A stretch of 64,000 nt of DNA from Pseudomonadota bacterium (GTDB lineage: Bacteria > Pseudomonadota > Gammaproteobacteria > Burkholderiales > Gallionellaceae): assembly GCA_021800795.1 (NCBI GenBank), contig JAJYYO010000016.1, positions 1-64,000 of the forward strand, written 5' to 3'. Both the position numbers and the translations under genes were made by a program. Shown piece by piece: positions 1 to 64,000 of the stretch. The notes beneath the pieces are model-generated. The model had not been told where the DNA came from. It was given only the letters and a program-made list of their open reading frames with translations, and searched no databases. The number at the start of each line of letters is the position of its first letter. Within the stretch, counting starts at the first letter, position 1.

Positions 1-112
1 CCTTGCCGCCGACGCTGATGCCCTCGGCGCTGGGAATGATGACGGGGCGCCCGCCGCGCAACACGGCAGCGGCGGAATTGGATGTGCCCAGATCGATGCC
101 TATGATGTTCAT
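1..112 (-). CDS. DnaK/Hsp70-like protein, N-terminal fragment (runs off the window)
   Basis: Minus-strand translation [37 protein letters not shown]; Hsp70 phosphate-1 motif GIDLGTSNS. Confidence 0.85.
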
Positions 113-129
113 ACGGTTCTCCTAACGAG

Positions 130-241
130 CATGGCATGTAGCCACCCCCAATAATGAAACTCGCCATGCCCGTTTCCCTCACCCAAACCCTCTCCCGGAG
201 GGAGAAGGGACAAACGAACGCTTACGCGAGTTTCACGTTAA
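130..241. repeat. Dispersed repeat copy A (catggc...ctcgccatgcccgtttccctcac...ctctcccggagggag...cgcgagtttcacgtta)
   Basis: Near-identical text recurs at about 5881-5998. Confidence 0.8.
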
Positions 242-291
242 ACCAGTTTGTCGTTGATGCTGAAAATTGGCTGATTGAAAACACGGGGCGT

Positions 292-675
292 CTATTCGGT
301 CGCACGCTCTTCGTTATTTTCTTCACCTTCTGCGCCCTTGTTGATGCGCACATGCGTCTTCACATCACCGCGTATCTTGTGCGCATAGTCCTCAATCTGG
401 CGTTTGGCTGCATCGAAGGCATCGCGCAAGGCCACATAAACATCTTCGGCATGGTCGCGGTTCACCACGATCTCGCCGCCTGGCACGCCGATATCGATGC
501 GCACATTAAACTGCTTGCCCTGATGGTGGTGCTTGTGCGGCATCTCGACCACCACCCTGCATGACATAATGTGATTGAAGAACTCATCGAGTTTTGCCGC
601 CTTGCTGCGAATACGGGCTTCCAGCGCTTCCGAATGTTCAACATCGCGGATGGTAATTTGCAATGGGATCTGCAT
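292..675 (-). CDS. RaiA/HPF-family ribosome-associated protein
   Basis: MQIPLQITIRDVEHSEALEARIRSKAAKLDEFF...; sigma-54 modulation/HPF fold signature. Confidence 0.85.
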   Translation of the reverse strand: MQIPLQITIRDVEHSEALEARIRSKAAKLDEFFNHIMSCRVVVEMPHKHHHQGKQFNVRIDIGVPGGEIVVNRDHAEDVYVALRDAFDAAKRQIEDYAHKIRGDVKTHVRINKGAEGEENNEERATE

Positions 676-708
676 GATCTTCTCCTGAAATTGTTTGAGC
701 GGCGCCTG

Positions 709-1206
709 TCAGTGTTCCCAGTTCACGCGCAACAAATTTTGTTCAGGGTTGTAGTGAAACTCCAGTTCGCCCTGATAAGCATGGTGCAGCGCTTCGCCTA
801 TGTCGCGTGCCAGATGAATATCGGTGGTGGTCACCAGCGTTTCGCCCGGTTTTTCTTCAACAGCCATGATGCGTTGCAGCGGGTGTTCTTGCCGCTCGCG
901 TTGCTCATGGTGACGTACCAGATGCATGATTTCGTCGCGATGTGATTGAAAGAACTCGCCCTTCATGCTCAGAAAGCCGGCGGGGTAATGATCGTGGATG
1001 CGGTGACAGGCAGGGCAGATCTCCTGATGTGCGTCTGCCGGGGCCGTCAGCCACTGCCAGCGCCCTTCATGGAATACCGCGCCGCATTGCGGACAGACCG
1101 AGGGTTCGTGCAGCTTGCCTTTTGCCTTGTAGGCATCGTGCACGCGCTCCTGAAACAGGTTGTCGTGCCGGGTGATTTTGCCAAAACCTGATGTCGTGTA
1201 ACTCAT
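709..1206 (-). CDS. BCAM0308-like zinc-ribbon protein
   Basis: CPQCGAVF...CPACHRI double CxxC; stress-cluster context. Confidence 0.6.
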   Translation of the reverse strand: MSYTTSGFGKITRHDNLFQERVHDAYKAKGKLHEPSVCPQCGAVFHEGRWQWLTAPADAHQEICPACHRIHDHYPAGFLSMKGEFFQSHRDEIMHLVRHHEQRERQEHPLQRIMAVEEKPGETLVTTTDIHLARDIGEALHHAYQGELEFHYNPEQNLLRVNWEH

Positions 1207-1252
1207 GATATTCTCCTTAAGGTTTGATTACATGCTCGCCTGAACGGCGAGT

Positions 1253-3382
<2,130 letters not shown>

Positions 3383-3386
<4 letters not shown>

Positions 3387-3574
3387 GATATTTCTCCTGG
3401 GTTGTTTGCAGTTGAGTCAGCCCCCCTGTTTGCAGGCTCTGTCACGCCGACAGAACCGTCGCAGTCATGAATCACTTCTCCGGGTTGCGAGCCCTGCTCG
3501 CCTTCAACACTATACTCTGCCGGATTCATCAGAACCAGATCAATTTCTTCGGGCTGGGTGAGATGGTGGCTCAT
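3383..3574 (-). CDS. Small uncharacterised protein overlapping the hsp20 start
   Basis: MSHHLTQPEEIDLVLMNPAEYSVEGEQG...; TGA stop overlaps hsp20 ATG (ATGA). Confidence 0.4.
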
Positions 3575-3693
3575 GCCGATTCCTTTCAATAGGGACCGAT
3601 CGTTTTCAGGGAACTGACGCATGAAAAGATACGCGCAATATTTGCATGTGCATATAGGCCAAAGTGCATAGGCATTTCGGCCTAGTCTTGAAG

Positions 3694-3748
3694 CTAGGAA
3701 CCTGTCGGACTTCTTTCGCGAGACGAAAGAAGTCCGGCAGGCTCCTAG
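3694..3748. repeat. 25-bp-arm inverted repeat with 5-nt loop
   Basis: CTAGGAACCTGTCGGACTTCTTTCG-CGAGA-CGAAAGAAGTCCGGCAGGCTCCTAG. Confidence 0.85.
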
Positions 3749-3778
3749 GCCTGTCGAGCAGCGGGGGGAATGCAGGGG

Positions 3779-5749
3779 TTAAAGCAGGCCTTTGTGCAGC
3801 CGGGTTTCGGCGATTTCCAGTGCTTCGGGCAGGCCCAGCAATACCAGCACGTCACCGGCTTGCAAGATCATTTCTTCGGAAGGTTGTGCGCCATGCACGT
3901 TGTAGCGTCGCAAGGCCTTTACCTCGACATTCAGCGTGTCCAGTTCGGCATCGCGCAGACGGCGACTCACAAAGGCTGAATCCATTTTGAGCAGGACATT
4001 CAGAAAACGGGGTTGCATCTCATCGCTGATTTCGATGTCGTCGTTTGTGCGAAGATAACCGTTGAACATGGCATAACGGCGCGCGCGATTTTCCTGAACG
4101 TGGCGAACCACGCGGGACAGCGGCACGCCCGCCAGCAACAGCGCCTGCGAGGCCAGCATCACGCTGCCTTCCAGCACTTCGGCGACCACCTCGGCCGCCC
4201 CTGCGTTCTTCAGCATTTCCATGTTGGAATCATCTGTCGCGCGCACTACCACGGGCAAATCGGGGCGCAGTTCCTTGACATGTCTTAAAATAGCCAGCGT
4301 GGAGTGTTTGTCCTCGTAACTCACCACCAGCACCTTGGCGCGCATCAGTCCGGCTGCCATCAGCACTTCCCGTTTGGCCGCATCGCCATACACCACGCTT
4401 TTTTTGGCGGCAGCGGCTTCGCGAACACGGTGCGAATCAAGATCGAGCGCGATGAAACGCAGCTCCTCCTCCTCCAGTATGCTGGCCAGCTTTTGTCCGC
4501 TGCGCCCGTAACCGCATAAAATGATATGGCCGGTGCTCGACATGCTCTGGATGGCGATCTGGTGCATCTGCAAGGCGCGATTGGTCCATTCCGCAGCGGA
4601 AAAGCGGCGCGCAATGGCTTCGCCGTACTGGATCAGAAAAGGTGCGGTCAGCATGGACAGCAGCATGGCGGCCAGCGTGATCTGCATGGTTGCGCCATGC
4701 AGCAGGTGAGCCTCGTCGGCCAGCGTCAACAGCACGAAGCCGAATTCGCCGGCTTGTGCAAGACCGATGCCGCTGCGCAGGGCGACACCCCAGTTTCCCT
4801 CGAATGCACGCGCCAGCAGGGTGACGATCAGCGCCTTGAGCAGAATCAGTGTACAGAGCGCCAGCAATACCCAGATCAGATTGGCGGCAACGCTTGCAAG
4901 ATTGAGCATCATACCGATAGTGACGAAGAACAGCCCCAGCAATACGTCGCGGAACGGCTTGATGTCTTCTTCCACCTGATAACGATATTCTGTTTCGGAA
5001 ATCAGCATGCCGGCCACAAAGGCGCCCAGCGCCAGTGAAAGTCCTGCCAGTTCGGTCAGATAAGCCAGGCCCAGGGTGATGAACAGCACGTTGAGCGTGA
5101 ACAGTTCGGATGATTTCTGGCCCGCTACCACGTGAAACCAGCGACGCATCACGTGCTGGCCGAACACCAGCAGCACCAGCAGCACAACGGTGGCCTTGAG
5201 CATCGCATAGCCCAGTGTGGCGGGAAGGTTGTCGGGCTGGGATGCCAGGGCGGGAATGATGATCAACAGAGGGACGACGGCCAGATCCTGAAACAGCAGC
5301 ACGCCCATCATTTGCTGACCGTAGGGCAGGTTGAGTTCGGCGCGTTCAACCAGCATCTTGCTGACGATCGCGGTGGAGGACATTGCCAGTATGCCGCCCA
5401 GCGCCAGTCCCGCGCGCCAGTCCATGCCGAACAGCCAGCCGACCGAAATCATCAGCAGGATGCTGGCCATCACTTGCGCACCGCCCAAACCGAACACGGT
5501 GCGACGCATCGCTCGGAGTCTTGTCAGGCTGAATTCCAGGCCGATGCTGAACATCAGAAACACCACGCCAAATTCGGCAAGGTGGCGTGTGCTCGGCGCG
5601 TCGGGTATCCAGCCGAAGGCATGCGGGCCGATTAAAATGCCGACCGCGAGGTAGCCCAGCATCACCGGCAAACGCAGGATGCGGCAGACCACCACCACAA
5701 GGACTGCGGTAGCCAGCAGGATCAGTACAGGAGATAAGGAGTTGTCCAT
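3779..5749 (-). CDS. CPA2-family monovalent cation:proton antiporter (KefB-like) with TrkA-N domain
   Basis: LGYLAVGILIGPHAFGWI...; HIILCGYGRSGQKLASIL Rossmann motif; TrkA-C-like tail. Confidence 0.9.
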   Translation of the reverse strand: MDNSLSPVLILLATAVLVVVVCRILRLPVMLGYLAVGILIGPHAFGWIPDAPSTRHLAEFGVVFLMFSIGLEFSLTRLRAMRRTVFGLGGAQVMASILLMISVGWLFGMDWRAGLALGGILAMSSTAIVSKMLVERAELNLPYGQQMMGVLLFQDLAVVPLLIIIPALASQPDNLPATLGYAMLKATVVLLVLLVFGQHVMRRWFHVVAGQKSSELFTLNVLFITLGLAYLTELAGLSLALGAFVAGMLISETEYRYQVEEDIKPFRDVLLGLFFVTIGMMLNLASVAANLIWVLLALCTLILLKALIVTLLARAFEGNWGVALRSGIGLAQAGEFGFVLLTLADEAHLLHGATMQITLAAMLLSMLTAPFLIQYGEAIARRFSAAEWTNRALQMHQIAIQSMSSTGHIILCGYGRSGQKLASILEEEELRFIALDLDSHRVREAAAAKKSVVYGDAAKREVLMAAGLMRAKVLVVSYEDKHSTLAILRHVKELRPDLPVVVRATDDSNMEMLKNAGAAEVVAEVLEGSVMLASQALLLAGVPLSRVVRHVQENRARRYAMFNGYLRTNDDIEISDEMQPRFLNVLLKMDSAFVSRRLRDAELDTLNVEVKALRRYNVHGAQPSEEMILQAGDVLVLLGLPEALEIAETRLHKGLL

Positions 5750-5880
5750 GGTTCAAGTGTGCGTCGTGTGCCCGCCGATAATGCCGTACTACCGCGCAGT
5801 TTGCAAAGATTAAAATGCTGAGCAGTGAGTGGTGAATTTATTTACCGACTCCCGACTTACAACTTACGACTAGCTTCTAA

Positions 5881-5998
5881 CGGGCATGGCGAAGATGCCA
5901 CCCCCGATGATGAATCTCGCCATGCCCGTTTCCCTCACCTCAATCCTCTCCCGGAGGGAGATGAGGCAAACGAATCACTACGCGAATTTCACGTTAAG
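5881..5998. repeat. Dispersed repeat copy B
   Basis: Near match to 130-241. Confidence 0.8.
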
Positions 5999-6017
5999 CA
6001 CTGTTATAATGCGATGC

Positions 6018-7004
6018 ATGAATAATTCTCTTTTTGCAGCCTCGCGCGCGTTAGAACTGGGCCGTCAGGTGCTGGATATCGAAGCCGCAGCCGTGCAGGC
6101 GCTAAGCGCACGCCTTGATAACAGTTTTTTGCAGGCGCTGGAATTAATACTGCAATGCAAAGGGCGCGTGATCGTCAGCGGCATGGGAAAATCCGGACAC
6201 ATCGCGCGCAAGATTGCCGCGACCATGTCCAGCACGGGCACGCCCGCCTACTTCGTGCATCCGGGTGAGGCCAGCCACGGCGACCTTGGCATGGTTGCCG
6301 GCTGCGATGTGTTCATCGCGCTGTCCTATTCCGGCGAAAGCATGGAACTGATGACCATCGTGCCCATCATCAAGCGACAGGGGGCGAAACTGATCAGCAT
6401 GACAGGCAATCCTTCTTCCAGCCTGGCGCGGGTGGCGGATGTGCATCTGAATGCGGCGGTTGACAGGGAAGCCTGTCCGATGGGACTGGCGCCGACGGCC
6501 AGCACCACGGCGTCCCTTGCGCTGGGCGACGCGCTGGCGGTGGCGCTGCTCGATGCAAAGGGATTTAACGCGGAAAGTTTTGCCCGCTCTCATCCGGGCG
6601 GCAGTCTGGGGCGGCGTCTGCTGACCCTGGTGCGAGATGTCATGCGCAGCGGTACGCGCATGCCTATGGTATTGGAAAACGTCATGCTGAGCGCCGCACT
6701 GATGGAAATGTCGCGCAAAGGCGTAGGCATGACCGCCATTGTCGATGAAAATGAGATCGTGAAGGGCATCTTTACCGATGGCGATTTGCGGCGCACCCTG
6801 GAAAAAAATCTTGATTTTGGCAGTACGCCGGTGAAGAGTGTGATGTCGGTCAATCCGCGCTGCATCAGTCCCGACAGCCTGGCAAGCGAAGCGGTGCAGC
6901 TGATGGAGCAGTACAATATCAACCAGATGCTGGTCGTGAATGAACAGCATCGGCTGGTGGGCGCATTGAATATGCACGACCTGCTGCATGCCAAGGTTAT
7001 TTAA
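6018..7004 (+). CDS. kdsD: Arabinose-5-phosphate isomerase (SIS + CBS domains)
   Basis: MNNSLFAASRALELGRQVLDIEAAAV...; GMGKSGHIARKIAATMSSTGTPA; next to kdsC. The longer ORF from 5886 starts inside repeat B. Confidence 0.93.
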   Translation: MNNSLFAASRALELGRQVLDIEAAAVQALSARLDNSFLQALELILQCKGRVIVSGMGKSGHIARKIAATMSSTGTPAYFVHPGEASHGDLGMVAGCDVFIALSYSGESMELMTIVPIIKRQGAKLISMTGNPSSSLARVADVHLNAAVDREACPMGLAPTASTTASLALGDALAVALLDAKGFNAESFARSHPGGSLGRRLLTLVRDVMRSGTRMPMVLENVMLSAALMEMSRKGVGMTAIVDENEIVKGIFTDGDLRRTLEKNLDFGSTPVKSVMSVNPRCISPDSLASEAVQLMEQYNINQMLVVNEQHRLVGALNMHDLLHAKVI

Positions 7005-7058
7005 GGTGCTGCTACTTACCACTCTCTACTTATCACTTACTGCTTTTGGGAGATACCC

Positions 7059-7592
7059 ATGTTTTTGAGCCGCGCAAAATTGATACGACTGGTCGCCTTT
7101 GATGTGGATGGCGTCATGACGGATGGCGGGCTGTTCCTGTCGGATTCCGGCGAGGAGTTCAAACGCTTCAATTCGCTGGACGGGCATGGTGTGAAAATGT
7201 TGCGCGCCAGCGGCGTTGAAGTTGCCATCATCACCGGGCGCACTTCCCGCTGTGTCGAGATGCGCGCGCAGAATCTCGGCATTACCCATGTCTATCAGGG
7301 CGCGGCACACAAGCTCGACGCGCTCGTTGAGCTGCTCGACAAACTGAAACTGTCGCGCGATGTCACGGCTTACATGGGCGATGATGTCGTTGACCTGTGT
7401 GTGATGCGCCATGTAGGGCTTGCGATCAGCGTGCCGGAGTCGCCGGAATTGGTGCGCCAGCATTCCCATTACGTGACGCGTCGTAACGGCGGGCACGGCG
7501 CCGTGCGCGAGGCATGCGAGATGATCATGTCGGCGCAGGGTACACTGGCAGCACAACTGGCGCCCTATTTGAACAGCTGCGAGCCTGTTTGA
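7059..7592 (+). CDS. kdsC: KDO-8-phosphate phosphatase
   Basis: IRLVAFDVDGVMTDGGLFL HAD motif; context. Confidence 0.93.
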   Translation: MFLSRAKLIRLVAFDVDGVMTDGGLFLSDSGEEFKRFNSLDGHGVKMLRASGVEVAIITGRTSRCVEMRAQNLGITHVYQGAAHKLDALVELLDKLKLSRDVTAYMGDDVVDLCVMRHVGLAISVPESPELVRQHSHYVTRRNGGHGAVREACEMIMSAQGTLAAQLAPYLNSCEPV

Positions 7593-7606
7593 AATGACTG
7601 TTTGAA

Positions 7607-8188
7607 ATGACTGTCGCTGCGCGAACGCGTTATTGGTTGCCGCTGTTGCCCTTGCTGGCTTTGCTGGCATTTGTCTACTGGCTGGATAAACAGGTGCAAC
7701 AGGAAGTGGTCGCCAGCGTTAATAATCAGCGCCACGATCCGGATGGCATCATGGACAATTTTTCTGCGGTCAAGATGGACATGCAGGGTGTGCCGAGTGC
7801 ACTGCTGTCTGCCAAGCAATTGCGCCACTACCCGGATCATGATACGACCGAACTCGAATTGCCGAAACTGACCATGCTCAATGCAGAACGTCCGCCCGTT
7901 CACATTAAAGGGTTGCACGGCAATGTTTCCAGCCGCGGCGATGAAGTGATTTTTCGTGACGATGTGGTTGTGCTGCGCGAACCGGTCGGCACCCAGTCGG
8001 CCATGACCTTGCGCACAGAGTATCTGCGCGTCCTGCCAAACAAGGACTGGGCCAATACCGATCGCGCTGTTACGATGGTCGATGCATACAACACGATCCA
8101 CGCAATCGGCATGGAAATGGACAATAAAACACGCATCCTGAAACTGCTCTCCCACGTTAGAAGTGAACATCTGCCCCATGCGAAATAG
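7607..8188 (+). CDS. lptC: LPS export protein LptC
   Basis: Single N-terminal TM plus LptC fold; kdsC-lptC-lptA-lptB order. Confidence 0.85.
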   Translation: MTVAARTRYWLPLLPLLALLAFVYWLDKQVQQEVVASVNNQRHDPDGIMDNFSAVKMDMQGVPSALLSAKQLRHYPDHDTTELELPKLTMLNAERPPVHIKGLHGNVSSRGDEVIFRDDVVVLREPVGTQSAMTLRTEYLRVLPNKDWANTDRAVTMVDAYNTIHAIGMEMDNKTRILKLLSHVRSEHLPHAK

Positions 8189-8720
8189 ATTCCTGCTGCT
8201 GATTTTTCTGATGCTGTGCATCCCGATGAGCTTTGCCGAAAAGGCGGATCACGACAAGCCTATCGATATCGATGCGGACAGGGCGGATGTAGACGATGCC
8301 AGACAGATCAGCACCTTTACGGGCAATGTGGTGGTAACCCAGGGCACCATGGTGATACGCGGCGACAAGATGGTTGTGACGCAGGATAAAGACGGTTTCA
8401 AACACGGTACGGCTTATGGACATCCGGCCAGTTACAGACAGAAACGCGAAGGGCTGGATGAATATGTGGAAGGCTACGGCGAGCGCATCGAATATGACAC
8501 GCGTGCCGATACCGTGGATTTCTATGTACAGGCGAGGGTAAAACGCGCTCAGGATGAAGTACGTGGCGAACACGTTACCTACAATTCGAAGACCGATATT
8601 TTTCAAGCGGACGATAAAGGCGCCGAGAAGGGTGTGCCGAAACGTGTGCATGCCGTGCTGTATCCGAAACCAAAACCGGCCAGCGGGGTAGATGCAGCGC
8701 CGGTAGTGGAGAAGAAATGA
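8163..8720 (+). CDS. lptA: LPS transport periplasmic protein LptA
   Basis: [39 protein letters not shown]. Confidence 0.92.
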
Positions 8721-9439
8721 GCGAATTGCGCGCGGTGGGTCTGAAAAAGAAATACGGCTTGCGCACGGTGGTGCATGACGCATCGCTGTCGGTGGTGAGC
8801 GGTGAAGTGGTGGGTTTGCTGGGGCCGAACGGTGCGGGGAAAACCACCTCGTTTTACATGATAGTCGGCCTGGTTGCTGCCGATGGCGGAAAAATATCAA
8901 TTGATAATCAAGATATTACACGAATGCCTATCCACAGGCGCGCGCGTCTGGGCCTGGGTTATCTGCCGCAGGAAGCCTCGATTTTTCGCCGCATGAGCGT
9001 GGCGCAAAATATTCAGGCGGTGCTCGAATTGCAGGATTTGTCTGACGAAGATATTCAGCTCAGGTTGGAGGAATTGCTGCAGGATCTGAACATTCACGCG
9101 ATCCGCAATAATCAGGCGATCAGCCTGTCCGGCGGCGAGCGGCGGAGGGTGGAAATCGCCCGTGCGCTTGCGACGAATCCACGCTTTATTTTGCTGGACG
9201 AACCGTTCGCAGGCGTCGACCCGATTGCGGTGCTCGATATTCAGAAAATCATCAGTTTTCTCAAGGAACGCAATATCGGCGTGCTGATTACCGATCATAA
9301 CGTGCGCGAAACACTGGGTATTTGCGATCGCGCCTACATTATTAATGCAGGATCGGTGATGGCTGAAGGCAAACCCGATGAAATCATCTACAATGAAGGC
9401 GTGAGGAAAGTCTATCTGGGTGAAAACTTCAAACTCTGA
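8717..9439 (+). CDS. lptB: LPS export ABC ATPase LptB
   Basis: [46 protein letters not shown]. Confidence 0.96.
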
Positions 9440-9701
9440 GGTGATTCCAGGAAACGTTTCCTTATATGGCATCGTTGAAGCGCTGGAAATCCAGAGTTTT
9501 GCGAGCATCCACTTCGTGGATTGCCTGCTTAAACCGCTAAGGATGAAGCGCAAGGAGCCGCGCAGCGAATGACGAGACATATCAGAAAGATAGGCGCACC
9601 CGCGAGGAGTAGGCCGTGCGGTACCCGTAGCTCGCGCTACGACCGCTACGCTCAGGGATGGGCGAGCACACTATATTCGCCTAAAATGGTTCTAGCAGGG
9701 A

Positions 9702-9720
9702 TATTGCCCGGCGGGCAATA
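9702..9720. promoter_or_regulatory. Perfect 8-bp-stem palindrome 18 nt upstream of rpoN
   Basis: TATTGCCC-GGC-GGGCAATA. Confidence 0.5.
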
Positions 9721-9738
9721 ACTCGCAACAATGGATTT

Positions 9739-11160
9739 ATGAAAGCATCTTTACAACTTCGCCTGTCCCAGCAACTGACGCTCACGCCTCAGTTGCAACA
9801 GTCCATTCGACTGCTCCAGCTCTCCACCCAGGATATGCAGCAGGAAATCGCGCGCATGCTCGAAGAGAACCCCCTGCTGGAATTAAGCGAAGAGGTTACC
9901 TACAGTGAAGCGCGCAGCAGCGTCGAGCACGAGCGCGTTGAACAAAACCGCAGCGAGGAAGATCGCGGCAGCGATGAGGAGCGAAGCGACAATAGCGCGA
10001 ATGAGCCCTTGGAATGGAATACCGGCGCCGCGTCCGTCGATGATGAAAACGACTCTTATCCCGAACAAGCCGCATTGCAAGCCAGCATGCGAGAGTATCT
10101 GCACAGCCAGTTGTCGGTCAGCCAGCTGGATCATAAAGACAAACTGATTGTCGGGATGTTGATCGATGCGCTGGACGAAAATGGCTATATGCTCCAGGAT
10201 CTTGCCGAGCTGGCCGAACTATTGCCTGAAGAGTTGTGTATCACGCTGGATGATCTCGAAACGGCGCTGGTGCAATTGCAACACCTCGACCAACCGGGAC
10301 TGGGCGCACGGAATTTGTGCGAATGTCTGGCGCTGCAACTCAAGGCGCTGCCCGAAAGCACCCCGCAACGCGATCTGGCAATAAGTCTGGTCACTCACCA
10401 TCTCGATCTGGTGGCGGCTCACGATTTTGCCAGAATCAAAAAACTGTTGCGCTGCTCGGACGCTCATCTGCGCAACGCGCAGAATCTGATCGTCAGCCTG
10501 AACCCCAGGCCCGGTGACGCTTTCGACCGGAGCGTTGCGGATTATGTCGTACCCGATGTCATCGTAGAAAAACACAAGGGAAAATGGCGCGCCAGGCTCA
10601 ATTCGGACGCGATGCCCAGGCTGCGCGTCAACCAGCTTTATGCGAATATCCTGCAACAGCGCGATGAGAAGTCAGGCTCACCCCTTGCGGCGCAATTGCA
10701 GGAAGCGAGTTGGCTGGTCAAAAGCCTGCGGCAACGCTTCGAAACCATCCTGCGGGTAGCGCAGGCCATCGTCGAGCGTCAGGTTGCATTTCTGGAGCAT
10801 GGTGAGATAGCCATGCGTCCTCTGGTGTTGCGTGAAATAGCCGATGAGCTGGAATTGCACGAATCTACCGTATCGCGCGGCACCACGCAGAAATTTATGC
10901 ATACCCCGCGCGGAATTTACGAATTTAAATATTTCTTTGGCAGCGGTCTGGTCACGGAAAGTGGCGGCGTCTGTTCTTCTGCCGCAATACGCGAACTGAT
11001 CAAGCAATTGGTCAGCGGCGAAGATACACGCAAGCCACTGACGGACGGGCGCATGTCAGAAATCTTGGCGCAACAGGGCATCGTAGTCGCCCGACGCACC
11101 ATAGCAAAGTATCGGGAAGCGTTGCATATCCTCCCGGTAAATCTCCGTAAATCACTTTAA
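9739..11160 (+). CDS. rpoN: RNA polymerase sigma-54 factor
   Basis: LRLSQQLTLTPQLQQSIRLLQLS; RpoN box VARRTIAKYREAL. Confidence 0.97.
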   Translation: MKASLQLRLSQQLTLTPQLQQSIRLLQLSTQDMQQEIARMLEENPLLELSEEVTYSEARSSVEHERVEQNRSEEDRGSDEERSDNSANEPLEWNTGAASVDDENDSYPEQAALQASMREYLHSQLSVSQLDHKDKLIVGMLIDALDENGYMLQDLAELAELLPEELCITLDDLETALVQLQHLDQPGLGARNLCECLALQLKALPESTPQRDLAISLVTHHLDLVAAHDFARIKKLLRCSDAHLRNAQNLIVSLNPRPGDAFDRSVADYVVPDVIVEKHKGKWRARLNSDAMPRLRVNQLYANILQQRDEKSGSPLAAQLQEASWLVKSLRQRFETILRVAQAIVERQVAFLEHGEIAMRPLVLREIADELELHESTVSRGTTQKFMHTPRGIYEFKYFFGSGLVTESGGVCSSAAIRELIKQLVSGEDTRKPLTDGRMSEILAQQGIVVARRTIAKYREALHILPVNLRKSL

Positions 11161-11176
11161 TACTAAGGAGCATAAA

Positions 11177-11503
11177 ATGAACCTCCACATAACCGGACAC
11201 CATCTGGAAATCACTCCGGCTATTCGCGACTATGCGACCGGCAAGTTCAGCAAAATCAAGCGTCATTTTGACAATGTCATCGACGTGAACATCATCCTTT
11301 CGGTTGAAAAGCTGAAACAAAAGGCCGAAGCCACGGTACACATCAGCGGTAAAAACGTGTTCGTTGAATGCGAGGATGAAAATCTGTATGCCGCAATTGA
11401 TGCGCTGGTAGACAAGCTGGACCGGCAGGTGCTCAAACACAAGGAAAAGCTGTCCGACAGACGCCACGATGAAACCGGTATCCAGGCTGCGGTAGAGGAA
11501 TAA
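11177..11503 (+). CDS. hpf: Ribosome hibernation promoting factor
   Basis: MNLHITGHHLEITPAIRDYATGKFSKIKRHFD. Confidence 0.95.
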   Translation: MNLHITGHHLEITPAIRDYATGKFSKIKRHFDNVIDVNIILSVEKLKQKAEATVHISGKNVFVECEDENLYAAIDALVDKLDRQVLKHKEKLSDRRHDETGIQAAVEE

Positions 11504-11510
11504 AACCCCA

Positions 11511-11538
11511 GGGGCGGCAATATTGCCGCCCCTTGTTT
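11511..11538 (+). terminator. Rho-independent terminator downstream of hpf
   Basis: GGGGCGGCAA-TA-TTGCCGCCCC-TTGTTT. Confidence 0.75.
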
Positions 11539-11553
11539 AAGGCATTATTTAAA

Positions 11554-12015
11554 ATGAACTTGATCAGTAAAATCCTCTCGCCCGACAATGTGCTGCTGGA
11601 TACCGAATCGACCAGCAAAAAACGCGTCTTTGAACGGGTGGGCCTGTTGTTCGAAAACCAGATGCAGATCGCTCGCAGCCAGGTATTTGACAGCCTGTTT
11701 GCCCGCGAAAAATTGGGCTCGACCGGCCTTGGGCAAGGCGTGGCGATTCCGCATGGCCGCATTCCAAAACTGCGCGATGCGACAGCGGCATTTGTCAAGA
11801 CGGCTCACCCGATTCCGTTCGATGCGCCGGATGGACAGCCTGTCACATTGATTTTTGTGTTGCTGGTGCCGGAGCTTGCCACCGATTTGCATCTGCAAAT
11901 TCTGGGTGAACTGGCGCAAATGTTCAGCGATGTCGACTTCCGTGAAAAACTGATCGCCTGCGATGACAGCGCCGGCATACACAGGCTTTTCTGCGAATGG
12001 AGCAACCCCGCATGA
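11554..12015 (+). CDS. ptsN: PTS-Ntr EIIA protein
   Basis: KLGSTGLGQGVAIPHGRIP active-site His region; between hpf and hprK. Confidence 0.92.
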   Translation: MNLISKILSPDNVLLDTESTSKKRVFERVGLLFENQMQIARSQVFDSLFAREKLGSTGLGQGVAIPHGRIPKLRDATAAFVKTAHPIPFDAPDGQPVTLIFVLLVPELATDLHLQILGELAQMFSDVDFREKLIACDDSAGIHRLFCEWSNPA

Positions 12016-12950
12016 GCCAGGTGAATATCCGGCAACTGTTTGAAGATAAACAGGCGCGGCTGGAACTCACCCGCGTGGCTGGAAACGATGGTATCGACCG
12101 CATCATAGACAGCGAGGTGGTGGAAGCCTCCAACCGCGAGATGGTCAGCCACCTGAGCCGGATACATCCGAGCTGGGTGCAGGTGCTGAGTGAAACCGAA
12201 CTCGCTTATCTGCGCAACCTGACGCTCGCCGAGCGTGAAAAAGTTTTTGAACAAATTGAACAAAACGGCACTGCCTGCCTGATCGTGGCGGGTTCTGCCC
12301 AAATTCCGCCGGAACTGATCAGTTTTGCCAATCGCTCCAGCATTCCGCTGTTCGCTTCCGCCAAAAACAGCGTTCACCTGATGTGGCTGATCCGCCATTA
12401 TCTGGCCAAGGAGCTGGCTGAAACCACGACGCGCCACGGCGTGCTTCTTGATGTGCTGGGCGTCGGCGTGATGATTACCGGGGAGAGTGCGGTCGGCAAG
12501 AGCGAGCTTGGACTGGAGCTCATCACACGCGGCAGCGGGCTGGTTGCGGATGATGTCGTCGAATTGAGCCGCATCTCGCCTGACACGCTGGAGGGATGCT
12601 GTCCTGAACTGTTGCGCGATTTCCTTGAGGTGCGAGGCCTGGGTATGCTGAATATACGCACCATGTTCGGTGAAACGGCGGTGCGGCGCAAAAAAAGTCT
12701 CAAACTCATCGTGTACCTGCATCGAACGCATGACGGTGATCTCTCACGAATGGAGCGACTGCCACTGGTAGCCACCCATCAGGAGATACTCGGGGTGAAA
12801 ATCAACACCGTGAATATTCCCGTGGTGGCGGGGCGCAACCTTGCGGTGCTGGTGGAAGCCGCTGCAAGAAACTTTGTGTTGCAGCAGCGCGGCATCAACA
12901 CCATGGAGGAATTCATCATTCGGCATGATCAAATGCTGCAAGGAGATTGA
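12012..12950 (+). CDS. hprK: HPr kinase/phosphorylase
   Basis: [26 protein letters not shown]-loop; [11 protein letters not shown]. Confidence 0.95.
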
Positions 12951-12951
12951 G

Positions 12952-13788
12952 GTGCAACTCTTCCTGCTGAGCGGTCTGTCGGGTTCGGGCAAAAGCGTCG
13001 CACTCAAGGTGCTGGAGGACAGCGGGTTTTATTGCGTGGACAACCTGCCTGCCGAAATTTTGACCCGTTTAACGGATTATCTGCTGTCAGCAGGGTATGA
13101 CAGGATGGCAGTCAGCATAGACGTGCGCAGCGCCAACAGCTTGCAGCGTTTGCCGGAAATTTTATCGCAGTTAAATCAAAAAGACCTGACGGTACATGTG
13201 CTGTTCCTGGATGCCAAGACCGACACGCTGGTCAAGCGATTCTCGGAGACGCGCCGCATGCATCCCCTGAGCAACGGGGTGCGCACCCTGCCGGAATGTG
13301 TGCAGTACGAGCGGGAACTGCTCGACGAGATCAGCAATATCGGACATCATATCGACACCAGCGAGCTCAGGACCCATGCGCTCAGGGCCTGGATCAAACA
13401 ATTCATCACACTCGACGGGGCGCGGCTGACGCTGCTGTTCGAGTCATTCGGCTTCAAACAGGGCATTCCGCTGGATGCGGACTTTGTTTTCGATGTGCGC
13501 TGCCTGCCCAACCCTTATTACGAGCCGCAGTTGCGCCCACTCACCGGGCGCGATGCGCCTGTGATCGAGTTTCTGGAAGGCTCGCCGGCAGCACAGCAGA
13601 TGTACAGTGATATTCGCGGATTTGTAGAGCGCTGGCTGCCTCATTTTATTTCGGACAATCGCAGCTATTTGACTATCGCGATAGGTTGCACCGGGGGGCA
13701 GCACCGCTCGGTGTATCTCAGCGAAAAACTGGGCCAGCATTTCCAGCCGGAACATCAGGTCCTGTTGCGCCACCGCGAACTGTCCTGA
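12952..13788 (+). CDS. rapZ: RNase adapter / nucleotide-binding protein RapZ
   Basis: [26 protein letters not shown] start after [21 protein letters not shown]. Confidence 0.94.
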
Positions 13789-13792
13789 AGCC

Positions 13793-14173
13793 ATGCCGAC
13801 AACCCTGCTCAGGCATATCAGGCCGGGAGACTGGCTGACGCTGGGTCTGGGCATTTTTTGCGTGGTGTTCATTACTTTCCGGCTGTGGACTGGCGAACAG
13901 GCCGACAAGGCGATCATACGCAGCGGCGGCAAGTTGTTCCGCGAAGTTCCGCTGTCACGCAATCAAACCATCGCCGTTCCCGGTCCGCTGGGCGTCAGTA
14001 TGATTGCCATTGAAAACCGCCGTGTGCGCATCGCCTCCGACCCCAGCCCGCGCCAATACTGCGTGCGACAGGGATGGCTGCAACAGGCAGGCGAAATCGC
14101 ACTGTGTTTGCCTAATCAGGTCAGCGTCGAGCTGGTCGGCAGCCATAAACGTTATGACAGTTTGAACTATTAG
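13793..14173 (+). CDS. NusG domain II-like protein
   Basis: ENRRVRIASDPSPRQYCVRQGWLQQAGEIALCLPNQVSVEL. Confidence 0.75.
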   Translation: MPTTLLRHIRPGDWLTLGLGIFCVVFITFRLWTGEQADKAIIRSGGKLFREVPLSRNQTIAVPGPLGVSMIAIENRRVRIASDPSPRQYCVRQGWLQQAGEIALCLPNQVSVELVGSHKRYDSLNY

Positions 14174-14179
14174 GAGTGG

Positions 14180-14284
14180 GGATTGAGGATTGAGGATCTA
14201 GTAAAACCAAATTCGCATACTCTGACCTGCATTAGCCGGGAAGGGGTTGACTTACCTCAATCCTCGATCCTCAATCCTCAATCC
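14180..14284. repeat. Perfect 19-bp inverted repeat built from 7-nt units
   Basis: GGATTGAGGATTGAGGATC at 14180-14198; exact reverse complement at 14266-14284. Confidence 0.9.
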
Positions 14285-14347
14285 TCTCAGGATACTCACT
14301 CCTCGATCCTGCTTCACACCACCGCCGAAGACCATCATATCGCACGC

Positions 14348-14812
14348 ATGGCGGCGGTGGCGCTGGGCCTGACCCTGCTGGAGGGCGCGATTCCATCGCC
14401 CCTGCCGGGCGTAAAACCCGGACTTGCCAACATCGTCACGCTGATCGTGCTGGCACGCTACGGCTGGCGCGCCGCCGCCTGGGTGTCGTTGCTCAGGGTA
14501 TTCGCCGGCAGCCTGTTGTTCGGCAATTTTTTGACGCCGGGATTTTTTCTCAGTCTTTCTGGCGCCCTGCTCAGCCTGCTGGTGCTGGCTCTCGCGCAAC
14601 ATCTGCCGCGCCGCTGGTTTGGCCCGGTCAGCCACAGCATTTATGCAGCCTTCGCGCATATCACCGGACAGATGCTGGTGGTGTATCTGTGGCTGATCCC
14701 ACAGGCGGGCATCGCCTACCTGATACCGATTTTTGCTGCCGCCGCACTGGTGTTCGGCACGGTGAACGGTCTGGTCGCCGCGCGTTTCATGGATAATGCG
14801 GAAACTAAATAA
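14348..14812 (+). CDS. Gx transporter family / heptaprenyl diphosphate synthase component I-like membrane protein
   Basis: MAAVALGLTLLEGAIPSPLPGVKPGLANIVTLIVLARYGWRAA; the longer ORF from 14183 starts in repeat DNA. Confidence 0.75.
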   Translation: MAAVALGLTLLEGAIPSPLPGVKPGLANIVTLIVLARYGWRAAAWVSLLRVFAGSLLFGNFLTPGFFLSLSGALLSLLVLALAQHLPRRWFGPVSHSIYAAFAHITGQMLVVYLWLIPQAGIAYLIPIFAAAALVFGTVNGLVAARFMDNAETK

Positions 14813-14830
14813 TCTGGAGTTCTGTATCTC

Positions 14831-15448
14831 GTGAAAACCATTACGATTGCCTTTACCGGCGCATCCGGCATGCCCTATGGCATGCGTCTGCTCGAATGCC
14901 TGCTGCAAAGCGGGCAGCGCGTGCATCTGGTGTATTCGCAGGCGGCGCAGATTGTTGCAAAGCAGGAAATGAACCTGGTGTTGCCCAGCCGTCCGCAGGA
15001 TGCCGAGCGCGATTTGAAAGCGCGCCTGGGGCAATTCAGCGGCGAGCTTCATGTGTTCGGCAGGGATGACTGGTATGCGCCGATGGCATCGGGATCGAAT
15101 CCGGGCGACGCGATGGTGATCTGCCCCTGCACCATGGGTACGCTGGCCAAGGTCGCCGCAGGCATCAGCGACGACCTGATTGCCAGAGCTGCGGACGTGA
15201 TGCTCAAAGAAAAACGCACGCTGATACTGGCACCGCGCGAGATGCCATTTTCGGAGATTCATCTGGAAAACATGCTCAGGCTGGCCCGTGCCGGTGCGGT
15301 AATCATGCCGCCCAATCCGGGTTTTTACTATCAGCCTGCCAGCGTGCAGGATCTGGTGGATTTCGTGGTCGCGCGCATGCTGGATCATCTGAGAGTGGAA
15401 AATGCGCTGATGCCAAGATGGGGAGAGAATCGGGCTACTGGCGAATAG
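14831..15448 (+). CDS. ubiX: Flavin prenyltransferase UbiX
   Basis: ITIAFTGASGMPYGMRLLE; CPCTMGTLAKVAAGISDDLIARAADVMLKEKR. Confidence 0.95.
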   Translation: MKTITIAFTGASGMPYGMRLLECLLQSGQRVHLVYSQAAQIVAKQEMNLVLPSRPQDAERDLKARLGQFSGELHVFGRDDWYAPMASGSNPGDAMVICPCTMGTLAKVAAGISDDLIARAADVMLKEKRTLILAPREMPFSEIHLENMLRLARAGAVIMPPNPGFYYQPASVQDLVDFVVARMLDHLRVENALMPRWGENRATGE

Positions 15449-15547
15449 CGCTGATATTCAATTGATCCGGCGCGATACGTATTTCCGGTAACCGCTTCGT
15501 GTCTGGCAATTGAAAAGTGGCTGCTGTGCAGGGAGGGGATGCCGCTT

Positions 15548-16852
15548 TCAGCTGCCGAAAGCCGCCGTCAGGGCAGCAATCATGCAGGCGTGGTCATAGA
15601 CCCCCGCGCTCTCGCGTGCGCTGTGCATCGCCCACATCGGCGAGCCGACATCCACACTGGCAACGCCCAGCTGTGCCGCCACCATGGGACCAATGGTGCT
15701 GCCGCAGCCCAGGTCGCTGCGATGGGCATACTGCTGATACGGCACCCCGGCCTGCTCACAAAATCCCATGAATAGGGCCGCAGACGCTGCATTGGTTGCG
15801 TAGCGCTGGTTCACGTTGGTCTTGATGACCGGTCCGCCGTTTACCCTCACTTTGTGGCCAGGCTCATAGGCGGCCGGAAAATTCGGATTGTAAGCATGCG
15901 CCATGTCGGCGCTGATAAAGAAGCTCTTCGCCATGGCACGGCGTCTGTCCTCCTCGTCCAGTGCCGCCTGAAAGCTGATGCGGTTCAGCACGTCGCTGAT
16001 GAAACTGCCGCCGGCACCGGTGGCGCTCTCGCTGCCGACCTCTTCGTGATCGAAAAAGGCCGCCACACAGGTTGCCGCCGGCCGCTCAGTCGCGATCAGC
16101 GCAGTAAGCGCCGCATGGCAGGATGCCAGATTGTCCAGCTGGCTGTCCGCGATAAATTCCTCGTTTGCGCCCCACAAACAGCCCTTCTGCACGTCATAGA
16201 CCGCCAGCTCAAAGCTCAGCAGGTCTGACGCTTCTGCCTGCGCGGCATCGGCCAGCAACCGGCGCAACGAGGCTTCCGCGTCTTCTCCTTCGGCAAGCTG
16301 CCCTAAGGTCAGCGGCAGTTCCGTCTGCTTGTTGAGCTTCAGACCCTGTTCATTGACCTCCCGGTTCATGTGGATCGCAAGGTTGGGCAGCCGCGCCAGC
16401 GGTCGGTCGAAACAGATCAGCCGCGTTTCCTGACACGCTGCTGTACGCATTACCACGCGCCCTGCCAGACTCAAGTCACGGTCTGTGAATGTGGCCAGTA
16501 TAGGCCCGCCATACACTTCAACGGCAAGGCGCGAGAGGCCATCACCGGATATGCCCGCCTTTGGCTTGAGCCTTAATCCCGGGGAATCGGTATGGGCGCC
16601 GACCATGCGGAAACCGGTTTCCGTCATCGGCCGACTGCCCAGCGTGAATGCAATCATTGACGCGCCGCCGCGCACTGTGTAATAGCGCCCGCTAGGCTCA
16701 AGTTGCCAGCGCTCGCCCTCGTCAAGCCGGGTAAACCCCGTTGCCAGCAGGCGCGCCTCGGCGCTCGCCACTGCATGCCATGGGCTGGGACTGGCGTCGA
16801 TGAAGTCAATCAGTTCACGGGCGGAGGTTCGGGATCGGGTAATCTCAGGCAT
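15548..16852 (-). CDS. M18 family aminopeptidase
   Basis: MVGAHTDSPGLRLKPK; DHEEVGSESATGAGGSF; SADMAHAYNPNF. Confidence 0.93.
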   Translation of the reverse strand: MPEITRSRTSARELIDFIDASPSPWHAVASAEARLLATGFTRLDEGERWQLEPSGRYYTVRGGASMIAFTLGSRPMTETGFRMVGAHTDSPGLRLKPKAGISGDGLSRLAVEVYGGPILATFTDRDLSLAGRVVMRTAACQETRLICFDRPLARLPNLAIHMNREVNEQGLKLNKQTELPLTLGQLAEGEDAEASLRRLLADAAQAEASDLLSFELAVYDVQKGCLWGANEEFIADSQLDNLASCHAALTALIATERPAATCVAAFFDHEEVGSESATGAGGSFISDVLNRISFQAALDEEDRRRAMAKSFFISADMAHAYNPNFPAAYEPGHKVRVNGGPVIKTNVNQRYATNAASAALFMGFCEQAGVPYQQYAHRSDLGCGSTIGPMVAAQLGVASVDVGSPMWAMHSARESAGVYDHACMIAALTAAFGS

Positions 16853-16972
16853 GGCGAATACAGTAAAAGTGAATGGATGAGGAAGTATACAAGATGCGCC
16901 GCACCTGCCGCGCAACTACTTCGAGCGGTCTGCGAACCTGATGTTCGTCATGAGTGTCGGGCGGGAAAGGGC

Positions 16973-18541
16973 TCAGGCCGCGGGCGGTTGCAGTTTCAGC
17001 AACGCATATTCCAGGCTGTCGGAGAGCGCAAGCCAACTGGCGTCGATGATGTTGGTGCTGGCGCCGACGGTGGTCCAGACCAGGCCGCCGCCCTGGAAGG
17101 TGATCAGCACGCGGATCTGCGCGGAAGTGCCTTTTGCGCTGTCCAGAATGCGCACCTTGTAGTCGGTCAGGCGCACCGTCTTGAGCACGGGGTAGACGCC
17201 TTCCAGCGCACTCCGCAGGGCGCCGGCCAGGGCATTGACCGGCCCGTTGCCCTCAGCCGCGACAAATTTCACACTGCCGTCCACCCTGACTTTAACCGTC
17301 GCTTCGGAGAGCAATCCACGGCTCTGGCGTCGCTCGGTAATCACAAAATAATCGATCAGTTCGAACGGCTGCACGTAGTCTGCACGCAACCGATGCAGCA
17401 TCAGTTCCACGCTGGCTTCGGCCGCTTCAAAGGTAAAACCTTCATGTTCCAGATGTTTGATGCGGTTCAGCACACGCTGGGCATCTTCGTTGTTCAGATT
17501 GATGCCCAGCGCCTTGGCGTGGAACAGGATATTGCCTCGCCCGGATAGTTCCGAGACCACCGAGCGCATCTGATTGCCGACCAGCGCAGGGTCGATGTGC
17601 TGATAGGTGTCGGCGGCTTTCATCATCGCGGCGACATGAATGCCGCCCTTATGCGCGAAGGCGCTGTAGCCGATGTAGGGCGCATGGTTGTAGTGTTTGA
17701 GGTTGACGACTTCCGCGACATAGTGGGCGAGCGCAGTCAGTTCCCGCAACTGTGCGGCCGTCACCACCGTCTTGCCCATTTTGAGTTGCAGATTGGGGAT
17801 GATGGTGGTCAGATTGGCATTGCCGACGCGCTCTCCATAGCCGTTGATGGTGCCCTGTACCTGGGTGCAGCCGCCGCGCACGGCGGACAAGGTATTGGAA
17901 ACGCCGCAGCCGCTGTCATTGTGGCAATGCACGCCCAGCGGCGTGCTGATATGCTTTTTTACTTCACGGACGATTTCTTCGACTTCCCAGGGCAGCTTGC
18001 CGCCGTTGGTTTCACACAGCACCAGCCAGTCAGCGCCCGCATCGGAAGCCGCCTTCAGGGTCGCCAGCGCATAATCGCGATTGGCCAGAAAGCCGTCGAA
18101 AAAATGCTCCGCATCGAATACCACTTCGCGACCATGCAATTTCATGTAGGCGACGCTGTCCGAGATCATCGCCAGGTTCTCTTCCAGGCTGGCTGCAAGC
18201 ACCATTTTGACGTGGTAATCAGAGCTCTTGCCCACCATGGTGACGACGGGCGTTGCGGCTTCAAGCAGCGCCTGCAGGTTGGTGTCCTGCTCACAGGTCA
18301 GTTTCTTCTGGCGTGTTCTGCCGAAAGCGGCCAGCTTGGCCTGACCCAGATCAAGTTTGGCGGCGCGTGCGAAAAACTCGGCATCCTTGGGGTTGGAGCC
18401 CGGCCAGCCGCCTTCGATGTAGTGGAAACCGAAATCCGCCAGACGTTTTGCGATGGCGAGCTTGTCGTCAACCGACAGCGAAATGTCTTCGCGCTGCGTA
18501 CCGTCGCGCAAGGTGGTGTCATAGAGAAAAACCTGGTTCAT
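16973..18541 (-). CDS. cimA: Citramalate synthase
   Basis: MNQVFLYDTTLRDGTQREDISLSVDDKLAIAKRL; GVHCHNDSGCGVSNT. Confidence 0.92.
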   Translation of the reverse strand: MNQVFLYDTTLRDGTQREDISLSVDDKLAIAKRLADFGFHYIEGGWPGSNPKDAEFFARAAKLDLGQAKLAAFGRTRQKKLTCEQDTNLQALLEAATPVVTMVGKSSDYHVKMVLAASLEENLAMISDSVAYMKLHGREVVFDAEHFFDGFLANRDYALATLKAASDAGADWLVLCETNGGKLPWEVEEIVREVKKHISTPLGVHCHNDSGCGVSNTLSAVRGGCTQVQGTINGYGERVGNANLTTIIPNLQLKMGKTVVTAAQLRELTALAHYVAEVVNLKHYNHAPYIGYSAFAHKGGIHVAAMMKAADTYQHIDPALVGNQMRSVVSELSGRGNILFHAKALGINLNNEDAQRVLNRIKHLEHEGFTFEAAEASVELMLHRLRADYVQPFELIDYFVITERRQSRGLLSEATVKVRVDGSVKFVAAEGNGPVNALAGALRSALEGVYPVLKTVRLTDYKVRILDSAKGTSAQIRVLITFQGGGLVWTTVGASTNIIDASWLALSDSLEYALLKLQPPAA

Positions 18542-18662
18542 GGTATCGGCGATAAGTAATTTCTGGAAATGATTTGATATCCGAAAATATCCCACACTGG
18601 GGCTTGGCGTCTGCCGCGCAGTAATGATAACTCAACTGACAAAGTCATATTACCTCAGGCAG

Positions 18663-18684
18663 CAAACAAGCGGGGCTGCGCAAC
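18663..18684. repeat. Fragment of dispersed repeat R
   Basis: CAAACAAGCGGGGCTGCGCAAC, identical to 19673-19694. Confidence 0.8.
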
Positions 18685-18728
18685 AAGCCAGTTGAAAGTT
18701 CCATACAGTATCGTGCAGGAAGTACTCG

Positions 18729-18763
18729 ATTGCCTTATCGCGGTTTTTGAGGACGAGTGACGA
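18729..18763. repeat. 35-bp direct repeat, left of the TA module
   Basis: ATTGCCTTATCGCGGTTTTTGAGGACGAGTGACGA; partner at 19482-19516. Confidence 0.85.
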
Positions 18764-18781
18764 AAGCAGGATAACGACGTA

Positions 18782-19135
18782 TCAAGACCTGAGTATAGAC
18801 TCTTCGGTACCGAGAACTTCGCGCAACACTTCCGGATGCATCTCGGCTACGCGCAACAGCGTTTTTGCGGCGCCGGAAGGCTGGCGTCGCCCCTGTTCCC
18901 ATTCCTGTAGCGTGCGCAACGACACCCCCAGCAGACGAGCGAACTGTACTTGCGAAAGTCTGGAAATGACACGGGCCTTAGCCACAGGCGATTCAATCAC
19001 ACGACCATCGCGCGTCACCACTGAGACACGCCCTATTTTCCCGGCCTTCAATTCGTTGATTGATTCAAGCAGTTCAGCGTTCAGGTCACGCTGCGCATCG
19101 CGTGCAAGCAATTCGGTTTCAGATAATTTCGGCAT
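18782..19135 (-). CDS. HigA/MqsA-type HTH antitoxin
   Basis: LSQVQFARLLGVSLRTLQEWEQGRRQPSGAAKTLLRVAEMHPEVL. Confidence 0.85.
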   Translation of the reverse strand: MPKLSETELLARDAQRDLNAELLESINELKAGKIGRVSVVTRDGRVIESPVAKARVISRLSQVQFARLLGVSLRTLQEWEQGRRQPSGAAKTLLRVAEMHPEVLREVLGTEESILRS

Positions 19136-19442
19136 GATCGGCAATTTCCCGCAAAGCATTTAAAGTGGAAGCGGCGATATTCTCTCGCGCGCTCTTGGCA
19201 TACACGGTCAGTAACCATATTCGCCCAAGCGCATCCTGCAAGTAGTACAGGATGCGCACACCGCCGCGCTTACCCATACCCGCACGCGCCCAGCGCATTT
19301 TGCGAACTCCCCTTGTGCCGGGAACCACATCGCCAAGAGCAGGATCCATGGTCAGTGCCATTTGCAAATCAGTCAACTCTGTATCGCTGAGATAATCGGC
19401 AACATAACGTGTAAAAGCAGGCAGTTCGATGAACGTGCACAT
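19119..19442 (-). CDS. RelE/HigB-like toxin
   Basis: MCTFIELPAFTRYVADYLSDTELTDLQMAL...GVRKMRWARAGMGKRGGVRILYYLQ; overlaps the antitoxin gene. Confidence 0.85.
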   Translation of the reverse strand: MCTFIELPAFTRYVADYLSDTELTDLQMALTMDPALGDVVPGTRGVRKMRWARAGMGKRGGVRILYYLQDALGRIWLLTVYAKSARENIAASTLNALREIADHAEII

Positions 19443-19481
19443 ACCGCGCATTATACGTCTTTGACGTATTAAAACAACTAT

Positions 19482-19516
19482 ATTGCCTTATCGCAGTTTT
19501 CGAGGACGTGTGACGA
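19482..19516. repeat. 35-bp direct repeat, right of the TA module
   Basis: ATTGCCTTATCGCAGTTTTCGAGGACGTGTGACGA. Confidence 0.85.
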
Positions 19517-19694
19517 GCTATGCCGGTGGCAGACCGGCGGCTGGTTACCTTTGGCTTCGTGCAATTTGCATTTTCGTCTACGCCGAAACTTCGTTTTCTT
19601 GTCTTGCCAAGAAAGGTAACCGAAAGAAATCGCCCCCGGTTTGCCGCGCCTTTGGCGTACCCTCGATAGTCACAAACAAGCGGGGCTGCGCAAC
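19517..19694. repeat. Dispersed repeat R copy 1 (left orientation)
   Basis: ...ggtttgccgcgcctttggcgtaccctcgatagtcacaaacaagcggggctgcgcaac; hairpin arm interrupted by about 45 nt. Confidence 0.8.
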
Positions 19695-19704
19695 CATATC
19701 GCAG

Positions 19705-21063
19705 CTAAGAAATTAAACTCACTGCAGAATGTTTTTTTCTGTGAGTATCAATTACCAATGCAATATTTGACAAGATCGCTTTGAACTCACTGAAATTAAT
19801 TTTATCTGCCTGAGCTCTCACAACCTTCTGTGCAAAGACATGCTTTCCATAGTGCGTGTCACGATCGAAATCATCTTGGTGGCTGAAAGCTTTACCGCCA
19901 ACGATTGTTGACTTGATTACATCATCGAAGAAATCCTCAATCATCGATTCTTTCACCCCATTTTTCAGTGGAGTAGCAACCAAGTAAAGGTTGCCCGTAA
20001 TATGCACGAATGGCTCCGCGCCAGTTACCGTCGTTTTAGCTATGGCTTTCACTGTGTTAAATATACCACCCTTCCCTCTTGCACCTGCATCATTATCGGC
20101 GAGCAAAACTATCGGTTGCTGTGCGCCCGGCGCCTTAAATTTTTTGTACTCACGATCATATAGACGCATAAAATGCGACAGATTGGACACCCCCCCGTTG
20201 ATACCCAGAATTCGACCTGTACTAGTGTCAGAGTATTTGAAGATTCGCATTGCCAATTTGATAGTTCCATCGGTACTCGTTATTGCAAGTTGTGGGAATG
20301 TTGTAACAAGGCTCCGAATCGCATGGAGAATGTATACATTGTCCGTCTTGCCTTCACAAATAATTACCGGGGTTGGCGCTGCATAAAATTCCTTGAACAG
20401 CAGAAATCTGCGATACATCGACTCCTTGCTTGTGGCATTGAATTGGTCTCTTGAATCTTTGCTTTTCGATGCAAGTCTCTCGTTATAAAGATCAACCCCA
20501 TCAATAAAACCCAGCATGCCGTGAAGCTGATTTACTGTGCCCGGTCTCTTATGTATGGTCACAGCACCTTTTTCATCGATCCCCTTATGCACGAATTCAA
20601 AATTGCCTTTGTTAAACAAGTGATGCACCATTGCACGCACAGTACGCCTGTATTCGCTGCGAACATTTACCTTTCTATTAACGATTAACCCAGTCACCTC
20701 CTGACGCGAATCACGATACTGCATTCGAGTCTTAGCAGGGTTCATTTCAAAGCCACTTTTTTTAACCAGCCGCACAAGCTCACTACCAGGATTCCACTTG
20801 TGCTCCTCACCCAAAGCATATTTGGCAATGCATGCAGGAAATTCTGGTTTATTAGTGGAAAAAGTCAGATCGTCCGCGTACCGCGAGTAAGTACAACCGT
20901 TGCGAGATGCAAGCCGAACAAGATGGATATCAAGCACATGACCGATCAAGTTAGAGATAACTGGCGAACATGGACTTCCTTGCGGCAAAACGTTTTCATA
21001 ACACGAAATTTGCGCAAGTACCGTTGCAACATCTGGTTGTAACAAGAAGCTTTTATCCTTCAT
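19705..21063 (-). CDS. Retron reverse transcriptase, C-terminal part (YADD) fused to a TOPRIM-like domain; Ec67/Eco2-like
   Basis: VLPQGSPCSPVISNLIGHVLD; YSRYADDLTFS; TOPRIM-like VIICEGKTDNVYIL and VLLADNDAGARG; continues ORF 21060-21464 in the -1 frame. Confidence 0.85.
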   Translation of the reverse strand: MKDKSFLLQPDVATVLAQISCYENVLPQGSPCSPVISNLIGHVLDIHLVRLASRNGCTYSRYADDLTFSTNKPEFPACIAKYALGEEHKWNPGSELVRLVKKSGFEMNPAKTRMQYRDSRQEVTGLIVNRKVNVRSEYRRTVRAMVHHLFNKGNFEFVHKGIDEKGAVTIHKRPGTVNQLHGMLGFIDGVDLYNERLASKSKDSRDQFNATSKESMYRRFLLFKEFYAAPTPVIICEGKTDNVYILHAIRSLVTTFPQLAITSTDGTIKLAMRIFKYSDTSTGRILGINGGVSNLSHFMRLYDREYKKFKAPGAQQPIVLLADNDAGARGKGGIFNTVKAIAKTTVTGAEPFVHITGNLYLVATPLKNGVKESMIEDFFDDVIKSTIVGGKAFSHQDDFDRDTHYGKHVFAQKVVRAQADKINFSEFKAILSNIALVIDTHRKKHSAVSLIS

Positions 21064-21464
21064 GAAAAATCCGCGAACACGGCCAAAGTTGATACTGCCA
21101 AAAAATCCGCTAAATCTACATTGAAGACATAATTACGGTTGCGATGCTCCTTAGCGTTCGTGATAATCGATCGCTTTCGTTTGAATCCATGAGAAATCTG
21201 GTCGCTAAAACCATGTGTACTATTAATCTCTTCAACGCAATTTTGAAGAAGATCAGACAGTCGTCGCTGAATTAACTTTAGATCTGGAAACGGCGCGCAA
21301 ATTTTACGAGTGCCACCGTATCGTTTTGGTATATCAAACTGCTTGTACTTCGTGGTATCGCTTTTCTTGTACAAGATGAATGAAAGCGCAGATGCTTTAA
21401 AACCCAAAAGAGCTGCCACATCGTGAAGATTCCTCGCAGACTTCAGTTTGATTAGTTGTGTCAT
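21060..21464 (-). CDS. Retron reverse transcriptase, N-terminal part (motif A truncated by frame change)
   Basis: FDIPKRYGGTRKICAPFPDLKLIQRRLSDLLQNC; YVFNVDLADF; the -1 frame reads on as FGSINFGRVRGFFMKDKSF. Confidence 0.85.
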   Translation of the reverse strand: MTQLIKLKSARNLHDVAALLGFKASALSFILYKKSDTTKYKQFDIPKRYGGTRKICAPFPDLKLIQRRLSDLLQNCVEEINSTHGFSDQISHGFKRKRSIITNAKEHRNRNYVFNVDLADFLAVSTLAVFADFS

Positions 21465-21480
21465 TCAGCATCCGAAAGGA

Positions 21481-21620
21481 AGTGGGCCTACAGGCACTCT
21501 TATGCGAGGCAACAGTCACACATATACGTCGCAATGCGGATCAGTGGAGAGCAAACTCCCTACCATTTATTTCAAATGCCGCGAATCGCGGCAAAAGGTC
21601 TGTCTGTAGGCCCGCACACA
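21481..21620 (-). ncRNA. Retron msr-msd RNA (predicted)
   Basis: a1/a2 inverted repeat GGGCCTACAG (21604-21613 and 21484-21493); msr hairpin TGCCGCG-ATT-CGCGGCA (21577-21593); putative msd stem TGCGA/TCGCA; ends 16 nt upstream of the RT ATG. Confidence 0.8.
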
Positions 21621-21745
21621 TATTAACATGCGGACATGTATCGTTGTGTCAAGCTTCACAATCGTATATGCATATCTTGATATGCAATTATAGAAGGTGA
21701 AGATCAATCAGGCATTTTGACGTACTCATTGCAGACTAGTTCATC

Positions 21746-22095
21746 CCCTGTGCGCCGCCGAAGATAGTCAAAAACAAGCGGTGGTGTAAGGCGAGCACTG
21801 TTTGAGTTCCGCAGCGGGGCGCGAGGTGTGCGGCCCGCCAGGGCGAGTTGCGCAGCCCCGCTTGTTTTTGACTATCGAGGGTACGCCAAAGGCGCGGCAA
21901 ACCGGGGTCGCCTTCTTTGGGTTACTTTTCTTGGCGACACAAGAAAAGTGACTAGCCGCCGGGCTACACCCGGCAGTAACATTAACGTGCATATCGCTTC
22001 TTCATTTCAAAAAGTTGGAGAGCGAGACACAACCAATGCTTTGTTTGCTTCGCAGAATATTGATCCTGCTGGATTCCGGCCTTCGCCGGAATGAC
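21746..22095. repeat. Dispersed repeat R copy 2 (right orientation, extended)
   Basis: cccctgtgcgccgccgaagatag...gttgcgcagccccgcttgttttt...ttacttttcttg-gcgaca-caagaaaagt...gccgggctacacccggc; ends with attccggccttcgccggaatgac. Confidence 0.85.
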
Positions 22096-22101
22096 GACAG
22101 G

Positions 22102-23178
22102 CTAAATCTTCCCTGATACCGCCGCTTCGGCGAACGTCGCCATGCCGTTATGCAGCGCGCAAGCCATGCGCAGCAACGGCACGGCAACCGCCGCACCGCT
22201 GCCTTCACCCAGTCGCATACCCAGCTGCAACAAAGGCTGTGCATCCATCGCCTCCAGTACTCGCCGATGGCCGAACTCTGCCGAAGTATGTGCAAACAGC
22301 AGCCAGTCGCGCACGCCTGGATTAATATGCACTGCAAGCAGGGCTGCAACGCTGCTGATAAAACCGTCCACCAGCACGGGAATGCCGCTTTGCCCCGCTG
22401 CGATATAAGCGCCGGTGAGTGCCGCGATTTCAAACCCACCGACACAGCGCAGGATTTCAAGCGCACCTTCCCCCTCAATCACCTCCCCTGCCGGAAACGG
22501 AAACAGCCCGTGCAGTGCCAAGGCACCCACGATTACCTCGGCCTTGCGTGTCACGCCTGCGCTGTCCAGCCCTGTACCGGCTCCTGCCAGCAATTGCGGC
22601 GCCTCCTGCAACAGTGAACAGGCAATCGCAGAGGCAGAAGTCGTATTGGCAATCCCCATTTCCCCGCCGATGAACAACTGTGCAGAGGCCGCGCGCAGCA
22701 CGCTGTCGCGCCCTGCCAGCAAGGCGGCATCCAGCTGAGCTCTGTTCATCGCCTCTTCAAGCGCAAAGTTGGCTGTCATCGGTGCGATCACCGCGCGCAC
22801 CACGCCTGGCCACTCGCCCGTATCATTGACCGTGCCCAGATTCACGACTTCCAATGTCGCTCCCAGCGTTTTCGCCAGCACACTGATCGCAGCACCGCCT
22901 GTCGCAAAGTTCTTCACCATTTCACCGGTCACTGCCTGCGGGAAGGCGGATACGCCCTCGGCAGCGATACCGTGATCGGCGGCGAATACGCTGATCTGCA
23001 CGCGTTCCAGTTGCGGCTGCTCTGCACCCTGCATGGCGGCCAGTTGCACCGCAAGCGCTTCAAGCTGCCCCAGCGCACCGGGCGGCTTGGTGAGTTGTCC
23101 CTGCCGCGCCAGCGCTACTTCGCGGGCGGCTTCATTCAATGCAGCGCAAGGCTGCGAAAACCAGTTATTTTCCATCAC
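22102..23178 (-). CDS. cobT: Nicotinate-nucleotide-dimethylbenzimidazole phosphoribosyltransferase
   Basis: [54 protein letters not shown]. Confidence 0.95.
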
Positions 23179-23208
23179 GACTCCTCATTAACCTTCATTC
23201 GCTACAAG

Positions 23209-23727
23209 CTACAAGCTGCTTTTTAACACCAGCGGCAAGCCGGCTACCGTCAGAATCACCCGCTCGCAGATCGCACCCAGTTGCTGATGCAGGCGCCCCG
23301 CTTCGTCGCAATATCGCCGCGACAACTCGCCCATCGGCGTTATGCCCATATTGGTTTCATTCGAGACCAGAATGATCTGTCCGGGCAAATCGGGCAATAT
23401 GCGCAGCAACTCCGACACCTCGAAGCGCAGCCGTGGTTCGTCAGTATCGCACAGCAATTGCGTCAGCCACAACGTCAGACAATCCACCAGCACGCAGCAA
23501 TCGGCTGCCGCCTCGCGCTGCAACACCGCTGCAAGACCGCCCCCCGCCTCGACCAGTTGCCAGTGAGCAGGTCTTCTCGCCTGATGATGCACGATGCGCT
23601 CTCGCATCTCCTCGTCACGCACCTCGGCGGTTGCGACATACACCACAGACAACCCTGAAGCGGTCGCATGCTGTTCTGCAAGCATGCTCTTGCCGGAACG
23701 CACGCCGCCCAGTATCAATTCACGCAT
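23209..23727 (-). CDS. cobU: Adenosylcobinamide kinase/guanylyltransferase
   Basis: MRELILGGVRSGKSMLAEQHA; LVSNETNMGITPMGELSRRYCDEAGRLHQ. Confidence 0.94.
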   Translation of the reverse strand: MRELILGGVRSGKSMLAEQHATASGLSVVYVATAEVRDEEMRERIVHHQARRPAHWQLVEAGGGLAAVLQREAAADCCVLVDCLTLWLTQLLCDTDEPRLRFEVSELLRILPDLPGQIILVSNETNMGITPMGELSRRYCDEAGRLHQQLGAICERVILTVAGLPLVLKSSL

Positions 23728-23746
23728 ACATCCCCACTTAAGCCCC

Positions 23747-23853
23747 GTCATTCCCGCGCAGGCGGGAATCCAGTAGATTTATTCGACAGCCGTTTGTCAC
23801 TGCTACGCAGTGATATTTTCTTTTAGCTGGATTCCCGCCTGCGCGGGAATGAC
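23747..23853. repeat. Perfect 27-bp inverted repeat (dRS3-like ends) with an internal perfect hairpin
   Basis: GTCATTCCCGCGCAGGCGGGAATCCAG ... CTGGATTCCCGCCTGCGCGGGAATGAC; internal TCACTGC-TAC-GCAGTGA (23797-23813). Confidence 0.9.
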
Positions 23854-23868
23854 ATAACTGAAGAATCT

Positions 23869-25356
23869 TCATTGGGTTTTACCTAAACCGAATAAATTGT
23901 TGAGTAACTGTCTATCCAGATATTGTTCAACCGCATCGGCCAGCCTGTCGATATCGGCCTCGCGGCGCGCATGATAATCGGGTGTCGCAACTGCCAATAG
24001 ACCCGCCCAGCGCAGCAGCGCATCGCTCGCCGCTTGCGACTCGAACAAACCATGCAGATACGTGACAAGTATCTGTCCGTCCAGAGAAACAGCGCCATCG
24101 GCAACGGTTTTGCCGTCGCGCTCAAGCAGCATCGCCGGACGATTCAGCGCCGCGCCTGAGGTGACACCTGCATGTATTTCATAGCCTGCCACAGGCGCTG
24201 CCTCAAAACTCAAGGTACCGCGCACATTGCGCAGCTGTTTCTCAAGAGCCAGCGTCGTTTCCATTTCAAGAAGTCCCAGCCCGATACTGCTGCCCGCCTC
24301 GCCTTCCAGCCCTGACGGATCGTGAATCGCCTGCCCCAGCATCTGCATGCCGCCGCAGATGCCGATCAGCTTGCCGCCGTAACGCAAATGGCGCTGTATC
24401 GCATCACCCCATCCCGCATGCCGCAGATGTTCAAGATCAGTACGCACCGACTTGCTGCCCGGCAGGATGATCAGATCGGCTGGCGGGATAGACTCGCCCA
24501 TCGCGACAAAGCTGAATTCAATCTGCGGATGCAGACGCAGCGGATCGAAATCGGTGTGATTGCTGATATGCGGCAGCACCGGCACGATGACGCGCAAACG
24601 CCCCTCTCCCCCAACCCCTCCCCCGTAAACGGGTGAGGGGAGTGCATCCTCCGCTTCCAGATGCAGCCCGTGCAAATAGGGGATCACGCCGATCACCGGC
24701 TTGCCGGTGTAGTGTTCCAGCCAGTCAAGCCCCGGCTGCAACAGCGCGATGTCGCCGCGGAAACGGTTGATAACAAAACCCGCCACTCTCGCCTGCTCGC
24801 TCTCACTCAGCAAAGCCAGCGTGCCCACCAGATGCGCGAACACCCCGCCCTTATCGATATCGGCGATCAGAATCACAGGGCAATCCACCGCCTCGGCAAA
24901 GCCCATATTGGCGATGTCGTTGGCACGCAGATTGATTTCGGCCGGACTGCCCGCACCTTCCACCACGATGGTGGTGTATTGCTCGCATAAACGCCGGTGC
25001 GACGCCAACACGGCCGCACGCGCGGTTTTCTTGTAGGCGTGATATTCGATCGCTTTCATGTTGCCGATGGGTCTGCCGTGTACGATGATCTGCGCGCCGG
25101 TGTCGCTGTTGGGTTTCAACAGAACAGGATTCATGTCGGTATGCGGAGCCAGCCTTGCCGCCTGCGCCTGCACCGCCTGCGCACGGCCGATCTCGCCGCC
25201 GTCAGAAGTGACCGCGCTGTTGAGCGCCATGTTCTGCGGCTTGAAGGGAACCACTGCAATGCCCTGCCGCACCAGATAACGGCACAGCGCTGCGACCAGC
25301 GTGCTCTTGCCGGCATCCGAGGTCGTTCCCTGTACCATCACCGTGATTGCATTCAT
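23869..25356 (-). CDS. cobQ: Cobyric acid synthase
   Basis: [40 protein letters not shown]; contains repeat-derived [13 protein letters not shown]. Confidence 0.95.
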
Positions 25357-26411
25357 CATGAATGATCCTTTGAGCGGCTTGCCCCTTTCCGACATGTCGG
25401 GTTAAAACCCGACCTACAGTTCATTAACGCAGCATCCAGTCTCGCCCAGGCACCCTCGCTACGCTCTCCCTCACTATACGGCAGACCGAAGCGCAGGCTG
25501 GCCGGCGTATCGAACAACCGGGTCAGAATACCCTGCTCTGCCAGCGTTTGATGCACGCTGGCCGCATCATCGCATCTTACCCACTGAAACAGACAGTTGC
25601 CGCCGGCAGGCGTAAAGCCATGTTTGATCAGCATGTCAGACAGGCGCAGGCTTGCAGCCTGCAATGTTGCGCGCGTTTTTTCCTGCCATGCGGTGTCGCA
25701 AAGCGCAAGCGCCGCGACATGACGCGCAGGGGTCGCAATCGGCCAGGGGCCGAGCAGTTCGGCGAGCGGCTGCAAAGTCGTTTCCGGCGCCAGCACAAAA
25801 CCTGCCCGCGCCCCCGCCAGGCCGAAGAATTTGCCTAAAGAGCGCAGCACGATCAGCCCTTCCTGCGGACAGCAGCGCGCAAGACTGTATTCCGGCGTGG
25901 CATCCATGAAAGCTTCATCCACCACCAGCAGCCCGCCGCGCCGAACCAGCCGCGCATGCAGCACCAGCAATTCGGCTGCGCCGTACAATCTGCCGGTCGG
26001 ATTGTTCGGGTTGACGATGACCACCACGTCGGCGTCGCTTTGCAGCAACTCCTCGTCATGAATGATCCGGTGCCCATGCTGTTGCCAGGCGCGTTCATGT
26101 TCCGCATAAGCCGGCGCTGCCAGCGCCACGCGGCACGGCTTGCGCAATCGGGGCAGCGTCTGAATCGCCGCCTGCGAGCCTGCAACGGGCAGCAGGTGCG
26201 ATGTACCGTAAAAATTAGCAGCCGCTTCAAGCAGGCCGTCCTCGTCCTCGGGCAGACGCTGCCATAGGTCAGCCGGCAATGCAGGCACAGGCCATGCGTC
26301 GGGATTAATCCCCGTTGAAATATCCAGCCAGTCCTTCTCGGGTATGCCGTATCGCTTCGCCGCAACCCTAACGCGACCTCCGTGTTCAAGCGCCATATTT
26401 AAAACCCGCAA
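25356..26411 (-). CDS. cobD: Threonine-phosphate decarboxylase (PLP-dependent)
   Basis: [49 protein letters not shown]. Confidence 0.93.
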
Positions 26412-27309
26412 TCAGTAAAGCGCATAAGCCAATTGCCCCCAGCCACAGATACAGGGTGTGCCGCACCAGATTAACCGCGCGCGCAATATCGGCCCGCCCG
26501 GCAACGGCTCCGCAACCCAATTCCGGTCGCTGTTCCAGTACGCCGTGATAGATCGCAGCGCCGCCCAGCTTCACCTGCAACGCGCCCGCACCCGCCGCCA
26601 TCACCGGGCCCGCATTCGGACTATCCCATGCCGGCGCCTGTTGTCGCCAGCAGGATAACGCGCGGCTAAAATTTCCCAGCAGCGCATAGCTCAGGGCGGT
26701 CAGGCGCGCCGGAATGTAGTTGAGCACATCATCGAGTTTGGCCGCCGCCCAGCCGAATTCGTTGTAACGTGCATTGCGATAACCCCACATCGCATCCAGC
26801 GTGTTGCAAAGGCGGTACAACAGCACACCCGGCGCGCCCGCCACCATAAACCAGAACAGCGCGGCAAAGATCGCATCGTTGCCATTCTCCAGCACCGATT
26901 CCACCGCAGCGCGCGCCACCCCTGCTTCATTCAGTTGACTGGTGTCGCGGCTCACCATCATGCCCACCGCGTCTCTTGCGGCTTGCAGATCAACCGCACC
27001 GGACACCCGCATGGCATGCTCGGTGAGACTGCGCGGCGCGATTGCGAAATACAGCAAAACAACGGAAAACAGCGTGCCGAATACGGCAAGGTGTTGCAAA
27101 AAAAAGGCTGCCAGCACGAGCGGTATTAAAAGCACAGCCACCGCAAACACACCGCTCAGATAACTGACGCGATAAGTTGTTTTCTCGACCGCCTTGGCCA
27201 GATATCCAAACCCCGCCAGCGGATGAAAGCACTGCGGCTCGCCAAGCAGACGGTCAAGCAATACCGCGGCCAGCAGCGTCAGCGGCACAGCCAGATTAAG
27301 CACCGACAC
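26386..27309 (-). CDS. cbiB: Adenosylcobinamide-phosphate synthase CbiB
   Basis: [65 protein letters not shown]. Confidence 0.93.
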
Positions 27310-27961
27310 CTGGATGCCCCCATCTGTTCTCGAACAGCATCTCACTCAACGGTTGCGGGTTGCGCCAGCCTTCCAGTTGCAGCATCGGCGCTGCGTAAAA
27401 TTCCTCGACCTGCCCGAGACACAGAATCGCAACGGGCTTGCCGCCCTCGGGAATGTTAAGCTGCGCCGCCAGTTTCTCCGGATCGAACAGCGACACCCAG
27501 CCCATCCCCAGGCCTTCCGCGCGCGCCGCCAGCCACAGGTTCTGGATCGCGCAGGCGACCGAGGCCAGATCCATTTCCGGCAGGGTGCGGCGGCCGAAAA
27601 TATGCTCCTCGCGTCTATCCATCAGTGCCGCCACCCAAAGTTCCGCGCAGTCGCGTATGCCTTCCACCTTCAGGCGCATGAACTCCGCATCGCGCGCGCC
27701 CAACGCCTGTGCCGTCAAATGCCGCTCGGCGTCCACCAGCGCATGTATCCGCTCGCGCAATGCACCATCCGTGATGCGGATAAACCGCCAGGGCTGCATC
27801 AGTCCGACGCTGGGCGCCAGATGTGCGGCAGACAGGATGCGCAACAAGACCGTTTCATCCACCGTCGAGTTCGGCAGAAAGTGGCGCATATCGCGGCGGG
27901 CGCGCATGACCCGATACAGGGATTCGCGTTCGGCCTCGGAGAAGCTCACCGGCTCAATCAT
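27296..27961 (-). CDS. bluB: 5,6-dimethylbenzimidazole synthase BluB
   Basis: [56 protein letters not shown]. Confidence 0.94.
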
Positions 27962-27963
27962 TG

Positions 27964-28293
27964 TCACGCCCGGTGGTAAATCAGTTCTTCCACGGGCTGC
28001 CCTCCGACCAGATGCTCGGCAATGATGCGATCCAGATTGGCGGGGGTCACGTTGTAATACCAGATGCCATCGGGTTGCACGCACAGTATCGGGCCGGATT
28101 TACAGGTGGCAAAACAGGTGGTGCGCGTGCGCTTGACGCGCGACTCGCCCCCGTCTATTCCGGCCTCTTTGAATTTGTCTCCCAGGCTGTCGAACAGGGC
28201 CTGTGATTCACCTTCCTCGCTGCAACGGGGCCCTACGCACACCAGCAGATGGCGTTTGTAATTCATCATCTTGGGTTTTTCAAGTTCACTCAT
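27964..28293 (-). CDS. Thioredoxin-like (2Fe-2S) ferredoxin
   Basis: HLLVCVGPRCSEEGES; TTCFATCKSGPILCVQPDGIWYYNVTP. Confidence 0.85.
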   Translation of the reverse strand: MSELEKPKMMNYKRHLLVCVGPRCSEEGESQALFDSLGDKFKEAGIDGGESRVKRTRTTCFATCKSGPILCVQPDGIWYYNVTPANLDRIIAEHLVGGQPVEELIYHRA

Positions 28294-30007
28294 GATTCAT
28301 CTCCTGTGGTTCGCCCGGCTTCTGCCAGGACTGTTTGTATCGTTGTATGGATGCATCGTCCTTATTCATCAGGGCAAGCTTGAACACGACTTCACCGTTG
28401 CTGTCGATGAAATACGCGCCATAATTTTTGCCGGCGCGCATCACCAGCCACGCGCGTGCAACCCGGCGCCACTCGACATGCAGATGAAAATGTTCGTTCT
28501 CCACCTTCAATCGGTCACCTGACAGCGCCAGATCTTTGCCTTCCAGCATCATTTCGCTGACGGCATTCCCGCTTCGCACCACCGCGCGCAAACGCCCCCA
28601 GTTGTTCACCTCATTCAATAACTGCGATGCGTCAGCGGCATGCATCGCCGAAAATTCTCCGGCAACATCGTCGGCACTGGCGCCATGAATAGCTGACAAT
28701 ATTTCTTCAAAAGGCATGTCGAAGTATTCGACAACATGCTTCAGGGAGTAATCGGGGAATTCGCGCAGATAACTGCGCACACAGGATTTCCAGCCTATCA
28801 GCCCCATGCCGAGAGAACGTCCGGCTTTTTCGCCTTCCCGCGTCTCCCCGGTCAAGCTGTCATATTTGTTGGCATAGCCGCGCGGCGTGATCATCAGATT
28901 GTCGCGCAAAAAGGTGCTGCTGTTGCCGATCAGCACGGTGGAGAGCATGCCGATATCGCAATCGGCCATCTCGTCCAGTCTGACCATCCGGATCGACTGG
29001 CTCTTGCGGTAGGCCGACTTGACGATGGCAACCGGCGTCTCGGGCTTGCGGTGTTGCAACAGGATGCGCTGCGCCTCGACGATCTGCTTGGTGCGACGAC
29101 CGCTCTTCGGGTTGTACAGCGCCACCACAAAATCCGCGCGCGCCGCCGCCACCAGGCGGTTGGCGATCACCGGCCATGGGGTCAACAGATCCGACAGCGA
29201 GATCGAACAGAAATCATGGGTCAGCGGCGCGCCAACCAGGGATGCGCATGCCGACAAGGCCGTGCTGCCCGTCACGATTTCAACTTCGATGTCACCGCCC
29301 GGCCTCCATCCCGACTGAAACAGCACTTCATAGGTGGGGCCCGCCATGCCGTAAATGCCGATGTCGCCTGAGGAGACCATCGCCACGACCTTGCCCAGTT
29401 TGGCCTGCTCATAAGCTTCGACGCAGCGGTCGATTTCTTCTGTCATGCCTTTGCGTATCACTTCCTTGCCGTCCAGCAAATCCTCCACCAGCTTGATGTA
29501 AGTGGTATAGCCGATCACCACATCCGCGCCGGCAATCGCTTCCCGCGCCCGGTAGGTCATGTCTTCCTTGGAACCCGGGCCGAATCCGACCAGCAGGATT
29601 TTTCCTTTTTTCATTACTTTTATCCTCGCAATTGAAACCGTGGCGTTCTTGCCGTCAACGCCGCAATATTTGTGTTTCTCAACCAGCAGACCTGCCATAT
29701 CGGTATTGGCCGCAAGCATCGCGGCCGCCTCCGCCACAGCGGGCGTGCCCATATATTTTTGCACCACTTGGGAAGGGTTCGGCACCGCAACCGCTGCCAG
29801 CTGCTCTACACTGTAGAACTGCAACGGCCAATGCTGTTGTTCGCCTAACTGCAACAGCGCGACTTCATCGTTCTTCCTGTCTATGCTGGCGCATACCGCT
29901 ACGGCCTGATGCGTCAGCCCTGCCTGCGACAAGGCCTGTGCCACCGCAGTTTGCAGCGTTAGCAATGAAGCGCCTCTGTCGCAGCCTAACCCCAGCGCGA
30001 CACGCAT
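28286..30007 (-). CDS. Fusion: CbiG C-terminal domain - CobJ/CbiH (precorrin-3B C17-methyltransferase) - ChuX/HutX-like domain
   Basis: MRVALGLGCDRGASLLTLQTAV (CbiG_C); KGKILLVGFGPGSKEDMTYRAREAIAGADVVIGY (CobJ); C-terminal about 160 aa with WGRLRAVVRSGNAVSEMMLEG...AYFIDSNGEVVFKLALMNKDD (ChuX/HutX-like). Starts at the TGATG overlap. Confidence 0.85.
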   Translation of the reverse strand: MRVALGLGCDRGASLLTLQTAVAQALSQAGLTHQAVAVCASIDRKNDEVALLQLGEQQHWPLQFYSVEQLAAVAVPNPSQVVQKYMGTPAVAEAAAMLAANTDMAGLLVEKHKYCGVDGKNATVSIARIKVMKKGKILLVGFGPGSKEDMTYRAREAIAGADVVIGYTTYIKLVEDLLDGKEVIRKGMTEEIDRCVEAYEQAKLGKVVAMVSSGDIGIYGMAGPTYEVLFQSGWRPGGDIEVEIVTGSTALSACASLVGAPLTHDFCSISLSDLLTPWPVIANRLVAAARADFVVALYNPKSGRRTKQIVEAQRILLQHRKPETPVAIVKSAYRKSQSIRMVRLDEMADCDIGMLSTVLIGNSSTFLRDNLMITPRGYANKYDSLTGETREGEKAGRSLGMGLIGWKSCVRSYLREFPDYSLKHVVEYFDMPFEEILSAIHGASADDVAGEFSAMHAADASQLLNEVNNWGRLRAVVRSGNAVSEMMLEGKDLALSGDRLKVENEHFHLHVEWRRVARAWLVMRAGKNYGAYFIDSNGEVVFKLALMNKDDASIQRYKQSWQKPGEPQEMNHE

Positions 30008-30744
30008 CACAGATAATCCACGGGCGGCCGATACACCACCAGGCGCTCGGACAGTCGCTGCCGGATGTCTTCCGGAATATCGCGGCGCGTCACCCACAAC
30101 ACCGCGCGGAAGGCATCCAGATCCACCTCTGCAAAATTGCTGAATAATTTGATGTTGGCAGGCAGCGGCGTGGGCCGCGTCCACCAGTTTTTGGCGCCCG
30201 CTTCCTGCACGAAAGCGATGGGTTCTTCATTCACCACAGCGGCCGAGACGCGCGTGATGTTGATCTTCGGGCATTCAACCTGCCAGCCCAGTTCGCGCCC
30301 GAGTATGTCCACAGCGATGGTTTTTCCCACATCCGATGCCGTGGTCAGCACCGGCACTGCGCCCAGCAAGGCTGCCACCTGTTCGGCATAGGCATTCGCG
30401 CCGCCCACATGCCCCGACAAGACAGGGATGACGAACTGCGCGGCGTCATCCACCACCAGCACGCCGGGGTCTTCATCCTTGGATTTGAGGTGCGGTGCAA
30501 TCAGCCGCACCACGGCGCCCAGCGACACGAAAAATACGATCTGGTCGAAGGCCTGAAACAAGGCGGCGATCTGCGCGCTCAGCGCCCCCTGATAGGCTTG
30601 CACAGGATTGGTCAGGCCCTGCATGGTCGCCGCGAACTTTTCCGACACAACAACGCTGGCAGCGGGCAGTTGCGGCGCCAATTGCCGTGCGCGCGCTGCG
30701 CCATGCTTGGTGATTGCGATGAGGGCTACGCGCGGCTCTGTCAT
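30007..30744 (-). CDS. cbiG: CbiG, N-terminal and central domains (split CbiG)
   Basis: VALIAITKHGAARARQLA; SLGAVVRLIAPHLKSKDEDPGVLVVDDAAQFVIPVLSGHVGGANAYAEQVA. Confidence 0.9.
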   Translation of the reverse strand: MTEPRVALIAITKHGAARARQLAPQLPAASVVVSEKFAATMQGLTNPVQAYQGALSAQIAALFQAFDQIVFFVSLGAVVRLIAPHLKSKDEDPGVLVVDDAAQFVIPVLSGHVGGANAYAEQVAALLGAVPVLTTASDVGKTIAVDILGRELGWQVECPKINITRVSAAVVNEEPIAFVQEAGAKNWWTRPTPLPANIKLFSNFAEVDLDAFRAVLWVTRRDIPEDIRQRLSERLVVYRPPVDYL

Positions 30745-31520
30745 TGCGCTTCCACCCGCACCACCTTGCGGCAACCGCGTGCAATTTCGCCGCGCAGCCT
30801 TCCCGGATTCTTGACGATCAACAAGGACAGGTAATTCACTTTTTCTCCTTTTAAACTTGCCACATCGCGCACAATGCGCTCTTCCGGCGCGCCGGATTTT
30901 TCGATGAAACAGCTGTGTTCCAGCAAGTTCTTTCGCTCCAGCAAATCGATAATATCGTTTAATATGGGTTTCACCTTGAGCAACACCAGCGTGTCGAAAT
31001 CATCCAGCAACCTCTCAAGCATACTGACGCCGTAACCGGCCGGCACGATGGCCAGCATATCGTCCACATCGGCCAGCGGCTCCTGCAAACGCGCGGCGGC
31101 GGCATGGAAGGACGGCACACCGGCGATGACCTCGATCTCGATCGAAGCATCCAGCGCTTTGAGGGTGCGCGCCAGATGACCAAAAGTGGAATAGGTCGAG
31201 GCATCCCCCTCGACCAGAAAGGCGACATCGCGTCCCGCCTGCAACACGGACAGCACGGTTTGCGCGGCCTCCAGCCAGTAAAAACTCAGCTTTGCGGCGT
31301 CATGGGTCATCGGGAAAAGCAGCGGGCTGTGGTTTTCAGGGATGACGAGTCCCGCGCGCTGCGCGATGCCCAGCGCATAACTCTCGCTGCTGCGGGAGCG
31401 CACCGGGTAAGTCCAGTGCGCGTCGCTTTGCATCACTTCCCAGGCGCGGCGCGTAATCAATCCCGGGTCGCCCGGCCCCAGCGAGACACCGAATAGTTTG
31501 CCGATCTGCACACTCATACC
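30741..31520 (-). CDS. cbiL: Precorrin-2/cobalt-factor II C20-methyltransferase
   Basis: LFGVSLGPGDPGLITRRAWEVM; VIAGVPSFHAAAARLQEPLA. Confidence 0.92.
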   Translation of the reverse strand, partial: GMSVQIGKLFGVSLGPGDPGLITRRAWEVMQSDAHWTYPVRSRSSESYALGIAQRAGLVIPENHSPLLFPMTHDAAKLSFYWLEAAQTVLSVLQAGRDVAFLVEGDASTYSTFGHLARTLKALDASIEIEVIAGVPSFHAAAARLQEPLADVDDMLAIVPAGYGVSMLERLLDDFDTLVLLKVKPILNDIIDLLERKNLLEHSCFIEKSGAPEERIVRDVASLKGEKVNYLSLLIVKNPGRLRGEIARGCRKVVRVEAQ

Positions 31521-32806
31521 TGACTTCTTTGCGCCGAGACGACCCACACCGGGTTTTCCGCCTGTAGCCGGTGCATATGCAAAATCGGCTGACTGCGCGA
31601 AGCCTGCAACTGCGTGACATCCCAGATTGCGCCCAGCGCACCCAGTGTCGAGAGCGCCACATTCAGATTTTCAAACGTCACAAAATTCATAATCAGCCAG
31701 CCATCCGGTTTTAATCGTTGCAATCCGAGTTTTATCAATTCGTCCAGTTCGCCGCCCGAACCGCCGATGAAGATGGCATCGGGATCGGGCCACACCGCCA
31801 TCCCGGACGGCGCTTTATCGTTGATCAGCGTGTAATTGGAGACGCCCATGCGCTGCCGGTTCTGTGATGCGATCGCCGCATCATCGCTATTTTTCTCGAT
31901 GGCATACACATGCCCGCCCGAACACAGGCGCGCCGCTTCCAGACCTACCGCACCTGAACCCGCACCGATGTCCCAGACGATGCTGCTGTGGTGCAGCTGC
32001 ATGCGCGCCAGCGACACGGCGCGCACCTCGCGCTTGGTGATCAGTCCCTTGTCCGGTTTGCGTTGCAGGAATGCAGCATCTTCCAGACCGAACAGCACCT
32101 CGTCCTTATGCGGCTTGCAGTGTTGCAAGATCACCATATTCGGATCGGCGCACACCAGAGCCACGCACTGCGCCACCGGCAGCGGGCCGATTATTTTTTC
32201 GGCTAGTTCAGTGTGTTCAGTTTGGAAAATACGGCTCGCGACGCTCATCTGAAACGCCTCTCCCAAGCCCTCGCTCACCAGCATGCGCGCGATGCGCGCC
32301 GGGGTATTCTCGGGACTGGTGAACACCGCCAGCAATTCATGATGGCGCACCGCCTGCAGCAGCGCATACAGGCCGTGTTCAGGCGTGGCGCCCATAAACC
32401 ACTCACCGGCATCTTTGCTGTGCACCGAACAGATTTTCGCCTCCTGCCACGCCAGACCGAACCTGGCGCATGCCCATTGCAGCGTGGATACATTGGGCAA
32501 CACCTCGCAGGCATTCAGGCCGAGCTTGCCGATCAAAAATGACGCAATGCCGTGACACAGCGGATCGCCGGTGGCCAGCACCACGACGCGGCGACCCGCG
32601 TCTCGCGCCTCTGCCACCCATCCGGCAACGCGGTTCAACTGCCCGCCCATATCGCGCTGTTCGGCATGGGCTGGAAACTCAAACAGCGACAACGTGCGTG
32701 CCGCACCAATCACCAGATCGGCCGATTGCAAATGTTCGAGCGCCGCAGGGGTCAGACCCGCAGCAGCATTATCCAGCACGCCGATGATGCGGCAAGGTTC
32801 AGTCAT
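31514..32806 (-). CDS. cobL: Bifunctional CbiE/CbiT (CobL-type) methyltransferase/decarboxylase
   Basis: CbiE-like N-terminus; GLITKREVRAVSLARMQLHHSSIVWDIGAGSGAVGLEAARL (CbiT). Confidence 0.93.
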   Translation of the reverse strand: MTEPCRIIGVLDNAAAGLTPAALEHLQSADLVIGAARTLSLFEFPAHAEQRDMGGQLNRVAGWVAEARDAGRRVVVLATGDPLCHGIASFLIGKLGLNACEVLPNVSTLQWACARFGLAWQEAKICSVHSKDAGEWFMGATPEHGLYALLQAVRHHELLAVFTSPENTPARIARMLVSEGLGEAFQMSVASRIFQTEHTELAEKIIGPLPVAQCVALVCADPNMVILQHCKPHKDEVLFGLEDAAFLQRKPDKGLITKREVRAVSLARMQLHHSSIVWDIGAGSGAVGLEAARLCSGGHVYAIEKNSDDAAIASQNRQRMGVSNYTLINDKAPSGMAVWPDPDAIFIGGSGGELDELIKLGLQRLKPDGWLIMNFVTFENLNVALSTLGALGAIWDVTQLQASRSQPILHMHRLQAENPVWVVSAQRSQV

Positions 32807-33905
32807 GATCTTGATTTACCTCAGCAATTTTGTTTCCCTCAAAGTCGCAAATCAGCACTTTCAGGGTGAATTTATCCGGATAACGCGAGGCCAAGGTGCT
32901 GATCACGCGGCGTCCCAGCTCAAGATGAAATGCATACGCAAGGCCCAGTTGCTCCATCTGTTCCGCGCCGAAACGCGCCGTCTCGGCCGCGCGTATCTCG
33001 GCACATATTTCCGGAGGAGCGCCAACGGCGGCGGCAATATCCGCAACCAGGTCGGTGTCGACCGCGTTGCGTCCCGCATGCGTAATGGTTTCCCCTTGCG
33101 CCATCTTGGTGAGTTTGCCCACCATGCCGCCGATCACCACATGACGGATGCCCTGTTTGACCGAGGTATCCAGCGCGTATCTCAGAAAGTCGCCCATCTG
33201 CACGAAGCACAACTGGGCAAGTTCGGGCAATTCGCGCATGACGAATTTTTCGGTGCGCCCCCCGGTGGTTAACACCACCGTATCCAGCCCTTGCCTGGCC
33301 GCAACTTCGACGCCCTGGATCACGCTGGCGCGGAATGCGGCAGTGGAATAGGGATGCACGATGCCGGTGGTGCCGAGTATCGAGATGCCGTTCAGGATAC
33401 CCAACCGCGCGTTCAATGTGCGCTTCGCCATGTCTTCGCCGCCCGGCACCGAGATGGTCACTTCAAGGCCATCCCGGCTCAACAGCGATCCTGCTGCGGC
33501 GCGCACATTGTCGATGATGTTGCGGCGCGGCACCGGGTTGATCGCGGGGCCGCCGACTTCCAGCCCCAGCCCGCGCATGGTCACCAGCCCCACACCCTCC
33601 CCGCCCTTGAGCAGCACCGCATCGGGGTTATCCGGCAATACGCGCACATCGGCGGTGAGATGCGCCTTGTCGGTGACATCCGGATCATCGCCCGCATCCT
33701 TGACGACCACCGCATGCGCATGCCCGTCCGCACAATACCCCTCGGTTACCGCGAAGCGCACCACCTGGCCGTTGGGCAAACGGCAATCGATTTCATCAGG
33801 CACCTGACCCGCAACCAGACCCAGGGTTGCCGCGCGCGCCGCCGCAGCCGAACAGGCCCCGGTGGTATATCCCTTGCGCGTCCCTTTGGCCTTTTGCGTT
33901 TCCAT
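32799..33905 (-). CDS. cbiD: Cobalt-precorrin-5B C1-methyltransferase CbiD
   Basis: KGYTTGACSAAAARAATLGLV; TGIVHPYSTAAFRASVIQGVEVA. Confidence 0.95.
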   Translation of the reverse strand: METQKAKGTRKGYTTGACSAAAARAATLGLVAGQVPDEIDCRLPNGQVVRFAVTEGYCADGHAHAVVVKDAGDDPDVTDKAHLTADVRVLPDNPDAVLLKGGEGVGLVTMRGLGLEVGGPAINPVPRRNIIDNVRAAAGSLLSRDGLEVTISVPGGEDMAKRTLNARLGILNGISILGTTGIVHPYSTAAFRASVIQGVEVAARQGLDTVVLTTGGRTEKFVMRELPELAQLCFVQMGDFLRYALDTSVKQGIRHVVIGGMVGKLTKMAQGETITHAGRNAVDTDLVADIAAAVGAPPEICAEIRAAETARFGAEQMEQLGLAYAFHLELGRRVISTLASRYPDKFTLKVLICDFEGNKIAEVNQDHD

Positions 33906-34579
33906 CAGGCGTGTTTTTGTTTGGCTTCCGCCAGCGCCAGAATCGCGTGCAGGGTCGCAACCACCAGGGTTGATCCTCCCTTGCGCCCCTCGATGATGAT
34001 CCACGGAATATCTGCAAGCTCACTCAACAGCGCTTTCGATTCTGCGGCGGAAACGAAGCCCACCGGCATGCCGACGATGAGCGCAGGCCTTACGCCTTGT
34101 TCGCGTATCAGACGCAAAACTTCCAGCAACGCAGTAGGCGCATTACCAATGGCTACGATGCCGCCATCCAGCAAGCCCTGTTCATTTGCCTTACGCATCG
34201 CCTGCACTGCGCGGGTGCTGTTCTCGACTTTGGCCTGTGCAATCACATCTTCATCGGAAATAAACTGGTACGCGCTGCTGCCAAAATGCGCCAAACGCGG
34301 TTTCGACAAACCGACACAGATCATTTCCACATCGGCAACAATGGGCGCGCCTCGTGCCACGGCTTGCAGCCCGGCTTTGATCGCGTCAGGATGAAAGCGC
34401 GTCAGTCCGTTAAATTCAAAATCGGCGGTCGCATGAATGATGCGCCGCACCACCTGCCATTGCTCAGGGCTGTACTCATGCGGCCCCGCCTCGGCATCGA
34501 CGATTGCAAAGGAATCGTGTTCGATCTGCCGGCCGGCCTGGGTGAGCTGTTCTGTGACGGTATTTTGCAGATTATTCAT
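33905..34579 (-). CDS. cbiC: Precorrin-8X/cobalt-precorrin-8 methylmutase
   Basis: IIHATADFEFNGLTRFHPDAIKAGLQAVARGAPIVADVEMI; GMPVGFVSAAESKALL. Confidence 0.94.
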   Translation of the reverse strand: MNNLQNTVTEQLTQAGRQIEHDSFAIVDAEAGPHEYSPEQWQVVRRIIHATADFEFNGLTRFHPDAIKAGLQAVARGAPIVADVEMICVGLSKPRLAHFGSSAYQFISDEDVIAQAKVENSTRAVQAMRKANEQGLLDGGIVAIGNAPTALLEVLRLIREQGVRPALIVGMPVGFVSAAESKALLSELADIPWIIIEGRKGGSTLVVATLHAILALAEAKQKHA

Positions 34580-35462
34580 GGTGATGATGGTCGCCGTGCT
34601 CCTCGGCAAACTCCCGGTACTTGCAGCCGTCGCAGGGCATAGTGGCCGACTGCGTTGATCCTGACTGCACCGCCTGCACGCGCTCGTCCAGCAGCTGGAA
34701 TATCTCATCCTCGAAACCGAAATAACTGCCCGACGCAAAACGCACTTGCGGGTATTGCAGGCGCAGGTGCTCGATCTGGCGGCCGATACGCTCGATCAAC
34801 GTACCGGTGAACAGGTAGTAGGGCAGCACGGCAATCTGCATCATGCCAAGCTTCACCTGGCGTTGCACGACCGTTTCCAGGCGCGGGAAAGTGATGCCGG
34901 TAAACGCGATGTCCACCAGCTCATGATGCGTCTCTTCGAGCAGCCAGCGTGCCATCTTGGCCACTTCGCCGTTGGCGGCACGATCGGATGAACCGCGCCC
35001 GAGAATAATGACACCGGTATTTTTTGGGTCCGGCATATCCAGTGCGCTCATCGCCTTGTTCAGATTGCGCTTCAGGATTTTCAGGATACGATCATCCGCC
35101 CCGAGATTCGGCACATACAGAAATTCGGTATCCGGATGACGCAAGCGCGCCTGGGCGATATGCTCGGGCGCCTCCATCTTGACATGCCCCGCCGCGTTCA
35201 GAATCAAAGGCACGACGATGACACGCGATGCGTTGCGTGCTGCGCGATCAAGCCCGCCATCGAGCAGCACATCGGCGAACTCGATGAAGCACACTTCGAT
35301 GCGCCACTGCGGCTGACGTGTGCGCCAAAGCTCCGCGAAAGCCTCGATCTCGCGGTTTCCTTCCGCGTTTCTCGAACCGTGGCCAATCAATAATATGGTT
35401 TCACTCAACTTGCGACTCCTTTTTGATTCCGCGACGGAAGCGGTGGGTAAATGTCTCGTCAT
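34572..35462 (-). CDS. cbiX: Sirohydrochlorin cobaltochelatase CbiX (two-domain; start uncertain)
   Basis: ETILLIGHGSRNAEGNREIEAFAELW; VIILGRGSSDRAANGEVAKMARWL; His-rich C-terminus HGDHHHHE. Confidence 0.9.
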   Translation of the reverse strand: MTRHLPTASVAESKRSRKLSETILLIGHGSRNAEGNREIEAFAELWRTRQPQWRIEVCFIEFADVLLDGGLDRAARNASRVIVVPLILNAAGHVKMEAPEHIAQARLRHPDTEFLYVPNLGADDRILKILKRNLNKAMSALDMPDPKNTGVIILGRGSSDRAANGEVAKMARWLLEETHHELVDIAFTGITFPRLETVVQRQVKLGMMQIAVLPYYLFTGTLIERIGRQIEHLRLQYPQVRFASGSYFGFEDEIFQLLDERVQAVQSGSTQSATMPCDGCKYREFAEEHGDHHHHE

Positions 35463-36210
35463 ATAATTTTGATTTTTTCAATTCAGGCCAGTTGCGCGCA
35501 CCCAGCGCGGGACTGACGATGATCATGGCCTGGCTGTTGATCTTCTGTTCGCGGCACAACTGTCGTATGTCGGCCAGCGTGCCGCGGACGATTTTTTCCT
35601 CATCCGGCCAGCTCGCCTTGTGCACCACCAGGATGGGCGAATCGTCCGGCCAGCCTGCATCGAGCAATGCCTTGATGACTTCGCCCATCAAAGTGATGGA
35701 CAGAAAGATGCACAGCGTGCTGTGATGCGCCGCTAATTCGCGCAAGCCTTCACCCTCCGGCATCGGCGTGCGGCCTTCCATGCGCGTCAGAATGACGGTC
35801 TGCGTCACCTCCGGCAGGGTCAGGCTCTCGCACGCCGCAGCAGCGGAGGCCATCGCCGATGATACGCCCGGCACCACGCCGACGGCGACCCCTGCGGCAT
35901 CCAGCGGCTGCACCATTTCGATCAGCGCACCGTACAGCGTCGGATCGCCGGTTTGCAGTCTCACCACAACTTCGTGCCGACCCGCCTGGCCTATCAGCCA
36001 GGCGGTGATCTCCTCCAGCGCCATGCTCTTGGAATCGACGATCTCGCACCCGGCCTTGGCCCAGCGCGTGGTCGCCTGGGCCACCAGCGAACCGGCATAG
36101 AGTATGGCGCCCGCGCAGGCGACAAGATCGCGCCCCTTGACCGTAATGAGATCCGGATCGCCCGGCCCCGCACCGACAAACCAGACTTTACCGGGGTGTG
36201 CTGGCGTCAT
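35401..36210 (-). CDS. cbiF: Precorrin-4/cobalt-precorrin-4 C11-methyltransferase
   Basis: GKVWFVGAGPGDPDLITVKGRDLVACAGAILYAGSLV. Confidence 0.94.
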   Translation of the reverse strand: MTPAHPGKVWFVGAGPGDPDLITVKGRDLVACAGAILYAGSLVAQATTRWAKAGCEIVDSKSMALEEITAWLIGQAGRHEVVVRLQTGDPTLYGALIEMVQPLDAAGVAVGVVPGVSSAMASAAAACESLTLPEVTQTVILTRMEGRTPMPEGEGLRELAAHHSTLCIFLSITLMGEVIKALLDAGWPDDSPILVVHKASWPDEEKIVRGTLADIRQLCREQKINSQAMIIVSPALGARNWPELKKSKLYDETFTHRFRRGIKKESQVE

Positions 36211-36244
36211 GAAATATCCGGTTTCCGGAATACAAATTTTACGA

Positions 36245-37246
36245 TCATGCTGATTTTCTCCAATAACCCCATGCCATGCCCAGCAGCGCCGGGAACATCA
36301 ACACCATGAAGGACAACCAATGGCGCGCCTCGGTCGGCGACTTTGCGCCGGTATGCAGCCACGCTGAAACATAAACCGGCGGCGCAGCCATCCCTAAGGT
36401 GTCGGCAACACGCGCCTCCACCTTGTAATCCGCACCGTCAGGCGGCGCATAGCGCAGCGTCAACAGATCGCCGGGTATGACACCCGCCAGCGCCAGCACC
36501 GGCTGCCCCGATTCGCCGTGTATCACCTGAAGATCAACAGCCACGTCTGTCAGGGGCGCATTGTTCTGCCGAACCTGCATATCCCAGGGCAACGGCGAGG
36601 TATTCGCCACCCCCTGATACCCGGGATTGACGAAGCGCAAAGACAGGTTGCCCGCGTTTTTTTCGTCGCTGTGATGCGCCTCCCCCATCTCATGGGCAAA
36701 ACCGGATGTAGGCTGGCCGCTTAACAACACAGCAAACAGTACCGCAGGCGCGGCGAGGTGTCGCAACTGGTGCCCGCTCAAAAATCCCGCAGCCAGCAGC
36801 AATACCACATACAGCATGTCCACTGCATATTTGGAGAGCGGTGTCTGCACCTCAAACTGCCGTTCAAAATGCGCAGCACCGGATACCGAACGTATCGCGA
36901 TGCGGTACTTCCCCTCATCCACGAAGCGCATCTTGAGTCTCAACTTGCCATCGGGCAATTTCAGGCGGGTCTCAAGCACTGTACCCGGCGACTTGTATTC
37001 CACGAACAACAGCGGAAATTTGGAGACCAGTTTCTCCACGTTGACCTCGTATACGCCGGGCTGTCCGAGATCGGCCTGAAAGCTGGCCAGTTCACCCGCC
37101 ACAGGGCTCGCCGGCGCCCAGTTTTCACCCGGCGCATCAAAGGACACGAAATATCGCACAAACAGCAAGGCGGCCGAGACCACGAGCGCGGCCAGCACGA
37201 TCGGCAGCAGCGCATTGAACACGCGCATGTTCAATCTTAGTGACAT
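36245..37246 (-). CDS. Uncharacterised multi-TM membrane protein, cobalamin cluster
   Basis: N-terminal TM, periplasmic beta-rich stretches, HEMGEAHHSDE, C-terminal TM; follows the cbtB-like gene. Confidence 0.6.
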   Translation of the reverse strand: MSLRLNMRVFNALLPIVLAALVVSAALLFVRYFVSFDAPGENWAPASPVAGELASFQADLGQPGVYEVNVEKLVSKFPLLFVEYKSPGTVLETRLKLPDGKLRLKMRFVDEGKYRIAIRSVSGAAHFERQFEVQTPLSKYAVDMLYVVLLLAAGFLSGHQLRHLAAPAVLFAVLLSGQPTSGFAHEMGEAHHSDEKNAGNLSLRFVNPGYQGVANTSPLPWDMQVRQNNAPLTDVAVDLQVIHGESGQPVLALAGVIPGDLLTLRYAPPDGADYKVEARVADTLGMAAPPVYVSAWLHTGAKSPTEARHWLSFMVLMFPALLGMAWGYWRKSA

Positions 37247-37434
37247 TGCACGAAGGTGGAGGAATGTCGCACGCCGTGCATCGCGTTGTGGATATCGGGC
37301 ATGCCGGTGAAGAACACTAAAAACAATACCAGCGGAATCCAGCCTGCCCAGAGAATCCTCGCGGTCCAGGTGGCAAGCTTGCGCAGCGGCGCAGCAAGAT
37401 TCTGTGTTTCATTAACGACGGTTGCGTTGTACAT
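37237..37434 (-). CDS. CbtB-like cobalt transporter subunit
   Basis: One TM plus C-terminal His motif DIHNAMHGVRHSSTFVQCH. Confidence 0.8.
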   Translation of the reverse strand: MYNATVVNETQNLAAPLRKLATWTARILWAGWIPLVLFLVFFTGMPDIHNAMHGVRHSSTFVQCH

Positions 37435-37459
37435 GGTGTGCTCCTTCGGTTGGTAAAAG

Positions 37460-38752
37460 TTAAGGGATAAAAAAATGTGCAGCCGCCGATAAATTCGAGG
37501 GCAGATAATAATGCATATAAGAGGCATGCAGACGACCCTGTTGATACACGGCTTCCGGTTTGCCGCGCGCGCGAGCCGGCACGGTCATCGCAAACGGCTC
37601 GCATGGGGTATCCATTTTCGAGTGGTGAAAGGTGTGTCCGCGCAGCGCGCCCTCCGGCAGCGTCACACCGTGCATGCCCAGATTGACCAGTTTTTTCTGC
37701 ATCACCGCGTGACCCGGCAGCAAGCCTGCCATTTCGGCCCGGTTTCCCTCTGCATCGGTCAATGTTTCCAGCAGATAAAGCATGCCGCCGCATTCGGCGA
37801 GAATGGGTTTGTTCTGCGCATGATGCAAGCGTATCGCGTTGCGCATCGGCGTGTTTGCTGCCAGCTCTGACAGGTGCAACTCGGGGTAACCGCCGGGCAG
37901 GTACAAACTGTCCGCTTCCGGCAAGACGCTGTCTTCAAGCGGCGAAAAAAATTTCAGTTCGGCGCCCAGAGCGCGCAGCGCATCGAGATTGGCGCGATAC
38001 AGAAACGAAAAAACCGCATCCTGCGCTACCGCAATTTTGATGCCTGCCAGTGTGCGCTGCGGCAATGCCGCATCGACCGGCGCGAAGGCAACCGCTTCGG
38101 GCAAGGCAGCACAGGCCTGTTCAGCCAGCTTGCCGGCCGTATACACTATGCGCTGATCCAGATCGGCAATTTCCTGCGCCTGCACCAGCCCGAGATGCCG
38201 CTCCGGCAGGCTCAGCTCGGCATCGCGCATCAATGTAGCGAAACAGCCGACGCCTTGCGGCAGGCTTTCTTTCAGCATGTCCGCGTGATTTGGGCTTGCC
38301 ACGCGGTTGGCCAGCACGCCGAAAAATCCAACGTCCGCCCGGTAATGGGCAAGGCCGTAAGCGATAGCGCCGAAGGTCTGCGCCATCGCGCCGGCATCGA
38401 TCACCGCCAGCACCGGAATGCCGAATAACGCCGCCAGATCGGCGCTGGAGGGATTGCCGTCGAACAACCCCATCACGCCTTCGATCAGTATCAAATCGGC
38501 CTCCGACGCCGCCCGGTAAAGCAACTCTCGGCAATGCGTCTCGCCCCCCATCCACAAATCGAGCTGATAAACCGGATGACCCGAGGCGCGCTCCAGTATC
38601 ATCGGGTCGAGAAAATCCGGACCGCTTTTGAATACGCGCACCTGCCGCCCCTGGCTGCGGTGATGTGCAGCCAGGGCGGCGGTGACCGTGGTTTTCCCCT
38701 GCCCGGAGGCGGGCGCCGCAATCAGCAAGGCAGGACAAAAATGCGTGTTCAT
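37460..38752 (-). CDS. cbiA: Cobyrinate a,c-diamide synthase
   Basis: ALLIAAPASGQGKTTVTAALAAHHRSQGRQVRVFKSGPDFLDPMIL; ECGGMLYLLE. Confidence 0.95.
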   Translation of the reverse strand: MNTHFCPALLIAAPASGQGKTTVTAALAAHHRSQGRQVRVFKSGPDFLDPMILERASGHPVYQLDLWMGGETHCRELLYRAASEADLILIEGVMGLFDGNPSSADLAALFGIPVLAVIDAGAMAQTFGAIAYGLAHYRADVGFFGVLANRVASPNHADMLKESLPQGVGCFATLMRDAELSLPERHLGLVQAQEIADLDQRIVYTAGKLAEQACAALPEAVAFAPVDAALPQRTLAGIKIAVAQDAVFSFLYRANLDALRALGAELKFFSPLEDSVLPEADSLYLPGGYPELHLSELAANTPMRNAIRLHHAQNKPILAECGGMLYLLETLTDAEGNRAEMAGLLPGHAVMQKKLVNLGMHGVTLPEGALRGHTFHHSKMDTPCEPFAMTVPARARGKPEAVYQQGRLHASYMHYYLPSNLSAAAHFFIP

Positions 38753-38754
38753 AT

Positions 38755-39354
38755 TCAGAGATCTATGCCGGGTTGAGCGCGTATGCCTGCGCGAAAAGCG
38801 TGTTTGACGTCAGCAATTTCACTCACCGTATCGGCCAAGTCCAGCAGGCATTGCGGCGCTGCCCGCCCCGTGATCACCACATGCTGCGTGGCAGGCCGGG
38901 ATGCCAGATCATTGCATACCTGTTTTTCATCCAGATAGCCGTATTTCAGCAAATAAGTCAGTTCATCCAGCACCACCAGATGCAGCGAGTCATCCTTTAG
39001 CATATTCTGCGCAACGGCCCATCCGCGCTGGGCTGTCGCGATATCCGCATCGCGGTTTTGCGTATCCCAGGTGAAGCCGTCGCCCAGCACATGCCACTGC
39101 ACATCCGGCTGATTGCCCAGAAACTTCTCTTCGCCGGTATCGCGACGGCTTTTCAGAAACTGTGCCACGCCCGCCTTGTAACCATAACCTAAGCAGCGCG
39201 CGACCATGCCGAACGCGGAACTGGACTTGCCCTTGCCGTTGCCGGTCAGCACCAGCAACAGTCCCTTATCCTGATCTGCCCTGGCAATCGCCGCATCCAC
39301 CACGGCCTTCTTGCGCGCCATGCGGCGGCTGTGCTGTTCGCTGTTATCCGGCAT
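38755..39354 (-). CDS. cobO: Cob(I)yrinic acid a,c-diamide adenosyltransferase
   Basis: LLLVLTGNGKGKSSSAFGMVARCLGYGYKAGVAQFLK. Confidence 0.95.
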   Translation of the reverse strand: MPDNSEQHSRRMARKKAVVDAAIARADQDKGLLLVLTGNGKGKSSSAFGMVARCLGYGYKAGVAQFLKSRRDTGEEKFLGNQPDVQWHVLGDGFTWDTQNRDADIATAQRGWAVAQNMLKDDSLHLVVLDELTYLLKYGYLDEKQVCNDLASRPATQHVVITGRAAPQCLLDLADTVSEIADVKHAFRAGIRAQPGIDL

Positions 39355-39910
39355 GATTCACCCGATTGGCCCTTAGCGTGAACAGCACATACAGCAGGAC
39401 GGCAGGAACCAGATAAATCGCCGCGCCGGTGAGATAAGGCCCATAGTATTGCGCGACACGGGCAGCGTATTCGCTGATATGCATGTCGGGGTAGCGGCCT
39501 GAGAACAGATAGAACGCGCCGTTGGATATGAAAAACGCCACGCTCACCGCCGCGAATGAGACAGCTGAAAATACACCCAGACTGCGCAGCGTATCCCGAT
39601 GAACTCGCGCATAGCCGCGTCCTGCAACCCACAGCACAGCATAGGTCGGGATCAGAAACCAGTAGGCTGACGTCACGCAGTAATCCGATACGCCCATATG
39701 CGTGATCGCGACATAATCGAGCAGCGCGGCTTCTGCCAGCAGGGCGCCGAACAGCAGCGGGCTGGCGACCAGAAAGCCTGCCAGCAGAAACACCGCCAGC
39801 GATGCGTCCGGCAAATGCATGGCACTTCCGAAATGGTGCATGCGCGTCGCGGCCATCAAGACCATCAGGACGGCGCACAGCACAAGCGACTTGTTTTGTG
39901 TCATATTCAT
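39344..39910 (-). CDS. btuM: BtuM-like cobalamin transporter (solitary ECF S-component type)
   Basis: Six-TM small membrane protein MNMTQNKSLVLCAVLMVLMAATRMHHFG...SDYCVTSAYWFLIP; Cys78 (MNM start); between cobO and btuB. Confidence 0.75.
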   Translation of the reverse strand: MNMTQNKSLVLCAVLMVLMAATRMHHFGSAMHLPDASLAVFLLAGFLVASPLLFGALLAEAALLDYVAITHMGVSDYCVTSAYWFLIPTYAVLWVAGRGYARVHRDTLRSLGVFSAVSFAAVSVAFFISNGAFYLFSGRYPDMHISEYAARVAQYYGPYLTGAAIYLVPAVLLYVLFTLRANRVNHAG

Positions 39911-39981
39911 AACTCCTGTTAAAAATGGAACCGCCTTATCACAAGACATGCTGCAAATGGGGGCTGAGCCCCCATCGCATA

Positions 39982-41817
39982 TTACTGCTGGTAATTCAAA
40001 CCTACAAACAACGTACGCCCCAACGTGTTATAGCCATACACCTCGGAATAATTGCGATTGAACAGATTACCTATGCTGCCCAGCACATTTAAATGCTTGT
40101 CGATCTGGTAGCGAGCGGTCAAGTTTAACAGTTGATAAGCAGACAAACTAACCGTATTACCATTGCTATCCACATCCTGACGCGCACCGCTGTAACGCAC
40201 CTCGGCGCCCAGGTTCAGCACATTAAAATCATGCGACACGCCCAGATTGCCGAACTCTTTGGCACGACGCGGAAGCGCCTGCCCAGTGATTGCATCACGC
40301 GGATTCTGGAAGGTTGCGCTGGCTCTCAGATGGGTATCACCAAACTCGCCCGAATAGTTTAATTCCTGACCCGTAATGCGTGCCTGGCTGATGTTGGTCA
40401 CCGTGGTATAAGCGGCATTGAGTTCTATCAAATCGTTGATGCGGTTGTCGAAATACACGGCATCCACGCGTTGGCCGTTCGCTGCATAATGAAGTCCGGC
40501 TTCCCTGTTTACCGAACGTTCCGGCTTCAGGTTAGGGTTACCCTGATAACCAAACGCCAACGGCCAGTACATATCATCAAAGGTCGGCGCCTTAAAGGCA
40601 TTGCTGATGCTGGCAGTCGCACGCCAGCTATCCGAAAATGACAACCCATACCCCAGCAGGCCGGTATTCGCAATGCCGAAATCGGAATATCGATCCTGGC
40701 GCATGTTGAGCTGAACTTGCTGCACACCGTATTCTCCCACATAGCCGCCCAGGAAGCTGTTCACGTTGCGGCTGGTTTGCGTAAAAACCGTGCTGGAGGT
40801 TACTGCCTGATTCAGATTCTCAACTGACATAGTCAGTTGCTGCCCGTCCGCAATCTTGACATTATTCTGCCATGCGGCCTGATTATTTCTGGTCTGGTAA
40901 CGCGAAGTCTGCACACCGTTGGTGTAAGCGAGACTGTTATCTAAACCCTGCGCGATGCGCAGCTGGCTGTGCCAGATCGCATTGAGCTGGTCGTCAGAGG
41001 TCAAGGCATACTTATCGATAGTTTCTATCATGTTGTTGATGTCTGTCGGCAAACCGTAGGCGTTGTCGAACGAGATGTTTCCGCGCGTGCTATACACCGA
41101 AGCGGTCAGCGCATGATCCGCATTGATAGTCTGTTTTATTTGCGCATCCAGCGTGGTGTTGTCATAGCCGTTGTTGTTGGGATTCGCATTTGGCATGAGC
41201 AGCGGATTCATTGCAGATACGCCATCTGTTTTATCCCGACCGGCATTCACACTGAACGCGGTGTCATTAACGGCACCCGAGAGCCCTGCCGACATGCGCT
41301 GGGTGCCCTGATTTCCCACGCCCGCGCTGACGTTCATCGCCGGCGCGCCATGCCCTTGCTTGGTGAACAACTGGATTACACCGCCGATCGCTTCCGACCC
41401 ATACAGACTGCTGACGTTGCCGCGCACGATTTCGATGCGATCGATACTGTCGAGCATCAGGTGTTCGAGCGCCGTCGATCCCGTCGTGGCGGAATCGATC
41501 CGCACACCGTCGAGCAACACCAGCACCTGAGTGGAACTGGTGCCGCGCAGGTAGATACCGGCAGTGGAACCCATCCCGCCGTTCTGCACGACTTCCAAAC
41601 CCGGCACGGAACGCAGCAACGTCGCCATATCCGGCGCGCCGGAATTTTTTATATCCTGTTCGTTCAGTACCGTGGTGTCTGCGATGGATTTGTTGAGCGC
41701 CTGCGGCATACGCGTGGCAGTGACGACGATCTCTTCCATATCTGGAGTATCTGCAAAGGCGGCAATGGGAAGTGCGATCACGCCGAACAGCGCGAAGGTG
41801 ATAGATTTCTGATTCAT
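39982..41817 (-). CDS. btuB: TonB-dependent vitamin B12 receptor BtuB
   Basis: MEEIVVTATRMPQALNKSIADTTVLNEQDI; RVDAVYFDNRINDLIEL; under a cobalamin riboswitch. Confidence 0.93.
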   Translation of the reverse strand: MNQKSITFALFGVIALPIAAFADTPDMEEIVVTATRMPQALNKSIADTTVLNEQDIKNSGAPDMATLLRSVPGLEVVQNGGMGSTAGIYLRGTSSTQVLVLLDGVRIDSATTGSTALEHLMLDSIDRIEIVRGNVSSLYGSEAIGGVIQLFTKQGHGAPAMNVSAGVGNQGTQRMSAGLSGAVNDTAFSVNAGRDKTDGVSAMNPLLMPNANPNNNGYDNTTLDAQIKQTINADHALTASVYSTRGNISFDNAYGLPTDINNMIETIDKYALTSDDQLNAIWHSQLRIAQGLDNSLAYTNGVQTSRYQTRNNQAAWQNNVKIADGQQLTMSVENLNQAVTSSTVFTQTSRNVNSFLGGYVGEYGVQQVQLNMRQDRYSDFGIANTGLLGYGLSFSDSWRATASISNAFKAPTFDDMYWPLAFGYQGNPNLKPERSVNREAGLHYAANGQRVDAVYFDNRINDLIELNAAYTTVTNISQARITGQELNYSGEFGDTHLRASATFQNPRDAITGQALPRRAKEFGNLGVSHDFNVLNLGAEVRYSGARQDVDSNGNTVSLSAYQLLNLTARYQIDKHLNVLGSIGNLFNRNYSEVYGYNTLGRTLFVGLNYQQ

Positions 41818-42067
41818 GATGATTTCCTGAGTAAATTCCAAGTGTCCCCGTTGGAATGTTGTAAATCAGGAAATACTGCGGGTGAAATGACTTCTACAAA
41901 GACCTCCGCGGAACGTAGCGAGCGAAGCTGAGGCAAGGCAAAAAATGAAGAGAAACCGGAATGTACTTTTCGTACATGAGGATTTCGATTCATTTTTTAA
42001 CGCTGGATCAGCAAGCGTAGTAGTTATGCGAAGGTCTTTCGATGCGCCGCCCGCAGCATCTCCTGTA

Positions 42068-42262
42068 CCTATGCTTTCAGGCCGGTATCCGGGCTCACGA
42101 GTCTTGATTTGCCGCCTTCCCATGATTGCTCACAGTGGCATATTGGCAAACCCACACTCGACGACCGTTGCGGGGGCAGCTCAGGCTTTGTTGTATTTTT
42201 CAGGAGATGGCAAGTCCGCAAAACGAACTTTCTCCGGTACAACGCACCTGCTTCCCGTTTAA
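42068..42262 (-). ncRNA. Cobalamin riboswitch upstream of btuB
   Basis: Minus strand: ...GAGCTGCCCCCGCAACGGTCGTCGAGTGTGG...GCCACTGTGAGCAATCATGGGAAGGCGGCAAATCAAGACTCGTGAGCCCGGATACCGGCCT. Confidence 0.92.
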
Positions 42263-42409
42263 CTAGACTGCATAACAGTCTTAGCACCTCAAAGCTGCAT
42301 ACACTTTACCACGGGTATCAACCTCGTGCCAAACGACGATTTACAAAATGCATTTACAAGCCTGTCTTAGCATTTGACTTTCCAGCACTTTTCAAACTAT
42401 ATTACTGTC

Positions 42410-42610
42410 ATGGAAAATGAATTGATCGCACTGGAGAGCAAGCTGGCGCAGCTGATACAGGTCTGCAGCCAATTGCGCAGTGAAAACCACCAGCTACGCC
42501 AGGAACTGGCACAGGCCCAGAACCTGAACCGGCTATGCCATGACAAAATAGACAGCGCAAAGGCGCGCCTGGAAAAACTTCTGCCCACCCTATCCGAAGA
42601 GCAATCATGA
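42410..42610 (+). CDS. ZapB-like/TIGR02449-type coiled-coil protein
   Basis: MENELIALESKLAQLIQVCSQLRSENHQLRQELAQAQ; immediately upstream of zapA. Confidence 0.8.
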   Translation: MENELIALESKLAQLIQVCSQLRSENHQLRQELAQAQNLNRLCHDKIDSAKARLEKLLPTLSEEQS

Positions 42611-42906
42611 GCAAAATGGATGTAACGATACTCGACCGGGAACTTCGGGTGGCCTGTCCCGAGGAAGAAAAGCAATCGCTGCTGGATGCGGTGGGCTACC
42701 TCAACAAAAAAATGCACGAAATTCGCGACGCCGGGAAAATCGTCAATGTGGAACGCATCGCCATCATGGCCGCGCTCAACATCGCGCATGAATTGCTCTC
42801 CACAAAAGTAGGCAGAGGCATTGACCTCGCCGACTTAACGCGTAGAATGGAATCCATGCAGACGGCAATCGATCAGGCGCTCGCCGAACAGGACACACTG
42901 TTCTAG
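42607..42906 (+). CDS. zapA: Cell division protein ZapA
   Basis: VTILDRELRVACPEEEKQSLLDAVGYLNKKM. Confidence 0.9.
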   Translation: MSKMDVTILDRELRVACPEEEKQSLLDAVGYLNKKMHEIRDAGKIVNVERIAIMAALNIAHELLSTKVGRGIDLADLTRRMESMQTAIDQALAEQDTLF

Positions 42907-42924
42907 CGATGGCTGATTTACCCG

Positions 42925-43110
42925 GTTCGGTTTGTCCCCTGCGGTGTTCGTCAGGCTCATATATTCTTTGAACCAAGTAACTTTACAGGTCGCGACTCAT
43001 ACGCCGTTGTTGTGAACGTCCCTTGCGGATGATCCTGATATGGCAGGGAAGTGACCCTCTTGAACCTTAAGGTTCGAGATGCTGGGTCAACGGCACAGGC
43101 GGGGGGCTTT
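42925..43110 (+). ncRNA. ssrS: 6S RNA (ssrS), approximate bounds
   Basis: Position downstream of zapA; tcccctgcggtgttcgtcagg...tttgaaccaagtaac...ccttgcggatgatcctgatatggcagggaa. Confidence 0.65.
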
Positions 43111-43116
43111 ATTTGG

Positions 43117-43142
43117 GTGCGACCGAGAGGTCGCACTTTCTA
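43117..43142 (+). terminator. Rho-independent terminator
   Basis: GTGCGACC-GAGA-GGTCGCAC-TTTCT. Confidence 0.75.
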
Positions 43143-43239
43143 TTTGCGGACAGCTAATCCAGCATCTCAAAAAGCATCAGCCACCACCACCACAAGCCAA
43201 TTGGCTATAATGGACGCGTTTAATCCTGCGAGTAATGTC

Positions 43240-43509
43240 ATGCCGACCATCAGTATGTTTTATGGGATTCTGGTATCGATGTATGTTTTCGATACAGAGA
43301 AGCACCACTTGCCGCATATTCACGTGCGTTACAACGAATTCAAGGTCTCGATTGGCATTCCAGGCGGCGAAGTGCTGGAGGGTAGTCTGCCTTCCCGACA
43401 GATGAAGCTCGTTCAGGCATGGATAGAGCTGCATCAAGATGACTTGATGGCGGACTGGTATCTGTCCACCAGCGGCCAGACACCTTTTAAAATCGATCCA
43501 TTACGCTAA
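43240..43509 (+). CDS. DUF4160 family protein
   Basis: MPTISMFYGILVSMYVFDTEKHHLPHIHVRYNEFKVSIGI...LPSRQMKLVQAWIELHQDDL. Confidence 0.88.
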   Translation: MPTISMFYGILVSMYVFDTEKHHLPHIHVRYNEFKVSIGIPGGEVLEGSLPSRQMKLVQAWIELHQDDLMADWYLSTSGQTPFKIDPLR

Positions 43510-43766
43510 TGAGCATAGAGATGACACCCAATGTTGTGCAGGTAAAAGCGCGGCCTGACTATTCTCTGGAGGCCGTTTTCGCGAACGGTGAACGCCGCCG
43601 ATTCGATATGAAGCCTTATCTGACCTACCCTGCCTTTTCTCCGCTTTTAGATGCCAATTGTTTTCTGAAAGCACATGTAGCTTACGGTACGGTGGTGTGG
43701 ACTGACGAGATTGATCTATCTCCTGACACGCTCTACTTACGGGGCGAAAAAATAGACCGGGAATAA
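43509..43766 (+). CDS. DUF2442 family protein
   Basis: VVQVKARPDYSLEAVFANGERRRFDMKPYL...VVWTDEIDLSPDTLYLRG; overlaps the DUF4160 stop. Confidence 0.88.
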   Translation: MSIEMTPNVVQVKARPDYSLEAVFANGERRRFDMKPYLTYPAFSPLLDANCFLKAHVAYGTVVWTDEIDLSPDTLYLRGEKIDRE

Positions 43767-43936
43767 TTGGCAGCATTGTCCGATTAGCCTTTTGTAATAT
43801 ACGAGCTGGGTTCCCGCCGCTGCGCATCGACCACAGCGAGACAAGCGCGGCAAACCGGGATCGCCTTTTCTTGGCGGCGCACAGGGGGCGGCACTCAAAG
43901 AGCACATGCAATACCATGTACCCCATGCATACCTGA

Positions 43937-44158
43937 TTACGTTGTGTGCCATGAAATATCAATTTTTCTATGGCTTGACACACAGTCCCGCAGATACAGA
44001 TTGATCAGACTCTGATACGGGACGCCTTTTTCTTCAGCCATTTGCTTGAAATAGCCGATCACATCCTCGCTCAAGCGCATCGTGACAGATTTCTTGAGCT
44101 TGGCCGCATAAGGATTTTTGCGGGATTTCATTTTTGAAAGATCGTATTCAGTTTTCAT
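43937..44158 (-). CDS. CopG/BrnA-like antitoxin (orphan)
   Basis: KKSVTMRLSEDVIGYFKQMAEEKGVPYQSLINLYLRDCV. Confidence 0.75.
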   Translation of the reverse strand: MKTEYDLSKMKSRKNPYAAKLKKSVTMRLSEDVIGYFKQMAEEKGVPYQSLINLYLRDCVSSHRKIDISWHTT

Positions 44159-44227
44159 AATCCAACACCCTGGTAAAAGTTACTCTTTCGTGGCTTTTCT
44201 TGAAGCCATTTCTCTTATCGACAGATA

Positions 44228-44400
44228 TCCGTGCCGGGGTAGCCCGGCAGCTAGTCACTTTTCTTGTTTCGCCAAGAAAAGTAACCCAAAGAATGCGACC
44301 CCGGTTTGCCGCGCCTACGGCGTTCCCTCGATAGTCGCAAACAAGCGGGGCTGCGCAACTCGCCCTAGCGGGCCGCACACCCCGCGCCCCGCTGCGGAAC
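44228..44400. repeat. Dispersed repeat R copy 3 (left orientation)
   Basis: gccggggtagcccggc...cacttttcttg-tttcgc-caagaaaagt...ggtttgccgcgcctacggcgttccctcgatagtcgcaaacaagcggggctgcgcaactcgcc. Confidence 0.85.
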
Positions 44401-44745
44401 CCAAATGCCGCAAGGGCATTCCCACGAAATATAGACGATAAGACCGCCTTATTTCTGAATGAACAGTGTTGGCTCAGACATTTATTGTATTTTTTGATTC
44501 GCCGAAACTGTTGCTACACTTTGCGTAGCAACATGTTTTCGCCTACCGCCGCTACGCCTATCTTCGGCGGCGCACATGGGGGATGGGGATAACACTAAAA
44601 GAGTACATGCAACGACTACAGACCCCGTGAACTTATGACTGCCCGATACCGGAACTTCATGATGTTCCGTTCGCGAGACACAACCGACCTTCAAGGCTGA
44701 ACATGTGAGCGACGGTTTTACTTCTGACAGCACCCCATCAGCATA

Positions 44746-44836
44746 TAGCCCGGAAGCAGCGTAGCGGAATCCGGGGTTTCGATGTGCCGAGCTTCCCGGA
44801 TTTCATTTCATTGCATCCGGGCTACGCTGGCTGCCG
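44746..44836. repeat. BOX-like inverted element (tagcccggaagcagcgtag ... catccgggctacgctgg)
   Basis: Arms AGCCCGGA/TCCGGGCT. Confidence 0.6.
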
Positions 44837-45482
44837 GAGTTGTTTCATGAGCAACAGCAGCCACTGGAACTGAAGCAGCAAAATGAGATGGGAAATATGG
44901 AATTGCTCCAAAAATCACGCCAACCACACCAGCAGCGAAACTTGCAATAGTCAGACCCCACATCCATTTTTCTTTCCGTCGATTCGTAGCATTCAAGTCC
45001 TGCAACTGTGACGCCAGAGGTTGCATAAGAAGGTCTTTATCTTGCCCAATGGATTCTCTTATGCGTTCAAGGTGCAAACGAACATCAGAAGGCAACCCTT
45101 CAAACGGCTCATCCTTTTCGAGTTCTTCGTACAACCCCTGAAAATATTTTATCCTTAATTCTCGTTGCTCATCACCCGCCTTAACTGCCTCTGAAAATTG
45201 ATTTCTCAAAAGGATTTGTGTATCGCGTGAAGTAAGACGGTAATCAGTAGCAAGAATTTCAATTTGTTTTCTTGTAAGCGGTGTTTTTGCATGTGCTGAA
45301 GCAATAAGTTCGCCAACTGTCATTCGCCGTCGCCGCTTCGCAATCTCATCAATGACCATTGGCACAATCAACAATACACCGACATAGACTACTACAACCA
45401 AGATAACAAATACAATCGCAGTTAACTCTTTCAAAGTAATGGCTCCAAAACTAAGGGGCTGCGCGCTTTTACGCTGCCCCAT
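44808..45482 (-). CDS. Uncharacterised membrane protein with cytoplasmic helical region
   Basis: N-terminal TM (LTAIVFVILVVVVYVGVLLIVPMVI), charged helical middle, second TM near the C-terminus. Confidence 0.65.
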   Translation of the reverse strand: MGQRKSAQPLSFGAITLKELTAIVFVILVVVVYVGVLLIVPMVIDEIAKRRRRMTVGELIASAHAKTPLTRKQIEILATDYRLTSRDTQILLRNQFSEAVKAGDEQRELRIKYFQGLYEELEKDEPFEGLPSDVRLHLERIRESIGQDKDLLMQPLASQLQDLNATNRRKEKWMWGLTIASFAAGVVGVIFGAIPYFPSHFAASVPVAAVAHETTPAASVARMQ

Positions 45483-45524
45483 TTGACTGTTAAGTTATTC
45501 TGAACGAGCAACGCACGACTGTTA

Positions 45525-45986
45525 TCAATAACCAGTGTATGGATCACGGCCTTGCCCTGTATACATTATTCCAGCAGACTCCCAAGTGCTGTCCGTGTAA
45601 CTGCTCTTGCATGCTTTGCACTCCCAATAGCCATCACCACCTCCCTGAAGCCTGATTAACTCTTTGTTTTTGTCATAGCAGAGCTGACAAAATGGGCCAT
45701 CTTTTCGAGTACCTTCGATTAACCAATAGCATGGTTTTTCCCATTGAATTTTTCCTCTTACTGTCAGCTGCTCAGTAGCAGCTCTGATTTCAGCATCTTT
45801 TTCAATGATGATTTGCTGAATTTCCGCTATCTGTATCTTGGCATCTGCGAGTGCGGAGATGAGGTCTGCCAATTTTAGTTTTGATTCAGCCTTTTCAAGA
45901 GATACGTCGCTTTCCTTGATAAGCTTGGCAATTTCTGTTGCTGTTTTAATGCTGCTAAGAGCAGCTGAAATAGAGGCCATATCCAT
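45525..45986 (-). CDS. Uncharacterised coiled-coil plus zinc-ribbon protein
   Basis: N-terminal coiled coil; CQLCYDKN...YWECKACKSSY. Confidence 0.65.
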   Translation of the reverse strand: MDMASISAALSSIKTATEIAKLIKESDVSLEKAESKLKLADLISALADAKIQIAEIQQIIIEKDAEIRAATEQLTVRGKIQWEKPCYWLIEGTRKDGPFCQLCYDKNKELIRLQGGGDGYWECKACKSSYTDSTWESAGIMYTGQGRDPYTGY

Positions 45987-46223
45987 GAAAAATCCTTATG
46001 CCTAACGCAAAGCAATCACCAAAAAACTTAATTTTGAGTTTGACAGGTAGCTGTGCTATTTAAAAAACATTTATATCAATGATCAGCATATTTTCAGCAT
46101 GCCTCATTTACAAACAATGAACATCCGAAACACGCCTTGAACATTGATTGAACTGTACCACCTCTGTTTATATGTAGGTAAAGAAATTGCAGGGGCCAGT
46201 TACGCACAGCAAATTTTCGCTTC

Positions 46224-46612
46224 TTCCCCCTGTGCGCCGCCGAAGATAGGCGCAAACAAGCGGTGATTTTAGGCGAGCACTGTCTGAGTTCCGCAGCGGT
46301 GCGCGGTGTGTGCGCTCCGCCAGGGCGAGTTGCGCAGCCCCGCTTGTTTGTGACTATCGAGGGTACGCCGCAGGCGCGGCAAACCGGGGTCGCCTTTTCT
46401 TTCGCTGCTTTCTTTTGGCGAGGCAAAAGAAAGCAGCCAGCCGCCGGGCTGCCCCCGGCAAAAAATTAAACGTGCATATCGTTTTTTCGTGTCCTCAAAC
46501 TTCTAAGAGCGAGACTTAACAACTGCTTGGTCCGCTTCGCGGAGTATATTTTTAGCTGGATTCCCGCTTGGCCGCAAGCTCGAAACTTCTCTGCGCTCGT
46601 TTTCGCGGGAAT
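46224..46612. repeat. Dispersed repeat R copy 4 (right orientation, extended)
   Basis: ccctgtgcgccgccgaagatag...gttgcgcagccccgcttgtttgtgactatcgagggtacgccgcaggcgcggcaaaccggggtcgcc...GCTGCTTTCTTTTG-GCGAGG-CAAAAGAAAGCAGC. Confidence 0.85.
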
Positions 46613-46640
46613 GACAAATAGCCCGGTATATTCATAGCTA

Positions 46641-47900
46641 CTACCCACCTGCTACCAACTGTGTCACCGCATAGATCAGCAGCCCGAACAGCCCGCCGAC
46701 CAGCGTGCCGTTGATGCGTATGTACTGAAGATCTTTTCCCAGATAAAGCTCCAGGCGGTTGACCAGATATTTATCGTCCCAGCCGGCAAACTCCTCCCTG
46801 ATCAGATCCCCGACCATCCCCTTGTTGGCATCGGCCGCCCGGATCAAGGCGGCCTGAATCTGATCGTTAAGCCAGGCGCGGATTTCCTCGTTGCCGGCAA
46901 GATACGACTCAAGCTCACCGATCAGATTCGTCATCTTGTCCGCGATCACGGAATCGGCATGCGACAGATCCAGCACCACCCAGTCGCGGAACTGGCCCCA
47001 CAACGATTCGATCTGCCGGCCAAACTCCGGATGATAAAGCCAGGTATTTTTCTGATGCGTGATCCATTCCTGCAATTCCGGATCCTGTTGCAATCGACAC
47101 AGGTAGATGCGCACCTGCTCATCGAATTCCAGATACAGACCGTTGCTTTCATCCTCGGCCGCCGCTCGCAATTTATTGACCACAGCCGTGCGTATGGTCG
47201 GCACGAATGGCTCTATCATGCTTTGCACAAAGGAATTATCGCTCCAGCCCTTGATGAAGGCCGAAATTTTTTCGGTATTATCGGGATTTTCCACATAGTC
47301 GGCGAAGCGATTCAGTCCGCCGTGCAATATCTTGCGGTGACGCTGGTCGCGCGTAACCAGCTCAAGGCCGTCTGCCATAAATCCGGAAAGATCGATGCTT
47401 TGCAACTTGTTGCGAGCGGCCTGTGCGATAAAATCGTGTATACGCCTGTCGTCCAGCGCCTTGACGCCATATCCGATGGCCTGATTGAGATATGCCGCAA
47501 CTTTTTCCCGGTTCCGGGGCAGCCATTGCGACAAATGCCGGGCCGCATCAAAGCGCCTGAGCCGCTCGGAGATGATCTCCGCGCTCAAAAACTGCACCAC
47601 CACAAAATCCGCCAGACTGTTGGCGATACTGCGACGGTTCCGGGTGATGATGGCGGTGTGCGGAATCGGCACGCCCAAAGGATGACGGAACAGCGCGACC
47701 ACCGCAAACCAGTCCGCCAGCGCACCGATCATAGCCGCTTCCGCGAAGGCGGCCAGATAACCCAGAGCATACGCCTTGCCGATGACATACAGGCAGGCGG
47801 CAAGTCCAAGCAGGCCCGCGGCGATCCATTTCATCCTGTCAAGGTCGCGTTGCCTTAAGGTGTTTTCCGCCTGGATGGCGCGTTCTGCAATATCGGTCAT
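46641..47900 (-). CDS. DUF445 family membrane protein
   Basis: AAMIGALADWFAVVALFRHPLGVPIPHTAIITRNRRSIANSLADFVVVQFLS. Confidence 0.9.
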   Translation of the reverse strand: MTDIAERAIQAENTLRQRDLDRMKWIAAGLLGLAACLYVIGKAYALGYLAAFAEAAMIGALADWFAVVALFRHPLGVPIPHTAIITRNRRSIANSLADFVVVQFLSAEIISERLRRFDAARHLSQWLPRNREKVAAYLNQAIGYGVKALDDRRIHDFIAQAARNKLQSIDLSGFMADGLELVTRDQRHRKILHGGLNRFADYVENPDNTEKISAFIKGWSDNSFVQSMIEPFVPTIRTAVVNKLRAAAEDESNGLYLEFDEQVRIYLCRLQQDPELQEWITHQKNTWLYHPEFGRQIESLWGQFRDWVVLDLSHADSVIADKMTNLIGELESYLAGNEEIRAWLNDQIQAALIRAADANKGMVGDLIREEFAGWDDKYLVNRLELYLGKDLQYIRINGTLVGGLFGLLIYAVTQLVAGG

Positions 47901-48098
47901 AATTCATCCCTGGTGCGTATCATTAGCAAATCTGATCAATTCTGGAGCGTATCGTAACTTGGCATCATGCGCCACTGAACATTAATTTCCCGTGTTCGGG
48001 TAACATAAGAACGTTGCGTAATCCAGCAAGATCACTCAAGCGCCACATACATATAAAACACCCATTTAAATCAATTACCTGAAATCAACAAGCAAACT

Positions 48099-48563
48099 AT
48101 GCGTTACTGGCTGATGAAATCCGAACCCGCCGACGTCAGCATTGACGATCTGGCCACCTTCCCCGAGCAAAGCGTGGCCTGGTATGGCGTGCGCAACTAT
48201 CAGGCGCGCAATTTCATGCGCGACCAGATGAAGATAGGCGACGGCGTGCTGTTTTACCATTCCAATTGCAAAATACCCGGCATCGCCGGCATCGCGCGGG
48301 TGGCAAGCACGGCCTATCCCGACGCCACGCAATTCGATCCGGAAAACAAATATTTCGACGCGAAAGCCACCCATGAGCAGCCGCGCTGGTTCAATGTTGA
48401 TGTGCAACTGGTCAGAAAGATTGCACTGATTCCGTTGAGCGAGATGCGTCTGCACCCCGAACTTGCGCGTATGCGCACGCTGCAGGCCGGCAACCGGTTG
48501 TCCATCACTCCGCTGGATCCCGCCGAATGGAAATATATCACCACAGAACTGGTTCACGACTGA
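48099..48563 (+). CDS. EVE (PUA-like) domain protein
   Basis: MRYWLMKSEPADVSIDDLATFPEQSVAWYGVRNYQARNFMRDQMKIGDGVLFYHSNC. Confidence 0.93.
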   Translation: MRYWLMKSEPADVSIDDLATFPEQSVAWYGVRNYQARNFMRDQMKIGDGVLFYHSNCKIPGIAGIARVASTAYPDATQFDPENKYFDAKATHEQPRWFNVDVQLVRKIALIPLSEMRLHPELARMRTLQAGNRLSITPLDPAEWKYITTELVHD

Positions 48564-48614
48564 TGGACAAATTGCATAGACCCGCCACGTTTAAGGCAGT
48601 CGCAGGCTAACGCC

Positions 48615-50591
48615 ATGGTTTCCATCCATATAGCGCTGAATGTCCAGGATACCGAAGTCTGGCTTGCAAGCTTGACAAGCGTTTTCTCACCCGTTGAAAT
48701 CGGGATCATCCGGCGCGCCTGCGAACTGACTGAAACGCTCTATGCCGGAAAAAATACGCTGACCGGCACGCCTTTGCTGCAACATGCGCTGGGCGCGGCC
48801 AGCATTCTGCTCGGCATGAACATGGATCACGAGACGATAGCCGCGACCATCTTGCATGCAGCGCCTGAATATCTGGACAACTGGAACGAGGTTATCTCAA
48901 CCGATTTCGGCACAAATATAAAAGCGCTGGTCAAGGGTATGTCGCGCCTGGAACAAATCCAGCAATTGAGCGAAATCCGGCAGGATCGGGAACAACAGAC
49001 TCAGCAAATCGAGAGCCTGCGCAAAATGTTGCTGGCGATGGTGCAGGACATCCGCGTCGTGCTGATCAAACTGGCCGAACGCACACAGACCCTGCGCTGC
49101 CTGTCAGGCGCCGGCGAGGAACAGCAAAAACTGATCGCACAGCAGACGCACAACCTGTTCGCCCCGCTGGCCAACCGCCTGGGCGTGTGGCAAATAAAAT
49201 GGGAACTGGAAGACTTGTCGGTGCGCTATCTGGAGCCGGAACTCTACAAGCAGATTGCCAGGCTGCTCGATGAGCGCCGCGTCGATCGCGAACGCTATAT
49301 CGGCGATGTAGTATCCCAATTAAAACAGGCTTTGGAAGAGGCCGGCATCAAGGCGGAAGTGACCGGCCGGCCCAAACACATTTACAGCATCATCAACAAG
49401 ATGAAGCGCAAGCATCTGGAATTTGACGAATTATACGATGTGCGGGCGGTGCGAATTCTGGTTGAAGACGTGGAGAGCTGTTATGCCGCACTGAGTCTGG
49501 TGCAGGATTTGTGGCAGCCGATTGCCGGCGAGTTCGACGATTACATCGCGCATCCCAAGAGCAACAATTACCGCTCGCTGCACACAGCCGTCGCAGGGCC
49601 GCGCGGTCTGCCTTTCGAAGTGCAGATCCGCACCCATGAGATGCACCGGCACTCCGAACTGGGGGTCGCTGCGCACTGGCGCTACAAGGAAGGCGGCAAG
49701 CCTGACGCCGGACTCGACGATAAAATCATCTGGTTGCGCCAGATACTGGAATGGAAAGAGGACATCGCCAATACAGGCGACTTGCAGGAACAGTTCAGGA
49801 ACGACTTGTTCCAGGATCAGGTCTACGTGCTCACCCCGCAGGGGCGCGTCATCGCCCTGCCGCGCGGCGCCACCCCGGTGGATTTTGCCTACAGCCTGCA
49901 TACCGATCTGGGGCACCGCACACGCGGCGCCAAAGTGGACGGCAGTATCGTCCCGCTCAATTACGCGCTACAGAACGGTCAGCGCGTGGACATCCTCACC
50001 ACCAAACTGGGCGGGCCCAGCCGCGACTGGCTCAACCCGGGATTCCTGCATAGCGCGCGCACGCGCGCCAAGGTGCGCGCCTGGTTCAAGGCACAGAATT
50101 ACGACGAGAGCGTAGCCCAGGGCCGCGTGCAAATGGACAGGGAACTGCACCGGCATGGCGTCACCTCGGTCAATCAGGAGAAGCTCGCGCAGCGGCTGCA
50201 CTTCAACAAACCGGACGATCTGCTGGCGGCCCTCGGACGCAATGAAATCACCCTGCGGCGCATTGCCGTCGCCCTGCAGGAAGAGTTGCCGAACAAGGTC
50301 ATCAGCATCATCAAACCGGTCTTCCGGGCGCCCGGACAAATGTCTTTGGTCAGGCCGGCGGCGGAGCGCAGCAGTTCTACCGGCATCCTGATTGAAGGCG
50401 TGGGCAACCTGATGACGAGAATGGCCAAATGCTGCAACCCGAAACCGCCGGATGCGATCGCAGCTTATGTCACGCGCGACCGCGGCATCACGATACATCG
50501 TCAGGACTGCTCATTCGTGTTGCGCATGTCGGAAAATAAAAACGACCGTCTACTTGACGCCAAATGGAGCGAACAAGCAAGTCCGCGCTGA
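48615..50591 (+). CDS. relA: RelA-type (p)ppGpp synthetase (HD hydrolase motif apparently degraded)
   Basis: FDELYDVRAVRILVEDVESCYAALSLVQDLW; GLPFEVQIRTHEMHRHSELGVAAHWRYKEG; ILHAAPEY in place of an HD/ED motif. Confidence 0.9.
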   Translation: MVSIHIALNVQDTEVWLASLTSVFSPVEIGIIRRACELTETLYAGKNTLTGTPLLQHALGAASILLGMNMDHETIAATILHAAPEYLDNWNEVISTDFGTNIKALVKGMSRLEQIQQLSEIRQDREQQTQQIESLRKMLLAMVQDIRVVLIKLAERTQTLRCLSGAGEEQQKLIAQQTHNLFAPLANRLGVWQIKWELEDLSVRYLEPELYKQIARLLDERRVDRERYIGDVVSQLKQALEEAGIKAEVTGRPKHIYSIINKMKRKHLEFDELYDVRAVRILVEDVESCYAALSLVQDLWQPIAGEFDDYIAHPKSNNYRSLHTAVAGPRGLPFEVQIRTHEMHRHSELGVAAHWRYKEGGKPDAGLDDKIIWLRQILEWKEDIANTGDLQEQFRNDLFQDQVYVLTPQGRVIALPRGATPVDFAYSLHTDLGHRTRGAKVDGSIVPLNYALQNGQRVDILTTKLGGPSRDWLNPGFLHSARTRAKVRAWFKAQNYDESVAQGRVQMDRELHRHGVTSVNQEKLAQRLHFNKPDDLLAALGRNEITLRRIAVALQEELPNKVISIIKPVFRAPGQMSLVRPAAERSSSTGILIEGVGNLMTRMAKCCNPKPPDAIAAYVTRDRGITIHRQDCSFVLRMSENKNDRLLDAKWSEQASPR

Positions 50592-50761
50592 CGAACGCTA
50601 CGACGCTAAACCTGACCCAAAAGCAATGCCGCGCCAGAAATCTGCCCTTGGCACTTTGCAATCAAATTGATTGTTCAGTTCACTATACAACTGACGTTGA
50701 TGGCATGCAGCAACAGAGATCAAACTGTTATGGAAAGTGTGTCAGGCAAATGGCTATAAAA

Positions 50762-51541
50762 CTAGCCTCTCCCATTGAGCGCTTCGAGGATGCCATCCCA
50801 GAAACGAAGGCGTGCTTCCACTGCAGCGCAGGCAGTGGCTTCAGCTTCATGCAGTTTGGTTGCATCGCCACCACACAACTCATCCAGTAACAGTAGTGAG
50901 ATGGGCCCGTGGAAATCGGCATCCAGATGAATGTGTCGCTGCAGATAAAAATGAAATGTGGGCGCCTGCTGTTCAGCAATACCCATACGCTGGAGAAAAG
51001 CGCGGAACATGCCGGGAATAATGTGTTCCCGCCCCAGCGCAAAGGCAGCGGCAACGACATGTGGTTTGCCGCTGGAGAGAAAGTTGAAGGTAGTTTCCAT
51101 GAACTGGCGAGATGCATTGGGCGCGATATCCAGCGCGAATGCAGCATCGATACCCTCTTTTGCGACCTTGGCGACGAAAGCCTGAGCCACTGAAGGGTCT
51201 GCACCAACCTCCCTCATCGCCTTACAATACAGTTCGAAATGGCTGGCGTAGCCGGCATTGCCCTGAGCATCCCGAGGTGCCTGATCGGACTCTTCCTCCA
51301 AAACCAGTTGGTTAATGAAATAGCGCACCGATGGATTGCCGCGTGGAACCCAGGGATAGGTCGCTGGCGCGATTTCCTGCTGCAAGTATTTTACGATTGA
51401 CATAAAATCCCAGACTGAAAACACATGGTGGCTCATGAACAACCGTAAATCGGCTACGGTATGCACTGAACTGTAAACAGGGTGATTATCCAACTTGTGT
51501 CGCAAGGGGTTTAGGATGGAAACGTCGAGTTTGGTTTTCAT
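50762..51541 (-). CDS. DUF3050 / haem-oxygenase-like fold protein
   Basis: FMSHHVFSVWDFMSIVKYLQ; LVLEEESD; HFYLQRHIHLDADFHGPIS. Confidence 0.8.
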   Translation of the reverse strand: MKTKLDVSILNPLRHKLDNHPVYSSVHTVADLRLFMSHHVFSVWDFMSIVKYLQQEIAPATYPWVPRGNPSVRYFINQLVLEEESDQAPRDAQGNAGYASHFELYCKAMREVGADPSVAQAFVAKVAKEGIDAAFALDIAPNASRQFMETTFNFLSSGKPHVVAAAFALGREHIIPGMFRAFLQRMGIAEQQAPTFHFYLQRHIHLDADFHGPISLLLLDELCGGDATKLHEAEATACAAVEARLRFWDGILEALNGRG

Positions 51542-51722
51542 GGCACGATTCCTGATATGAGAATCGGAGAATACTAAATTAGTATCTGCTAATTATCAAT
51601 TGCATTGATATGTACAAGCAACAATTATCAATCGCTTGAACTGTAATTATCGCATCCACCACCGGGTGATTACCGTATCCTGCCATGTTTCAATAAATCT
51701 TACATGAAACTATAAATCTCAT

Positions 51723-52520
51723 ATGGAACTCTCTCCACCTATCAAAGGCATCTTGTTCGATTTGGATGGCGTGCTATACGTTGGCTCGAAGGTAATAATG
51801 GGCGCTGTTGAGGCCGTACAGCGTATCCGTGCCAGTGGGATTTCATGCCGTTTTGTGACTAACACCAGTACATTGTCGCTGCATTCTTTGAGATTAAAAA
51901 TCAATGCCCTTGGTTTTTCCATCCCGAAACATGAACTTATCAGCGCCCCTCAAGCCGTATTGCTTTACTTGCGGCGCCAAGCTGATCCTGTATGTCGTTT
52001 ACTACTAGCTGACGATGTGAAAAAGGACTTCATGGCGTTTCGCCAGTCTGACACTGGGGGCGACTACATTGTTATTGGTGACATTGGCGCTGCCTGGACA
52101 TACCCCTTGATGAACGAGGTTTTTAACAGCTTGATGAATGGCGCCAAACTGATCGCCATACACAAAAACAGATTCTGGCAAACTGAAAGTGGTCTGCAGA
52201 TGGACATCGGTGGCTTTATCGAAGCCCTGGAATATGCCAGCGGTGTCAAGGCCATAATGATCGGCAAGCCTGCTGGAGAGATTTTTCAAATGGCTGTAAG
52301 CGATATGGAACTGAGGCCTTCAGAAGTCGCCATTATCGGTGATGACATAGATGCCGACGTGGGCGGCGGACAGCATGCCGGTTTGCGTGGCATTCTGGTG
52401 AGAACCGGAAAATATCGACAAAATTATGTCGAAGCCTCTTCCATCAAGCCGGATTTAGTCCTCGACTCAGTCAAGGATTTGCCATGTGTACTGGGACTGT
52501 TGCCTGAACATAAGAAATAA
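51723..52520 (+). CDS. HAD-superfamily IIA phosphatase (LHPP/NagD-like)
   Basis: KGILFDLDGVLYVGSKVI; MIGKPAGEIFQMA; IIGDDIDADVGGGQHAGLRGILVRTGKY. Confidence 0.88.
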   Translation: MELSPPIKGILFDLDGVLYVGSKVIMGAVEAVQRIRASGISCRFVTNTSTLSLHSLRLKINALGFSIPKHELISAPQAVLLYLRRQADPVCRLLLADDVKKDFMAFRQSDTGGDYIVIGDIGAAWTYPLMNEVFNSLMNGAKLIAIHKNRFWQTESGLQMDIGGFIEALEYASGVKAIMIGKPAGEIFQMAVSDMELRPSEVAIIGDDIDADVGGGQHAGLRGILVRTGKYRQNYVEASSIKPDLVLDSVKDLPCVLGLLPEHKK

Positions 52521-52584
52521 GTCAGTCATCCGAGGATGAATGCAGAATATTTCGTTTGGGCACGTGTCTGTGCTACGCATAAGT

Positions 52585-52902
52585 TCAGTGCAATATCTGA
52601 TAAGGCTCCAAGGTGACCGATTCGATCTTGTCGCCCAGCAAAATCAAACGACCTTCCAGCCGTGTGTTGCCTGTCTCACTGAATTCGAAACGATAAGTGC
52701 GGCGCCATACGCGGCGCCCGGATGAATCGCGTACCAGCGCCATCCCGGCGCCTGCAACCGTATCGTCGAGAAACTGCACATCCGCATCCATACAGGCCTG
52801 TTTCCCGCCGTTGCGCGCGATTTCAAATGCACGCATGCTGTCATACCAGAACCACAGACCGGCCAGCACAGCGAACAACAGCAACAAACTGCTCGCATCC
52901 AT
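52585..52902 (-). CDS. DUF3301 family protein
   Basis: LWFWYDSMRAFEIARNGGKQACMDADVQFLDDTVAGAGMALVRDSSGRRVWRRTYRFEFSETGNTR. Confidence 0.88.
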   Translation of the reverse strand: MDASSLLLLFAVLAGLWFWYDSMRAFEIARNGGKQACMDADVQFLDDTVAGAGMALVRDSSGRRVWRRTYRFEFSETGNTRLEGRLILLGDKIESVTLEPYQILH

Positions 52903-52926
52903 TGCCCGAGAACCCCCGGCAGCCGA

Positions 52927-53394
52927 TCAGCGCCGGCGTGACGGCAAGGGTTTGCGTCGCGGGTCGGTTTCAGCCGGTTTTGGCTTGGGCACAAACAGGT
53001 TTCTGCCTGCCGAACTCTTGGCCGCCTGATGCGCCGAAACGGCTGCCGCCAGCTGTTCCACTGAGACCGTTACTGGCGGATGTTCACCCTTCGGGCTGTA
53101 GGCGGTGAGTTTTACCTTAATCGCGGCGACGCGCTCATGCGCACCGGCTTTTTTTGGTTGACCTTTCATGATTTCCTGCGCGTCCGGCGTCAGCGCGTAA
53201 CCGCCTTCGGCCCCGCAGATCAGTCCATGCACCGAGAGCCGGTAAAACGCCTCCGACAGATCAAGTTCGGAACAGACCGCATCCTGAATCAGATCGCCTG
53301 CAGCGACAATCTCGGTAAGCTCTGCCGGTCGCCGCTTCGAGGCAAGTGAGAGGGCGAGCAACAGGAAGGCATCAACATCGTGTACAGGAAACAT
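52927..53394 (-). CDS. Uncharacterised protein, winged-helix-like N-terminus
   Basis: MFPVHDVDAFLLLALSLASKRRPAELTEIVAAGDLIQ...LSEAFYRLSVHGLICGAEGGYALTPDAQEI. Confidence 0.6.
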   Translation of the reverse strand: MFPVHDVDAFLLLALSLASKRRPAELTEIVAAGDLIQDAVCSELDLSEAFYRLSVHGLICGAEGGYALTPDAQEIMKGQPKKAGAHERVAAIKVKLTAYSPKGEHPPVTVSVEQLAAAVSAHQAAKSSAGRNLFVPKPKPAETDPRRKPLPSRRR

Positions 53395-53440
53395 GGAATA
53401 ATCCTTCAAAAAACCTGACAATAATAACAGACAAATCCAG

Positions 53441-54223
53441 CTAGCCGCCCAGATACGCGCGTTGCACCGCATCGCTGCCCAGCAGATCGGAAGACTCGCC
53501 CGACAGGGTGATCGCGCCGCCCTCCATCACATAGCCGCGTGCGGCGACCTGCAAGGCGAGCCGGGCATTTTGCTCCACCAGCAGAATGCTCATGCCCTGA
53601 GCTGCCACATCCTGGATGGTTGCAAAAATCTTTTTCACCATCAACGGCGCCAGCCCCATGCTGGGTTCGTCCAGCATCAGCAGGCGCGGGCGACTCATCA
53701 GGGCGCGCGCCATCGCCAGCATCTGTTGCTCACCGCCTGACAGCGTTCCCGCAAGCTGGTCGCGGCGCTCGACAAGTCGCGGGAACAGATCGTACATGCG
53801 CGCCAGATCGTCGCTGATCTCAGTCTGATTACTGCGACAGTACGCACCCATCAGCAGGTTTTCCGCGACAGACAGGCGTGCGAATACGCCGCGCCCTTCC
53901 GGCACCAGCGCCATTCCCATCGCCACGCGCTGGTGAGCAGCCGCCTTTGCCAGATTTTTCCCGTCAAAAATCACCTGCCCTGACGCGGGGCTTAACAGGC
54001 CCGCCAGCGTTTTCAGCGTGGTGGTCTTGCCGGCTCCGTTGCTGCCGATCAGGGCGACCAGCTCACCGGGGGCTACGTGAAAATCAACCCCCTTGACCGC
54101 ATGGATGCCGCTGTAAGCCACCTGCAACCCGTGAATTTCCAGCAACGGACGATCGACGGGCTTTTCACCCCCACCCCAGCCCTCCCCCTTCAATGGGGAG
54201 GGAGCGCTTCTTTTATTCATCAT
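53441..54223 (-). CDS. livF: Branched-chain amino acid ABC transporter ATPase LivF
   Basis: IGSNGAGKTTTLKTLAGLL; LSGGEQQMLAMARALMSRPRLLMLDEPSMGLAPL; N-terminus includes repeat-derived SPLKGEGWGGGEK. Confidence 0.93.
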   Translation of the reverse strand: MMNKRSAPSPLKGEGWGGGEKPVDRPLLEIHGLQVAYSGIHAVKGVDFHVAPGELVALIGSNGAGKTTTLKTLAGLLSPASGQVIFDGKNLAKAAAHQRVAMGMALVPEGRGVFARLSVAENLLMGAYCRSNQTEISDDLARMYDLFPRLVERRDQLAGTLSGGEQQMLAMARALMSRPRLLMLDEPSMGLAPLMVKKIFATIQDVAAQGMSILLVEQNARLALQVAARGYVMEGGAITLSGESSDLLGSDAVQRAYLGG

Positions 54224-54977
54224 CGGCTCCCAGATAGGCGGCGATCACGGCAGGATTATTGCGCACCTGTTCAGGCACGCCTTCCGCGATCTTGCGACCA
54301 TAATCGAGCACCGCCACCCGATCGCACAAGCCCATGATCAGCTTCACGTCGTGTTCGATCAGCAGCACGGTGACGCCGGTCTTGCGTATGCCCTGCAACA
54401 GCGCTTTTAAGGCTTCCGTTTCCGTGGCATTCATCCCGGCGGCCGGCTCGTCCAGCGCGAGCAACAGCGGCTCGGTAGCCAGGGCTCGGGCGATTTCCAG
54501 ACGGCGCTGCTCGCCGTAGGAGAGATTTTTTGCCAGCGTTTGCGACGGCTTTTCGATGCCCACATAGCGCAGCAATTCGTGCGCCCTCGCCCGGCAGGCG
54601 CGCTCCTCAAGACGCACAGCCTTGTTGCGCAGCAATGCGCCGAATACGCCGGCTTGGGTGCGCACATGACGGCCTATCATCACGTTTTCCAGCGCGGTAA
54701 GATTGGCGAACAGACGGATATTCTGGAAGGTGCGCGCAATGCCCGCAGCAGCCAGCACATGGGGTTTGGCGGCTTGATAGCTGCATCCGTTGAAGCGAAA
54801 TTCGCCCGCATTCGGCTGATACAGGCCGGTGATGACGTTGAACAAGGTCGTCTTGCCCGCGCCGTTCGGGCCGATCAGACCATAGATTTCGCCGCGCTCA
54901 ATGTGCAAAGACACCTCGCTTAATGCATGCAGGCCGCCAAACTGCTTGCCTATACCCGATAGCGCCAGCAAACTCAT
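54213..54977 (-). CDS. livG: Branched-chain amino acid ABC transporter ATPase LivG
   Basis: [51 protein letters not shown]. Confidence 0.94.
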   Translation of the reverse strand: MSLLALSGIGKQFGGLHALSEVSLHIERGEIYGLIGPNGAGKTTLFNVITGLYQPNAGEFRFNGCSYQAAKPHVLAAAGIARTFQNIRLFANLTALENVMIGRHVRTQAGVFGALLRNKAVRLEERACRARAHELLRYVGIEKPSQTLAKNLSYGEQRRLEIARALATEPLLLALDEPAAGMNATETEALKALLQGIRKTGVTVLLIEHDVKLIMGLCDRVAVLDYGRKIAEGVPEQVRNNPAVIAAYLGADDE

Positions 54978-56080
54978 ACCCTCTCCGCCGCCTCATCGGA
55001 CGCCAGTTCGCGGCGACGCACAGGGGATGGCCACAAACCTGCCGGACGATATAACATCACCACGATCAGCGCGATGCCAAACAGCAACATGCGCAGACTC
55101 TCAGGGTCGATGATGACTTTGCCGAACATCGCCTGCTGCAACGGCACCACGCTGTGGCGCAGCATTTCCGGCAACAGGGCCAGCATCAGCCCGCCCAGAA
55201 TCACGCCGTAAATGTGCCCCATGCCGCCCAGCACTACCATGCACAACACCATGACGGATTCCATCAGACTGAAACTTTCCGGGCTGACGAATCCCTGAAA
55301 TCCCGCAAATAAAGTGCCGGACACGCCGCCGAACATCGCCCCCATGGCGAAGGCCAGCAACTTGAGGTTGCGGGTGTTGATGCCCATCGCCGAGGCGGCG
55401 ATTTCATCCTCCCTGATTGCCATCCAGGCGCGTCCGATGCGCGACTTTTCCAGCCGATGCGAGACGAATGCCACCAGCGCGGCGAAACCTAAAAACAGGT
55501 AAAAATACAGATGTACCGACGGCAGCGTAATACCGAACACGCTCTGAGTCGTATTGAGCGACACGCCTGCGATGCGGACCGGATCGATCCGGCTGATGCC
55601 TTGCGGGCCGTTGGTCAGATTCACCGGCGCATTCAAATTGTTCATGAAAATGCGGATGATTTCTCCGAAGCCCAACGTGACGATCGCCAGATAATCGCCG
55701 CGCAAACGCAACGTCGGCGCGCCCAGCAGCACGCCCATGCCGCCTGCCAGCATTGCTGCCATCGGCAGCACGATCCAGAACGACAGATGCACACCATCGG
55801 GAAACAGCTGCGGGAAGGCCAGCGCCAGATGGGGAGAACCGGTCAGCGCATAGCAATACGCCCCCACTGCGAAGAACGCGATATAGCCCAGATCCAGCAG
55901 GCCCGCGTAACCGACCACGATATTCAGCCCCAGCGCCAGCATGATGTAGAGCATCGCAAAATCCACGATGCGCACCCAGCCGCGGCCCAGCAAGGCATCA
56001 GTGATAAAAGGGAGCGCCAGCACGGCAACAAACATCAGAAAGAACAACAGGCCGCGCTTTGAAAATTTAAAATTTTTCAT
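54974..56080 (-). CDS. livM: Branched-chain amino acid ABC permease LivM
   Basis: ALGLNIVVGYAGLLDLGYIAFFAVGAY; LRGDYLAIVTLGFGEIIRI. Confidence 0.93.
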   Translation of the reverse strand: MKNFKFSKRGLLFFLMFVAVLALPFITDALLGRGWVRIVDFAMLYIMLALGLNIVVGYAGLLDLGYIAFFAVGAYCYALTGSPHLALAFPQLFPDGVHLSFWIVLPMAAMLAGGMGVLLGAPTLRLRGDYLAIVTLGFGEIIRIFMNNLNAPVNLTNGPQGISRIDPVRIAGVSLNTTQSVFGITLPSVHLYFYLFLGFAALVAFVSHRLEKSRIGRAWMAIREDEIAASAMGINTRNLKLLAFAMGAMFGGVSGTLFAGFQGFVSPESFSLMESVMVLCMVVLGGMGHIYGVILGGLMLALLPEMLRHSVVPLQQAMFGKVIIDPESLRMLLFGIALIVVMLYRPAGLWPSPVRRRELASDEAAERV

Positions 56081-57000
56081 GCGCGTTCCGCCAATCGTTC
56101 GCCGAGCAGACCCGACGGGCGAAATACCAGCACGGCGATCAGCACCAGAAAGGCAAACACATCCTGATACTGACTGCCCATGAACCCGCCGGTGATATCG
56201 CCGATATAGCCTGCGCCCAGACTCTCGATCAGGCCCAGCAGCAAGCCGCCCAGCATCGCGCCGCGCAGATTGCCGATGCCGCCCAGCACGGCAGCCGTAA
56301 AGGCTTTGAGCCCCAGTAAAAACCCCATGTAGTAATGCGCCAGCCCGTAATTGGCGCTGACCATCAGCCCGGCCACGGCGGCCAGTGCCGAACCGATCAT
56401 GAAGGTGATCGAAATCACGCGATTGACGTCCACGCCCATCAGTTGCGCCGCGTGCTGATTTTCGGCCACGGCGCGCATCGCGCGTCCCAGGCGGGTGCGA
56501 TGCACGACAACCATCAGGCCTGCCATCAGACCGATCGCCATCACGACAATGATGATCTGGATGTCATTGATGATCGCGCCAAAGATCAGATGCGGGCGGT
56601 TGATTATCAACTGCGGAAAGGCGTGATACTCGCGCCCCCAGATCATCATGGCAAGATTTTGCAACACGATGGAGACGCCGATCGCCGTGATCAGCGGCGC
56701 GAGTCTGGGTGCATGACGCAGAGGACGGTAGGCGATGCGTTCGATGCCGTAACCCAGCGCCATGCAGCCTGCCATCGCCAGCATCAGACTGACGGGCAAC
56801 GCCAGCAGCGGCGACACCCCCCAGCCGATCAGCGCCGTCAGCGCAGACAGGGCCAGCATCGCGCCTGTCATCACCACTTCGCCATGCGCAAAATTGATGA
56901 GCCCCAGGATACCGTACACCATGGTGTAGCCCAGCGCGACCAGCGCGTATACGCTACCCTGCACCAGACCGTTGATGATTTGCTGTAAGAATATTTCCAT
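56077..57000 (-). CDS. livH: Branched-chain amino acid ABC permease LivH
   Basis: INGLVQGSVYALVALGYTMVYGILGLINFAHGEVVM; FTAAVLGGIGNLRGAMLGG. Confidence 0.94.
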   Translation of the reverse strand: MEIFLQQIINGLVQGSVYALVALGYTMVYGILGLINFAHGEVVMTGAMLALSALTALIGWGVSPLLALPVSLMLAMAGCMALGYGIERIAYRPLRHAPRLAPLITAIGVSIVLQNLAMMIWGREYHAFPQLIINRPHLIFGAIINDIQIIIVVMAIGLMAGLMVVVHRTRLGRAMRAVAENQHAAQLMGVDVNRVISITFMIGSALAAVAGLMVSANYGLAHYYMGFLLGLKAFTAAVLGGIGNLRGAMLGGLLLGLIESLGAGYIGDITGGFMGSQYQDVFAFLVLIAVLVFRPSGLLGERLAERA

Positions 57001-57032
57001 TTAAAAAAACGGCCCGACCCGGCAGCCGCCCA

Positions 57033-58196
57033 TCATTGCGCGCCGACTGTTTCCAGCGGCTGCCATTGACCTTTTTGCACCTGATACAGTGTCACCGTAC
57101 CGCCCTTCAGGTCACCCTTCGCATCGAACTGTATCTTTGCCGTAATGCCGTCATAGGAAATACCGGCAAGCATGGGCAGATATCTGGCAGGCTCCGCCGA
57201 ATCCGCCTTCTGCATCGCCGCGATCATCACATTCACCGCGTCATAGCAATAAGGCGCATACAACTGGATAGGCTGATACTTGGCGACGAAGCGCTCCGAA
57301 AAGGCTTTACCGCCCGGCATTTTATCCAGCGGCACGCCGGGCAGCGAAGCGTAAACACCCAGCGCCGCATCGCCGGCCAGCTTGATGAATTCCGGCGTGT
57401 GACCGCCATCGCCCATCATATATTTCACGTTCAAAGCGAGCGCCTTGATCTGCCTTGCCATCGGGCCGCCTTGCGCATCCATGCCGCCGTAAAACAGCAG
57501 ATCGGGCTGCTTCCCCTTCACCGCGGTCAGCACGGCGGTAAAGTCCACCGACTTGTCGCTGGTATATTCGTGCGCGACGATTTCGCCGCCGGCAGCCGTT
57601 GCCGCCTTGATGAATTCATCGGCCAGCCCCTGTCCGTAGGCCGTGCGATCATCGATGACGGCGATTCTTTTCGCGCCCAGGTTTTTTACCGCATACGCGC
57701 CCAGCACGTCACCCTGCTGCGCATCGTTCGCCATCACGCGGAACGCTGTTTTGAATCCCTGATTAGTGTAAGCGACCGCCGTTGCAGATGGCGAAATCTG
57801 CGGGATGCCGTTATCGCTGTAAATTTTTGCAGCCGGAATCGTGGTGCCGGAATTGAGATGGCCGATAATCCCGTTCACCTTTTCATCCACCAGTTTTTGC
57901 GCGACGATAGTGGCTGTCTTGGGATCGGCCTGATCGTCTTCGCTGATCAGCTCGAAATGCACCTTCTTCCCGCCGATCACGATGCCTTTTGCGTTGGCAT
58001 CGTCTATCGCCATGCGCGTGCCGTTCTCGTTGTCCTTGCCCATATGCGCCAGAGGCCCGGTCAGCGGTGCTGCCGAGCCGATACGCACCACCAGATCGCC
58101 TGAGGCCGCCGCCTGATCGGAAGCCGATTTTCCACAGGCTGAAAACAACAAGACAAGTGCAGCAAGCAATAATGATAGTACGGGACGAGCTGACAT
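57033..58196 (-). CDS. livK: Branched-chain amino acid ABC substrate-binding protein
   Basis: VVRIGSAAPLTGPLAHMGKDNENGTRMAIDDAN; lipobox-like LLFSACG. Confidence 0.92.
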   Translation of the reverse strand: MSARPVLSLLLAALVLLFSACGKSASDQAAASGDLVVRIGSAAPLTGPLAHMGKDNENGTRMAIDDANAKGIVIGGKKVHFELISEDDQADPKTATIVAQKLVDEKVNGIIGHLNSGTTIPAAKIYSDNGIPQISPSATAVAYTNQGFKTAFRVMANDAQQGDVLGAYAVKNLGAKRIAVIDDRTAYGQGLADEFIKAATAAGGEIVAHEYTSDKSVDFTAVLTAVKGKQPDLLFYGGMDAQGGPMARQIKALALNVKYMMGDGGHTPEFIKLAGDAALGVYASLPGVPLDKMPGGKAFSERFVAKYQPIQLYAPYCYDAVNVMIAAMQKADSAEPARYLPMLAGISYDGITAKIQFDAKGDLKGGTVTLYQVQKGQWQPLETVGAQ

Positions 58197-58303
58197 ATTT
58201 GATTCCCAATTATTTGAGCGAATGAATTCGCAGCTACAAGCTACAAGCTACAAGCGTGCGATTATGCGTAGCAGGTGCCCTGCCTGTCAATTTTGCAAAT
58301 CCT

Positions 58304-58332
58304 GAAAAAAAGCCGGCTTGAGCCGGCTTTTA
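58304..58332 (-). terminator. Rho-independent (bidirectional-looking) terminator after cytochrome c
   Basis: AAAAGCCGGCT-TG-AGCCGGCTTTT. Confidence 0.8.
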
Positions 58333-58370
58333 ACGGAATTACTCGCTATCCTGCAAAACTCACTACCTGT

Positions 58371-58748
58371 TTACTTGGCCAGACCCAGAATGAACTCAAC
58401 CAATTGCTTGATCTCGTCTTGCTTCTTGCCGGCAGGATCGTTGGCGATCATAGGCATAGCGCCCCAGTTGCCGTGACCACCCAGGGAGACCTTGTGCATC
58501 AGACCTTCTACCAGAGGATATTCCTTGGCGTCAGGTGCAGCCGAACCGTTGGCGGAATACTTGTAAGTTTTTGCGCCCTTGTACTTCTTGGAAACATCCA
58601 TCCAGGCCGGTCCAACGACTTTATGATCGATGGCGTGGCAAGCTGTACAGTTATTTTTCTTGGCCAGAGGAGGCATATCTTCTGCCATTGCAGAACCTGC
58701 AATCATCAAACCTGCTGCTACTGCGATGTTTACGACGATAGATTTCAT
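58371..58748 (-). CDS. Class I c-type cytochrome (c551/c552-like)
   Basis: MKSIVVNIAVAAGLMIAGSAMA signal; CTACH; GNWGAMPMI. Confidence 0.9.
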   Translation of the reverse strand: MKSIVVNIAVAAGLMIAGSAMAEDMPPLAKKNNCTACHAIDHKVVGPAWMDVSKKYKGAKTYKYSANGSAAPDAKEYPLVEGLMHKVSLGGHGNWGAMPMIANDPAGKKQDEIKQLVEFILGLAK

Positions 58749-58935
58749 ATTTTCTCTCCGCTTTATGATCAAAACTCTTAAAAGACATGAAGGCTTTGCC
58801 CCCGCTTGCGATTCTAAACAAGTACGCTCAGTTTGCCTACAATTTTTCGCCAGCAGCAATGAGGGCTGAAAGTCTAAAGCTGAGCGGCGGACTTCCACCT
58901 CCAGGCAAGTGCGCCCTGCCGGGCGCACCCATAAA

Positions 58936-58959
58936 AAAGGCGGCCCGCAGGCCGCCTTT
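58936..58959 (-). terminator. Rho-independent terminator between tandem cytochrome genes
   Basis: AAAGGCGGCC-CGCA-GGCCGCCTTT. Confidence 0.8.
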
Positions 58960-58977
58960 AACTAACACTGAAGGTGT

Positions 58978-59319
58978 TTAGATTTTACCTGCTTTAACAG
59001 CAGCAAAAAGTGCAGTTGCCGCTTCATCTTCGTGACCCTTGATCAGGGTGTTGAATTGACCGGTCATAAGGGCTTCTTGTGCCTTATATTTCGGCTCAGC
59101 GTTGGCGATCTTGCGATCTTCCGGTTTAAAACCCGACTTGAAAACTGCGGCCAGCGTTTTTTCATCGCCATACGCCTTTGCAACACGAGCCCAATCGGGT
59201 CCTACAACATCTTTACCCACTGCATGACAAGCCTTACATGCCCCGGTTGAGAAGGCCATTGCAGAACCTGCAACCATCAAACCTGCTGCTAACGCTACGC
59301 TTACGACGATAGATTTCAT
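58978..59319 (-). CDS. c-type cytochrome, paralogue of the 58371 gene
   Basis: MKSIVVSVALAAGLMVAGSAMA signal; CKACH. Confidence 0.88.
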   Translation of the reverse strand: MKSIVVSVALAAGLMVAGSAMAFSTGACKACHAVGKDVVGPDWARVAKAYGDEKTLAAVFKSGFKPEDRKIANAEPKYKAQEALMTGQFNTLIKGHEDEAATALFAAVKAGKI

Positions 59320-59525
59320 ATTTTCTCTCCGTTTTTATGATCAAAATACTGCCAAAGAAGTGAAGGCGCTGCCCCCGCTGGTGATTCCATACAACTCCGC
59401 TCAGTTTAACTACCTGCTTTTCTGACCGTAAGCGGACAACGTCCGTAGCAATCATCCGGTTGACAGTCAACTGGAAAATTTAACACCAAAACCGCACTGC
59501 CAATCAGGTTTAAATCATCCGGCCG

Positions 59526-60485
59526 TTATATCGACTCGACGCGATATTCAACGATCATCGTGTGTCGCGTCCCGGCCACCACCTTCACAAGGTTGTCGAT
59601 GGCGTTTGCCGATTCCACACAGAGCATTTCACGCCAGCCGTCCGGCTGTCCCAAATCACCCATCTTGGCCGCTTTCTCATCCCACGGCGTCCACACCACG
59701 GTGGAGAGACTTCCCGACTTGGCAATATGAATACGACGATTGAGTTCATCATCGTGAATCACACAAGCAGCGCCCGTGTTGATATACACGCGATCCGTCT
59801 CACCGGAGAAGCTGATGCCACCTTCCTGACGACGCAGATTGGAGCCGCCGACCTTGTCCCAGTATGCGCAACCATCCAGCCCCGTCACGCGTACCTGACC
59901 AATGTCGCCGATCTGAAAATAGGTATGCAGCGCTTCGCCGATCACAAAATCCGTCGCACCGGTATTTTCGGTAGCCAATTCCATGCGCAGCGTGTTCCCC
60001 GCGATCACCGTCAAATCCAGATTGCAGTCATGCGGCCACTGCACGCGAGTCTTGTCGCTGGTTTCAAGACGCAGCGTCAGGCGCGTTGCGCCATCGGGTT
60101 CAGTGCCAGACTCGATCACGCGCCAGGGCACCGTGCGCGCAAAGCCGTGGCCCGGAAAGCCGGATTCGGTCGCATGCGCACCGAACCAGGGCCAGCACAC
60201 CGGCGCACCGCCGCGTATCGACTTGCCTGCTGCCAGCCTGGCGTCCCTCGACAGCCATACGACAGGCACCGCTTGGCTTTTGGGCTGCCAGTTCATCAGA
60301 TGTGCACCCTGCAAGCACAACGATGCACAGCCCTGCGCGTTATTAATTTCCGCAACGACAAGGCCGCTGGCAGCGCCAAGACCGCCCGCAGGGCGAGTGT
60401 CTGGCGGCGTCCCCTTTACGGGGGCGTCCTCAACAAACTCAAGCTGCCCCTTGATGCCGAATTGCATATTCAATGCTGAAATCAT
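59526..60485 (-). CDS. D-hexose-6-phosphate mutarotase (aldose 1-epimerase family)
   Basis: GAHLMNWQPKSQAVPVVWLSRDA; GGAPVCWPWFGAHATESGFPGHGFART; VVWTPWDEKAAKMGDLG. Confidence 0.92.
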   Translation of the reverse strand: MISALNMQFGIKGQLEFVEDAPVKGTPPDTRPAGGLGAASGLVVAEINNAQGCASLCLQGAHLMNWQPKSQAVPVVWLSRDARLAAGKSIRGGAPVCWPWFGAHATESGFPGHGFARTVPWRVIESGTEPDGATRLTLRLETSDKTRVQWPHDCNLDLTVIAGNTLRMELATENTGATDFVIGEALHTYFQIGDIGQVRVTGLDGCAYWDKVGGSNLRRQEGGISFSGETDRVYINTGAACVIHDDELNRRIHIAKSGSLSTVVWTPWDEKAAKMGDLGQPDGWREMLCVESANAIDNLVKVVAGTRHTMIVEYRVESI

Positions 60486-60550
60486 ATTAAACCCCCAATG
60501 GATAGTTGATAGTTGATAGTTGATAGTGACTAATTGTTAATTTTCAATTA

Positions 60551-62398
60551 TCAATTTTCAATTTGAGACACATCGCGCACCGCGCCCTTGTCGGCGCTGG
60601 TGGTCATCGCGGCATACGCGCGCAAGGCGACCGAAACATGCCTCTCGCGACCGACCGGCTTCCATGCCTGCTTGCCACGCGACACCATTTCATTGCGGCG
60701 GCGCATCATTTCCTCTTCTGAAATATCAAGCGCAATGCTGCGATTCGGAATATCGATGGCGATCGTGTCACCTTCGACAACCAGACCGATCGCACCGCCT
60801 GCCGCCGCTTCGGGCGACACGTGACCGATGGACAGACCCGATGTACCGCCGGAGAAACGCCCGTCGGTGAGCAACGCGCAGGCCTTGCCCAGCCCTTTCG
60901 ATTTCAGGTAGGCGGTCGGGTACAGCATCTCCTGCATGCCGGGCCCGCCCTTGGGACCTTCATAGCGGATCACCACCACGTCGCCCGCCACAATGGTGTC
61001 GGCCAGAATGGCGGCAACCGCATCGTCCTGGCTCTCGAACACGCGCGCACGCCCTTTAAACTTCAAAATACTGGCGTCCACACCCGCCGTTTTCACAATA
61101 CATCCGTCCATCGCGACATTGCCGTGCAATACCGCGAGTCCGCCATCCTGAGAATAGGCATGCGCCTTGTCGCGGATACAGCCCGCCGCGCGGTCGGAGT
61201 CGGTATCCGGATACAACATGGACTGCGAAAACGCGATGGTCGTCACGATTCCGCCCGGCGCCGCGCGGAAGAATTTCTGCGCCGCACCATCTGTATTTTG
61301 CACGATGTCCCACTGAGCCAGCCCTTCTCGCAGCGTCCTGCTGTGCACGGTACCCACTTCACCGTGCAAAAGCCCGGCCCTGTCCAGCTCGCCCAGAATT
61401 GCAGGTATACCGCCCGCGCGATGCACGTCTTCCATGTGATATTCGGATGAGGGTGCAACCTTGCACAGCGTCGGCACATGGCGCGACAAGCGATCCATGT
61501 CCTTCATGGTGAAATCCACCCCCGCCTCAAACGCGATGGCCAGCAGATGCAGCACGGTATTGGTCGAACCGCCCATCGCGATATCCAGCGTCATCGCATT
61601 CTCGAAGGCATCGAACGTCGCAATATTGCGCGGCAGCACCGAGTCATCGTCCTGCTCGTAATAGCGACGGCATAAGTCAACGATCACGCGCCCCGCACGC
61701 AAAAACAGTTGCTTGCGTTCGGCGTGGGTCGCAACAAGAGAGCCGTTACCCGGCAGCGACAGACCCAGCGCTTCGGTCAGACAGTTCATCGAATTGGCGG
61801 TAAACATGCCGGAACAGGAGCCACAGGTCGGACACGCGGAACGCTCGATCGCGTTCACTTCTTCGTCGCTGTAGGCGCTATCTGCCGCCGCCACCATCGC
61901 ATCCACCAGATCGAGGCCGCGGATCGCGCCATTCCAGCTCACCTTGCCGGCTTCCATCGGCCCGCCGGAAACAAACACCACCGGAATATTCAGGCGCATC
62001 GCCGCCATCAGCATGCCAGGCGTGATCTTGTCGCAATTGGAAATGCACACCAGCGCGTCCGCGCAATGCGCGTTGACCATGTATTCCACGGAATCGGCAA
62101 TCAGATCGCGGCTGGGCAGGGAGTACAGCATGCCGCTGTGGCCCATTGCGATGCCGTCATCCACCGCGATCGTATTGAATTCCTTGGCAATACCGCCCGC
62201 CTTTTCAATCTCGCGCGCAACCAGTTGCCCCATGTCCTTGAGGTGCACATGGCCCGGCACGAACTGGGTGAAAGAATTGGCGATCGCGATGATGGGCTTG
62301 CCAAAATCGCCATCGGTCATGCCGGTGGCACGCCAAAGGGAGCGCGCGCCGGCCATATTGCGACCGTGAGTGGAAGTATGTGAACGGTAAACTGGCAT
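60551..62398 (-). CDS. ilvD: Dihydroxy-acid dehydratase
   Basis: [54 protein letters not shown]. Confidence 0.97.
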
Positions 62399-62452
62399 GA
62401 TGTCTCTCTGGTGTAGGCTATAATCAGGCTGTCAATTCTACCTGAAACCATC

Positions 62453-63238
62453 ATGCTCGTTTACCCGCAATTCAATCCCGTCGCGCTGCAAATCGGCCCG
62501 CTCGCCATACACTGGTATGGTCTGATGTATATGGCAGGCTTTCTGACCTTTTTGTGGCTGGGACGCAAACGCATCCTGATGCTGAACCATCCGCAGATCA
62601 ACAACAAGATGCTCGACGATCTGCTGTTCTATGGCGTGCTCGGCGTCATTCTGGGCGGACGGCTGGGCGAAGTGCTGTTTTACAACCCCGGTTACTATTT
62701 TGCGAATCCGCTGAAAATACTCGCAGTATGGGAAGGCGGCATGTCGTTCCACGGCGGATTTCTGGGTGTGATGGTGGCAATGGCCTTGTTCGCCCGGCAG
62801 CAAAAATTGCGCTGGCTGGAACTGATGGATTTCATCGCCCCGCTGGTGCCGCCGGGGCTGGCCTTCGGGCGGCTGGGCAACTTCATCAATGGCGAACTGT
62901 GGGGGCGTCCGACCGATGCACCCTGGGGCATGATCTTCCCCAGGGTGGACAATTTGCCGCGCCACCCTTCGCAACTCTATGAATTCGCGCTCGAAGGCGT
63001 GTTGCTGTTTATCATACTCTGGATTTATGCAAGAAAACCCCGCCCCGTCGGCGCAGTTTCCGGCCTGTTCCTGATCGGCTATGGCAGTTTCCGTTTTATC
63101 GCCGAATTCACCCGCAACCCGGATGACGGCATCTTCGGCTTGATGACCTTCGGCATCAGCATGGGTCAATGGCTCAGCCTGCCCATGGTCGTGATTGGCA
63201 TAATCATGATGATATGGAGCATCCGCCGGGCGACTTGA
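62453..63238 (+). CDS. lgt: Prolipoprotein diacylglyceryl transferase
   Basis: [55 protein letters not shown]. Confidence 0.97.
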
Positions 63239-63291
63239 CAGCGCCCCGCACCTCTCGCACACTGCGCTAGTGAAAATACGGCGCTCCTACC

Positions 63292-64000
63292 TTGGATGAA
63301 CTCTCTTTAAACACGCTGCTCGGCATCCTGCTACTGCTGCTGGTATGCGGCGCGTGGTTCTCTGCGGCAGAAACCAGCATGATGGCTCTCAACCGCCACC
63401 GGCTGAGTCACCTGATCCGCAAGGATGTTCACGGCGCGAAACTGACCGGACGCCTGCTTTCCAAGGTCGATAAACTGTTAGGCTCGATCCTGTTCGGCAA
63501 CACCCTGGTCAATGTCACGTCCGCCGCCATCACCAACATCCTGATTCTGCGCATGTTCGGCAGCAGCGACGTGGCGCTGGTGTCCGGCACGTTGCTCATC
63601 ACTTTTATGCTGCTGGTGTTCAGCGAAATCATGCCCAAGATCATCGCGGCGAGCTATCCGGAACGCGTCGCCCTGCCATCCAGCTATCTGCTCGCACCGC
63701 TGATCAAGCTATTCCACCCCGTGGTCGTGGTGGCAGGCGGCATCGTCAATTTCGTGCTGCGCCTGCTGCGCATCAAAATCCAGACCGATCAGAGCAAACA
63801 GAGAATGACGCTGGAAGAACTTCGCGGACTGGTACTGGATGCCGAACATTTTCTGCCCCGCCAGCATCAGAAAATGCTGTTGAATCTGGTCGATCTGGAG
63901 CGCATCACGGTCAATTACGTGATGATCCCGCGCAATCAGATTGAAGCGCTCAACATCCATGAAGATCAGGACGTCCTGCGCCAGCAGATCGTCACCTGCC
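63292..64000 (+). CDS. CNNM/CorC-family (DUF21) transporter, 5' part, TTG start, runs off the window
   Basis: LDELSLNTLLGILLLLLVCGAWFSAAETSMMALNRHRLSHLIRKDVHGA...TLEELRGLVLDAEHFLP; absent from the supplied ORF track (no ATG start, no stop in window). Confidence 0.88.
   Translation, partial: MDELSLNTLLGILLLLLVCGAWFSAAETSMMALNRHRLSHLIRKDVHGAKLTGRLLSKVDKLLGSILFGNTLVNVTSAAITNILILRMFGSSDVALVSGTLLITFMLLVFSEIMPKIIAASYPERVALPSSYLLAPLIKLFHPVVVVAGGIVNFVLRLLRIKIQTDQSKQRMTLEELRGLVLDAEHFLPRQHQKMLLNLVDLERITVNYVMIPRNQIEALNIHEDQDVLRQQIVTC

Follow-up and report, generated by a model that had tools for sequence, protein, structure and literature searches.

On the minus strand of the 64,000-nt stretch of DNA analyzed here (referred to as the window), a gene encoding an RT with a fused TOPRIM domain extends from position 21464 to 19705; its neighbors are cobT to one side and, to the other, cimA along with a RelE/HTH pair. 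Upstream of it lies a retron RNA (msr-msd; 21479-21619, minus strand). ORF1 (21060-21464, minus strand, 134 aa) comprises the N-terminal part of the RT up to motif A, i.e., residues 1-121 when the protein is read through a frameshift, followed by an out-of-frame tail. The frame of ORF2 (19705-21102, minus strand) encodes the remaining RT and, fused to it without interruption, the TOPRIM domain; it terminates with a TAG stop codon (19707-19705), yields 452 aa when read from its first ATG at 21063 to 19705, and is open further upstream. A one-base frameshift at a run of six T (21105-21100), within the site GATTTTTTG (21099-21107, minus strand) in RT motif A (DFF-G-SIN), interrupts the gene, and a single continuous RT-TOPRIM frame is accordingly absent from the assembly. 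With both frames joined, the product is 586 aa long. The first-pass annotation of this DNA had listed the RT motifs PQGSPCSPVISN and YSRYADDLTFS as well as the TOPRIM motifs VIICEGKTDNVYI and VLLADNDAGA, which were all recovered in the two ORFs (21464-21060 and 21063-19705, minus strand); the frameshift was only implied there by the word 'rejoined'.

Affiliation of the RT-TOPRIM Protein to the Ec67/Eco2 Retrons

Both parts of the gene were assigned to the same protein family. ORF2 alone matched the NCBIfam model retron_Ec67_fus (NF038237) with 517.6 bits (model positions 136-571, E=3.8e-155; cut-off of the model, 450 bits), and ORF1 matched positions 2-123 of this model (E=1.2e-46). PADLOC assigned the protein to RT-Toprim_I-C with 544 bits, the next type reaching 201 bits. 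Among solved structures in the PDB, the Ec67/Eco2 protein ranked first (E=1.3e-126, residues 4-569), followed by Ec86 (2.6e-32). Eco2 from E. coli S10 (PDB 9i2f, 9i2g, 9s1f, 9lm3) is likewise a single RT-TOPRIM polypeptide of 586 aa and has the YADD and VTG motifs, the TOPRIM glutamate and the DxD motif in common with the protein studied here, which is nevertheless clearly diverged from it (426 bits over the full length) and, unlike Eco2, is encoded by a gene split by a frameshift. In the phylogenetic tree, which includes one stray row in a wrongly chosen frame (L023), the protein grouped with two retrons from metagenome-assembled genomes (MAGs; L039 and L040, support 99/98) within the RT-Toprim (I-C) group holding Eco2, and was placed apart from the other retrons of the order. 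Membership in the group II or DGR class was rejected, since the RT does not group with either of the corresponding RTs of the host included in the tree, a group II RT (L005) and a DGR-like RT (L007). The Ec67/Eco2-like identity proposed at first reading thus stood up to the family models and to the tree.

Three further RTs were detected in the host genome: a second retron-type RT on contig C12 (L006:405-1562; PADLOC RT_III-A, 485 bits) with a possible RNA just upstream, a DGR-like RT on contig C2 (L007:1267-2631; GNLSSQ...YVDD), and a group II intron RT on contig C62 (L005:1117-2475).

The RT is of the retron class, featuring YADD and retron-specific motifs, with its halves in two frames. Residues described as important in Eco2 (PMC12405507) were checked in an alignment of the retron protein, its relatives and Eco2, and the RT catalytic residues as well as nearly all testable TOPRIM catalytic residues were found to be kept. 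The catalytic YADD occupies residues 196-199 (20869-20880, minus strand). The TOPRIM glutamate is E371 (Eco2 E374; 20353-20355, minus strand), and the DxD motif is represented by D457 and D459 (Eco2 D460/D462; 20089-20097, minus strand), conserved together with D375 and E510. Accordingly, Eco2 F46, R56, K66, R70, YADD, K245, R247, S253 and H281 have counterparts in the retron protein, as do the Eco2 TOPRIM residues E374, D378, D460, D462 and E515. Eco2 T249 is replaced by Q, likewise in most relatives, and Eco2 S513 (metal B) by Met, in a column that varies across the family. In the numbering used here, the S10 protein has Asp at position 562, so that the published catalytic lysine K562 could not be placed.

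The msr-msd RNA and Its Covariation among Relatives

The core of the retron RNA is bounded by the inverted repeats a1 (GGGCCTACAG; 21604-21613, minus strand) and a2 (CTGTAGGCCC; 21484-21493, minus strand). As noted in the first-pass annotation, these are perfect complements of each other over 10 bp (21613-21604 / 21493-21484), and 100 shuffles gave an expectation of 0 such repeats at that spacing. The end of a2 is 19 nt away from the ATG at 21464 and not 16 nt, as had been stated. Between the two repeats, the perfect 7-bp hairpin TGCCGCG-ATT-CGCGGCA (21577-21593, minus strand), also seen at first reading, forms the msr stem-loop and is backed by sequence, fold and covariation. The region 21619-21478 was predicted to fold with -50.9 kcal/mol (z -2.8). 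Corresponding architectures were found in the upstream regions of all 32 relatives analyzed, each featuring an a1/a2 helix of 8-14 bp around about 97-122 nt, mostly located 2-36 nt ahead of the start codon.

A covariance model (R1) was built from 30 aligned relatives, with this locus and Ec67 left out. It matched 21619-21479 with 101.3 bits (E=3.2e-28). The RNA of Ec67 from E. coli S10 was matched as well, with 76.9 bits (E=5e-21), bearing out the likeness to the Ec67 RNA noted at first reading. No further match was obtained in 115 kb of sequence including other retrons and other RTs, and within the whole host genome 21619-21479 was the sole match. Since no E. coli genome was matched by blastn with the RNA as query, the RNA is diverged from that of Ec67 at the nucleotide level, and recognizing their likeness required the covariance model. 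A scan with Rfam at the gathering threshold reported no retron RNA in the whole 64,000-nt window.

Among the relatives, compensatory changes were observed in 17 of the 22 base pairs of the RNA. In total, 134 cells with both sides changed were counted versus a mean of 41 in shuffled alignments (0 of 500 as high), and slid controls did not exceed 27. This strong signal is carried by the a1/a2 and msr helices, with six of the seven pairs of the msr hairpin (helix 2) showing compensatory changes. The TGCGA/TCGCA stem proposed at first reading turned out not to be a feature of the family. The sole conserved pairs flanking the msd are those of a 3-bp UGC/GCA contact showing no compensatory changes, and since this contact is nearly invariant, covariation neither supports nor contradicts a third helix.

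In common with the Eco2 RNA are the upstream position, a1/a2, the AGA branch site, and the AATGG and (A/G)GAGTGCC elements. In Eco2, the branching guanosine is rG15, and the msDNA is 67 nt long, with dC67 templated by rG52 (PMC12405507). By alignment to rG15 and the invariant AGA after a1, the branching guanosine is predicted at 21600 (minus strand). Following the Eco2 register, the msd template would span 21498-21564 (minus strand), the msDNA having its 3' end at 21564 and its 5' end at 21498; of these 67 nt, 63 nt up to 21502 were computed and the last 4 nt were taken from the length of the Eco2 msDNA. Both the branch site and the msDNA length are, hence, homology-based predictions. On these sequence features, the upstream region is assigned as an msr-msd RNA with a1/a2 pairing and a putative branch G.

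Considering the protein and RNA evidence together, the minus-strand locus 21464-19705 is, with a probability of roughly 0.93, a retron of the Ec67/Eco2 kind (type I-C), in which RT and TOPRIM effector belong to one protein. The broken frame lowers the claim of a working copy, not that of Ec67/Eco2 descent.

Nature of the Frameshift in RT Motif A

At the frameshift site, 32 of 32 relatives are in frame, with varied codons. The dN/dS values determined against L039 were 0.10 before the frameshift, 0.06 for the remaining RT part, and 0.11 for the TOPRIM domain (about 0.09 overall), values that are rough as synonymous sites are near saturation. The retron gene has been under strong purifying selection in the past, and the low values on both sides of the frameshift indicate that the lesion arose long after the divergence from L039. 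A recent inactivation of this retron copy is considered the most likely explanation, at somewhat better than even odds. As the gene is split in motif A, no complete RT and, hence, no msDNA should be expected from the copy as assembled.

The chief alternative, to which we assign a substantial but smaller probability, is that the T run was missequenced or misassembled, in which case the host would have an intact, working type I-C retron. The site is a homopolymer, the lesion is the only one in a gene with purifying selection on both sides and intact catalytic residues, and free TOPRIM is toxic in Eco2 (PMC12405507), which disfavors a split gene with a translatable TOPRIM part. However, a run of six T is short, and the assembly is 99.99% complete with 0.22% contamination. 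Moreover, none of 75 reading frames of two congeners (antisense included) compared with the window was split between frames, suggesting that the base calls are probably good and slightly favoring a real inactivation over an error.

It appears very improbable that T TTT TTG represents a programmed -1 frameshift site providing full-length RT-TOPRIM at a low, regulated rate, where the slip would set the ratio of RT fragment to full-length protein and thereby tune the toxic effector. The heptamer conforms to the slippery pattern X XXY YYZ, and the shift goes in the right direction, but the 32 relatives have one frame with varied codons at this position, the downstream RNA does not exceed shuffled sequences in structure (z +0.65 and +1.26), and an upstream Shine-Dalgarno-like stimulator is not visible. 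Programmed frameshifting was therefore rejected for lack of both a downstream stimulating structure and conservation.

Genomic Context and Distribution of the Retron

A copy of a dispersed repeat (21740-22000, minus strand; 26 matches in the host genome) is located upstream of the retron and is not part of it, and an inverted, partial copy of 101 bp follows downstream (19594-19694, plus strand). The repeat is about 235 bp long, intergenic, and was found in most congeners. The assumption of an RT from a different class (group II intron or DGR) and of an inverted repeat that arose by chance or as part of this element, which indeed flanks the retron on both sides, has a negligible probability given the lead of the retron families by hundreds of bits, the tree placement, the match of the RNA model, and the location of the RNA (21479-21619) outside the repeat match at 21740-22000.

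The idea that these flanking repeats mobilize the retron was rejected: the element belongs to an intergenic family spread across the genus, with 26 matches in this genome alone, and the retrons L039-L044 are without homology in their flanks. Capture of the retron by way of the repeats is, accordingly, possible but unsupported. Besides the pair 21740-22000/19594-19694 enclosing the retron, the window contains a second inverted pair (44232-44405/46227-46484) around another accessory cargo, namely two ORFs of 224 and 153 aa (44405-46227) whose function was not assigned. Further short dispersed repeats (122-241, 5877-5997, and 9540-9655) are common to congeners at many places.

The order cobU-cobT is kept in congeners, while cimA and the toxin-antitoxin genes are absent there within 1.5 kb downstream of cobT; consequently, no clean empty site could be shown. 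The genes adjoining the retron at 18782-19451 encode a RelE-family toxin and an HTH (MqsA/NadS-like) antitoxin, and this pair is located between direct repeats of 40 nt (18724/19477, 88%) and 22 nt (18663/19673, 100%). In the cobalamin cluster, the ORF 28286-30184 represents an unusual-looking fusion of a CbiG C-terminal domain, CobJ (precorrin-3B methyltransferase), and a HemS/ChuX-like domain. A cobalamin riboswitch (42063-42306, minus strand) and a 6S RNA (42933-43109, plus strand) were detected above the Rfam threshold.

The nearest relatives are the two MAG retrons, LNFF01000035.1 (L039) and JAKFXX010000004.1 (L040), labelled Gammaproteobacteria, with 78% protein identity, 76% DNA identity (from exactly a1 to the gene end) and the same RNA; they differ from the present copy in having an intact reading frame and other neighboring genes. 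The same differences apply to the retron of HGW-Betaproteobacteria-4 (L041), which is 62% identical and has an identical a1/a2 sequence. DNA homology to L039 and L040 extends from a1 to close to the gene end, and for L039-L044 no homology beyond this section was found. This confinement, together with the unrelated neighbors of L039, L040 and L041, indicates a compact accessory unit. The retron was not matched in the sampled congeners. The best match among annotated phages was 35% identical, and viral contigs reached 41-46%, which leaves no close phage-borne copy; whereas Ec67 in S10 adjoins phage portal and terminase genes, the retron described here is not located beside phage genes.

Proposed Mechanism and Significance

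For an intact copy, a mode of action following that of Eco2 is proposed. The transcript would fold with a1 and a2 paired, and the RT would bind the msr hairpin and synthesize DNA primed by the 2'-OH of the branching guanosine (21600 in the present locus). Copying of the msd would result in a 67-nt msDNA remaining attached to the msr RNA, and the RNA and DNA together would keep RT-TOPRIM in an inactive assembly. In Eco2, the TOPRIM RNase is released once the msDNA comes under attack by a phage nuclease such as DenB (PMC12405507); correspondingly, attack on the msDNA by a phage nuclease would free TOPRIM, which would cut RNA and stop phage growth. This mechanism (PMC12405507) applies with high probability to the intact relatives. 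As for the present locus, the branch site, msDNA length, trigger and RNase action are all deduced from Eco2, and an anti-phage role is suggested by its affiliation to the Ec67/Eco2 kind.

The first-pass annotation had proposed the locus as a useful comparator. It does add a diverged betaproteobacterial Ec67-type retron to the already known family, but this value was overstated, as the gene is split and many relatives with msr/msd are already present in public genomes, several of them annotated as 'retron Ec67 family'. The known picture of how Ec67-type retrons work is unchanged by our findings. Together with its relatives, the locus yields a model of type I-C msr-msd RNAs, supported by covariation, by which both Ec67 and the present copy are recognized. 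The shared retron unit is delimited to just the section between a1 and the gene end. Should the frameshift prove real, the copy would represent an example of retron decay; if it is an isolated assembly error, the retron would be intact.
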